Positions 1 through 64,000 of a stretch of 64,000 nt of DNA are shown piece by piece. The notes under the pieces are model-generated. The model worked only from the letters and a program-made list of their open reading frames with translations, was not told where the DNA came from and did not search any database. The stretch lies in the NCBI RefSeq assembly GCF_019112545.1, contig NW_025064896.1, positions 431,198 to 495,197 on the forward strand, given 5' to 3'. This DNA is from Guyanagaster necrorhizus (taxonomy: Eukaryota; Basidiomycota; Agaricomycetes; Agaricales; Physalacriaceae). Within the stretch, counting starts at the first letter, position 1. Every line of letters starts with the position of its first letter. The position numbers and the translations under genes were made by a program.

Positions 1-1836
1 TTGTTGTATTGGAAAGCAGCTAAGGCCAGCCACTCTACTCAGTCATTCTGTCGATAATTGATGAATAATCAGAGATATTTCTTGATTTTCTAGTTGATTC
101 ACTCCATCTGTCTATCAGTTTGGAGATGATATGTGGTGGATGTTCAGAAGATAATACAAGTTGTTGAGGGATTTTAAGATGAATTGTGAGCTCCAATTGG
201 AAATAACAACTTGTGACATACCATACTTGGCATAAACTTTGTCATGGAGAATTTTGGCCCATTTTTCTAACATCAGCTCCATTGAGCATGTGACCAAGAT
301 GATTGCCTTAGAGAAGCAATCAACAGTTACTAGTATAGTATCATAACTATTGCAATTGAATAGTCTAGTGATCATATCCACCAAGATGTAGATCTATGGT
401 GCTTGAGAGATCTCATTTGGGTGGAGTGGCACTATATGTGATTGAGTTGATGCCTTCCCTCATTAGCATGTTTCACATCCCTTTACATAGTGCTCTATGT
501 CTTGGCCCATTTTTAGCCATCAATATTTCTGCAGTATGAGTTTCTTGGTTTTAGCAATTTTCAAGTGTCCTGCCATGATATGATCATGGCAGGTGGCAAT
601 GATCTCTCCTTGGAGTTGCTGATTCTGTGGGATATAGATTCATCTATCATAACAGATCAGTCCTCCCTCTTTTATCATTCCTTGTTTGTGATTCAGGAAT
701 GAGGCCATGCATTAGTTCCATTTGCTATTATTCCATGTCACACTCTTGATTCACTTGTGGATATCCTCTTCTGTTGGCATTATCATTGCCTGAAAGTATT
801 CAGGCTTTAATAACACCATTCTCTCATTGTCATCACTCCTCTGATTGTGATTAGCTCATCAGCTGAGCAGATCTGCCTTTTTATTTGTGATGCCTGCTTT
901 ATAGTGGAGTGTATAATCATATTTAGAGAGTTATATAATTCAGCATGCCTGTCACCAATTGAGTTTTTGGAGGAGTCAGAAGTATTAAAGGTTCTGGTGA
1001 TTGGTTCAGATCTCAAAGATCTATACTGCTCCAATCAGATAGTGGCACCATTCTAACAGAGCAAGTATAATTGCCAAGAGTTTCTTATCATAAATCTTGT
1101 AGTTGTATTCTATGATAGTGAGTGTCTTGGAGAAGAAGGCTATTGGTCACTATTTTCTGTCTTGCTTCTGTGAGAGTATCACACTGACCACTCCTTCACT
1201 TGAGTTGGTCTCTACTCTGAATTTCCTGTCCTGTGTTAGTATTGCTAGGATGACATTCTCAGCAAATCATCATTTAAGATCATTGAATATAGTTTGCTGG
1301 GAGTGTCTCCAACTCCATAGAGCATTGCTGGTTAATTGCATCATTAGGCAAACAATCTTGCTGTAGTCCTGAATGAACTGATGGTAGAAATTAGTGAATT
1401 CTAAAAAGAATTATAATTTCTTTTTCTTTATTGGCACTAGCCACTCTGTCATTCTGGCCACCTTTACCAGGTCTATTTATATACCTTCTTCACTGATGAT
1501 TGCTCTGAGATATTTCATTTCTAGGACTTTAAACTCATACTTCTCTGCTTTGAGAAAGAGTTTGTGCTTTTTCATCAGCATAAGTACCTGCCATACCAGT
1601 TATCAGTGTTCTTCATGGTTCCACAATATAATAAGAATGTTGTCAAGGTAGATTGTGACCTTTCTGGTGATGATGAGATCTTTGAATATATTATTCATCA
1701 TCCATTGAAAGGTTGCTGGTAAGTTTGTCAACCTGAAGAATATGACTGTCAGCTTAAACAGTCTTTGGTTGATTCAGAAGGCAGCCTTCCATTTGTTGCT
1801 CTCCTTGATTTGTATATTATTGTACCCTCACCTGAT
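1..1836 (-). mobile_element. Ty3/gypsy relic copy A (integrase, RNase H, RT), 3' part
   Basis: This is a decayed pol gene read on the minus strand. The integrase core is at about 115-384 (residues around MITRLFNCNSYDTILVTVDC), RNase H at about 800-1340 and reverse transcriptase at about 1340-1836. The RT active site reads YLDN instead of YLDD near 1641-1655, so the second catalytic Asp is lost. Every domain carries stops and frameshifts. CpG is almost absent. The left end is cut by the window and the right end is interrupted, inside the RT motif before GYNNI, by the LTR of copy B. The rest of copy A is not found elsewhere in the window. The family assignment is firm from alignment to element D at 37663-45763. 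Confidence 0.85.
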
Positions 1837-2283
1837 TGTTAGATCCAAGCATCACATGAGCAAAACCATGTGATAAACAAAAGCTACCTCACACTTTGGA
1901 TAGTCATCTGAGTTCACTGATGTGATTTGTGGTTGATGTGTCACAAGGCCAAGGGTTTGGCTCGAGAGTAGAATAGTATGAATAAACTTTAGCTTGAAGC
2001 TGGGGATTACCCAGCAAGTGAGCCTTCTTAAATACAATTTGTAGTCTACTATTAATACTCCATGCTTATTGTGTGTCCATCTGTCCTTGGAGCTCATTGT
2101 CCTTAAGTATCATTACCATATATAAAAGGCTGATTGTGCATTTGTTGCAGGTTGTTGGTTGCATTGAAGAACCATGATGAAGTCAGCTTATTGTGATGAC
2201 AAAGCTTTCCATGGTCCTAAGTGCTTTGTATTTTGATGCCTTGACTAAGCATAAAATAGAGGTTTGATAGAAAAATCATAACA
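1837..2283 (-). repeat. 3' LTR of gypsy copy B
   Basis: This 447-bp LTR starts TGTTAG and ends ATAACA on the plus strand and aligns over its length with the element D LTRs, including the conserved AGCTT-AGCTAA stretch past the TATA-like box. It sits inside the RT region of copy A. The copy B internal end (PPT-like cctcctt read on plus) follows directly at 2284. The left flank is CTGAT. The matching right-hand target duplication cannot be checked because copy B lost its 5' end. Confidence 0.8.
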
Positions 2284-5200
2284 TTACCTCCTTATTAAGA
2301 CCATCATTCTGATGGTTTAATTTAGAGATAATTCATAGTTATGAATGGTCTCATCAGCATTTATTGCCTTTTTGTTTACCCATTGGTTTGACTCTGATCC
2401 ATATCCTTTCCAACTAATCAGGTAATTGACCATAGTTGTCATCTCCCTTCCTTTTGCTTTGACTTTTTACAATTTATAGTTGAGGACTTGGTTGACTTTG
2501 TAATGTTCTTCATCATTGATGAGGTCCAGGGGAGGTGGTGGTGGTTTTTGTTGGTTGGGAAATGTGGGTGTAACATAAGGTGTCAATAATGCTTTATTAA
2601 AGATGTCATGTATTTTTCAGGTCACTGAGAGGTGCAGCTTATAAGCACTTGCACTGACCTTGGTAATAATGCTGAATGGCCCTGTCTGCTTGTCAGTGAG
2701 TTTGTGCTTGAGGCATGGCAGATGGAGGTTGGTGGTGTCAAGCCAGACCTTGTTGTTGGCTTGGTATATGTGAGCCAGCCAGCAGTGTTTGTTATACTGT
2801 TTTGTCATAGTGGCTGCAGCTTTTTCAAGGGTGTTTTTTGTTTCTGTATGGATGGCTTTCATCATTGTGGCAAAGTCTACTGAGGCTGGCATAGTTGTGT
2901 GGTGATGTTCAGTCTGCACAATATTTAGATGCCTCCTATAGTTAACAAAGAAGGGTGTTTTTCCTATCGCTGAGAGTATGTGGTTGTTCTGTTGAAAGGC
3001 AGCAAGCACTAGCCATTTGGCCCAATCATCTTAGTGGTAATTAATGAAAAGGTGAAGGTACTTTTCCACTTTCTGATTCACATGTTCAATCTGCCCATCT
3101 GTTTGAGGGTGGTATGCAGTGGAGGTGTTCTATTTGATGTTTAAGAGGTGATAGAGATCATCTAGAAACTTTGAAATGAACTGAGGTCCTCTGTCTGAGA
3201 TGACCACTTGAGGCATGCCATACTTGGCATAAATCTCATCATGAAGGATCTTTGTCCATCCTTCAGATGTTAGTTCGGTTGAACATGCAATCAGGATGAT
3301 CACTTTTGAGAAGCAATTAATGATGACAATGATGGCATCATAACTGTTATATTCAGAGAGTCCAGTGATCATGTCAATGGAGATGTGGGTCTATAGTGAT
3401 GAAGGGCCTTCATTTGGATGGAGAGGAGCTGCATAAAATTGTGTCGAGGACTTTCCTTGTTGACAGGCCTTACAAGCTTTGATGTATTGGGTAATGTCAG
3501 TGCCTAACTTTGGCCACCAATATTCACAGAGCACCAGCTTCTTGGTTTTGATAATGCCAAAGTGCCCAGCAGTGGTGTGATCATGATGCATCTCGATGAT
3601 CTTGCCCTGCAGTCCTGGGTCCCAGGGAATATAGATCCTCTCATCATAATAGATCAGTCCCCCTTCCTTTGTCATTTCCCATTCATGATTCAAGAATGGG
3701 GCTACCCATTGATCCCATTTATGGCTGTCACAGATGGCACTCTTGATTTGTTTGTGGATCTCCTTCTCTTTGGGCATGATCATGGCTTGAAAGTGTTCAG
3801 GGCACAACAGTATTACACTCTTGTTATTGTTTCCACCTTGGTCATGATCTGCCCTCTGGCTTAGGAGGTCAGCCTTTTTATTTGCTGTCCTAGCTTTGTG
3901 GTGGAGAGTGTATTGGTATTGGCTGAGTTCCATTACCCATCTGGCTTATCATCAGTTCAGCTTCTGAGATTGTCAGAAATACTAGAGATTTTGGTGGTCA
4001 GTCCAGATTTTGAAGATTTCAACAGTACCTATCAAGTAGTGCTGCCATTCTTCTAATGTGAGCATGATGGCAAGCAATTCTTTGTCATAGATTTCATAAT
4101 TCTGCTTCATTATTGTCAAGGCTTTAGGGAGAAATGCAACTGGTCACCATTTTCCCTCTTGTTCCTGGGAGAGTACAGTGCTGATGGTGCCTTTACTTGA
4201 ATCTGCCTCCACTCAGAATTTCCTCTCCTGTGTTGGGATTGCAAGTATGATGTCCTCTGTTAGCCATCTTTTTAGATCATTGAAGGCTGACTGTTGGGAT
4301 AGCCCCTATCGCCATGGGGCATTTCCAGTGAGTTGAGTCATTAGTCAGACTACCTTGCTGTAGTTGTGGATAAATTGTTAGTAGAAATTGGTAAAGCCAA
4401 GGTGTTAGGCCCAAGCGTCACATGGACTGATACACGTGATAAACAGATGTTCCTTCGCACTTCGAGGAATCACCTGAGTTCACTTATATGTATATCCGAA
4501 CGGTGTGACTCAAGGTCAATAGTAGACTCGAGGTAGAATGGTGTGAATAAACTTTAGCTCGAAGCTGGGGTATACCAGTGAGAGCTGTCGGTCTTAAATA
4601 CTATACAGGTATCGCTAAGAATACAACTACTTATTGTGTCGTTCTGTGTCCATGGTGCCCGTTGTCCTTGAGCACCGTTGTTGTACATAAGAGTAATTGT
4701 GCGTCGTCGAGCGTTGTTGTATCTGGGCGGCTCAGTTGTGCTTACTAAGCCTTTCCCATGGTCTCGTGTCCTGACTAAGCATAAATAGGGGCCAAGGAAT
4801 AAGAAAAAAGGAAAAATCGTAACACAAGGAATGATTGAAGTTCCTTTTTCTTCATTGGTATCAGCCATTCAGTGACTCTGGCAACTTTGATGGGGTCCAT
4901 GCATATACTCCCTTTGCTAATGATGACTCCAAGGTACTCAGTTTTGAGTATCTCAAATTCACACTTCTCCACTTTGAGGAATAATTTGTGCTTTCTCATC
5001 AGTGTCAACACTTGTCAGACTATCCTTCAATGTTCTTCTTTCATCTTTGACATGATGAGGATGTCGTCAAGATATATGGTCACCTTCCCAGTGGTGATGA
5101 GATTTTTAAAGATGTCATTCATCATCCATTGGAAAGTGGCAGAGGAGTTCGTGAGTCTGAAGAATATTACCATGAGTTCGAAAAGACCACAGTTGGTTTG

Positions 5201-5714
5201 AAAGGCTGCTTTCTACTTATCCCTCTCCTTGATCCATATGTTATTATATCCCCATCATACATCAAGTTTGGTGTAGTATCATACCCCCTGGAGTTTATCC
5301 ATTAACTCCAAAATTAACAGTAGTGGATAATGGTTTTTGATCATCATCTTGTTTAGTTTGCAGTAGTCCTGTACTGGACAAAGCTTCCCATCCTTCTTTT
5401 TGATGAAGAAGAAGAGCAATGCCATGAGGGACTTGGAGGGTCAGATCCTCCCACTAGACAAGTTCTCATCAAGGAACTTGTCAAGTTCCTGTTGTTTGTT
5501 TACTTCTAGCAAGTAGATTTTGCAGTTGAGGTTTGCATTGGCATTTGGGATGAGCTCAATGGTGTAATTCCAGGGTTTGGGTACTGGCAACTTGTCAAAG
5601 CTCTCCTTCTCAAATAGATCTCAGAAGTTCTGAGCTCATTCTGAGACTATCTCTTTGAATGTTTTTATTTCCTTCTGCTCATTGGCCTTGGCAGCAAGGT
5701 TGTTGGCATGATAG
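2284..5714 (-). mobile_element. Ty3/gypsy relic copy B (chromodomain to RT), split by a solo LTR
   Basis: Read on the minus strand from right to left, RT lies at about 4070-5700, RNase H at 3391-4000, integrase at 2617-3372 and the chromodomain tail at 2300-2530. The integrase keeps an HHCC-like zinc region (GHFG, then CKACQQGK near 3470-3560) and the D-D core (ISDRGPQF near 3185-3210). The RT keeps YLDD (near 5068). Several residues that are TGA in element D are Cys or His here, which fits CGN codons decaying in different ways. The copy is interrupted by a solo LTR at 4403-4824 and, after HANNL near 5700, by the 1406-bp repeat. It cannot be functional. Confidence 0.85.
4403..4824 (-). repeat. 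Solo LTR with CAAGG target duplication
   Basis: The unit is 422 bp, bounded by TGTTAG and GTAACA, and flanked on both sides by CAAGG (4398-4402 and 4825-4829). The RT frame of copy B resumes on the far side. It is an LTR of the same family as element D, left after LTR-LTR recombination. It still has many CpGs, including an intact TTAGCTCGAAGCT at 4554-4566, in strong contrast to its CpG-starved host copy, so it is the younger insertion. Confidence 0.93.
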
Positions 5715-7120
5715 TGATATGCAGGCTATATGTCCAGCTCTATAATTTGCAAATTCTGCATAACACACTAGAATATGCTAGTAACTGAGGATCATTAGCC
5801 AGTAGAGGACTATGGCTGAGGCTCCAAGCTGATAGTCATGCTAGTCACCAATACTAAGTCCAAATTGGACTTTGTAAAATAACATGGTCTAAGGATAAAA
5901 ATCCTAAGTCAGATTTGAACTTAGAAAAGTTCAGCACCACACCTTGGAAAATACTAAGTCCAAGTTGGACTTAGAAATGGTACCTCAAATGGGGCCAATT
6001 CTACATGCCACTAAGACAAGTATATTCTAACACAGCTAGAGGTATAATACCATAGCCAGTTGTGGAGTATTGAGTAGAGATAGCATCATTCAGGAGCAGT
6101 AAGAAGTGAGACCCAATGATCTGTGGCTAGCACTGTGAGTTTTGACTCAAATGCCTAAGTCCAAATTTTCTAGGTATCAGGTGACCTAAGGGACTTAGAA
6201 TTGAGAGGAATAGAGTGGATAGGACCGGTTGACTGGGTCTGATCGATTGAGCTACTAAGAATAACTCAGAGGATTAAAACTCTGAGTAGACAGAAAGGAG
6301 TTAGGTACTCACAGGCACTGTAGGCTTAAAATAAAGCTGTGCGGTGGCCAGGCGGGTCTGGGAAAGCCTAGAGGAGTCCAGGAGTGCTGTCATTCTGGAA
6401 TAATGGCATGATTCCGCTTTAAACAGGAGAAATATTATTTTGAATGCTTTATTTATAGATTCTATACCTGTTGTTGGTGTATAAAAGAAGGGAATGGGGG
6501 GAAAATAGCAAGCAAGCGACCCACCCCCGCATTCAGGCCTTCTAGCCCACTGTAGCTAGTCCCTGGGACAATGGATTTTGAGTTCTGCTTCGACTTAGTG
6601 ATTTATTTAAGTTGCTTTGTCACTTAGAGAGAGGATTGGATTGGAATAATAACTGTATTTTGGATTTTGGATTAATTTGGGTTCCAAACTATAAGGGTTT
6701 TGGCATCAGAATACAAGTTCTTTGGTTTTGAGGACTGCTAGCCTGCCAAGAGTGCAGCTAGTCAAGCCTAAGTGCTTGATAGACTTAGTATTTGGGTTTT
6801 GGGGTTCATTGGGTTTTGGAATATTCTAAGTTGATTTAGAGCGCAATTTGGCGTTCATTCTGAGTCCTAATTATACTTAAACATTGCTATAAACTACTCT
6901 CATGAGTATTGCATCTTTGAAAGCAAGATAGAGTTAAATAACTGTCTTTATTGACTGTTTCTTTGATTTTACTTAAGACTGCAAGAGTGCTTCTATTGTA
7001 CTCAAAACAACTAACCTCAACTGTATTTGGTGATTGTGTATTGAGTGGTTAGGTGTTGGTGTTTGAGAGTTCATTCCTCATTCACTTCTCTTAGTCACTT
7101 AGAAGTTACCAAGCACATCA
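5715..7120 (+). repeat. 1406-bp LTR-like unit, left arm of a large inverted repeat
   Basis: The unit begins TGATATGC and ends CACATCA, so it has TG...CA ends with a short inverted terminus (TGATRTG). Its reverse complement is at 7615-9020, the same length, with only a handful of differences seen, mostly transitions. It has no coding capacity. A TATA box (tataaaag, about 6480-6487) stands in the middle and a set of phased palindromes stands upstream of it, which fits a U3-R-U5 layout. It interrupts copy B between the protease (right) and RT (left). No clear target duplication was found. It is most likely a solo LTR of another retrotransposon family. Confidence 0.8.
5854..5974. promoter_or_regulatory. 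Three 21-bp palindromes at exact 50-bp spacing
   Basis: Palindromes with half-site CTAAGTCCAA start at 5854, 5904 and 5954. The third is perfect, the other two are slightly decayed. A related half-site starts at 6155, about 200 bp (four periods) further, and another pair of half-sites (cctaag, ggacttag) is near 6185-6200. The array lies about 500 bp upstream of the TATA box of the 1406-bp unit and is repeated in inverted orientation in the right arm. Dyad symmetry with fixed spacing suggests binding sites for a dimeric protein; the binding role is inference. Confidence 0.55.
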
Positions 7121-7614
7121 ATGGATTGCCCAAATGCATATTTCTTGTTGGATGTTGACTGCTAGGATGGTCTCTCCATCCTCCATCTCTTCATTCCACC
7201 AGTCATCAGGATCTTCATTGGGCAACTCAAAAGGGATTTTTCAGCATCTGCATCATGCAAAGGTTATCTTCCTGGTCTTCCAGTTGATCAGCAGATTGTG
7301 CCTGATCAGCCAGTCATATCCAAGGAAGACTTCTTTTGTGCCTTAGTCTGTGACTGCCAAGTTGATTCATTCCGAGTGATCCCTGATTGTGAGCCTAAGC
7401 TCTATGAATTCAGTGATTGAGCTGGCTTGATTTTTTGTTCCATCAGCATTGTAGATGGGGATTGGGGCAGCAGTAGCCCAGGTTGGGAGCTTGTGCTTGT
7501 CAATGAAAGCCTGGTTAATGGAACTCCCCATGCACCCACTGTCAATTAGTGTGGTTACTGTGTGGATAGAGTGAGCTATGAGAGTCTCGATCTGTGCTTT
7601 TGCAAGCAGGTCAT
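7121..7614 (-). pseudogene. Copy B gag-pol protease fragment (hairpin loop)
   Basis: This 494-bp spacer between the two inverted arms encodes, on the minus strand, the aspartic protease region of copy B: LIDSGCMGSSINQAF with the DSG active-site triad, then ELPNEDPDDWW toward the RT linker. It lines up with element D at about 41836-42300. It is continuous in gene order with the copy B RT on the left of the left arm, showing that the arm is an insertion in copy B. Confidence 0.8.
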
Positions 7615-9020
7615 TGATGTGCTTGGTAACAGCTAAGTGACTAAGAGAGGTGAATAAGGAATGAACTCTCAAACACCAACACCTAACCACTCAATACACA
7701 ATCACCAAATACAGTTGAGGTTAGTTGTTTTGAGTACAATAGAAGCACTCTTGCAGTCTTAAGTAAAATCAAAGAAACAGTCAATAAAGACAGTTATTTA
7801 ACTCTATCTTGCTTTCAAAGATGCAATACTCATGAGAGTAGTTTATAGCAATGTTTAAGTATAATTAGGACTCAGAATGAACGCCAAATTGCGCTCTAAA
7901 TCAACTTAGAATATTCCAAAACCCAATGAACCCCAAAACCCAAATACTAAGTCTATCAAGCACTTAGGCTTGACTAGCTGCACTCTTGGCAGGCTAGCAG
8001 TCCTCAAAACCAAAGAACTTGTATTCTGATGCCAAAACCCTTATAGTTTGGAACCCAAATTAATCCAAAATCCAAAATACAGTTATTATTCCAATCCAAT
8101 CCTCTCTCTAAGTGACAAAGCAACTTAAATAAATCACTAAGTCGAAGCAGAACTCAAAATCCATTGTCCCAGGGACTAGCTACAGTGGGCTAGAAGGCCT
8201 GAATGCGGGGGTGGGTCGCTTGCTTGCTATTTTCCCCCCATTCCCTTCTTTTATACACCAACAACAGGTATAGAATCTATAAATAAAGCATTCAAAATAA
8301 TATTTCTCCTGTTTAAAGCGGAATCATGCCATTATTCCAGAATGACAGCACTCCTGGACTCCTCTAGGCTTTCCCAGACCCGCCTGGCCACCGCACAGCT
8401 TTATTTTAAGCCTACAGTGCCTGTGAGTACCTAACTCCTTTCTGTCTACTCAGAGTTTTAATCCTCTGAGTTATTCTTAGTAGCTCAATCGATCAGACCC
8501 AGTCAACCGGTCCTATCCACTCTATTCCTCTCAATTCTAAGTCCCTTAGGTCACCTGATACCTAGAAAATTTGGACTTAGGCATTTGAGTCAAAACTCAC
8601 AGTGCTAGCCACAGATCATTGGATCCCACTTCTTACTGCTCCTGAATGATGCTATCTCTACTCAATACTCCACAACTGGCTATGGTATTATACCTCTAGC
8701 TGTGTTAGAATATACTTGTCTTAGTGGCATGTAGAATTGACCCCATTTGAGATACCATTTCTAAGTCCAACTTGGACTTAGTATTTTCCAAGGTGTGGTG
8801 CTGAACTTTTCTAAGTTCAAATCTGACTTAGGATTTTTATCCTTAGACCATGTTATTTTACAAAGTCCAATTTGGACTTAGTATTGGTGACTAGCATGAC
8901 TATCAGCTTGGAGCCTCAGCCATAGTCCTCTACTGGCTAATGATCCTCAGTTACTAGCATATTCTAGTGTGTTATGCAGAATTTGCAAATTATAGAGCTG
9001 GACATATAGCCTGCATATCA
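7615..9020 (-). repeat. 1406-bp LTR-like unit, right arm of the inverted repeat
   Basis: This is the reverse complement of 5715-7120. Seen differences include gtGGGATcc against gtGAGACcc and two sites near 8725-8755. The left edge abuts the copy B protease and the right edge abuts the integrase C-terminal tail of copy C, so this arm sits at a join between two different gypsy copies. The phased palindromes recur in the opposite order at about 8760-8880. Confidence 0.8.
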
Positions 9021-10267
9021 TCAGGTGATGAAGGTGGTGGCTGTTTCTGATTAAGAAATGCCAGGGCAATGTATAGTATCAACAGAACTTCATTAAATAT
9101 GTCATGAATTTTCCAGTGTGTCAGAAGACATAGATGGTAGGTGGACACTCTAACTTGTCAGATTATAATGAAGAGGCCTGTTTGCTTGTCATCTAATTTA
9201 CACTTCAGATGAGGGAGGTGGAGGTTGGTTGTGTCCAACCAGACCTTGTCATTTGGGAAGTAGTGGTATGCTGGATGGCAATGTTTATTATACTAGTTTT
9301 TCATTGCAGCTGCTGCCTTTTCAAGGATGATACAGGTTTTGTTATGAATCTTTGTTATGGTATTGGCAAATTCTGCAGATGCCAGTGTGGTAGTATATGA
9401 CCATTGGGTCTGAGCAATGTTAGAGTGTCAGCTGTAGTTGACAAAGAATGGTGTTTTACCTGTGGCAGCATGGACTTGGTTATTGTGTTAGAATGCTACT
9501 AGAGCCAACCATTCTATCCAGTCATCTTATTGGTAATTAATAAAAAGTTGCAAGTACTTTTTGACTTTTTGATTCACCCTCTCTGTCTGACCATCTGTTT
9601 ATGGGTGATATGCTGTTGAGGCATTATGATGTATGTTGAGGAGCTTGTATAAGTCATCCAAGAACTTAGAGATAAATTGAGGTTCTCAATCCAATATTAC
9701 TGTTTAGGGCATTCTATACTTTGTGTATACTTCATTGTGGAGGATCTTGGTCCATCCTTCTGATGTCAACTCAGTAGAACATGTGATCAGGATGATTGCC
9801 TTAAAGAATTAATTGATGATGATAATTATAATATCATAGCTATTATATTCTGGGAGTCTGATGATCATGTCCACTGAAATATGAGTCCACAGGGATCTGG
9901 GTACTTCATTTGGGTATAGTGGGGCAGCTTATGCCTGGGTTAAAGACTTGTCTCATTGGCAGATTTTATATGCCTTGACATATCATTCAATGTTCTGACC
10001 TATCTTGGGCCACCAGTATTCATGAAGGACCAGTTCTTTAGTCTTAGTGATTTTGGGGTGTCCAGCAGTTGTATGATCATGGCAAGTGGTGATGATCTCC
10101 TCTCATAATGCTTGGTCTTGTGGAATGTAGATCCTCTCATTGTAGTGAATTAGCCCTCCTTCCTTTGTTATTCTCTATCCATGATTTAGAGATGGTGCTA
10201 TCTGCTGGTTCCATTTTCCAGAGTCTCTTGTGGCACTTTGGATGTGCTCATGAATTTTCTCCTTCAT

Positions 10268-12141
10268 TGAAGAGGATCTGAGTGCACACAAGGTGAAAAT
10301 GGACACAGCAGAGCACTATCCACTGACCACACTCACACCAATACACACACAAAACTCTTAGTTTATGGGGGGATTATAATACAATAAAAGTAGTAATCAA
10401 CAAATATAATTGTCTTCTTCAATGAATCCACAGTGCATGAACAGTAATAGCATGCTTACAACAGTCCTAGATCTCTCTAAGTCTCAAAGCTTTTTGTTTT
10501 ATCAAAACAAGAGGTGGCAACAGGTGTTGCTGGACCTCAAGGCAAAGGGTACTGCAGCTCAATACAATACATCAAAACACTCCCACAAAACCCTCAAAAT
10601 ATCCTAAGCACAGCTCAGATCACCTCAAAATTCTTAACACACACAATACATGACTCAAAGCTTTGCACTCTAAGCAGAAACCAATCACAAACACATTTAC
10701 AAGTGCCAAAGAGCACAGATCTCTGTTCACAAGTTTCCAAACTGATTATAGACCCACAGGATTCAAACCTATGTGATCCAGAGACATAAAACACAACAAA
10801 ACACTATCCAACAGACCAAAAGGTTTGAACCTCTGCCAATCTGCAGAAATAACACAAAAGTGCACACTAATTAAGCTAAAGGGTTTGAACCTCTGCCACT
10901 TGTAGTGTCATGCATCACAAATACCTCAAAAACTCAAGATGATGCCCTGCAGACACTGCTCTCTTATTCTCAGATTAGAGCATGATCTAAAACCTCTTAT
11001 CAAACTGGACTCAAGTCCTTTGTAAGCTTCAATGCCTCACTCAGTTCTCAAAGTGCTCTCAATGACATCTAATAATGCATTTATTCTCTCACCCAAAGTT
11101 ACAAATACAAACCCAGAGCTAGAGTGCAAGGCTTTCTGTGTCCAATACACTGCAACTGTGGGAGTCAGAAACTTATATTCTATTTATATAATACTATATT
11201 TAAATACTCTACTGTGGTACTTACTAATACAATCCTACTATGGTATTTTCAAAGTGTGGAACTCTGTGCCAGATCCTGTGGGTATTATTCATGTGCATAT
11301 CACAGTTGCCATGCTTATTCTCTTCTGTGCCAGGACTGCACAATGCTTCCTTGCTAGCTGACCTCAGCTAGCTAGCCTAGCCAGATCTGCTTGCTTTCTC
11401 ATTTCTCTAGTGACACATTCCTGACAGTGGTAAACTGTTCCAGACTCTCAGGGTTATCTTCTATGTCTGGAGTCAGTCACAATAGGTATGTTCTCTTTTT
11501 CAGTGTCTCAACATTCCCTCCAGCTCACAAAATGCACTGCTTCTGGCCTGACATGCATTAATTAACTCATCTAATATAGTATGTATTATATCTCAGTATG
11601 ATGCAGAGTCTCTCACTGTGTTAAGCATGCTAAGGCACTGTAAGTATGTGTGCAAGTCTCTAAGTAGTACATGTGCTATTCATCTCTGAGGGTAGTATTC
11701 CTCTATTTATTCTTTTGTTGCCATCATTTCATTTCTCCATTTAGCACCCAGTTATTCAGATACCTTTTTTTGGGTCTGAGTTCTCTGTTCTAAGGTGTGT
11801 CCTATCAGTGCATCAATGGCTGTGCATTCTCAATCAATGTGATCAGAATTGCTGATCATATTTTGATTATATTCTTTTTATGTTTAGCATGCCCCCTTGT
11901 AATGGTATTGGCATGTTTAAGGCCAAGCACTGGAACCTCACATGCAATCTAACCCCTCTGATATTAGTCTGCTACTAGACCATGCACTCTGCTCCTTGTT
12001 ACTTCAGTTTAGCCTTATGATAGCTAGGTTTCTGTGCACTCTTATCCTATTCTCAGTTATGTGCTTACTGGACTGAAATGTCATCTATGTATTCTCAATT
12101 TTTGCAATTTTACATGCCTGAACATGGAGAGAGCATATCAC
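10268..12141 (-). mobile_element. Unknown 1.9-kb insert in copy C, possibly an LTR
   Basis: The pol frame of copy C reads up to FWAMIML on the right side (about 12150-12190) and resumes with MKEKIHEHIQ on the left (about 10245-10270), so the DNA between is an insertion. Read on the minus strand it begins TGATATGC, like the 1406-bp unit, and ends CTTCA, giving TG...CA ends. Both interior edges resemble the ends of the 1406-bp unit loosely. No open gene is seen. It contains a 17-bp direct repeat (ggtttgaacctctgcca at 10822 and 10882). Edges may be off by a few bases and no clear target duplication is seen. Confidence 0.5.
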
Positions 12142-14599
12142 CATGAGCATAATCATTGCCCAGAAATGTTCCAGTTTGAGTAAAGTCACCCCTTTATTGT
12201 CATGTCCTTCTTGATCATGATTGGCCTGCTGACTAAGTAAGTCTGTCTTCTTGTTTACTGTCTCTGTCTTGTGATGCAGAGTGTACAGATATTGGCTCAG
12301 TTCTGTGATCCAACATGCCTGTTGTTGATTTAATTTCTGTGGCTGACAGAAATAGGAGAGGTTCTGGTGATTGGTCTAGATCTTAAAAGTTTGGACCACC
12401 CTAATTAGATAATGTCATTATTCTTCAAGGGCTAACATAATGACAAGTAGTTTCTTGTCATAGATTTCATAGTTCTGCTTGGTGGTGGATAAGGCCTTGG
12501 AGAGGAATGCCACTAGTCACCACTTCTCTTCTTGCTTCTGGGATAGGATGGCTCTGATGGCTTCTTCACTTGAGGTGGCTTCAACCCTAAATCTTTCATT
12601 TTAAGTTGATATCACCAGTACTACATCCTCTGCAAGTCACTGTTTGAGATTATCAAAGGCATTTTGCTGACTTGGTCTCTACCCCTAAGAGACATTGTCA
12701 GTTAGCTGCATCATTGGATGGACAATTTTGCTGTAATCTCTAATGAACCAGCAGTAGAAGTTGGTGAATTCCAGGAACAACTGCAGCTCCTTCTTCATCA
12801 GCTCTGACCATTTGATCACCCTGGCCATCTTAATTGGGTTCATGAAAATGTTTCCTTTATTAATGATCACTCTGAGATACTTGGTTTGTAGTACCTTGAA
12901 TTCACATTTTTCCACTTTGAGGAAGAGTTTATACTTTCTCATGAGTGCCAGTACCTGTCACACCAGTTGCCAGTGCTTCTTCTTGGTTCTCAACATTATG
13001 AGAACATCATCAAGGTAAATAGTGACTTTTCTGATAGTGATGAGATTCTTGAATATATCATTCATCATCCACTGAAAGGTTGTAGGTGAGTTGGTAAGTC
13101 TGAAGAATATAACTGTGGGCTCAAAGAGTCCTTGATTAGTCCTAAAAGTGGCCTTCCATTCATTGCCTTTCTTGATCTGCATGTTATTATATCTCTATCA
13201 AATGTCAAGTTTTGTATAATATTTGGCCTCACAGAGTTTGTCCATCAGTTTCAAGATTAACTGGAGTAAGTATAAGTTTCTAATGGTCATTTTGTTGAGC
13301 TTTCAGTAATCTTAAATCAGTTGCAGTTTTTCATCTTTCTTTTTGACAAAAAAGAGAGGGAAAGCCATTGGTGACTTCAAAGGCCTGATCTGTCTGCTGG
13401 AGAGGTTTTCTTCAAGGAACTTATTGAGTTCCTGTTGTTTATTGTTACCCAGTGGATAAGTCTTGCAGTTGAGATTGGTGTTGGCATTTGGAATCAGCTC
13501 AATAGCATGATCTCAAAGTTTTGGGTTGAGGAGTTTCTCAAAACTCTCCTTCTCAAACAGGTCCCAACAGTCATAGGCCTATTCAGGCACTATCTCCTCA
13601 AACATCTTCTTCTCATGATCTTTATTGGCTTTTGCAGCTAGATTATTGGTATGGTGCATAGTCCTGATATGAGCCTCCCATTGTAGGTCAATGGCAAGGA
13701 TAGTTTCACCATCCTCCATCTCCTTATCCCACCTATCCTCAGGATCCTTGTTGGGCAGCTCAAATGGGAGCTTCTAGTATTTGCATCAGGTAAATGTGAT
13801 TTTTCCAGTTTTTCAGTTGATCAGTAGATTGTGCCTGATCAACCAGTCATGTCCCAGGAATACTTCTTTGGTTCTGAGGTCAGTGACTGTGAGGTCAATT
13901 CATTCAGAATGGTCTCTGATCATGAGTTGCAATTCAACAAATTCTGTGATCAAACCAGCTTGGTTTTTGGTCCTGTCAGCATTGTAAACTAGGATGGAGG
14001 CAGCCATTGCTCATGTTGGTAATCAATGCCTGTCAATAAAGGACCAATTGATGGAGCTTCTGATACAACCACTGTCAAATAGCATAGTGACTGTGTGACT
14101 TGTTTGGTTTGTAAGAGTTTCAATTTGGGCTTTAATGGTTAAGTCTTGTCCAGTAGTTTTGGTTCAATGAATGTATTGCTGTGGCCTACATTGTTCATTG
14201 AGCCATTCCAGGGCTTAGCATCTCTCTGCTCTTCACATTCCTTCAATCATCTCATTAATGACCTCCTCAGCTTGGGTCTTGTATATCCAGTTCTTGAGCA
14301 CAGCCTTCACTGCTTTCTCCATTAGTGCTTCTCAGATGGCTCTCCAAGTCCATTTGGTGTCAAATGACTTTAACCATCTAGTGAGAGTCTCTCTCTCTGT
14401 TCAGCCTATGGGCATTTGAGTGTTTTCCTTAAGCAATTCTTTGGTGAGAGATGCAGGTATATTCGAATGCATGCATAATTTATGCATATCAGTAGCTATA
14501 GAAGTACTGTCAGTCTATCTAGCAGCTGTTATTTGCACACCCTAAAGTCCTTTAGCTGATCCAGTGAAATTGCTCACTGGTTGGCCCCATCTTTTACCT

Positions 14600-15560
14600 C
14601 CTCTACCTTTGTGTCTGTGCTGAGCTTTTCTTCTTCCTTTTGGAGCTCAGTGATCTGCACTCAGATATCCTTCCAGGTCCACTTCTTCTTTGGGCAGTCC
14701 TTGGCTATGTGATCCTTTTGTTTACAGTTGAAGCATTTTCCTTTCTTCTTCATCTGATCAATATCCATGGGCTTTCCTACTCCTGTGTATGTCATGCCAG
14801 TGCCAGTCTTCTGAGCACTATAGCTTGGTGTACTAATTGTCAAGAATTCTGATTTCTGGGCAGTTGTATTGCTAGACTTGGAGGTCAAAGATGTTAGTAG
14901 ATTCAGTTTCTGACCATCCTGTAGCATTGTTTGTTCTGCCTTCTGTCATTGTTGTTCCTTGTATATCTCAATGATTCAGGCCTTCCAGTCATCATAGCTG
15001 ACCAGAATGTTGAATCTGATGGCTAAGATCATCATGATGTACAAGGACAGTACTCCTCTCTTGAGAGCCTCAACTATTCTTCCATCATTGGCTACATCAT
15101 CTCAGATACCAGTTAGTTTGGCAAGTCATTCTAGCTCATCAAAGTAGTCAGTCACCACTTTGTCACCCATCTTATACTTCTTGATCTTCTGCTTGTGCAC
15201 TTCTTGCACAGCTGGGTCAATGAATTTGTTATAGAGCATTTGTTTGAATACTGGCCATAAGGGATATCAGTAGTGTGCTCTTGTGGTCAATCAGAAGTTG
15301 GATGAGAGGAGAATCCACCAGGTCTTGGCTTTGTCCTCCAGGTAGGAGACCACAAAGGCAATCTTGTTCATGTCTGTTCCAAGGTAGGCAATATAGGCCT
15401 TGAAGTATTATTTACAGTCAATTAGAAAGCAATTGATATTGTCAGATATGCTCTTAAATAGTGAGGGCTTTCTGACTAGATCAGGTTGGCACTGCAGGAC
15501 TGAAGCATTCTTAAGTAGCAGTCTCATTAGGTTGGGCTACTGGTCAAACAGTGGATATCA
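14600..15560 (-). pseudogene. Copy C gag relic with zinc knuckle
   Basis: The minus strand reads a capsid-like stretch (NKFIDPAVQEVHKQKIK, then MGDKVVTDYFDELE, about 15110-15250) followed by the CCHC knuckle CFNCKQKDHIAKDC near 14690-14735. The same features in the same order occur in element D at 40760-41290. Several stops interrupt it. The region 15560-17880 upstream is the decayed N-terminal gag and leader and has no usable frame. Confidence 0.75.
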
Positions 15561-17889
15561 TCACTCAGTAGATAGCTTGAGGAATGAATGAAAAGAGTGA
15601 TCATTGGCAATCAGACTCTCCTGTGGCATAGCATCTTTCTGGACTATGACTCCATCACACATAGTAAATCCCAACTTTACTGCTTCAGGATCATTCTAAA
15701 CCAGCTCTTTTTTGGTTCTACTTCTGATAGCTTCATCTGGTGGTGGCTGTGCACTAAGTACTTGACTCTTTTTGCTGGTCCATAGATTGTAGTAGTCAGT
15801 GGACCATATAGTCAGCTGTGGTCAGTATCAAGAGAGCCAGATAGTGGCACTTTGGACTGAAGGAGTGGAGTACAAATATTGACTTTAGATGGATGGTGCC
15901 ATGTAGATGGCTCTTTGTGGGGTGATGAGTTGTGTCCACAGCATTGGCTGGACTTTGATCAGTGGTTGATATTCTGGCAGCTGACTGACCAGGTCTTCAG
16001 GGTGACTCTTGTTGTAGGTTTCTGCAGCATAGCTAGTAGCTGTATGCCACAGTATTTCTGTTCACTCATCAGATTCAGCTTTAATATATAATTGTCCTAG
16101 GCATGATGCCAACCAGTTTGCATCACATCATAAAAATGTTACCCTCACATGATATAACCTTTGATACTCCTCTATTCATACCCTCTGAATCTCTTCCTCT
16201 AGTGCTTCTTTATCTGTGTCCTCCAGGTAAAGGTACTGAATATTCCCACCATCATGAGGTACTCCACTGCTCTCAGTTTTCTTATTGTCTCTGACTTGAT
16301 TTTCCTCTTTCTCCTCTTCCTCAAGAAGAGAAGTGACAGGCTGATCAAAGATATTCTCCTTGACTCTGAGCACTCATATCATTGCTGGAGAGCTGCTGCT
16401 TTGGCTGTATACTAGGTCTAGCAATAGGGCTCAAAGAGATTGAGGCTGCAGCAGTGGTGTAGCTTACTTGGGAATGGCCTCCAATTTTGCTATTATATCA
16501 ATTTTCATCTGTTGCTTGTGCATTCTCCACTCTCTCACTATAGAGGCAGAAGTTTCTATAGAACTGCTTATCAAGAAACTGGTGAGTGACTCAGCTTCTG
16601 AAGAAGCCTCAGAGGGCATGAGCAGAGACATAAGCATTGAGATATACTTGAAGCTTATAGTGTGTGAGAATGGACTTGTTGTTCTTGAAGGCAGTATCAG
16701 AGCTGAGAGTTTAATCGGAAGAGGGATACTTGAGGGATGAAAGGTGGGTGGCAGAGCAAGGAACATCATCCCAAGATAGAGGAGGGATTCCTCTGTCTTC
16801 TTGGTTTCACATCTCATTAGCTATGAGGATTTCTTGGGGTCCTGGGGCCCATGAATCAGTGTCAGTGGTGCTAGGCTCCCTAAAGACAGGAGTTGACTGG
16901 AAGAGTTCAGATCAGAGTCCATATCAATCTAGAGATATACTGCTGAGGTGCTCAGCCTTGATTATGTGCTGTCAGTTCCACTCAGCTTCTTTATAGGCTC
17001 AGTGCCTCTCCACATGGATGTGAGCTGTGAGCTCACTGTATGCTTTTGCAGACTCTGTCCATCCTTGGTTTCACTACTCTTTTTGTTGGACTGCTTTATT
17101 ATAGATGAACAGGCAATTGAGGTTCCAGCTTAAAAAGAGCTGGTGAATGATTTCATTTCAGGCTGCTTCCCTCTGTTGCTGATCATAAAGTCACTGGGAT
17201 GAAGTCCTCTCCATCTCAGTGCTAGTTCCAAGAGATTGCAGTGCTGAGGCAATGCTTGAATTGAGAGTTCTATAGTCATCAGAAGGAGTATGCTGAAATC
17301 CCCAAGCCATTCAAGTGGCATCTAGAGAATCTTGGGCATGGTCAGCAATTCCATGGGTTCTAGAGGCAGTGAAAGGGTCAGAGAAGGGAGACTCATTAAA
17401 GAAGTCCACTGAGAGGTCCTCATCCTTATGATTTGAGATAGGAGGCAGGATCCATGGATTTTAGAATTCTGTGAGGTGATTGTCTCAGTTTCTGCTAGCT
17501 GGTTAGAGGTATCAGTGTCCTTCTTCTTTTTGAACATTCTCTGTATGCAAGCTGCTAGGTCTGGCTTTGGGTAGAGGGCTGGTTGGTGGCTGATGAGATG
17601 TTTGTCAGGATTTTGGGATATCATAAAGTGAGAGATCAGAGGTTATATTGCATAGAATGTGTCAGACATGTTGAAATTCTTAATAATGTCTGATAGCCCA
17701 GGCAATGATTGATTGGCATTTCCAGCACAACTGGATGATCACCAATAATTCTAAAAGTGTTCTGATGATGAAAGCAAGAAGTTCAAAGAACTCTCAGTCA
17801 AAGTTCAGATCTGATGGGTTGATAGAGGGTATCTGGTTTCCTCCACACTATAGTGTGTGAGAAAAGAGAAGTAAAAGCTTTGAGCTAAT

Positions 17890-18316
17890 TGTTAGACTCA
17901 AGCTGCATATGATCAGAAACATATGATAAACTAGTGTATCTTTACATTTGAGACTTCCACTAGAGTTCACTTATTGTGCTTTGTTAACCAATGTGCTTTA
18001 AGGCCTTTCTAGAAAGTAGCTCAAGAGTAGGATGAGGTGGAATAAACTTTAGCTCAAAGCTGAAGATTACCAGCAAGAGTGAGCCTGCTTAAATACTGTT
18101 ACAGCTGTTGCTAATTATACTACTTCCTATTGTATGTTTTCAAGTCCTAGTGCCCATTGTCCTTGAGCATCACTACTGTACACAAAAGGTTGATTGTGTA
18201 TTGTTGAGGGTTGGTCACTGCATCAGAGAACAATAACAGATTAGCTTGTTGTGCTGACTAAGCATAAATAGGAGTTGATGCATAAAGAGAAAAAGAATAA
18301 GTGAAAAATCATAACA
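17890..18316 (-). repeat. 5' LTR of gypsy copy C
   Basis: The 427-bp LTR is bounded by TGTTAG and ATAACA on the plus strand and aligns to the element D LTR. The stretch next to its inner edge (17877-17889) is the same primer-binding sequence as in element D. The right flank is CCTTT. No partner LTR remains to confirm a target duplication. Confidence 0.8.
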
Positions 18317-20100
18317 CCTTTCTGCTACTATCAATGATTTATAATGCCTCATCAAGCTGTTGAAACCAGTGTCTCCAGCTCAGATATATGAGGCAAGCAA
18401 CTAAGCAAGCTTAGCAAGAAACAGGCTGATCTTAGTGCATGTCTTCACTACTCTACTCTGGTTGTATGTATCTCACTGTGTATTCTTCCAGATCAAAATG
18501 CTACAAATGCTGAAAATAAGAAGCTTCAGCAGAAGCAAGTCTTTAACAATAAAACTAATAGTGTGTGATATTTAGCCTCTTTTACCCTATTGACATTTCT
18601 CTAGAGCACCTCTGGGAAAATTATGCAGAAGAGTACACTCATGGTCACAACAGCTGCTAGCTATCTGATGTGGAAAGCAAAGATGATGATATGAGTGGCA
18701 CATTGGAGTTTCATCTTCTGTCAGTGTTATCACTATACAGTCTTCTATAAAGGAAACTATTCTCAGTCATTACCAAAGATTCAGTCAAAGAGGATTATTT
18801 TGATGCCATCCAGACAACTTCACTGAAAAGAACTCACTCCAATCATGGTCTCCAAGTCATTGCCCACTTTTGATACATCAGATCCAAATATTCCTCACAT
18901 CAACTTCAGATCAAATCCCATCCATCACATCAGCCATCCACAATCATCTTCTCTTTCTGGTGATTCAGATTCTCTTTCTGATGCTAACAATGATGCCACA
19001 TTAGACTCAGTTCATGAGGTGGTTACCATTGAACCACCACTGGAGGTAAATATACCAATGTCTAACAACTCATCTCAAGTAGCAGAAAATAAGCAACCTC
19101 ACAGCTCTTCACCAGTTTCTTAGTCTGAGTCTGATCTCCCTTCCAATGTGAAGAAGCCTCACACTGCTAAGGTTGCCAATGGTACAAAAGGCATCAATCA
19201 ACATGACTATGATGGCAAGCATCCCAAATTCTTTATCAAGTCTGTAAAGAATGGAAGCAATGCATTTACACTGTCAATGGGTACTCAGACACTGAGGTTG
19301 AATGTACATGTTAGATGACCATAATATATACATTTGGACTGCATTTTGGAGCTGTATCTCTTGATGATTATTATTGTATAAATGAATACTGAGTTGTACA
19401 TATAAACACAGTACTGTTATATACATGTATTGTTCTGCTATGTAGCCCTCACATGCAAACTATGGGGATGCTACATTGCACTATATAGCACTTGCAGGAG
19501 TGCTATGGGTGTTACATTAAGGGGTACTTGACTACAGAGCTACAACAGCTATATAGGCAATACTTATACATAGCTTCATGGATTTTTCCTGATGTAATGG
19601 AATGTCATAGATTATATGTATTATTACATTTTGCAAAATCACATGTGTGGATACATTCAGAGCATGTCACCAGAGTTATGAGTACCAGCAATGGATGCAG
19701 AGATTCAAAGGATGGAGGAACAGGATCTTGACACCAAGTATATCCTGTCTGAAGGCAATCTTGCCAATATCTTCAGGAAGACCACCCCCAAGCCTCATGC
19801 AATGGATCTCTTACAATGTATGGGGTTCACTGGAGTTTAGTTTCAATATGCATCAACTTCAGGGAGAGTGTCAAGAGGTTCAGCCAATGCTCATTGTGAC
19901 CTTTTGGATTCACATACTGCACCTTGCCTCTTATCTGAGTTTGATGTACTTGCAACTCACAAATTTGCAGCACTGGCATTCTTTGTTCCTATTTGGATGT
20001 ATCAGTATCATCTTCTATTTTGACATCGCTGGTGGAACCAGCCACCATCTCTGATGAGGTGCAAACTATACCTGTTCACTTCAAGTTCTAGCCTATAGTA
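18317..20100. other. CpG-starved DNA with broken, unrecognised reading frames
   Basis: Plus-strand frames of protein-like composition remain, for example a Ser/Asn-rich stretch at 18845-19123 that continues past a stop to about 19315 (VKKPHTAKVANGTKGINQHD), and a second at about 19700-19900 (DAEIQRMEEQDLDTKYILS). I do not recognise either. Their CpG depletion matches the neighbouring transposon copies, so they are probably relics of another mobile element or a repeated gene. The depletion ends near 20100. Confidence 0.45.
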
Positions 20101-21368
20101 GTAAGTTTTGATAGATAATAGAAGGGGCCCCCATGATGAGATATGGCATCATGCATGATGAGGGAAGGAAAGATATCGAGCAGGATTTTCGTTTCTGGTT
20201 CGAGGAGGGATCTTGTAGCCTGGTCAAATGGTTACTTGCAGTACTCGGAGTATTGACAACATGGCATCTATATCAATGTTGAATCGGAACTGTACGTCGC
20301 TCCTGGGCCCCCCGGGGCTATACTTGAAGGTCCAGACCCAAAAGACGCCACAAGCAGGGCCCGTTTCTTACTTGCTAATTCTTGATCCTTCAGTTATAGT
20401 CGGAAACTCGACAGGTGATACCCTTATTTCTCAAACCATATCTGTTACATACATAGCCCGCCACCGCTCGTTATGCAGAATTCTTTTTTATCTTCCAAAA
20501 AAAAGAACATTCAGTTTCTGAAGTCCCTGGAGGCGAACTGACATTGCACAGTATAGTTCGACGCTATCTGAATCGGAGACTACCGGTCAAGCGTTCATTT
20601 CTTTAGTCAGCATTTACGTACTGCCCTCAGAGCGCTGCTTGCTTGTCTAAATTAGCATCAAATCTGAGCCACAAACGCAGAACCATAAAGCCAGCAGGCA
20701 CTCGTGACTTATCCAGCGTACGAAGATTCTTTGACACCTCGGGTCTGTTCGGATTCTATAAAGGAATAAATATTTTTGGGCTTTCTTGGGTACGAGTACG
20801 ACTGGGACTCGAAGGACTAATAGACCAGGAACCAGTTGGATCCACCAGACTCTAATCTTGTGTACTATCTTCGTCTAGGACTTTATCTGAAGTGCATTGC
20901 GGGATATTTGACTAAGGAAGCCGCCGACCTCACATTTAACTCTCACTGTCCAACGCATGGATTTTCTATCAGTCTCTTAGATAGCAAAGCTGACATGGAT
21001 GCAGCAAGCAGTCATTCAAGTCACATCTAAGAGGAGTAAGGGCGGCAAAAGAAGCGCTTAAAATTGATTTTACACCAGCAATTAGTAGAAGTGTAATGAA
21101 AACCTATCGCCTAAAAGAACAGTACATGATCATAGAAGTCGTCAAGGTATAGTAAGGAGCGACGAATGGACTCTTGATATAAAAAACAATGGAAAGAATG
21201 CAAAGGAGTGTGAACGCGACGCAAAGGGTCAGCAGTGGTAAAATGTGTCCAAATTCCGACGAAGGAGATAAAAAAATATACTAGAGACGGGGTAAAAAAG
21301 CCAAGAAACGCGGGGGTATAAATCCATTTTTACGCGCAACGAGATGAAGAAAGAGACGAAAAAGAGAA
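20101..21368. other. No supported gene
   Basis: Normal CpG content resumes. Only short unsupported frames occur on both strands. I see no RNA gene or repeat here. Confidence 0.5.
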
Positions 21369-22571
21369 TCAATTTTGCTTCGGTCTGAAAAGTTTCTGCA
21401 GCTTGCCCAATATCTTCTTCCACCAGGGTGAGTGCGTATTGGGACCCGACTGCACAAGGGCGGACGAGGCCTTGGACGGTGAAGATTTCGCTTCCGGTTC
21501 CGGCTCGGCTTTCTCAGGAACCTTTGTCTCCTCCTGGCTCTCCTGCTCGTGCCGAGAAAGGTTATTGGTCTGTGAGTCGACGACAGACACCGGACGCGAC
21601 GACGTAGGCAGCCGCGATGCGGTCGAGTAAACTGAGGGTGAATCGAACCCTGAGCGCGAAAGCATACCCAACGCGAACCAATTCATACCTCGTCCCGTAC
21701 CATCCTTATTTCTCTTCTCGAGACCAAATCCTAGGTCCAAGGCCTTTTCTAGACCGAGGTCTATTTCTAGCGTTTCCGGGTCGAGAGCAATGTCGGCGAG
21801 AGGGAGAGGAGAGAGGGACGATTGTTGTTGGGGTTTGGGTGTCGCCGGGGCAGGGGTGGCGGGTGCGGAGGTAGTGGAGGTAGAGGGTGTCTCTGGACCG
21901 TGGCCGAGAACCGTTTGCATGAGTGAGTCCCACTCCGCATGGTCAGATACGGCGCCAAGGCCATCAAGCTGGATCTTGGAGGATTCTGGAAGGACGAAAG
22001 GCTGAGGGGAGGTAGGTAGATAGTAGTCAGAGTCGGATAGCGACCGCCGTACTGGCAAATCCGTAGAAGTTGACCGGTTGTTGTTCGTGAGCCTGCCGTC
22101 TTCGTCGTAACTGATTCCTGCCCATTCAGATTTCCTGGTAGGATCGGAAGGTGTACCACGACCGATTGTCATGCGAGAAATCATGGGCCATGAGCCACGG
22201 ATGACCGACGTCACTGCTGCGGGCGACAGCCTGCCCGACGCCACTCTCCTTAAAAGATTGTTCGATTCTGAATCGCTTGGCACTGGATGGGATGTAGTCG
22301 AAGGAGACGGACTGCGAGAGGCTGGTAGATCTTGTCCAGAGGATGTAGAAGCATGAAGAGATGGAGAGGATGCGGGGGACACGGGCCTGGAGAGAACCGA
22401 TAGGTCGAGATTGAAGTCACTGAAGCCATCCAAGTGAAATTTGGACACGTCTACTGCTGCAGACTTGTTCGTAGAGGGTGGTAGGTTGGCAGTGAAGTCG
22501 GAAAACAGAAGACTGGGAGTGCTGGAGGGGGTATCAAAGTTGAAATCCATTGTACAACGATATGACGCCAA
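21369..22571 (-). CDS. Serine/proline-rich protein with basic C-terminal helix
   Basis: An uninterrupted 400-residue frame with strong Ser, Pro and Thr bias. Most of it looks disordered. Low-complexity parts include PATPAPATPKPQQQ near residue 240. Features that stand out are an acidic-leucine stretch (LEIDLGLEKALDLGFGLEK, about residues 265-285), a Glu/Lys-rich part at about 335-360, and a C-terminal amphipathic basic helix WWKKILGKLQKLFR that could bind membrane. No catalytic domain is recognised. The first Met was taken; MDFNF seven residues in is an equally good start. The DNA just upstream (22572-22765) looks like leader sequence, possibly with an intron. The length and lack of stops support a real gene; its function is unknown. 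Confidence 0.75.
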   Translation of the reverse strand: MASYRCTMDFNFDTPSSTPSLLFSDFTANLPPSTNKSAAVDVSKFHLDGFSDFNLDLSVLSRPVSPASSPSLHASTSSGQDLPASRSPSPSTTSHPVPSDSESNNLLRRVASGRLSPAAVTSVIRGSWPMISRMTIGRGTPSDPTRKSEWAGISYDEDGRLTNNNRSTSTDLPVRRSLSDSDYYLPTSPQPFVLPESSKIQLDGLGAVSDHAEWDSLMQTVLGHGPETPSTSTTSAPATPAPATPKPQQQSSLSPLPLADIALDPETLEIDLGLEKALDLGFGLEKRNKDGTGRGMNWFALGMLSRSGFDSPSVYSTASRLPTSSRPVSVVDSQTNNLSRHEQESQEETKVPEKAEPEPEAKSSPSKASSALVQSGPNTHSPWWKKILGKLQKLFRPKQN

Positions 22572-25500
22572 TAAATCTGCAACCGAGAAAAATTGTGAAC
22601 AGTCAGGAGAGGACGAAAGAGGAACAGAGTGGATTGACTCGAGAAATACAAGGAAGTTACATACACACCTGGAATTGATTGTATAGTGGGGATGGACACT
22701 GTTTGGGTTCCCGCGTCAAGGTCAAGGTGACAGTATCGTGATAGTGGGTGACAAATTTGCGGCACGATGTGGTACCAGAAACGCGTCCGCCTTACTCAAG
22801 CGCCCCACGGAGAACACGGATTTTATGAGCCTTTTGTATGCCGAACAGCGTTGTTACGTCCGGCCATCGACCTTCCATTCAAGAAAGGTTGTGTCGAGGT
22901 AATGAACGGCTTCTCCGGGCGGGAGAAGAGCCCTGAGTTGCACTTCAAATAAGTAAAAATGAGTCCAGCTCCCAGAGATGAAGGGCGTGTCACAAAAAAT
23001 GGGCAAGACCACGACTTACACACGATTTTCTGGCGCGGCCGCACACGCTCAAAGGGCATGTTTTCTGCTGTGGAACGTCCTGGAATGTCCAGCCGGCGTT
23101 TCAACGAACAGCTGAATTGATCGGATCAACTTCTACTAGTAAACAGTCAGCTCTTTATTGGCGCAGTGCGCCGCAGGACGTAAAGTATTTCAATGAAAAG
23201 TCGGGGAGTTATAAGGCTGGGCTGAATCAACCTGGCTCCTTTTGCGTTTTTCTCTTTTTTTTTTTCGAAACAACCACGATACTGAAGAGGTTCGCGAAGT
23301 CTCCCTGTCTAACAGAAGTTTGAACCAATTTCAACATCACGACATGGAAAAAAAGCTGACCTCGAGGGGAATTACGAGGGAGTCCTTCAATCTCCGGATG
23401 ACGTCCAGAAGCGAATCTCGAGGCTCCCAGTCCCTGGATTCATGAAGTCGAAGCATGAGACTCATGCTGATTGGATTTTCAGGATATGACTACCGTAATG
23501 TGGGGTCACCGTATAATTAACACGCCCTCGCACTGCCCAGTGCTGCATGCGACATCTAAGTGGATGTTAATTTGGTTGTACCGAGTCAGTTTAAAGCTAC
23601 GTGTGATAGACGGCTACTTGGTTACAAAGTGGATGAGATAGATGACTGTCAAAAGTCAATAAGCTTGATACCTACGCCACGTTGTGTGAAACGTCATAAT
23701 AGAGAAGGCGGTCCGGGTTGCCGGAGCTATTCTGCCTCTCTCACAATAACACCAACACACGCCTTCTTCGACATTCAAATTTTTAAAGATGTTGCTCTGG
23801 GAGTGGCCATTTTATATACACAATAGAGTGGAATTCCATGTGTCTAACGGTCGCAGCATTACACCCTGCATAAAACCGACGCGTAGCAACTGTCACCTCC
23901 GCACGTCAAATAGCCCTTGTTTTTCACTTTTTTAAGATTTCGTATTTCAACAGCACGCCCTATGGGGTGCTAGTCCCTTTCCTTTGCATTTCCTCCTCTC
24001 CTTGAGTAATCTAACAATATTCTTGCACCAGGAATCAGTGCAGGGTGCAGTGTAACAAAGTAGCTGACGGCTCTGCGAGCATGCCACGCGTGGAATCTTA
24101 TGATGCGTAGTATCGCCCATACTTCCCTTCCTACGTATTCTGGCATCGGGCCCGGGCGCTCGGAGCTAAGCCTTAGTATCGACTCAGACTACGAAGGCCA
24201 TCAACCCAGACCACGCAAAGACTTCATGGAGCAGGAAATGGTGGGCTCGACTTGAATCATCTCAGCGCACTTTGCTAGCCCGAGACTATGTGTAGCGCAT
24301 AAAGGCCCAGACTTCTCGAAGTCCCGGGGCTTGGACTCGGCCACGAAACATTCCTGCAGTTGCCTAGCAAAAACGTCATCGGTACTTGTTTTGCTACGCG
24401 ATTGCTAGGCCTAGTCCCGTAGACGCTAGAAAGTCCAACTTGGATATTAAGTCCTAACTCAAAGAGTTAAATTTTACTCTAACCCATCAAACGCGAGCTC
24501 ACCTTCGCTGCACGCGACAGCTTTCTTCGCGTGTTATAAATTTAAACGGAAAGATCTCCACGGTTTTATCGAACGTACTAGCGTGAATGATGCATCCTAA
24601 TTTTCCGAGTGTCCGCTTCGCAGGCACGACCAAGCGAGGGCCTGTGAGGACATCACGGATTGTCATCCCAGAAACAGCTAGTGAACGAGCACGTGAGCTG
24701 TGAAAAGCCTCTCTAACCACTTACAAGGCAGATCCTTAAACCACCTGGGAATCATGCCACGCCCTCATCGGATAATTCACGGAGCGAGCACTCGGGTACG
24801 TTGCCATAGCCCCGGGAGGCGATCCTCTGAATCGTTCGACTTCGAGGAATGCCATGAGCCATACAGCAGAGCATCCTTTATGGGGGCGCGATCGAAAAAA
24901 TAACCCTCGGCAGCATTGGAATAATGTTCGCCGTCGCGTATATCGGTAAACGTCTTGTACAGCCCTAAGCGCCGTTGCATGGAATGTACCCCCATTCACA
25001 GATATCCGAAGACATTCCATGTGAACGAGGGCTGAAAGGTGACGCAATCACATCGCAAGCAAGACGAGTTGAAAGATCTGGCACTTCAGATCATGTAAGG
25101 AACCTACTCATCTGTATCGTCCCGACCCTTCAGCGCTGCCACAGCCGTGATAGAATCATAGTTGAACGGTCACGAGTTATACCTGTACAAATGTCACATA
25201 GTCCAAGGCGGGAGAAGTCGCATAGATCCAGAGGAGATACACGGCCACAGAACAGATCGCTCCGTCGGAAGCGAGCGCTAAAAAGTTCTCACAGGGAATA
25301 TCAATCATCCCCTCCGACAAGCCTCCCGACGGACCTTATCTTTCCGCAAAAAAAAAGCTGAAAGACAGACATTGATCAATGGCATACAACACGACATGCG
25401 GGGTGGCGGATGTCAGCCATTCAAGTCGGTGAACGCCGTCGTCGCGGCAACGTTTGTGCAGAAAGTGGCGAACCCGAGACTTTGGCCTAGAATTGTATGG

Positions 25501-25802
25501 GGGACTCTAGTTGTCTCATCAAACCCGAGATGCTAGTAATAGAACTCGGTAATGCAGCCGCAGAGACGCTCCAGATGGTCGGAAACACAACCACTCATCT
25601 TTACAGGGCTATCGCGTTGGAGAGAAGGAGCTGATGGAGACCAGAGAACTTGATAAACGCCCCACGCCACTTCATTCAGCTGACGATAGGGGTGAGTATC
25701 GTTATGTGCAAAAACATTCATGGTTACGGTCCGGACGCCAAATCCAACAGAAATTGCCACCATCAACTGGTAGGAGAAAAAATCGTGATGCTCTATTTGA
25801 AT
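22572..25802. other. No supported gene (3.2 kb)
   Basis: Many short frames on both strands have no recognisable domain, and composition is mixed. Base composition and CpG are like unique DNA, not like the decayed repeats. Nothing here can be annotated with confidence. Confidence 0.45.
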
Positions 25803-26599
25803 TCAGTAAACCATTGGAATCAACCGGTATGGCACCTCATCGGCCCATTTTTCCCATTCCTTCCCGAATTCTCTCCGCATGAACTCATCCTCACTCTTCA
25901 GCCTGAACATCAGCGTTCCTAGCATGAGAACGATCCCGCCGTACCACCCACCGACCCCCGCAACGCCCCAAATAGTCTTTAGGATACCGCTCTCCCAAAT
26001 CCAGGAGCCTGGACCTGCAAATAGCGGCATGGCACCAGCGAACGTGAGCAATGCGCCAAGATAGGAAGGATGTCGGACAAGAGAATAGGCTCCCGAGGTA
26101 ATGAGCTTGTGGTTCTCTTGCCGAGAGAGCTCGAAGGTGAAGAATCTGCCTAATGCGCGGAAGCAATGCACGCGAAGGAAGCCTCCGGAGAGCGTGATGA
26201 GGGTACAGATGACGGCGAAGGGTGTTGAATAGCATATGGTGATTGAGGTGGGGAAGATGGATGCCAAGAGCTGGGATGCGGACGACTTGGGATAAGATAC
26301 GGAGAGAATAAGTATGGATTCTAATGTGCAGACAGTCCAGAATAGTGCCTGCGAAAGGAATGAAAAGTTTAGCCCATCGATATTATCGATGAAAATCGAA
26401 AATATTGTACCTTGAAGTAGGTCGACGGGCCACCTGAAGACAGTATTCGTCTCAGAACGACCTCGCTGGTCCGAACCGACCCTTTCTCTGTGGGTATGAA
26501 TTGAACATCAACGGGGGGAGGTCGATTTGGAGGAGTAAGTCCGACATGGATAGAAACCATAGACGAGAAAAGGAGGGCTATTTTGACAAAGGAAGACAT
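25803..26599 (-). CDS. Isoprenylcysteine carboxyl methyltransferase-like membrane protein
   Basis: Two exons (26599-26411 and 26348-25803, 62-bp intron) give 244 residues. The family adds a methyl group from SAM to prenylated C-terminal cysteines at the ER membrane. Several hydrophobic segments lie before the signature GAYSLVRHPSYLGALL (about residues 145-160), which carries the RHPxY motif, and the tail FGKEWEKWADEVPYRLIP carries the conserved end with Glu, Trp and the VPYRLIP block. The N-terminus (MSSFVKIALLFSSMVSIHVG) is hydrophobic. Fungi often carry several paralogues beside the a-factor methyltransferase Ste14, so the substrate is uncertain. Splice frame continuity (YFK then ALFWTV) and length support the model. 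Confidence 0.85.
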
Positions 26600-29500
26600 C
26601 TAGGTGCTTGGTGAAAATGGAATGAAGAGACGGCATCTTATATGTTCGGTTATCCAAAATCCATCCCCTGATCCGCAATTGCCGAGGCAGACACGAGTAT
26701 GGATTTCATACGAGCGTCGGAGTGTAAGGGTCTTAGAAAGGTAAGGCCGTGATCTTATGTATGAACATAGAACACGCGAGAAATTGGCCTCGTACAACTT
26801 CTCTCTATATCGGGAAGACAGATTCAGCCAATTGTGAGTGTACGTTTGCGGCGTGGAAGTTGGAAAGTGTTCATAGAACCTTCCTCGTTTGATCAGCATT
26901 TTTGGACAACATGCAGGGAAAAGGCCGTACATACTAAATTGCCTTCATTAGGCGGGGAAGGATGATTGCCGGAAAATGTCATATGAACCCGATACGCTTT
27001 AGCAATATTGGAAAACATCTGCACAAGCATCGCTTAGCGCAGGCCTACGGGCCGTGTGCACAGGGCGTTTCACTAAGATAAATGGGGTACTAAAGGCTAA
27101 CTTGAAGGGAAAACCAAGGAAAACCGAGGAAAACCGGCTAGAAATCAATGAAAGCAGAAATGGACACGAATGAGCGCAACAAAACATATGACTGGTGATA
27201 TGGAAGTTTGATCGTTCTTAACGATCCCCGGTGCCGGTAAGATTGAAGAAGGAACGACCGGTAATTGAAGAAGCAAAGCATCGCAAGAATGAGAATAAGA
27301 GTCTTAAGTAGCACCTCCCAGGCTATTGGATAGGTAGGTAGGTAGCATTACACGGCAGTCAAGGCATCTCTACGAGAGAGGCGGAGCTTAGCGAGCAGAA
27401 GTGCCCTGGCGGAAGAATGCTGTCATCAGTAAGGCGCAAAGATGAGAAATCCGCGGCCTAGCAATAATAGCAAGGTAAGCGAGCGAAGTACCAAAGGTCA
27501 CGCTTCCACCGAGACGAAGAAAAGATCTCGAACACCAAGTTCATTAAGCTCTAAGTGCTGAATATTGCTTGGGATCTGGCCGCTACTGTATGGTTCGGTC
27601 TGTCGTGTCATATAGATGGAGTTGTCCGAAAATACGATTAATATAAAATATATAGCGCCCAACAGTTTAGAATGACATACCGGTAGTATGATCTTGAAGG
27701 AAGATGCCCTTCGTACTAAGGAATTCAGGTCAGACTAGTCTCGGTCCTTGATCTTCGGATACATCTAGACTGTAGTCGGTGAAAAAGAGTTCCCAGATAC
27801 AGTGTCACCACTCTAGTCGACAGTCAAGGCTAGTAAGGGCTACCTGTAGACGAGGTACACGGTGGATTAGGTTTAAGTTCCGGGCTATGCCGACGGCCCG
27901 AAATCCGAGTCCCATCGAAAATATGCCCGTGAGAAATCATAACCCGTTTCGGAGCTTCCTTGTACAGCTTTCCTCAACCAGCAATCAACCATTAACGCTG
28001 ACTTGGGAGCCTGTAAACTTCCTTACTTCTGTTGATAAGAATATCTGAATTCTAATATAATAGACAGCTCCGCTGTGTAATGTAGACCGCCCGTAAGTGG
28101 ACCAAACAAATGGCATTGATTTTTGGAGCCCATCTCATATAACTGTATCGCACAGAATTTCCATGCTTTTTCCCTGCAGGTAAACCTTCTAGAACCGTCT
28201 TCGAAGTTTTTTCCTTTATCTTCGTTGTTGGCCTTCTCATGTTACAGGTCACAAGTTCTACCATCTTCGGGATCGATTCTTCGCTGGGCTTCAAGAAATC
28301 CAATGTAGAGGCACGGCTATATGTGCACAGAGGATAGATAGCATATCAATGCCATGAACTCCATTGTTGATCAACAGTGCTTCAGTCTTGCCGCGTTTCA
28401 GTCCCGAACATCACAGCAACGGACGTTGTTGTGATAACAATCAAACTTGAAGAACACGGGTAGTACAGACTTCCAAGCCCGGCGGGTCTGTATCTGCGTT
28501 TCTGATCACTCTTTTGTGGTGCCTCTTCAATTCACCAAATAACTAGCAAACTTTCATGCATTGATTCACAGACAATTTTAGCCTCCTCTGCTGTTCATAC
28601 ATGTTGTTCGACTGACTCTGAAAAAAAGCCCAGTTGCGATGTTTTGTATCTTCGCGTTCCTTCCTTTGAAAGCGCCGCTCAGAATTTTTTAAGCCATCAG
28701 ATGCGGTCCCTTAATCACTTACATTCATTCAGGTTTCCACGGATGCGGTACCTAATGATGAAAAAAAACACTCGGTACAGCTGTACTCTAACATAAGTTT
28801 TGGTGAGTGTATGCGTGGTGCCACGGTGTTCGTTATCACAAGCATTTACTACAGAACGGATTCCAGGAAATTAAAACTCTGTATTGAACGGAACACCGCG
28901 TGTACGTATGGATCCGGAGGCTTTCACGAAAATCAATATCATACGCGAGAGTGTATCTCGTCAGCGTCTTACTCATATTGGTCCTTGAAACTCAGGGTGC
29001 TAACCTGACCTGTGAGTTCACCTAAGATATGCTCCTTCGGGCAACTCGGACTTCAGACCACGGCCGCTCGTAGACGTGGTGTTTTGCAGTATCAACGACT
29101 ATGCTTAAGGTTAGTGAATCTTGTCATTGAGACAACTCCTTCCTGGGGATCTCTATCGATGTGAGAAATATCAGCCTACGGCGTCTTCAGCGACAATAGT
29201 TTGGACGATGGGTTTAGTCACCACGATCAGGAAGACGATATCCAGCTACCAGCTCGTACTTTTGGACTGAGTCCAGTGCCGCGGTGAAGTACCTTTTACG
29301 TCAAGGTGTCTAGCGACTCGGGCCTCGGGCCTCTTCTCTCTTTCCTTGACGACCTGGCATACGCTCGGTAACGAGCATTGAACCTGATTTCATCCAGGTT
29401 TCTGCGACCTCGAGCAATGTAGAAATCTAACTCATCGACTTGGCATCTCTTTCTGTTCGGCGCGCAATGTCGCCATGCCCAAGTCTGGTAGGTAATTGGG

Positions 29501-31454
29501 GACTGTAACTGAAGGAGTCATGAGGTTTCCGAAGGAGGTAGGTTCTTCGCAGTATGTACTTCATTCCATCTTCTTTGACAACTTGCTGATACTCTTCCAG
29601 GCGAATAAACCCTGAGGAAGTGCAGCTTTCCCTGCCTTTCTTTACTTCAACGTGGTTACCGGCTTGAACCCGTTCTATGCTCCCATCATTCGTCCCTATG
29701 CTCGCCACCCCAGATCTTGTATGTCCTTTCTTCTGCCTTTGGTACTCAACACACTGTTATTCTAATACAGGGTTGTCGTGTCATAATGCCATCGCTAACC
29801 CTAGTGCTATCGAAGGCGAATAGATATTCTCATTCGGCGGCGGTACTCTTAATCCCATAGGCCCCAGACTCAGAGACGTGGGTTCACGCAAGATTTAGCG
29901 GAGACTTGTCTTAATAGGGAATCATGTTCCTTGCAATTACCCCTTCCGTCCTTGCTTTGATTTCATCTGCGTGGTACAGTGGATCTGTAGCGGAAGTGGG
30001 CGAACTGAGGTCAATCACGCTGGTTCCTACTGACGCATACTAGCAAGCATCACATCATTTCCTCTGTTTGATGTTGCATCTTTTCTTAGATCGGACCCTG
30101 CTAACCTGAATAAAACGAACACGACCACGTTGGCTATCTATGCACTATAGGTATCAATGCGATGTCGGAGATGGGCGTGTTGATAGGAAAGAAGGATGAT
30201 GCCTTCCATCGCCTCAGCCTATGCTGTTTCGTTCTCGTCGTGTTGTTTGTTACTGGGGATAAGTGAATGGCACTTGCCGAACATTCCACGGCTAAGTCCT
30301 TCGTTCTTTAGATGTACGGGTCGCTCTACATCTTCGTGTACCTATGTCTATAATCGTTCTGCAGATATATAACACTTGGGATGCGCTTTATGGAGGGTTC
30401 TGTAAGCACTATGCCGTTTCTCTTCGTCACAATGCAATTTTCAGCATAGATCTAATTTCTAGTATCTACGTACACCTCACAAAGTTCTTTCCATTGCGAA
30501 CGAGCTTCCACCTGAGGTACACGAATCGGATCGATTTTATCTTGAACACCCAATAGATGACATTGTTCTATTAGCTGAAATTTTGGACTATAGTTTGACA
30601 CCGACGCATATCAAGCCAATTCTCTTAAGCTGCAGGGCACTTCAACTGGTCCATATCCTGCGGCCTTGATACTATTTTAGATTAGATGATGCTGACTGCT
30701 GCTGCTGCGCCGCTGGACCACAGTGGCGTCCAAGCTTGTTAGAAACAAAAGCTGGACTCACTCGGTTTGGCCTTCGAACATGCAGCACCTACGATGGGTC
30801 TGCGATTGGCGGACAGGCGAGGTTTGCGGATTCTTTTGATCCTGTCTGTCCCGGTATCAACATACTGCTCAGGATTCGTGATGGGAGGCTAGGCTATATC
30901 TTCTATCTTAAGCATGTGGCTAATTATATTGCTTACGGCGCGCTAACTAATGACTTTCTCAGAGATTTAATATCATTCCTTACCATCTCATATCGATAAC
31001 ATTGCTGGGGACCTCATTGAGTACTAGCGGCGGTCGGCTTAGTGTAATTTTGATCGGCCTTTTGTGGCGAAGATGGTCATAATGGATTCGATTCATGAAA
31101 AGGTGCCGCCTTCTCATTTTTCAAACGACCTCTTCGACGGCAATATCGGCAACGCCACCTATCCTCGATAAGACTCTAGCCTTTTCTTCGTCGTACACAA
31201 TTACCGAGCATGTACTATTGGGCTAACAAAATCTCAGTGTACATGATAGACGTGCATAATGAGCTGTAAGCCTGATGTTTGGATGAAACTCCCTTCTCGT
31301 TACCATCAGATGGCTCTTGATTCTTATGACTCGTTATACTGTATGGACATTTAAAACTATACTGTTGAGTCCTTTACCCACGATCCACCGCGCCCAGCCT
31401 GGGCGCGCGGTAACGTATTCCGTGACACATTCCTGGTGTGATCAATATTTGGTA
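26600..31454. other. Gene-poor stretch, no supported gene except one F-box-like relic
   Basis: Almost 5 kb with normal CpG and only short frames. Apart from the fragment at 30544-30669, I see no domain, RNA gene or repeat. It may be old decayed coding DNA or regulatory DNA; the sequence does not decide. Confidence 0.4.
30544..30669 (+). pseudogene. Possible F-box-like fragment
   Basis: A short plus frame reads IDDIVLLAEILDYSLTPTHI, then KPILLSCRALQLVHILR and a stop. The spacing of hydrophobic residues (start Pro-Ile, LLAEIL, later LLSCRALQL) resembles an F-box, the Skp1-binding helix set of SCF ligases. It lacks the rest of a protein and an upstream start, so it is at best a fragment or an exon of an unrecognised gene. 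Confidence 0.25.
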
Positions 31455-31916
31455 TCAAGCACAGTAACTTATGACGAAAATACACGTTCCGATGAAAAGG
31501 AGAGCACCGCTTAGAGTTAGGCAAACACTAGCCCATTGCACCTCATCTCTCCGTATTCCCCTCGATATGGCATCATCGGCGTTCTGTCGTCGCAGGGAAA
31601 ATAAACAAGGAAACAGGTGCCGTAATGGAAACCACAGGACGAGAGCACCAATAATCCAGAGAAGAGGGCATACTAGGGCATGAAATGAATGTGTGAAAAC
31701 GAATATGAAGTGTAGTAACGTACAAATACCGCACAGACAGAGATATCGAGATGGAGGATGCCTTCTCAAACTTGAATATGTAGGAGGTGACTGGTCTTCG
31801 GCTTCATACGGCGGAAGCGCATCAGAACTGATTGGTAGCTCATCGCGCAAATGAACATCCCCATATGCCTGTGCTCTGCAATGAGCATCTGAAAATGGAA
31901 GTTCTGATTGTGACAT
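31455..31916 (-). CDS. Small three-segment membrane protein with PPxY motif
   Basis: Read with a 57-bp intron (exons 31916-31730 and 31672-31455) it gives 134 residues; unspliced it is also open at 153. The N-terminal 50 residues are polar and contain SPPTYSS, a PPxY motif of the type bound by WW domains of Nedd4/Rsp5 ligases. Hydrophobic segments follow: one around the splice join (LLWIIGALVLWFPL), a basic loop (SLRRQNADDAISRGIRRDE) and a C-terminal one (VCLTLSGALLFIGTCIFVI). Such a layout would suit a ubiquitin-ligase adaptor or a ligase-regulated membrane protein, but that is inference. No family is recognised. Confidence 0.5.
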   Translation of the reverse strand: MSQSELPFSDAHCRAQAYGDVHLRDELPISSDALPPYEAEDQSPPTYSSLRRHPPSRYLCLCGICTLLHFIFVFTHSFHALVCPLLWIIGALVLWFPLRHLFPCLFSLRRQNADDAISRGIRRDEVQWASVCLTLSGALLFIGTCIFVISYCA

Positions 31917-32972
31917 ACCTTGCTCTGGGCATTTATGCTATTCACGCTTGCCATTGGTATCGCACTGGCACGCTCCACTGTTGGGAAATGTAGCTCTGAA
32001 TAGTAGCGCCGTGTGAGTTTCAGTCTTATGTTAACAGCGCTGCGGGTCTTTTCTGACTGGGTGATAACATATTCCCTCTGCGACACAGGTCTTGGCTGTG
32101 CATTTTAAGGTTTCATTGTCCCCACCCTAATCCCGAGCGACACAGCCCTATTCAATATAACTTTAGGCGCTTGTGACTCGGATAGTGTCTCAATGGAGAG
32201 TGAAGGTTGGGATGGAAATGACGAGGTCATTTCAAGAGTTGGAGAGCTGTGAGTTAAAAAATTAGATGCACAAAGGGCAAGAAAATAAAACTCGACTCTG
32301 ATGTTGCGATGTCTCGGGCTTTCTTCGCACACTACATACTACCAAGCGTCTCAGCGGAGTAAATAAATCTCCATTTGAGTCGGGGCATATCAAGTTTCAG
32401 GTAAAGACCCACGGGTCTGAGACCGAGTCCCCGGTGCTACCGGAAGTCTTATCCCGGCGCTCACTGCCGAGAAATAGGAATAGCAACTCGGTAACGCCAA
32501 CTCAATCATGGATGGCACGAGCGTTTTCAATTCGCAGGCGAGTTCATGACATTACAGCGAAAGTAGTCCCTGAAGCAAAAGGTCGACCAATATACATACA
32601 AGCCGAATTGCTTCTTACCATCTTAAGACTACAGATTCGTCTCGTCGATACCGCCATAGGCATGAGGTTTGCTTGTCTCGAAAATCGCATCTCAGAATCC
32701 TTCCCGGGATGTTCGGGATGGCAATGACTACTATGACTCCGATAAACACCACAACACCACTTGAGAGCTAAGCATCAGAATTGCTGTGCCTAACCAAGGC
32801 CTGGGTTGGGGAGCATGGAGCGAAAAATAGGTTCAGCACGAGACCAAAATTAACAAACGGAGCAGCAGTATGAAGACATACCCGGAACGGATGATGACAA
32901 GTCTCTGTATACTGCAATGTTTTCCGCCGTCATATCGCTCATCCATTGCTATTAATAGTGCACTGAGGACTG

Positions 32973-33543
32973 TCAGCCCTGAATACAAAGGAAGTCGCAT
33001 CTCCTAATCACATCGATCTGACGGCATTCTACTAATACAATGTCACAAAGCAAGTTGGTATCTCCCGTTGAATCCGGATGCCTGACTTTCCCTTCAGCTG
33101 ACAAGGACACACCGAAAACTATCAGACTTGAATCTACGAGTTCCGTAAGCAATTGAAGCAAGCTTAGAAGACAGATACGTACTTCTCCAGCACGTCGTAC
33201 CATACATAGTTCAGGTGCTGGCAAGCGAAACGGATGAAATCTCCGGAGAAAATCACGAGACTCAGGTAATGGAATTGTCACGGTAGCTTCAGAGTGTACA
33301 AGAAATCCACCTTTCCATCCAACAAGACAGTGCTGATCAAATGTGACGGCAGCGCTGGATTGTCCGTTATCAAAGTCCGCTATTGCGACTCGATGATCAT
33401 AGATTGAAGCAAACCTTGAGGACTTACGTGATCCTTCAAAAGTTCATGTCTTGGGCTTTAGTCCACTGTGGATCGACGGTCGAGAGAGACGTCGATAGTC
33501 CGAACGCAGGGGCAGAGAAAATAGATACAAAGATGATCTTCAT
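32973..33543 (-). CDS. Possible small secreted protein
   Basis: The 5' frame starts MKIIFVSIFSAPAFG, a plausible signal peptide, and stops after about 35 residues. A longer frame follows on the same strand (DFDNGQSSAAVTFDQHCLVG near 33350, continuing to 32973). Joining them needs an intron near 33375-33430 and a frame change near 33440 that I could not fix cleanly, so the model is tentative. The family is unknown. Confidence 0.3.
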
Positions 33544-33689
33544 GATGCCCAGAGTAAAATCGTCAAGGAGGCACCAAAAGATGCCTTCTATCAGAGAAGC
33601 ATGTCTCTGTGTCCTTGGCCATAGGACTCTGTTTGATAGTGCCATGTTTGAAGGCCCACCGGGGCCATCCATGGGCATCTAGACCTCAT

Positions 33690-36600
33690 ACTTGACAGAC
33701 TCGAGTCTGTGCTCTAGAGGTGGCATTAAGCTCCTCCATGGTCTTCTTAATACATTGTAGATTTGGCTCCATAGTCTATCAAGTTATATATAAGCCAAAC
33801 AGTCAAAATTCCAGACACTCAAGAGATATTTGTATGTCTTCTGAAAATTGGAAGTGCATAGTCAATGCAATGAAAAGAAATGAAGGATCAATCAAGCAAG
33901 CTTGGAATGTGAGGTGAAAGGAAAGGAAAGATGGATTTTCTGTCACAGTCTCCCTATATATGTATCATGAAGAATAAGCACTGCTCTTGCTTTGTACTAT
34001 CTTTCTTTGTGCATCCACATCAGTCTTACTAGAATTTGAAATATGTCCAGTAGATTCTGACCCAACAGCTAATCACAAAAGGGCAAGCTGATTCACACTC
34101 ATCTAATGTAGATGAAAGAATATAGCTTCAGGATCACTTCTAAAGTAAATGGAGAACAATAACAGACATTCAAAATAACTCATAATATCTCTGAATCAAA
34201 GTACTTAACATCTCCTTCTTGGTAGAATGGACATGTTTCTACTGAAGGTTTGTGATCATCTGAGAATCAGATGACAGTCACTGGTGTAAACATTATTACT
34301 TGATTGAGAATAGAAATGGATGGAAGCTGAGATTCTGACCTACAATGGGATAAAGAAGTCTACTCTCAGAAGTGATAATCCTTAGGAGATACCAATAGAA
34401 GCACATTCATTAGGCAGTGTTCAAAATTATGGCAAGGGTGCACTATTAGATTCACAGGATGCATGTTGACTCCTGGTGGATTTAGCTTGCTAATAGAAGT
34501 GGGTTATGATGTCATAAGGCATGATTTTATGGATAATGACTCACTACCATCCATTAGGTCCAGTAGCATTAATCTGAAAGATGTCAGAATGTACAGATAT
34601 AGATAGAGCTGCAGTCAAAGTAAGTACACTTACATCATAGAAACCAGGCTAAGCCTGATCCTATAACATACTATCATCTTTCACTGAAATGACTATTTAG
34701 TATCTTAGTTGGCTTCTACTCATCCAAGATGTCAAATCCCACACCCTCTAGTCAAAAGAATGATCCCACAATAAAGGATTAAAGATCAATCTATCTGGCT
34801 GAATTTAGACACTAGTTTTAGAGTCTTGCAGTCTTTCTCTAGGAAGGATGAGAGATGAATTTGGAAGATGAAGTAACATAACTATGTAGTCACTTCACAA
34901 TTTGCAGTTGTAAAATCTCATTCAGTATAGCTGATGCTCCAGGATTCAGAGATGCTTACAGTCAAGCCCATATGAAATGAACAATGATGAATGTCTTTTT
35001 TGTGTCCTCATATCTTTCCTGCAAAAAACCCAAAGAAAATAGATAGATATGAGCAGCAACATCTACTGTGACTGAGAGAATGAGAGAGCTTGTCTCATTT
35101 AGCTGAACTACTGACTTTTGTCCAAGTTAAGACAAAGATACCAATATAAGTGATACAAGCAAGTCACATACTGGCTGTCTGCATCATCTCCAGCTAACAC
35201 TGAACTCTCTCATCATTGTAAGCCTGTCAGAACAACTATTTTGCTCTGTGGACAAATGATGCCTTATAGATAAATTTGTATATTCTCCAATAATCTGCAA
35301 TAAAAATGGTTAGACCCACCACAAATGAGTGGCCTGGAAATCTTACCTTAATCTGGTTTCATATAAATGATCTGTCTCTCACCAAAAGTATCTCTCAACT
35401 CCTCTCTAGCATCATGAAACCATAGTGAGAACTTGTTGATACATATAAATCAAAGCAGTTAGAGAGCAGAGATGTGTATTCATATTAATTTTATGAGGAC
35501 AGTGTAACCATATGGTGTAGCTATCATAATCATTAGACAAATATGTGCTTGCAGAATCTACAACATCTGAAAACATGAGTCAGTGTCACAATGTGATAGG
35601 ACCAATGGAGACATACAAGAGAGTATCTCTCATGGCTATTGCCTTGGCAATCCAGAGATTCAGATGCAGTAGAAAATGAAATGTGACCAGTACAGTGTTC
35701 TCACTCAGTTACAAAAAGAAACAAAAAGGCCTGAAAGATGCATAGGTAGTTCCTTACCAGTCTTCTTCAAGTGCAAGCCTATATATGGGTGGCTAAAAAA
35801 GGCAGTCTCTGTTAGAAGAGATTATATTCTGTTATTATTTGATGGGTGGATGAGGTTGTCATGACACTATGATGATTGTCTATCTGTTATCTTTCTGTCT
35901 TTCCTTTCTTCTTTTCACTACCATCCTGGTCTCAGTGCTCAGCCTCTAGCAGCAGAATCCTCTATCATCTTGCTATCACTATCAAATAGTGCAATGGTTA
36001 TCTTCCACTCACTGATAAGGAACCACTGATCTGAAGAAAGCCAGCAGTGATATTATGAAGCTCAGTGCTCTGTTAAATGTATCTTCAGTTTTTCTTGGTC
36101 TTAGAAGCAAGTTTGGAATACTGTTCTCATTCTGAAAAAAAATAAAACAGAACTTTGTAGATATATTCTGATATTTAGACCATACTTCCCTTCTTCAACT
36201 ACAATACATGTGCATGAGGCATAAGTATGAAGAGCAATCCTCCACCAAGCCAGCTGAGTACTGTAGTGAGGACTTCTGAAATAGAAGCATAGATGACTGG
36301 TGTGGGCAGATATCATGAGAGGTTATGCTGTAGGTACAAATGACCTATCATCATTGTTAACTCCAATGGGCCAGCTAATGGCATATCTATGAATGCACTC
36401 TTAGTTTGTTCATCATGAACAGTGCTGTGATAGAGAGTCTTGTTGGCCTTCAACACAAGAGAGTTGAACCAGTGGTTGAACCTGGTGGGATCTTTGCTCT
36501 GGAGTCTATGTCACTGCCAGTGAGCCTCTGTATTATCAGTCTCCTCCTCTTTTAGACCAAAAGGATTGAACCAGATGGTATCACTGCAGTGCAAGATGTT

Positions 36601-37662
36601 CTCATATGATTTCTCCAAATGCTGACTTGAATGTGCCATAAAACTATCAGAAGTGTTTTAAGTGAGATCAGCAACATTATTTGGATGTGAAAGAGACTGT
36701 GACTGGTCAAAGATGTTATAAAAAGATGTCACATAGAGTGGCTCATATACAGCATAATTTATCTGCTCTTATTGAGTCTCACATTCCTTTCAACAATGAA
36801 ATAATATGCTCACTGAGGGTTTTCTCATATAGTCAAGTTCCATATCTTCTACTGACATAGCTTGAAATCTTGTGAACTTCAAAAGCAAGATGTCAAGTTG
36901 TGTAGTAATAGTAGATGACAAATAATCAGCCCTGAACACCTCCTTCTTTGTTTTGTTTTCAAACAGTTGGAAAACAAGACATGGCTAATCTTATATTTTA
37001 GATTGAGCATATTTGGTTTTTAAAACTGGACAGATTGATGTCTTTCTTATGCCATGGTGGTGGACATTTTGGGGAGGAGTGAGTCATGTCCAAATGTCAG
37101 AGTCAAGGTAAGTGAGCTTCATCAAGTGGTGATGATATGAGCCACTCTTTATCTCTCTAGCTCCATGACTAGACAAATGCCTTTCAGACATGCAAGATGT
37201 CAACTATTGCTTCATGTATGAGCTTATTCTTACACCATTATTAAAGTAGAAGCTATTTATATAGAAATATCTTCAAGAGCTTATGTCACTGAAAAGCATC
37301 ACCTTCCTATTTATATAGCTCCAGAACTATAACCTGTATCTAATGACATGAGTTACTTTATTGCTTGCCAGATACAGGAGAGATGATCACTTTCTCTCCT
37401 TCTTTCTCTGGATGACTTTTTTAGTGAATTTCTCACACTTCTTGATCACATATCTTCAAGGATGTGGCCAAATACACATTATAGCTTTACTAACTCCCAT
37501 ATATCCTGATGATAAAACACAATGACTATGCTAATTTTTTTTTGTTTGTGACAAAATCACTCTGTCCTCTAATATCTTGACATACAAGCCTTTTTCTGGT
37601 GATCTTTCAAGTCCTGCAGCCAGTGGAATGGATAGTCATTATACTGCATGTGTATTTCTTTT
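33690..37662. other. CpG-starved decayed repeat DNA left of element D
   Basis: CpG falls abruptly near 33690 and stays almost zero up to the D insertion. Frames are all broken. One part (36089-36276) has a CpG-rich sister at 49341-49530, so at least that part is a repeat. The rest has no recognised homology in the window. The decay style is the same as in 1-20100. Confidence 0.5.
36089..36276. repeat. Dispersed repeat R1, CpG-decayed copy
   Basis: About 190 bp, alignable with 49341-49530. Nearly every CpG of the sister copy is TpG or CpA here, for example gcgcgtg to gtgcatg and cacgagcat to cataagtat. On the minus strand the two copies share a protein-like frame: LAWWRIALHTYASCTCIVV here against RIAVHARASRAYIVV in the sister, suggesting the repeat was once coding. 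Confidence 0.75.
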
Positions 37663-38101
37663 TGTTACGATTTTTTCCTATTTATTGTCTTTCACCCCTA
37701 TTTATGCTTAGTCAGAAGGCACCAGACTGTGAGAGGGCTTAGTCAGCACAACTAGGCTGTCCATCAATCATCTTAACAATCAAGCCCAATGATGATATAA
37801 ACACTCCTTTTATATATGGTAACGATACTCAAGGGCAACGAGTACCATAGACATAGACCAACACAATTAGTAGCGATATTATTAGATTTCTCTGTATAGT
37901 ATTTAAGACTGACAGCTCTCATTGGTATACCCCAGCTTCAAGCTAAAGTTTATATTCATACCATTCTACTCTCAAGCCATTCTGTGGCCTTGTGACACAA
38001 CAAGCCAAAGACACACATAAGTGGATTCAGGTGATCCCTCAAAGTGCGAAGGGACATCTGTCTATCATGTGTCCTGGATCACGTGATGCTTGGACTTAAC
38101 A
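37663..38101 (+). repeat. 5' LTR of element D
   Basis: Bounded by TGTTAC and TTAACA. It contains a TATA-like stretch (gtatagtatttaag, 37894-37907), and the likely transcript start is near 37934. It differs from the 3' LTR at about 35 positions by eye, all transitions. Confidence 0.95.
37894..37907 (+). promoter_or_regulatory. TATA-like element of the LTR promoter
   Basis: The sequence gtatagtatttaag lies 27-40 bases upstream of AGCTTCAAGCTAA (37934-37946). The same spacing is kept in the 3' LTR and, on the minus strand, in the solo LTR. This would place the RNA 5' end at or near the stretch complementary to the primer-binding site. Confidence 0.5.
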
Positions 38102-38115
38102 ATTAGCTCAAAGCT
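38102..38115 (+). promoter_or_regulatory. Primer-binding site, apparently self-priming
   Basis: The 14 bases after the LTR (ATTAGCTCAAAGCT) do not look like the 3' end complement of a tRNA, which would usually begin TGG. Instead TTAGCTCAAAGCT at 38103-38115 is complementary, apart from the central two-base CpG-derived site, to AGCTTCAAGCTAA at 37934-37946. With the intact CG seen in the 3' LTR (45596-45608) and the ancestral form of the site, pairing would be 13 of 13. This is the layout of self-primed elements such as Tf1. Confidence 0.7.
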
Positions 38116-38535
38116 TTCAACTTTCCTTTCTCAAGCCCAATTGTGCTGAGAAACTGAATGCCTCCAGCAACTACTGCTGATCTAAACCACAACTTCTTCG
38201 AGCTTATCGCTTCCATCATTGGAACTTTACTCAGACTTCTCACCATCATCACCCTCTGCCATGGATGACAATCAGTAACAGCCTGGATAGTCAGGTACTA
38301 CCAAGCATTTCAACAAATTCAGCATATACTACAAAATATAACCCCTGACCTCCTCTTCTATGACATCCCTGCCTTCATCAGAATGTCCTTCCAGCCACAA
38401 GGGTGATCCGTATCAGAAACCAGGAATAACGACTCAAATTTGGGGAGCCTTCATGAGGAAGAAAGACTCCGACACCCTCGATGAAACAGCAGAAACCGCC
38501 ACCCTGCTCTCACAGGGTTCCAGAACCCATAGACA

Positions 38536-41403
38536 ATGAATGTCACCCAAGAGCCCAAGGAGATCCCCAATGATGTCGCTCCAGCAGCCCTCTCTGAGCA
38601 TCCCCCCTCCCCAATTCTCTCAGGGATTGGAAACCATGCTCGGGACTCCTTTGATGCTGCTCGGATGGCTACAAGACCCCATGAGAGTCCTGACTCCCCC
38701 CATGACCTCCCTGAGACCCCCACTGAGTCCAACTCCAGCTCCAGCCAGTCCATCAGCAGGCTGGGGATTGATGACCCACATAGGAGGACTATACACCCCG
38801 ACTACACAAATGTCAAAATCGCCATCTCAGCAGCAGGAGATCCCTATTGACATCTCCACGTGGGCAGTGAACCTGAGGTTGGGACTGCCAGCGCAAGGGG
38901 AAGAGCAGCCCAGGACAGAATCATTCGGTGGGTATTCCCAGACTGGGACCTTATAGTCCCCTTTAATTACAATGATGCAGTACAGCAGCAGCAGCAGGAA
39001 AAAATCAGGCAAACTCAAGAAGAGCTTGCCGACTACATACGAGAAGAAGCCCAAGAGCAGTATGAAGTAGCAGAGTATGACTGACAAGGAAGAGCACAGA
39101 GGAGGCGAGAGGAAGCCAAGCGAATGGGATCGGCCTCTCCAGGGTGGTATGGACTTTGCACCGACTTGGGAACCCCTTTTAGGGAGCCCGACTCAGATAA
39201 AGACCCATGGACAGAACCTGCCAGCATTGTCAGCCAGGACGAAGCTATTAGGCAAGGGCGAAATGGGGGCACTCGGCCCCCCACTCCTGAATATCCCACC
39301 CAAACTGACACCATCTCCTCAGACACCAACTCCATCCTCGGAGCCTATGGGCTCTGAGTACCAGACAATGCCCACGTCTCTGACAGGGCTCTCCAGCAAT
39401 TCTTGGGTAGCAGGGTTGCTCAGCAGTTTCTCAACCCTGAGTTCCAACAACACTTCAACCTCTATAGCCGAGAATTGGAGGAGGAGAGAGCACATGGAGG
39501 AACACGCTACAGCCAACTCCAGAACCCATCCATCCACTGAACAAGCCTCCACAACGACTCTAGCATCGCTGGACCCAGCATCCAGAACGGTACAAGGATC
39601 CCCAGCAACCCTATGACCAGTCATGCCATCTATCTATGACTCACCCATCTATTCCCTCCTCAGGGAAGAGGACAGCAGGGACGAGAGTGATGAGGGCGAC
39701 GATGAGGACAGTGAGGGCCCCTATTCATTCTGACAGAACCTCGGGAGGGCAGGAGAAGACACCGACAAAGAAGCATTGAGAGAAGAAATGGAAAGAGAAA
39801 GGAGCAAGGAGTACTAAGGACTGTACGAGCAGAGGAGGAACTTTTTATGGCAAGACGCGCACTGGCAAGCGACATCTTTAGGACTGGAATATCGGTATGC
39901 AGAAAATACTGAAAAAGAAAGAATTTTACAGTATGCCGCAATGGAATACGCATGGAAGGAATATGGCCAGCAGTATCCAGAAGACCCGCTCGTGCTGATA
40001 CCTCTATATCAACCAAGTAACAAGCTGAGCCTACCAGCACCAATGCCGTGAACTCCATCTGTCCAGCTGAGAAGGGCAATATACATTGCCCCCTCGATCC
40101 AAAGCTGAACCAGCACTGACCCCTCAGTCCGAAGTACGGCTTTATGGCTTAACCAAACCTGAACCCAGCAGATGTAGCAACCTAAAGAAATCTGAAACCC
40201 TTGGACTGGCAAGGGGAGCCGGCTGCTTGGAGAACAACTGCCCCCAAATCAAGCTAGACCGAGCAGAAAAGGAAAGGAACCAGCACAAGACGACCCTGAG
40301 GCCGTATGCCTCAGCTTCACTATATGGGATGGGATGATTGTACAAGCTGACGAACCCAAGGGAAGTCCGGTCGCTGATGACCACTCCCTACACTCATTCT
40401 CAGGCCTGCCAGTCGAGTGGAGTCAGCCACCATTTGATGGGTGGCCAAACCCGATGGGTGCCTTACCCAATAATGCCACTGTCCTCCAATGCCGCCCTGA
40501 TCTTCTTCGAAAGCCCCACCCCTTTAAGGGGGCATCTGATGACATTGATCGATTCCTGGTAGACTGCGAACAGTACTTTGAGGTCTATATCAGGTATCTG
40601 GGGACCGACATGAACAAAGTCGCTTTCACCACCTCCTACTTGGAAGAGAAGGCCAAAACATGGTGGATACTCATTTCCTCAAACTTCCGATCCACCACAA
40701 GGGAGCACTACCGATATCCCTCCTGGCCAGTCTTCAAGCGCATACTCAATGACAAATTCATTAATCCAGCAGTACAGAAGGTACACAAACAGAAGATCAA
40801 AGAGTTCAAGATGGGAGATAAGATGGCAACAGATTACTTCGATGAGCTAGAACAGCTCACCAAATTAGCTAGAATACGGGAAGACATCGCCAATGATGGA
40901 AGAATGGTTGAGGCCCTCAAGTGAGGAGTCCCCTCTTCGTACCTCACGATGATCTCCACGATAGGCGTCAAAATATTGATGCCAATAGGATATGATGAGT
41001 GGAAGGAGAGGATCGTCAAGATGTACAAAGAGTGACAAAGGCAGAAAGTGAAAGCGCTGACCCTGCAGGAGTACACCAAGAAATCGACACTGCCAACCCC
41101 AAATAAATTGGGGCAAACTGCCAGGAAATCATCGGAATCTTCTATGGCCCCTATCTACGGAAGCCAAAAAACTGGCACTGGAACTACATACACCGGAACA
41201 GGAAAGCCGATGGACATAGATCGCATGAAGAAGGAGGGAAAGTGTTTCAATTGTAGACAGAAGGAGCATATGGCCAAGGACTGCCTGAAAAAGAAGAGAA
41301 CCTGTGAAGATATCCGAGCTCAGATAGCTGAGCTTCAGAAAGAAGACAAAGAACTCAGGAAGGAAACGAAGGTTGAGGAAGTAAAAGATGGGGCCAACCA
41401 GTG
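38536..41403 (+). pseudogene. Element D gag
   Basis: The N-terminal part (about 38536-40330) is Pro/Ser/Gln-rich and broken into overlapping frames. The capsid part is open at 40334-40921 (PHPFKGASDDIDRFLVDCEQ onward, with TWWILISSNF), stops at TGA 40922-40924, and continues through a second TGA near 41034. The nucleocapsid has one CCHC zinc knuckle, CFNCRQKEHMAKDC (about 41245-41285), followed by a Lys/Glu-rich coiled tail. Gag packages the element RNA and forms the particle. The breaks make it a pseudogene; most are single CpG-type changes. Confidence 0.85.
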
Positions 41404-44400
41404 AGTGACTCTACTGGATCAGCCAAAGGACTTCATGGTGTGCCTAGCCAAGCTGTTGAATGGACTTACACTACTTCTGTAGTTACACCTGTAAAAATGC
41501 ATTCGAATATACCAAGACCAATTCATGCACACCCCAACGAGTCACAAAAAGAAAAAACTCAAATGCCTGTGGGCCGAACAGGAGCAGAGAGCCCCTCCAG
41601 GTGGCTCAAACTATTCAAAACAGAATGGACTTGGAGAGCCATCAAAGAAGCAGTCAACATGAGCATGGCTAAAGCCATGTTATGAGGATGGATACATCAG
41701 ACAAGGATGGAAGAGGTCATGGATCAGATAGTTGAAGGGCTAAAAACCACTGAGTGAAGTCAGGCCCTTGAATGGCTAGACGAACTCAGAGGACCCTGGA
41801 AATTCATCCGGCATGCCAAGACCCCTGGCAGGGACTTGACAATCAAGATCCAGATCGAAATCCTGACTAATAAAGCAATACACTCGGTAACCGCCTTGAT
41901 CGACAGTGGATGCACTGGCAGTTCCATCAACCAAACCTTCATCCAACAAAACAAACTTCCCACTCCATCCACAGCTGCCCCGATACCTGTATACAATGCT
42001 GACAGAACAAAAAACCAGGCAGAGTCCATCATGGAATTTGTCGAACTCCACCTAACCATCAGAGACCATTCCAAATGAATCGATCTAGCTGTAACAGATC
42101 TCAGGACTAAGGAGTTGTTCCTGAGACACGACTGGCTCATTCAACACAACCCGCTTATCAACTGGAAGACTGGATGACTCACTTTCGCTCAGTGCCGATG
42201 TCGAAAGATCCCATTCGAATTGCCTGATGAAGATCTGGAGGATAGGTGAGACAAAGAGATGGAAGACGACGAGACCATCTTAGCCATCAACCTACAAAAA
42301 GAGATCCACATTCGCACAGTGCACCATGCCAACAACCTAGTGGCTAAAGCTAATGAGGGGAAGGAGGAAAGGACATTCGAACAAATGGTACTGGCATAGG
42401 CACGGGACTACAGGGATCTCTTCGAAAAAGAGAGTTTTGATGAACTCTCATGTCCAAAACCCTGGGACCATGCCATTGAGCTAGTCTCCAATGCCAACGC
42501 TAATTTAGACTGTAAAACCTATCCCCTTGGCATCCAAGAACAGCAGGAACTCGACAAGTTTCTAGATGAAAACTTGTCCAGCAGGCATATTCGACCATCA
42601 AAATCTCCGATGGCATCCCCATTCTTCTTCGTAAAGAAAAAAGATGGCAAACTCTGATCTGTCCAAGACTATTGCAAGCTAAATGAGATGATGATCAAGA
42701 ACTGGTACCCATTGCCCCTGATCTCAGAACTTATGGATAAACTTTATGGAGCCAAATATTACACTAAGCTTGATGTCTGTTGAGGGTACAATAACATTCG
42801 AATCAAGGAAGGAGATGAATGGAAGGCAGCCTTCCAAACTAACCGAGGGCTGTTTGAACCAACCGTTATGTTCTTCAGCCTCACCAACTCCCCTGCCATC
42901 TTCCAATGGATGATAAACGACATATCCAAAAATCTTATCGCCACTAGAAAGGTTACTATTTACCTAGACAACATCCTTATCATGTCCAAAACAAGGAAAG
43001 AGCATCACGACTTGATTCAACAAGTGCTTGCCCTGATGAGGAAACACAAACTATTCCTCAAGGCTGAGAAGTGTGAGTTTGAAGTACTAGAGACAGAGTA
43101 CCTCGAGGTAATCATCAGCAAGGGAAGTATTAGGATAGACCCGATTAAGGTGGCAGGGGTGGTGGAGTGGCCGACGCCAACCAAGAAGAAGGAGTTGCAA
43201 TCCTTTCTTGGGTTTACAAATTTCTACCGAAGGTTCATTTGGGACTACAGCAGAATCGTCCGCCCAATGACCCAACTCACTGGTAATGCCCTCTGGAGAT
43301 GGAGAAACCCTCAACAGCTTGCCTTTGAGGATCTAAAGTGGTGATTAGCCGAAGATGTAGTGCTTGCTATACCATCACAGGAGGGGAAATTCCATGTAGA
43401 AGCCGACTCAAATGACGGGGCCATAGACACCATACTATCACAGGAGCAAGACGGAAAATGGCATCCAGTCACCTTCCTCTCCAAAGCGTTAACCATAACA
43501 GAAAGAAATTACGAGATTTATGACAAGGAGCTGCTGGCAATAATGCTTGCTCTGGAGGAATGGCAACATTATCTCATTGGTGCCTCCGAAATCTTTGAGA
43601 TCTAGACAGACCACCAGAATCTCAGATATTTTCGTCAACCTCAGAAGTTAAATCGACAACAGGCTCGATGGGTTACTGAACTCATCCAATATCAGTATAC
43701 CCTTCATCACAAGGCCAGGGTAGCAAACAAAAAGGCTGACCTCCTATCCTGACAAGCCGACCATGACCAAGGAGGAGAGGACAACACAGGAATTATGATT
43801 CTATGCCCCGAGCACTTCCACGTAATGATCATGCTGACAGAAGAGGAAATCCATGAACAGATCAAAAGCATGACTCAAGACACCCACAAATGGGACCAAA
43901 GGATCGCCCCCTCACTAAATCACGAACAGGAAATGACAAGGGAGAAAGGGTTGATCTACTATGACAGAAGAATCTATATTCCACAGGATCACCATCTACA
44001 TGGAGAAATAATTGCCATGAGCCATGACCACACCACTGTGGGACATCCAGGCATTGCCAAAACCAAGGAGCTTGTATTACGAAACTACTGGTGGCCCAAA
44101 CTAGGAAATGACATCATAGCATACATCAAAGCATGTGAAACATGCCAAAGGGGGAAGGCTTTAACGCAGCCATGAGCAGCCCCTCTACATCTGAATGAGG
44201 TACCATCATGCCCATGGACCCACATCTCTGTCAACATGATTACTGGTCTATCCGACTGTAATGGCTATGATGCAATCCTCGTCATAGTTGATCGATTCTC
44301 AAAAGCCATCATCTTGATCACATGCTCCACAGAGTTAACCTCGGAGGGCTGGGCCAAAATCCTATGGGATAAAGTGTATGCCAAGTACGGGATGCCTCAA

Positions 44401-45291
44401 GTCATCATCTCTGATCGGGGACCCCAGTTTGTCTTAAAGTTTCTTGACGACTTGTATAAACTACTCAACATCAAGCGGAATGCATCCATGGCCTATCACC
44501 CACAGACCGATGGTCAAACTGAGCATGCAAACCAGGAGGTTGAAAAATACCTCTGACTATTCATTAATTATCAACAGGATGACTGGGTCGAATGGCTGGC
44601 ATTAGCCACTTTCCAACACAATAACTGAGTACACTCAGCTATAGGGTGGACACCATTCTTCGTCAATTATGGGTGACACCCTCATGTTGCCCAAACCACA
44701 CATCACAAAACCATGACACCTGCCTCAGAAGATTTTGCCACACAAATGGCAAAAATTCATACCGAAACAAAGAATGCCCTTGAAAAGGCCACATCGGCGA
44801 TGAAAAAACAATATGACAAACACTATCAACTAGCACACACATACAACATCAATGACAAAGTATGGCTGGATACAACAAACCTTCATTTACCTTGACCAAA
44901 ATGAAAACTGGCCAACAAACAAACTGGCCCCTTCTCAATTATCACAAAAGTCGGGGAAAGCACTTACAAACTCCATCTGCCTGTTGGATGGAAGGTCCAT
45001 AACATGTTCAACAAAACACTCCTACACCCATACATCATCCCGGCCTTCCCAAGTCAGGAACGCCCACCACCACCACCGCCAGACCTAATCGATGATGAAG
45101 AACATTATGAGATCGACTAAGTCCTCAATCATAAACTCCAAAAAGTTAAAGCACGAGGTGGTGGTATGATGACAATGGTGGATTACCTCATCAGCTGGAA
45201 GGGTTACAGCCCAGAGTCCAATCAATGGATTAACGAAAAACAAATGTCAGTGGATGAAGCCATACACAAATACAAATTATTCCTTAATTAA
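41404..45291 (+). pseudogene. Element D pol with chromodomain
   Basis: Domains in order: aspartic protease with DSGC (about 41836-42080); RT (about 42540-43340) with FFFVKKKDGKL, the palm block WGYNNIRIKEGD-like with a TGA before it, and the active site YLDN at about 42961 in place of YLDD; RNase H (about 43360-43790); integrase with an HHCC zinc region (GHPGIAKTKE, then CETCQRGK), the catalytic D-D-E residues around DRFSKA, ISDRGPQF and NQEVEKY (44290-44550); and a chromodomain at about 45100-45290 (VDYLISWKGYSPESNQW) that in chromoviruses guides insertion to H3K9-methylated chromatin. Stops include 42780-42782, 43342-43344, 43751, 44173, 44554, 44626, 44672, 44895 and 44903, almost all TGA. 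The element cannot move on its own. Confidence 0.9.
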
Positions 45292-45311
45292 GCCATCAGG
45301 ACGATGGTTTT

Positions 45312-45321
45312 AAGGAGGGGG
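45312..45321 (+). other. Polypurine tract of element D
   Basis: AAGGAGGGGG lies three bases before the 3' LTR, the expected site of plus-strand primer formation. Decayed forms of the same tract flank the LTR of copy B at 2284-2295 (minus). Confidence 0.85.
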
Positions 45322-45324
45322 TAA

Positions 45325-45763
45325 TGTTATGATTTTTTCCTATTTATTGTCTTTCACCTCTATTTATACTTAGTCAGAAGGCACTAGACTATGAGAGGGC
45401 TTAGTCAGCACAACTAGGCCATCCATCAATCATCTCGACAATCAAGCCCAATGACGATATAAACACTCCTTTTATGTATGGTAACAATACTCAAGGGCAA
45501 CAAGTACTATGGACACAGACCAACACAATTAGTAGTGATATTATTAGATTCCTCTGTATAGTATTTAAGACCGACAGCTCTCACTGGTATACCCCAGCTT
45601 CGAGCTAAAGTTTATATTCATACCATTCTACTCTCGAGCCATTCTGTGGCCTTGTGACACAATGAGCTGAAGACACATATAAGTGGATTCAGGTGATCCC
45701 TCAAAGTGCAAAGGGATGTCTGTCTATCACGTGTCCCAGATCACATGATGCTTGGGCTTAACA
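45325..45763 (+). repeat. 3' LTR of element D
   Basis: 439 bp, TGTTAT to TTAACA. It retains the CpG in AGCTTCGAGCTAA (45596-45608) that is CA in the 5' LTR and TG on the primer-binding-site strand. It is followed by the CTTTT target duplication. Confidence 0.95.
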
Positions 45764-48000
45764 CTTTTTCTCTAGATGTCTTTCCACATGCTTGGTGAAA
45801 GTGGTTGAAAACATTAAATGTCTTTCTAACCAGTAGGACTGACAAAGTCTCAGTATCAGGAGATTATTCCTGCTCCACAACAAGTCCTGCTCCAAGATAT
45901 CAAAAATAGATCTCAATATTTTCTAATGGCTATCACTTAATGTTCAACCACACTCAAATATTCACTCAGTGTGAAAAAATAAGTTGTTAAGGAGCCACTG
46001 CATCTGGATTCATTAAGCCAGCCTCATCACAAGGTGATTACTCAGAATGCCTAACTTTGCCTATGCTCAAACATATAACAGAAAAATGCACAAAGCCACA
46101 AATATTCAACAACAATTGCAAACCAAAGATAGTCATGCATTTTCATTAGCTTCAGAGATGGATACAAAGTTGTCAGTGTACTGGATATTACTCATGATTT
46201 ACAGATGGATGATATAATCACTGCCTCAGAGGAGATCTGTGGCCAGCCACTAGCATCACAACATGACTCCTATTTTCATACTCAGCCTTGAGAAGATGTT
46301 TTCAGATGCAATCCTTTGACAAAGGTTGTATCAGACTTTCAGAAGTAGCTTACTGAGCTGAACTTAGATCTGCATGAAAAAAGCTGTTTCAAATGGATTA
46401 GATGTTTCAGAGGTCAGTCTGGAAGAACTGTTGTCTTATGAGGGTTAGAAGGCCTTACTGTTTCAAACCACCATCACTCTGAGAGTCTCCTCTGATCAGC
46501 ATCCTCATTGTGAGTACTTAAGTGCTTGTTCTCAAATCATATCTACTCAAATATTTGATATAGCATGATTACTCAGACAAGATGAATGAAGTGAGAGCTC
46601 AAGGCAGTGTTAACATTGACTACACTCGCCAATAGACTCCTATCCAAGATATTTGACCATGTCAATAAGAGGGACTTACTAGTTCTTGCATGCCTTTCTT
46701 GTAGACTGAATGCTATAGCAATCCATCACTTGCTTAGTCCATGGCATGAAATCTGAAAGAAGTACAGCACATTTAGGGTGTTTCCCACTAGTGCTTCTAA
46801 TGACTTCTCTGGCCTACACTACCTTAGGCTTTCCACAGAAAAACCATACATCTGATCAATGACTCTGATGTTCACCTTCTGTTTCATAGCAGACCTTGCT
46901 GATGTCCTACAATATCACAGGAGTATCCTCTGAAAACAGCATCCTAGTCTGCACATCAACTTCCCATCCTGTACTGAGCTATATATTGCATGGACTAGCA
47001 TGCATAGTGAGGACTGAGCAAGATGCTTTCACACATTCTGTGAACAGTTTGTCAGGTTATGATGTGTGTCCTTCAAGTACAGCACTGACTGGGAATCTCC
47101 CACCTTATTCAACCTACCACCATTCACCACTCTCACTTCCATGAACATCTCTCAGAGATCTGCATCCTTCATTGACTAGCTTGTCTGCTCAGCTTATATA
47201 TCACTCCTTGAATTATTGACACTAGAACATAACTATGATTTCAAGAAACCAGGGAATGATGTCATTGTGCTACACTTCTCTCATCTTAAACAAGTAACAT
47301 TTAGCTCATGCTTGTTTACAGCAGAGAAGTTATCTTTGTTTCTCTCTTGTTATACATCAATAACAGATTTGACATTCTTCTGTGGTGAAGTCTACTCACT
47401 GTCTTCATATTTACATGCTGCTCACTTACAACTTCCACATCTGCATACTATCACTATGGGCATCCAAAATTTGAAGAATATGCTGCCCTCTATGAGGCCA
47501 AAGTCCCTCCCCAGCCTAAAATCAGTCATGATACTTGGCTGCCAGCTGTGTATTTGTGCTAAGAAATTTTGCCAGGCAATGACACTTAAACAACTGGATA
47601 TTTATCATGTTCTATATTGGATATCATGATTACCAAATGTGTCCTGTGTGCAGCTCCCATTTGAATATGAATGAGAAACCATTTCAAGACTCACTTTACC
47701 AGGCATTATGAAAATGGTGCAATGCAAGATTCAGTGACTTTGAACTTGGAGAGGATCACACTGATTTCAGTGCTGTTTCCAAATGTGAGGGAGTTCAAGG
47801 TGATGCAGGTATTGGTGGAGGATAACAGAACATTGATGAGAGAGATAAATGAGTGCTGGCCAGGGCTATGATGCATGACAATTACTACAAAATGAACAGA
47901 TACTTCAGGACAATTCTAGTTACCTATGGCACAATTTTTTGAATTACTTTTTCTAACCATGTTTTTTAAAGGCTTAATTTATGGTATTCACTGGTCTTTT
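45764..48000. other. CpG-starved decayed DNA right of element D
   Basis: This continues the decayed block interrupted by element D. CpG returns sharply near 48000. The only protein-like content is the leucine-rich fragment at 47216-47871. The rest has broken frames and no recognised identity. Confidence 0.5.
47216..47871 (+). pseudogene. Relic of a leucine-rich, possibly F-box/LRR-type, protein
   Basis: A plus frame at 47216-47629 reads regular leucine-spaced units, for example LHTITMGIQNLKNML and LPSLKSVMILGCQLC, then a stop, and the sequence resumes at about 47671-47871 (VTLNLERITLISVLFPNVRE). The spacing resembles the LRR part of basidiomycete F-box proteins, a large gene family, but no F-box is seen upstream. 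CpG is depleted as in the neighbouring transposons, so the gene has been silenced and decayed together with them. The assignment is tentative. Confidence 0.4.
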
Positions 48001-48495
48001 GTGAGCGGTGCACTCTACTGTGTCTGCCCTCAATGCTGTATCTAGCAGGGTGATCCTTGCTGCCGGACCCATGATGAAAGGCTAACATTGTGTGATTGAG
48101 TTACAATCACTTAAAAATATTTCTCACTGGAAATACGAAACGTGTTCCCTGAATTTCTGGGCTAGATTGCGCCAACAATAGCTTCACTGACTACCGTCAT
48201 GACGAAGAAAATTGCACTGCATCAGATCATGGATAGTTCTAATTCTGAGAGTGATGATGACTCCTAGACGGAGAGAACTTGAAATAAAGGTTAAGCCCCT
48301 AGAAAGATGCTCTAATATGATAGCGTACCATAAAGGCAAGCCTATGTGACAAGGCCAGCAAGTTCTACCACATCACTTTGCATGGGTATGATTAAAGACT
48401 GAATAAAGGATGCACGGCGAGTATGAAGAGACCCCTCTGATCAATTGGCTCAAATTTGTTATTGATATTGATTTAAAAAAAGTAGTGACGTAGGA

Positions 48496-48740
48496 TCAGA
48501 TAGTCCTTTCGAGTGTCACGACATCGGAATAGTGTTCGAGATGGACATGAGAAATATTGAACTCGCGAATCCCAGCCTTGAGGTACTTGGTGCTAACGAG
48601 AAACTCCATGAGGTTGAGGATCCAAGGAGAAGCAAAGGGAGAATCCTACGAAACGAGTTAGAAAGCAAAAAAGATATGGGTTCATGTGACATACATAGCA
48701 TTCGGTGAAGACATGAATGTCAACCGACCCCCGCAGAAGA
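48496..48740 (-). CDS. Unrecognised gene, C-terminal exons
   Basis: Two exons join in frame over a 50-bp GT-AG intron (48646-48695): VDIHVFTECY then DSPFASPWILNLMEFLVSTK and IREFNISHVHLEHYSDVV to a TGA at 48496. The upstream exon runs to about 48740, where the frame closes, and another intron may precede it. The protein-like composition, normal CpG and clean splice suggest a real gene or a recent fragment. No family is recognised and no start could be set. Confidence 0.4.
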
Positions 48741-49071
48741 TCTCAGAGGAACAGTCGTCGATAGTACTCTCATTATAAGAACAGTGTTCTAGTGGACTCT
48801 TGGTGATCCAGTCAGCGCACCTGTCACGTACAAGAGGACTTGAGCTTCAGCTGAGTGCGAAGGCCCGCGACAAATTGCAGTAGGTATGGATACAAGATGC
48901 TGAGATCATCAAATCACCATCGGTAAGTCCCAGGTAAACGCATATCAGCGGATATAAGCAAATTTGCGGAAATGCAGGTCTATACAACGTCAGAAATGCA
49001 GCATAAGTAGGAAACTACAAGTATGCTTCTCTTGTCAAAACTCTCTACTTCATCTCTCATCAACACTACGA

Positions 49072-49242
49072 ATGGCATTTATCCAAATTGACGAGCTCAG
49101 AGAGTCCACCACCATCACGGTGCTCACCGTTGGCAACAGCATCCTCTATTACCTCATCATTGCTACCAAACTGGTCATTTTCTGCTCACTAATTAAGAAC
49201 TGTAGACGTCGAGGAATCCAGAAGCAACAAAATCGAGCCTAG
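49072..49242 (+). CDS. Possible 56-residue single-span membrane peptide
   Basis: The frame MAFIQIDELREST is followed by one hydrophobic segment (ITVLTVGNSILYYLIIATKL, residues about 14-33) and a basic tail (CRRRGIQKQQNRA). The frame stays open to about 48964 upstream, so this may be the last exon of a longer gene. No family is recognised. Confidence 0.25.
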   Translation: MAFIQIDELRESTTITVLTVGNSILYYLIIATKLVIFCSLIKNCRRRGIQKQQNRA

Positions 49243-49340
49243 TACTCTGTCAATCGTACTTTTAGTTCTTCTTGGTCTTTTTTTCTGTAGAGCGTTACAC
49301 TATGTGCATGGCGGAGGGCAACCAACTATGCTGGTCCCAT

Positions 49341-49530
49341 GTTCTTCTTGGTCTTAAAAGTGAGTTTGGAATGCTGTTCTCATTCTGAAAAGAAATAAAA
49401 AAAGAAGTTTTGTAGATATGCCTCGGTATTCAAACTGTGGTTCCCTTGGTCGACTACAATATATGCGCGTGAGGCACGAGCATGAACGGCGATCCTTCAC
49501 TAAGCCAGCTGGGGGCATGACGACGACTTC
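49341..49530. repeat. Dispersed repeat R1, CpG-retaining copy
   Basis: The sister of 36089-36276. CpGs are mostly intact here (cctcgg, gtcgac, gcgcgtg, aacggcgat). In the shared minus frame this copy has TAG and TGA where the decayed copy has two Trp codons, so neither encodes a full protein. About 75 bp to the left, a second ttcttcttggtctt motif occurs near 49265. Confidence 0.75.
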
Positions 49531-51187
49531 ACAAGCTTCTACATGCTCCAGTCTACCTCATATTTAAAAGATTAGTGAAGGAGGGCAGAAACAGCACCAA
49601 AGAATCGAACCAGGTTCAGCGGACTCAGTGTTCCAGTGACTTGCACCACGATGCCGTTGGTTTCACCTGTCGACTCCGAGCTGGTATCTCGCCATTGTCT
49701 CCATCGCTCTTAGCAACTACTTTGCTGTAGAGGACCCAGGAGATCAACAAGAGGAAGATACGCTCAACGCGAACTGGCGGCTCCTGATGCCGATAAGTAC
49801 AAGCACCCTGACAATGTCATCGCTATCAAGCACGTTCCCAACCAGCGCTGTTGGAGATTCAAAGGCGGCCATCGAAAAGTTTTGCTAAATGCTGTTTCTA
49901 TAGGCATTCAATTCATTCCTCGAAGCTTTGGAGGGCAGCAGCGACCTGTTTCTCAACACCAAGATTTAGGATTCAACATCAGTAGATGATTTATCATCCG
50001 TCCATTTAACTGGCCCCGGTTGACCAAAATTGTCCCCATTTCTGCGCAGTGTGGCTTTATGCATATACAATGAATAAATCGATATTGCATCACGACGAGA
50101 TCCCTCAACACATTTTACATCCAAATTCAAGATCGAACTTTAGAAATTTAGATACGTCGGGCATAACACAGCGATCGAATGCCGCAAAAATGCACTCCCT
50201 AGACTGCACTGTTCGAGGAAAACAACTAACTCCCACAAACAAGGCTACCACCAGGGTTCGAACCCGGAATTCTTAGTGGACACATAAGCCACACAGCGAC
50301 ACTTAAGACAAAGTATATGAAAGGAACAACCGTATTTTATTGTAAGCTCAGGTAAAGATCTCATTCGTGTCCATATCCCAAGTAAGTCGGAAGCAGCAAC
50401 GAGACTCGGAGTTGTAACGAAAAGAGAACTTCCAAACGAGAAATCTGCATGCTGTCGTTTTGGCATTCGACAGTGGTACCACGCCGGAGCTGTTGAGATG
50501 GAGCTAGGGTACACATTTAGTGGCCTTTCCGTCAGTTGCAAAGAAGGGCATAATCAGAATAAGGACAAAAAGGTGCAGTACAACTTCGGACGGTCAGTCT
50601 TCCCCGGCATTCTTGCTCCTCATTACAGGGGTATTCGTGTCAACGGGGACGCTCTGTCAGATACATTGTCTTGCAAGGTCGATGCTTACCTCTCCTTGCG
50701 AGGAAAATGGAAAAAGTACGATCCTCCGCCACAGCGCGACACTGGTAAGGGCAGTCGTAGCCTCGATGGCATACAAGGACGTCACTCCGAGGAAGACCTG
50801 TTGGGCGCGCGAAAGAAGCGACCAGTGCAATGCAGGAGAGCACAATGCACTTACTACGACTTGCGCGCCGATTGTTGGTGAGGCCGGCTTAACGGATACT
50901 GACGCAGCCCTGCGACGACCTATTTATCCGCGCCGAGACAATCTTTGGGTGTGCTTGAACATTAATGGATGACATTTAGATAACATCGAGAGGCACTTTT
51001 GGTACCTTTTTTTTTGGAGCAGGATTTGTTGCGACGCGGAAATAACCTCCCGGTACCGAGGATTTGCCAGTCCTACCTGTTAGAAAGGGGTTCAACTTCG
51101 TCATCCACTTTTGCCGAGCATGTGGAAAGACATCTAGAGGAAGAGCAATGCGCGCGCTTCTTCGTCGACGGTACGATTGACTTTCTC
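49531..51187. other. No supported gene
   Basis: Overlapping frames on both strands at 50498-50970 have no recognisable domain. Two tRNA B-box-like stretches on the minus strand (near 49604-49615 and 50258-50275) are discussed under rejected items. Confidence 0.4.
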
Positions 51188-52217
51188 TCAGAACCATCCA
51201 TTCCGCTGGCCGACAGCACTGCTGAAATTGAAAGGTACGTGCTGTAATAAGGAGGAGGCTTTTTCGAGATGTTGGAGGGCGTTTCTGGCATCAATAAGGG
51301 ACATCATTATTTTATCTACGTGGCGTTGAAGCTTGACATCGAGACCCCATTCCCAAGCAAAGTGCTGAAGGGCGTTCCTTGCAAATTCGACAGATGGAAT
51401 AGCGTGCATAATAATCCCACTGCATGCCTTGCCAAGGATCGATGTTAACATCCATATTGTCACAAGTATCATGACATCATTCTGGTGTGACTGCGCCCAC
51501 AAGGTCAGAGGAACCATGTTATACCGACCTGATATCTCTTGTGATGCGTCCGCAGCACGAGAATAGGTGTCATGGAGGGTCGATGGAATGTATTGGACGA
51601 TCAGAAGCAAGGATTGGCTGACAGAATTACGAGCACCGCCAAAGCAATGAGGATATCAGGCACTGAAATGATCAAATTAGCGAGCAAAAGAGAATCAGGA
51701 GATAAGAATCAACGAGATGATAACTTGCAGCCTAGTCCGAAATCAACAGTTCTGGATATCATAATGGATGTTTTCTCGACAATGACTTCGATCCCGCCAG
51801 GGCCTTGGAGCAGTGATTCGGCAAGTCCTGATGATGGTGGTGGTGGTCAAGCAATATCTGACGGATTTCATAACTTGGAGCTTACCTCGACTGAAACGAA
51901 CTACCGTTTGGTATATGATGGTCCGCTTTCTTGTAGTTTCCGGGGGCTGCGTTGGCAGCTTCCCATGCTACTCTTGCGGCTTCCAACCTTGGTATGTAGC
52001 TCAACTGCATTACTCATTACATGTAACGCACTGCCCCTTGCATCTGGTTGTCTAGCTCCTGCATCTGGCGCTCAAAAGTCTTCTCGTCTGTCGTTGACAA
52101 GTCCGATGCTGTTTCAAACTCGTCACTGGAGGCCGTCGAAGGTTCGGAAGGGCGTTGGTCACGAAACAGGAATAGAACGGACTTGAATTTCCTCTTTTGA
52201 CACACGGTTTTGCGTCA
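51188..52217 (-). CDS. Unrecognised protein, spliced, with a membrane segment
   Basis: The 3' frame (51610-51188) reads a hydrophobic segment NDVMILVTIWMLTSILGKAC and a helical tail rich in Leu and His. Upstream pieces on the same strand include FERQMQELDNQMQG (about 52030-52060), a coiled-coil-like helix, and PRLEAARVAWEAANAAPG (about 51940-51990), joined by a short putative intron. The likely start is the ATG near 52217, only about 65 bp from the divergent helicase start, so the two would share a promoter region. Exon joins are not settled and no family is recognised. Confidence 0.4.
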
Positions 52218-52281
52218 TGGCTGATGTTATCAGTAGCACCTTCTCTCTACGTTCACTCCGCTCACTCATCGACGGATAGCA

Positions 52282-55102
52282 ATGACGACGCCTACGCCCA
52301 AGAGAAAGCATCTCGAGATCATCCAGGTTCTCATCAGTCACCCCAACTACTACGGTATTCGAATCCGCCAGCACGTTGTGGATGAGACCTGTATCACGGA
52401 ACGGATGTTGGATATCTTCAGTACTGAGAGAGGGACTGGAGCCGAAAGGGCAGATCCGCTTGGGATATCGGTCGGGTACACCAAAGAAGGAAGGCTCGCC
52501 GCGTTGGCAGTTGCAGACAAAGAACGATGTTGCATTATCGAGTTTGCAAGTCTTCCACCACCTAACAGACAACAGAAGATGGAAATCTTGCAGAAACACG
52601 TACTCTGTCGTTCCATTGGCGAGCTCTATGCATTTGATGCTGCCAAGCTTGCGATGGTCCTGTGGTCAGAGCTCGGTGTGAAGGTCACGCGTGCCATCGA
52701 CATCCAGTCCGTCTTCACTGATACCGACTTCCCATCCGATCGCAAGCCTCTGTCTGCCATCCAGGCTTGTTTCGGTGACTCGGATAACTGCAAGCTGAAC
52801 GAGAAGAACATCGATCAAATCTTCAATGATCTCACATACAATTTTGAAGAGATCAGCCAGATGCGCACGGACATTCTTGGAAGAGCTTGGATTTCATGCA
52901 TACTTCCATCGCATGAAAACGGGATATCCACTTTCAGTACCGCAAAGCCCATCAATACCAGTGAGCTGAGTGGACAAGTGGGTGGCATCATGCCAGGTCT
53001 TCCATGCTGAACTGACAAATTCATTTACCTTTCTAGCTCCTGGATACACTGAATGTCTTAGCTCGCGTCTCAGAAGACTCCCGTCGTGTCAGCCACTTGA
53101 TGCCCACGGAGACAGATCATCAATTCTCTGATGCTCGAGCCTCAGCTGCCTCTATCGATGGAACATCCATTGATGCTCATGCCTCAGCATACAAGACCCG
53201 ATTTCACAAGTCTCAGGTATGCAATGAGATGGTTTCTACTAATTCTAGGCCTGACAATTCTTGTTATAGAATGTAATCACCACGTTTCAACTTGAATCAG
53301 GCGAGCAGATACAGCGCCGTGGACAGATCAGCTCTGTCGATGGAAAGTCAGCTACAGTCAACTTTGACACATCTGTTATGAGTGACAACAAGAATGTCAT
53401 CTCTATCATCAGTACAGATCGTGATCTGCCAACTTCAGCTGAAGGAAAACGTGATGGTTTTATCAGGCATATCTTACAGGGGGATCTTACCATCTTCAAA
53501 GACAACCCATGGATCTGCAATATACTGCTCTATCATGATACTATTGATAATGGTGCAGATCAATCCTCTCTTGAATGGCCTGGTAGTTGGTTTCCTTCCT
53601 CTCAACCAGATACTCAGATATCCACAGCCAGGCCATTATCTGATTGCAACCCTGCCTCTCACCATCTCAATGAATCCCAGCAACAAGCTCTTGATCATAT
53701 GCTTTCTTCATATCCTATTACTCTCATCCAAGGTCCACCTGGTACAGGCAAAACCTCAGTCATAGCTACATTTGTTCACCATGCTCTGGCTGAAGGAAAG
53801 TCTGGTATCTGGTTGATTGCACAATCAAATGTTGCTGTAAAGAATATTGCAGAGAAACTATTGCAGACTAATTTTACGGATTGGAAACTTTTGGTCTCTG
53901 AAGATTTTCATAATGACTGGTAATTTACTTCTCTTTCTGATTGTATCTACATCTTATTAAATGTTTATAGGCATGATAATCTTTATACTAAGATTCAGCA
54001 ACATATTATTCTCTCTACACAGTTCTGGAGGCTATCTGCAAAAAAACTACATGGATCTAGAGTCTTTCTTTGCACTCTCAGTATGCTTTCAAATCCACAT
54101 ATCTCCAGATTTACAGAAGTTGTTGCATTGAGATGTGCAGTGGTTGATGAAGCTAGTCAGATCAAAATAGCTGACTATCTCAATATCTTTATAGGATTTT
54201 CCTCCTTACGGAAGATATGCTTCATTGGAGATGATAAACAGTGTAAGTATTTTTTCTGGATTTTGCCTATTTTGCTTATTTGCTGCAGTACCACCATTTG
54301 GGACAGACAATGTTAACAATCTCAGAAGCATATTTGAGATAGATCATTTACGTGAAAATGCATTTTTACTCAATATCCAATGTATGTTTGTTTTGATTTT
54401 TAGACTGATTATTGACTTTCTCTTATAGATCGCATGCCTCCACAGTTAGGAGATTTTATATCTCAAGCAGTTTATAACAATGAGTTGAAGTCAAATCCGC
54501 TACATCCAATTCAAAATGACATTATTGCTTGTCATTTTGTTGATGTAATTGATGGTCAAGAACGACGGAGCACATCTCAGTCATTTACAGTAAGTTTATT
54601 TTATTTAAAATGATATATATTCATTTAATGCTATATAATTTAGAATGATGCTGAAGCAGCTGTTGCAATACAGCTTGCTCATTATCTTCAAGAACAACAG
54701 ATGTCATATAAGATAATTACACCATATGACAGTCAAAGAAACAAGATTCAAAAGGATATGTCAAAAGTAGATGGACTTGATTGGTATGATAAATGTTTCA
54801 ATGTTGATTCATTTCAAGGTTGAAATCTTCTATTCATACTAAAGCTATTCTAATATTTGCCTTTAGGAAATGAAGAAGATTACATTATCATCTCTCTTGT
54901 TCGATCTCGTTCAATTGGATTTCTCAAGAGCATGAGACGTACCAATGTAATGCTCACCCGATGCAAGAAAGGAATGTATATACTTACTAGTCGCTCTTTT
55001 ATTGATGGGGCTGGTGGAGATTCCTTGGCTGGAGAGTTAGCCAATCATATTGGAAAGAAGGCATGGCTGACTGTAGAGGATGTAATCCAAGGCAGGATTT
55101 AG
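52282..55102 (+). CDS. UPF1-like superfamily 1 RNA/DNA helicase, 820 aa
   Basis: Eight exons (52282-52977, 53037-53216, 53270-53919, 53971-54242, 54289-54381, 54429-54589, 54644-54818, 54867-55102) join in frame over seven GT-AG introns of 46-59 bp. The C-terminal half has the ordered SF1B motifs: GPPGTGKTSVI (I), IAQSNVAV (Ia), VVDEASQ (II), IGDDKQLPPFG (III), NIQYRMPPQLGDF (IV), DSFQGNEEDYIIISLVRS (V) and NVMLTRCKKGMYIL (VI). Such helicases act in RNA decay or RNA silencing (Upf1, Hrr1/SAD-3 and SDE3 groups). The N-terminal 230 residues have no zinc-binding CH domain; their pattern loosely recalls a degenerate 3'-5' exonuclease fold (AFDAAKLAMVLW, then RTDILGRAWISC). The 3' half is CpG-poor. 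Assignment to one group needs a tree. Confidence 0.9.
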
Positions 55103-55258
55103 GCAAAATAGCTATCCATTATAGAGGATGTTACCTCTAGTTTATCATTGGTATTTCAAAAACTTTATGTATTCATTCAAAAAATGAAGTTACTGAAATA
55201 TCAGTGATAAACTATAGATTTCATTGCTCTATCTTGATCTATACATCAAATAAGACAA

Positions 55259-57667
55259 TTATAAATGAGTCCTAGCAACATTTTCTGAATGTATATCTAA
55301 ACAAAAGATATTCTGCATACTTCTAAGAACATCAGCAAGAGTAGATATAAAAGCAGATGTAGATGTAAAAGAATTAGAAAATTTGGATTCAATCCCAAAC
55401 TTTATCATACTAGATCCAGCAAGATCTACATCCAGATGTGAATATGCTTTATCTGCAGAGATGTGTTATAAGCACTTACAGTTTATACCATAACCATCCT
55501 CATATATTGCACCAAATCTGATTGAGAGTCAAAGAGGAAGAGAAGTGGAATAACCAAGCAACATACCCTGTACCCCGAAAGAGGTGACCAGCACTAAGCC
55601 CACTTGTACATAGCTTCCAGCATGAACTCTGTCCAAATAATGGATCCTCAAAGAGTGGTGTATGTTCTCGAAGCTCTGGGCATAGCATCTGCCGTAGACC
55701 CATAAGATGGCGATCAATCCCTTTGCCTGTTGCAGCTTCGCGGGTTAATCTGGTATGTACTTTGATAGCTGACTCAAGTGCAGCGCGTTTGGATTCTGCC
55801 TGCAAGAAACTCAGCTACACCAGCACATGTGTATCTGGCATATATACCGTTACACGACCATCAACCATCGCCAAGCAGAATGCACGACTCTCTCGGGTCA
55901 GCGTCCGGATAGTTTCTGTGCGTCCTTTGTCGAACATCCGTGTCAGCGCAGTCTCATACGTCGCGGTGAATTGTCCCCGCATCTTGTACCATGTCACCTG
56001 CAGCGCCATCTGTATGAACGCGTCAGGAGCCAATTTCGCTGGCATCTCATCAGTACGCAAGAAAATAACACAATGAAAGATGCTCAAGTACCGGCTCCCT
56101 TGATCCAGTCTACCCCATAATCCGAGAACCAGAAAACACTATCATCCGAGTCCTCAATGATCCTCTCGGCACGTTTCTTCGCCATACCACACTCTTCCTT
56201 GATGAAGTCGTCGACAACCCAGTCTAGCCGGTCCCACCTCTGGCCTCGTGATGGAAGAGAGGAATCATTCTCGAAATGAGATTCATTGATACCTTGGATA
56301 ATTCCATACTCGGCGACAATGCTTGGAACTAACGCGTCGCATGGAGAGTGCTCGCCCACGGCGCCAGAACGCGCTGCGGGGTCAACGACGAGGGTGAAAG
56401 CTTTATCAAACCATCTGTTACCAACGTTGCTTGCTGTCGAACGAATGACATGGAGGTGGGAGTTGAAAGAATATTCTTTCGTTGATGGGTTCGGTGATGT
56501 AGGGTCTTCATAAATTTCGTTGTCAAGGCTCAGTACCATGAGCGAATTCGACAGTGTTGTGTGTACCATTTTGTTGGACTCAGAAAGAGCAAGAAGATGT
56601 TCGAAGTTCTAGGGCCAGCTATCAGAAAAGAATCCGCACAGTTCAAGGACGAATACGCACTTCTGACCATTTGTCACGATCATCCGCACTCAAAAGTCCG
56701 ATGGAAACCGGTTCTTCGCCATCGATCAGTCGCTGTTCAGCATCCGAAACAACAGCCTCTAGGTATCGCGCCAAATGGCCAACGTCCATCGAAACGGAAG
56801 GCGACTCCATGACAGAAACTCTGTAGAACCATCCATGTACCATAACTACGATGTTATAGGCGAATGGATCCGTCGGTAGAGGTACAGGTGATAAGACGTC
56901 GCAAGAATGCTTCGGTATCCGCGCAACGTTAAACATTTTTGATGTGCTTTCTCTTAGCCAGATACCTAGACCACTTCAGATTCCAAGGACACGACAGATA
57001 TCCACAAAGCACACCTGTCCGCGTAGTATCCGGGTATAACTCCTGCCTGAACTTCCTAAGCGAAAGTCGAGCTGGACCAATTAGAGGGTACGCACGTTTC
57101 AAGTTTGATTTTGAACTCCAATATTCGATGAAGCAACCAAGCCGCTCTCTTAATCTGCCATCTGGAGAACCCAGTCTTGAAGTGGCCATCTTGTCGTTCC
57201 TTCTCCGATACAGGAATGTTCGCATCGTCCTCGAAAGCAAGCCACCAATTAGAATTGATGAGCAACGGAGCTCTCCATTCCATATACGCGTTGTTCATCC
57301 AAAAATTGTCATCCAGCCAGTTGTTCGGAGATGCTCTGTCAAGTTCTCCAGACAAAATAAGAATGCGAGCGCATTTCAAAAGGAAGGAGACAAACGCACC
57401 CAGCAGTCTATCCTGACAGAGTTTTCCTACACCTGATGCAAATTCATCAGCCCACTGAGCACGAAGTCGACGAGACACATCGAGAGCATCATCATCCAGC
57501 CCTTTCTTGGAGGCATCTTCTAGCAAAAAGGGCTCTAAGGATGTTAGGTATTTGTCTAGCGTTTTACGGAGAGCAGGGACTGGTAGACGCAGCAGCGTAG
57601 GTGTCGTAGTGGTCATTTTTGGAGAGTATCGTCGAATATGGAGTGCAGACCGTGTAGGTAGCATCAT
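55259..57667 (-). CDS. CAT2: Carnitine O-acetyltransferase
   Basis: Eight exons on the minus strand (57667-57096, 57055-57006, 56965-56661, 56608-56092, 56038-55854, 55799-55567, 55517-55480, 55425-55259) give 688 residues. The enzyme moves acetyl groups between CoA and carnitine to carry them across mitochondrial and peroxisomal membranes. Family blocks in order: LPVPALRKTLDKYL, WLDDNFWMNNAYMEWRAPLL, MFNVARIP, WSENFEHLLALSESN, WFDKAFTLVVD, the catalytic-His box GEHSPCDA, KLAPDAFIQMALQ, IDRHLMGLRQML, and the carboxy-terminal GYGINYLAG with IKFGIESK. The N-terminus (MMLPTRSALHIRRYSP) looks like a mitochondrial presequence; a downstream Met (57616) could give a form without it. It converges on the helicase with a 156-bp gap. 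Confidence 0.9.
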
Positions 57668-58353
57668 TAAGGTCCTTGACGGAGAAACGAGGATTTCTAC
57701 GGCGAATGAGAGCAAATCATGACTGTACGACGTTGTTGGAGAGAGGAGGAAGCCGTTATCGGATCGCATCGGCCCGAATGGTGCTCCTGCAACGTCCCTC
57801 AGTCCTCTGCCTCTTCATTTCACCTGCCGATGTCGCTCGAGCACAGACAAAAGGACCCCCAAAAATGTTTTCCCGGCATATAATCCCGAGTTGAACTTGT
57901 CGTAGAGGTGCAGCAGGCAGACGCGTCTCACAGATACGTGCCAAAGAACGACAACACTTGCTCACTAAGGACTACAAGTCTGCTGTCCGTCTCCCACTGC
58001 ATCCTTTTATGGTGAGTCCCACTGTTTGGACGTCGCTCAGCTGCTCAAGCAACAACCTAAGTATATCAAGTGCAGATGCACCTCCCACATATTACACATC
58101 AGATCCAATCGAGTGATCCGCGAACGCAAAGACGCAAAGGTGGGAGGAGCACAACATTATAAGCGCATTCTATGTAGACGAAGAGATCACTATGATTGAT
58201 GAAAAAAGAGAAGTCGCTAGCAACTTTTCTGTTTCTTGATCAGAGCAGGTGACAATTCAGCACTTACAAACCGATGTGTATTGGCTTTAAATCCAAAAAT
58301 CCGAAAAATGTTCGATACGGACAATGCAGGAGAAAGACAGTACAATACTTATC
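57668..58353. other. Intergenic, no supported gene
   Basis: This is the upstream region of the carnitine acetyltransferase and downstream region of the coiled-coil gene. It contains only short frames; no RNA gene or repeat is seen. Confidence 0.5.
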
Positions 58354-59397
58354 TCACCATTTCCAAGCATGCTTTGACTTCTTCGGAGTCAATTCAACAA
58401 GCTTCACCTCGCGTTCTCTCTCGTCCACGCCAAACATAGTCCTCAAGCCATCGATCTCCTGTGACTTTGCTTGCATGCGCTCAGTAGCTTCACGAGCGTT
58501 GTTTCTGCTGATGTCAAGAGTCTCCGCCTCTGCCTGGAGCTGGGCCTGCGCCGTCTCGTACTTGGTGCGCGCCGCAAGGAAGGTGGCTTCGTTCTTCTGG
58601 AGAGTGGCAAGGGCTCGAGCATGGGCAGTGTGGGCTTGTGACTCGCGCCGTCGACGGAAGAATGACTTATCGTCAATAGAGCATAGTGCACGATACTACC
58701 TTTATGGCTGCTTTCTGTAAGCTCTGGAGCTCGGACAACTCTTGAATAGCCACTGCCAAAGCTTGCTTTTCGACCTTGCCTTCGGTTTTGATGACCTTGG
58801 AGAGACGTTCGTTGTCTTTTGCTGCAAAAGGCGATGTGAGTGCGCAGTCGTCTAGTAGATAATAAATGCACCTTCTGTCTTCTGGATTTTAGACAACTGC
58901 TTTGCAGACAACGATGCGTCGGCAGAGGCCGCTCTGTTGTGGAGGCTTTCGTCTGCTTCGGCTTTGGCATTTGGGCCAGTTGTTGCGGCACCGCCAATAA
59001 AGGTAGAACCGACTATAGGATTTCCATCGGGGTTGGTGAACACGCTCCGCTTGGAGACTGAGGCAGAGCGATATATTGAAGCTCCCCGATTTAGCGAGTC
59101 CTTGGGAATGAACGACGTGGAAGAGTGGATGGACGGTGCATTCTCTGCTTTGCGCAAGATGGGACCGGTATGAGTAGACGAGACGGATTGTTCGAGTAAA
59201 TCTGCAGCTGGAAGCCAACCTTCTGAACCGTTCGGATGAATCACCTTGCGACCCTTGTCTGGAACCTCAGCATCGCCGCCGTTGTATACGGTAGGGTCGA
59301 CCGTGAGTGGCTTGTCGAGAATTTGAGGCGGAGTGGACATGGGGGTGAGCGGTGCGTCAAAGTAGATGGACGAGGTTTCGCTGGAATGTGCAGGCAT
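58354..59397 (-). CDS. Coiled-coil protein, possibly Ncp1-like
   Basis: Three exons (59397-58872, 58821-58700, 58665-58354) give 319 residues. The N-terminal 175 residues are Ser/Pro-rich and contain HPNGSEGWLPAADLLEQS and a repeat-free linker with SVSKRSVFTNPDGNP. From about residue 165 a long charged helix runs to the end (LSKVIKTEGKVEKQALAVAI, QAQLQAEAETLDISRNNARE), a clear coiled coil. The tail is VKLVELTPKKSKHAWKW. Conserved fungal proteins with this layout have been labelled DNA-binding protein Ncp1; I recall that label but cannot verify it. The second intron is only 34 bp, so that join is less certain. Confidence 0.7.
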
Positions 59398-59448
59398 GTA
59401 AGAGAACGATGTGGAATAGTGATGTCATATTACATTTACAACTTTCCT

Positions 59449-60279
59449 CTACAAGATCTTGGCAATCTCAGCATCAATACTCTCCGGAGTCGTCGTCGAC
59501 GCCCACCGATGCACGACCTTGCCCTCCTTGTTGACGAGGAATTTTTCAAAGTTCCACTGTCCCATCATGAGAAGATCACCAGTAACCTAGAGTCAAAACT
59601 CCCACCTTGATCCTGGTAAGCCCCAAAAGACCAGCCTTTTCATTCTTCAGCCACTTGTACACCTCATTGGTATTGTCGCCATTCACATCCGATTTCTTCA
59701 TCAGGGGGAAAGTGACACCGTGGTTCCTGGAGCAGAATTCACCAATGGCTTCGTCGTCTTTAGGCTCCTGCCCACCAAACTTTTGAGAAACGTCAACTGC
59801 GTGAATCTCCCTCGTAAACTCGATGGAGCGCATACCTGATTGCATGGGAAACCAAGGATGACAAAGTCGCGGTCCTTGTACTTGTCATACAACCCTTGAA
59901 GACCTACAGGAACATTAGATCTGGTTTCTTTTGTAACGGACTAAAGAAACCGCACCTGTGTATTGGGGGGTAAATCCACTATGCACGGTTTGTGAACAAC
60001 GAGAACAAGTATCCAATCTTGGGATAAATACCATTTTGATGCCGTATTGACGATCAGGATAGTCTTTCCTTGCAGCTCCGCAAAGTCATACGTTTTGTTA
60101 CCAGGCAGCGTCGCCTTGAGCGAGTAGAAGCCAGATTCAGTAGACAGGTATCGAGTTGGGTAGGTGAAGAGAGATGATACTGGTGCAAGTCGTGGTAAAG
60201 TGCTACGATGATGAGAGCAGGACGATCTCAAAGCAATAAATAGAGTCGGTTTGCTGATGAATCCTCGAGGCGTGATCAT
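59449..60279 (-). CDS. GPX: Glutathione peroxidase-like thiol peroxidase, mitochondrial
   Basis: Five exons (60279-60032, 59978-59956, 59903-59836, 59779-59606, 59556-59449) give 206 residues. One exon is only 23 bp and carries the active-site stretch. The peroxidase triad is visible: Cys in [11 protein letters not shown], Gln in FGGQEP and Trp in KWNFEKF. The active residue is a normal TGT Cys, so it is a Cys-type enzyme that reduces hydroperoxides, usually with thioredoxin. LGFPCNQ carries a likely resolving Cys nearby. The first 50 residues are basic and hydroxylated, ending RYLSTESGF, typical of a mitochondrial presequence. No in-frame Met follows it before the core, so a cytosolic form from this gene is unlikely. 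Confidence 0.92.
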
Positions 60280-60366
60280 AGCTGTGAAATCCTTGAAATT
60301 CCCGGTTGTAACAATTGCCGGATCTATGTAATCGGCCCGAACCTAGTCTCCGCCATCCCGGGATCT

Positions 60367-62012
60367 CTAGTAGGCTATCTGCTCCACGCTCCCAAGCCCT
60401 TCAGCGAACAGCCCACGGAACCGCTTCCTACATCGGGAGCCCTTCAGTCTGCCTATATCACCACGAAGCTCCTTTAGAACCCAAGCATACCCTCTCGGCT
60501 TGCGTAAGAGAACAGTATAGAATGCATTACAGCCGAGCCTAGTTATGGTTAATGACTGACGTCGCGAATAAGAAACAACTAACCAGTCGACCTCGGCCTT
60601 GTTCACGGTAATTTTCGCATCGAGACTCTTGGCCACGTGTGTTCGCGACGTGTTTCGGAACGACGCATAGAAGTACGCGATCATCTGCTTTACGGTACCT
60701 GGGGACCGAAATTAGGATGGAATCACGATAGGTAAAATAAAGATACGTACGATAGACCATTTTTCCGCGCTTAGATGAGTCTATACCCCACTCACTAATG
60801 TATCCATGCATCTTCATGGCGCTCAAAACAAAGTTCTGATAAACATTCAGATGCACGACACGCTCCGAGTTCAGTTTATGGTCAAAGAAAATAACATGAA
60901 TGCGTCTTTTGGTCAGTCTGTACCGGACGTGCCAGCTTATGAATATCATACTGGATGGGACATACTGGAGCATCTTATACACAAAAGCAGATCCTGGTCG
61001 CCGTATCTTGTTGACCGTTAAAGTATTGCGCAAATCTGAAATATTTTCAGTCTTTGAACGGTTCAAAGAATGCCGTCACGACTTACGGACGTCGTGATAT
61101 CGGGCATAATCACCAGACACAGACAGATGTTTCATGTTGATTGCATAACCACACCACAGGAAAGCTAGGAAAGTTTGAGAAAAACACGAAGATGGACAGG
61201 ATGTGCTCGCTTACATTGTTGATGAGGATTAGTCACATTCAAAACGTGATGACCATAGTCAAAGTTCGTCATCGTTTTTTCTTTCGATATGAAGCAACCA
61301 TACTCCGGGTGGCCTATCCAACATTGAAAAGAAAGAATGACACTTTGACAGAATATGTACCTTCGTTCATCATGCAGAGAAATTCCCTCGCATGGGTCAA
61401 GGAAACGGTGATCAACAAATAATCATCAGTTTGTCTAAGCAATACCTATGAGGACCACGTCAACACACGTTCAACCCGCCACCGAGATAAAACATACGCT
61501 TTGGGGATCCTCCGTAAACTGCTTAAACCTCTTCTCAAGGTCGCCATAGAAAAACGCACAGAGAATAGAGGAGAGAACCGAACCCTGCGGAATCCCAAAC
61601 ACCTGTCGATAATAGTCCTGTCCAATCTACATCGAGCAACAAGTCACGATACAATTTCAGGGATTATTACTGGAACTGACCTTGACAATATTTTCCGTGA
61701 TATGTTGCTCAAGCAAGTCCCATATTTCGTGCCGTTTAGACCGAGGGTAAACCACCTACTCTGGTGAAAATCCAGGCTTATAGATACGAGATGAAGTTTT
61801 ACCTGATCAACAAAAATCGTATGCCGCAAGGCCCCCGCGAGCTGCGTGGCGTACTCAAGAAAATGTGGACGAGCGTCTGAGATAGTTATCAATCCAGGGG
61901 AAAAAATCGACGAGTGTGAGTCACCTGCGGGAAGAGCCTCCTTGGCAAACCTACGCTTGATTTTGCCTGCGGTAGAGGACACCTTGCCGTATCTTTGGTA
62001 CACATAATTTTC
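60367..62012 (-). pseudogene. TERT: Telomerase reverse transcriptase, C-terminal half only (5'-truncated)
   Basis: Ten exons (62012-61925, 61876-61803, 61755-61681, 61626-61498, 61445-61361, 61313-61215, 61164-61087, 61035-60751, 60698-60584, 60538-60367) join without a stop into 399 residues. Recognisable TERT motifs: the segment after motif A (ENYVYQRYGKVSSTAGKIKR), motif B' (GIPQGSVLSS then FFYGDLE), motif C (RQTDDYLLIT, two catalytic Asp), motif D (GHPEYGCFISKEKT), motif E (LWCGYAINMK), and the C-terminal extension (VYQNFVLSAMKMHGY, then NKAEVDWLGCNAF). The TEN domain, RNA-binding domain and motifs 1, 2 and A, which should lie upstream, are absent from 62013-62347, and the Dicer gene begins there. 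Without motif A it cannot polymerise. The first exon begins at a good 3' splice site. Confidence 0.88.
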
Positions 62013-62347
62013 CTACATCGCGCGCTGAGACATGATAGTGGTGGTGGTTGCTGCACGCACACCCTGTCTCATGGGATCATTTATTTTTCCAGTCACCATT
62101 TCGTCAACGCCCTTTCCAAGGATAACGATGCGCCAATATCAGGTGCAGCAGGCGTCGTTTACTCTTTGCTTGTCACCTCGAGATCCATGATTGATAATAT
62201 TATATTATTTTTTAAATAATTCAAAATAATTTAGTGTAAAAAACGCCTGCTTTCTCACTATCGGTTACAAAGGGAGAATTAGTCTTAAACAAATCAACAA
62301 AAGGTAAACGGAGCATACAAGGACGTAAAAGAAATAAGATTATCTAT
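62013..62347. other. Breakpoint spacer between TERT fragment and Dicer
   Basis: A minus-strand frame without TERT similarity (VILGKGVDEMVTGKINDPMR) occupies 62020-62140, followed by an AT-rich stretch near 62185-62245. None of the missing TERT exons is found on either strand. Confidence 0.6.
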
Positions 62348-64000
62348 CTAATCTACGTGGAGCAATTTTATAGCATCTTCAGCGGCGGCAAATTTAACTT
62401 CCAGCTTTGTGACGCGGCCTCTGTTAAGGTCAGTTGCCCGTGCTTCCTCCAATGCCTTCACATCCTCTCCCTCCTCCTGATGCAACTCGATCACACAACT
62501 GATATTACCCTTCTCTTCCGTAAACTTATACTTCACTTTCTGTCCTCGTCGTGAAGCCCAGACCGATAGTCGCGAAACAGGATGAAGCACATCAACGCTG
62601 TCCTTGACGATGCGCTCCAGTATCGGCAAGATACCAATCGTTCGCATAACATCCCGCGTCCTCTCCAGGTTCCCCTCCGAGTCAAGGAATACGGCGCCAA
62701 GGAGACTCTCGATCATGTCACTGAAGAATTTGGGTGCCTGCAGACGAGTCAGCGCTGCCCAAGGATAGATCTTCCCATTCTCCAAACCATCAGCAATCGC
62801 ACCCGAAAGCCTCTGAAACCTGTCAAACGTGACACGCTGATCCTCGAGAACACGAGGACTGGCATGCAACAGGCACTTCCACAGATATATGTCCTCCTCC
62901 TCCTCTTCTAGCTGAATCTGACCCCCCGATTCCGTGGGCCGAGGCATATAGCTGCAAACCTTCACAGAACACTTCAAGCATAGGTAGGCCAGAATATGCC
63001 CGTTCACGACAGCCGATTTCCGAAGGTGCATATGCCCAGGACTGTACTGCTTGCCTTCTGCACGATATAGATAATCCGTGACCACCATGTCCATGACGGC
63101 GTCACCGAGGAATTCCATACGTTCATAAGAGATCGTGCCGAAGTCCTGCTGATGACTCGAGTGTGTGAGGGCTTCGAGAAGGATGAGCTTGTGTCTAAAC
63201 TCGTAGCCCAGCATGGATTCCACTTGAGACATGACCTTCTCCGGCAATTCGATGCGCTTTCTGACTTCGGGTTCGATTACACTGACCCTTTCAATCAAGG
63301 ACGAGATGCGCTCCGCAGTTGGTTGCCAGGTAAGGTCTAGACGGAAGAACTTTGCACATTCATAACCTAGTTCGAACCCTCCGTGCAGATACGCAGCGCC
63401 AATCGTGGATTCGACAACATCCGCCAATACTGAATAACATGAAGTACAGATTAAAGCATGAAGCTACACGGCACAATGTCCATACCTTTCATGGAGAGCT
63501 CTCCCGCAACCTTTTTTGCCCGCTTTTTCTTGGCCTCGTTCTTCGTGGGAACGGTTGTAACGACCTCAGCTACTTTATTCTCGCGGATAGTTGTGTTGGA
63601 ATGCATATACGCTGGCTTCCACTTCTTGCTAAGCAACCGATCTAAACGTAAACGGGTCAATATGGCAGTCTCATATGGCTTCGAACCAACCTCGGATAAT
63701 CCATCTGAACATTTCTCTAGATATGTTCTCATTCGCCAGTCTAACGTTCGCAACGGCATGGTCCTTCCGCCTCGACAGGTATCCTTCGTGCCACAGTGGG
63801 TGTTGCGATAGAAGCTGTATGCTGACCAGGTACTTCAGCACCGTATCTCCTAGCGTCTCCAAGCGCTGATAATTGTGACGTTCTTGAGACAACGGGGCTG
63901 TCATAGCAACAGTCAACAGCTGCGGTGAAATGGCGTAAAGATGAGATGACGGAGTGAACATCCTATCCCGCATGGACTGAACAGTAAGTGACATAGCTAG
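62348..64000 (-). CDS. DCL: Dicer-like ribonuclease, C-terminal part (RNase IIIa and IIIb)
   Basis: The gene runs in from the right edge of the window (exons to 63691, 63641-63486, 63429-62348), with introns of 49 and 56 bp. RNase IIIa is near 63750-63930 (NYQRLETLGDTVLKYLVS) and RNase IIIb starts with YERMEFLGDAVMDMVV and ends with the second acidic site in KFFSDMIESLLGAVFLDS. Each domain keeps the Glu-x-x-Gly-Asp and later Asp/Glu residues that bind the metal ions. A run of Glu (LEEEEEDI) inside IIIb looks like a lineage-specific loop. The last 70 residues may be a weak dsRNA-binding fold. Dicers cut dsRNA into siRNA for silencing. The helicase and PAZ parts lie beyond the window. Confidence 0.92.

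Follow-up and report, generated by a model that had tools for sequence, protein, structure and literature searches.

The telomerase reverse transcriptase (TERT) gene is usually present as a single copy. Among the papers listed by a literature search, none described a truncated fungal TERT, though this says little about whether such reports exist. The closest described systems come from plants: truncated TERT-like copies or TERT pseudogenes are described from Nicotiana (TERT_D), Amborella, Vigna radiata, Populus, and Mimulus (PMC7916837). Here, we analyzed a window of DNA from an agaric fungus (the whole stretch of 64,000 nucleotides, C17:431198–495197) and searched its 53.3-Mb, 109-contig assembly. 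The genome carries one complete TERT, on contig C3, and one C-terminal half, in the window. We put the probability at roughly 0.83 that this half arose by partial duplication from C3 into C17 and has been kept as a passenger.

The truncated gene occupies 62012–60367 on the minus strand and covers the protein from the residue after motif A through the stop codon. In our exon model it comprises 11 exons (62012–61925, 61876–61803, 61755–61681, 61626–61498, 61445–61361, 61313–61215, 61164–61087, 61035–60966, 60917–60751, 60698–60584, and 60538–60367) encoding 383 amino acids in an open frame, with GT/AG borders at every intron. Pfam comparison of the protein recovered TERT_C (PF21399; 3e-13, over the cut-off), which is the C-terminal extension, together with the C-terminal part of RVT_1, and the protein aligns with residues 739–1097 of human TERT (E 6.7e-34); both comparisons were run on a 399-aa version in which a 48-nt intron was read through. 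Alignments to human and fungal TERTs show GIPQGS and TDD in this half, corresponding to motifs B′ and C; motifs D and E are present as well. These results bear out the sequence-only reading that a genuine, stop-free C-terminal TERT half with intact splice sites is present, and they amend its count of ten exons: the exon it had placed at 61035–60751 contains the 48-nt intron (60965–60918, minus strand), which it had taken as coding. This segment appears as an insertion relative to human TERT and as 16 extra residues relative to all 12 of the 12 aligned fungal TERTs, and since a good donor and acceptor flank the 48 nt, we count eleven exons and 383 residues.

The C3 gene model has 27 exons and encodes 1116 amino acids without an internal stop. 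DNA of the C-terminal half occurs at exactly two places in the genome, the window (100%) and C3:1172827–1174479 (99%), and all 14 exon matches of the 383-aa protein fall at these two places only. A domain scan of the N-terminal half of the C3 protein, made on a slightly earlier model, detected the TEN domain (PF11474) and the RNA-binding domain (TRBD). Searching the genome for another TERT and for the missing N-terminal exons, as had been proposed from the sequence of the window, located both on C3 as a complete gene. Among the matches listed, no protein exceeds 60% identity to this TERT. The C3 model requires one GC-AG intron (C3:1170369), which may be non-canonical or may reflect a damaged donor site; we treat it, putatively, as the former. 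At one position C3 has an in-frame TGA and the window TGG. We considered whether the full-length gene carries a nonsense mutation, which would leave the only intact C-terminus in the window, and rejected this because the codon lies inside the 48-nt intron (the equivalent of 60918–60965), where it is harmless.

Window positions 52167–62030 match C3:1182668–1172809 in inverted orientation over 9,866 columns at 97.9% identity; the alignment contains 200 mismatches and indels at three places (3, 3, and 2 bases). At 9.86 kb, 97.9% identity, and two places in the genome, this block counts as a segmental duplication by the usual definition (≥1 kb, ≥90% identity, few copies), and it is the only match common to 100 kb of C3 and 124 kb of C17 (the latter reads N in part). 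On the TERT side the breakpoint falls at 62030/62031, within the intron before the first exon of the half: on C3 the motif-A exon is followed by an intron of 51 bp, of which C17 keeps just the final 18 bp (62013–62030, minus strand). The far edge lies ~115 bp before the ORF start of a helicase-like gene. Judged by eye against the usual criteria for each, neither a target-site duplication nor a Helitron-like 3′ end was seen at the block edges. Divergence per 500 bp is about 0.8–1.2% over TERT and part of the neighboring glutathione peroxidase (GPX) gene and 2.8–4.6% over the helicase end, and the TERT part of the block holds 16 differences in 1,671 bp (about 1%). On the TERT strand, the substitutions that separate the two copies of the block are asymmetric, with C17 G opposite C3 A at 57 positions versus 29 in reverse (binomial p 0.003) and C17 T opposite C3 C at 50 versus 23 (binomial p 0.002).

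Upstream of the breakpoint, the N-terminal parts of TERT are absent from the window copy, as the sequence-only reading had claimed. A genome-wide profile search with the TRBD profile (PF12009) matched only C3:1171780–1172137, in two exon matches, and gave none at the window half. The half likewise lacks motifs 1, 2, and A, and with them the first catalytic aspartate; the exons for these motifs end at C3:1172775, before the block edge, and the 1,480 bp directly before the break (C3:1171327–1172806), which hold TRBD and these three motifs, have no second match in the genome. The TEN domain exons lie upstream in the C3 gene, outside the duplicated block. With neither the RNA-binding domain nor the aspartate of motif A, the window half should make no telomerase. 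An Rfam search of the whole window returned no match.

The block carries four further genes. GPX (59449–60279, minus strand) has five exons, open in both copies, and four amino-acid differences between C17 and C3; polarized against Armillaria and other relatives, one of these is derived on C17, one on C3, and two are ambiguous. Among the matches listed, GPX is closest to Armillaria (92% over 79%). It is followed by a gene without a Pfam match (58357–59424, minus strand; two ORF stretches, open in both copies), a carnitine acyltransferase gene (56084–57814, minus strand; two ORF stretches), and the helicase-like gene (52237–54316, plus strand), in which AAA_11 was found in ORF 53270–53923 and to which the adjoining ORFs are provisionally assigned. 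We computed pN/pS for TERT and these four neighbors. The helicase-like ORFs (52282–53920) differ from the others, with values of 0.87 and 1.62 (24 of 32 and 17 of 20 changes non-synonymous), and therefore look relaxed or fast evolving.

TERT and GPX have consecutive locus tags, under their database names, in Marasmius oreades, Collybiopsis confluens, and Psilocybe cf. subviscida, which argues that the C3 arrangement is ancestral. The tags are two apart in Volvariella, and they are not consecutive in Fibroporia (4 apart), Amanita polypyramis (7), or Amanita phalloides (11), which counts against an ancestral pair. Since C3 has the complete gene and the TERT–GPX adjacency appears old, C17 would be the derived place. 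Five TERT-like database proteins (P0047, P0051, P0067, P0071, and P0122) also contain a GSHPx domain; these are probably fused gene models of neighbors and, together with the consecutive tags in three mushrooms, suggest that TERT–GPX is an old gene pair often mis-annotated as a fusion.

Between C17 and C3, the C-terminal half differs at 10 exonic positions (of 1,152 bp) and at 6 intronic ones (of 512 bp). Five of the exonic changes are synonymous and five non-synonymous, giving a pN/pS of 0.28, a value below the expectation for one wholly neutral copy but based on far too few changes to separate constraint from youth. The five residues that differ all occupy positions variable among 12 other TERTs; with none at a conserved column, polarization gave no direction. 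The undamaged frame had been read as meaning that the event is recent or the half still under selection. That inference is weak: at ~1% divergence, undamaged copies are to be expected from chance alone, and five changes against five cannot tell the two apart, so that intact frames are no proof of selection. In the ~318-bp spacer upstream, 7 ATG-to-GT combinations would join exon 1 in frame, compared with a mean of 4.8 in 1,000 shuffles; 24.9% of shuffles reach as many, which is chance level.

Beyond the spacer (62031–62347), the window contains the 3′ part of a Dicer gene that runs past the window end (62348–64000, minus strand; domains shown on the C30 copy). The Dicer gene had been said to begin 336 bp upstream of the TERT half, and it is in fact its 3′ end that lies there, with the stop codon at 62350–62348 on the same strand. 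Dicer occurs in three copies about 96% identical (the window, C30:218656–220298, and C17:377357–378981). Over 1,653 aligned columns, the window copy has 49 private differences versus 23 and 25 in the other two, and its 3′ flank differs from the one that those two have in common. With window 61833–64000 as query, the spacer has no second copy in the genome, a 38-bp match aside. On the other side of the block, beyond 52167, lie pieces of a dispersed family 71–90% identical to sequences on C20, C42, C5, and other contigs, with LTR-like pairs further left. Window 46100–51210 consists of such pieces, whose long matches (81–88%) lie on C42 and C20 and whose shorter matches lie on further contigs. 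Direct repeats of 442 bp (37663–38104 and 45325–45766), 91.9% identical and 7.7 kb apart, resemble the LTRs of one element, in a stretch that holds many segments 66–70% similar, and an inverted repeat of 1,409 bp (5715–7123 and 7612–9020) is 99.4% identical around a 488-bp loop. The half-gene thus sits amid a mosaic of duplications and repeats that would be a plausible site for such an insertion.

Under the partial duplication that we favor, a 9.86-kb piece of the ancestral TERT neighborhood on C3 would have been copied into C17 beside the Dicer gene, inverted in contig coordinates, with copying presumably running from C3 to C17 and joining perhaps achieved by end-joining or template switching. 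With one edge of the piece inside a TERT intron, C17 would have received the 3′ end of that intron and the 11 downstream exons. The resulting half, probably without a promoter or start codon of its own, would persist as a passenger beside intact neighbors such as the GPX copy, its open frames reflecting youth. Partial duplication was one of the options raised by the sequence-only reading, and it is the one supported by the complete TERT on C3 and by the position of the half at the edge of the duplicated block; another such option, that the window has half of a TERT that was split or rearranged, conflicts with a C3 gene that is continuous and open. A third, an assembly join, would mean that part of the TERT haplotype from the second nucleus of a dikaryon was misplaced into C17. 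Divergence of this degree can occur between the nuclei of a single fungus, and the 97.9% identity fits such a source. We nevertheless consider a join unlikely: it requires misjoins at both block ends, and as the C3 and C17 stretches compared have the block alone in common (with part of C17 reading N), there is no shared long repeat to explain them. Furthermore, a second haplotype is not generally retained around these places. The 8.8 kb left of C3 TERT have no second near-98% copy (six other matches of 79–88% lie within parts of the last 2.5 kb), the 8.4 kb of C3 from the far block edge on have no near-identical second copy (three short matches of 58–100 bp, one of them the block edge), and 9 kb of C17 starting 10 kb right of the window gave one 277-bp match at 82% and no ~98% copy; the pre-break TERT stretch is equally without one. 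Since the flanks tested lack a second ~98% copy, the block is, at these places, a discrete duplication rather than part of a generally retained second haplotype.

A functional C-terminal half, in which a new 5′ exon, Dicer read-through, or an internal ATG yields a thumb-domain polypeptide under selection, would agree with the 11 open exons and their GT/AG sites, with the low pN/pS, and with the confinement of the amino-acid differences to variable columns. However, recency predicts the same pattern, start and donor combinations in the spacer are at chance level, and without the RNA-binding domain and motif A there can be no catalysis, and we regard this reading as highly improbable. It would be far-fetched, in our estimation, that the C17 half is transcribed (through a new 5′ exon in the spacer or Dicer read-through) and that a thumb polypeptide or an RNA modulates full TERT in trans, making the fragment a telomerase regulator; the RNA in such a scheme would be antisense to nothing and identical in parts to TERT mRNA. 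We give next to no credence to a split telomerase with N-terminal and C-terminal halves acting in trans: the TGA on C3 where the window has TGG would point that way, but it falls within the 48-nt intron, and the 27 exons of the C3 gene include a C-terminal half of its own. The C17 half-gene is most likely a recent, non-catalytic passenger of the duplication.

With a whole gene elsewhere in the assembly, the puzzle of a fungus with half a telomerase gene is removed. A truncated copy of this kind would be called TERT in annotation and lead to a wrong TERT copy number, and a young truncated fungal copy could show how a fragment of an essential single-copy gene decays. C-terminal-only TERT annotations such as P0123 (Leucoagaricus gongylophorus, 365 aa) combine RVT_1 and TERT_C without TRBD in their precomputed domains, as does the half described here. 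The locus also resembles young segmental duplications whose edge truncates a gene, being longer than 1 kb, more than 90% identical, and low in copy number, with a breakpoint in an intron; the sole difference is the gene concerned, TERT. As for the plant TERT copies (PMC7916837), an extra partial or truncated TERT exists besides a complete gene, and a neighbor was carried along in the duplication (MtATPO in the plant case, GPX here). In that account, premature stops interrupt TERT_D of Nicotiana, and the fragment in Amborella comes from the N-terminal side (PMC7916837), whereas here a fungus holds a C-terminal half within a precise 9.86-kb block, its frames still undamaged. This looks like an ordinary partial duplication of the same kind as the plant truncated TERT copies, in a fungus.
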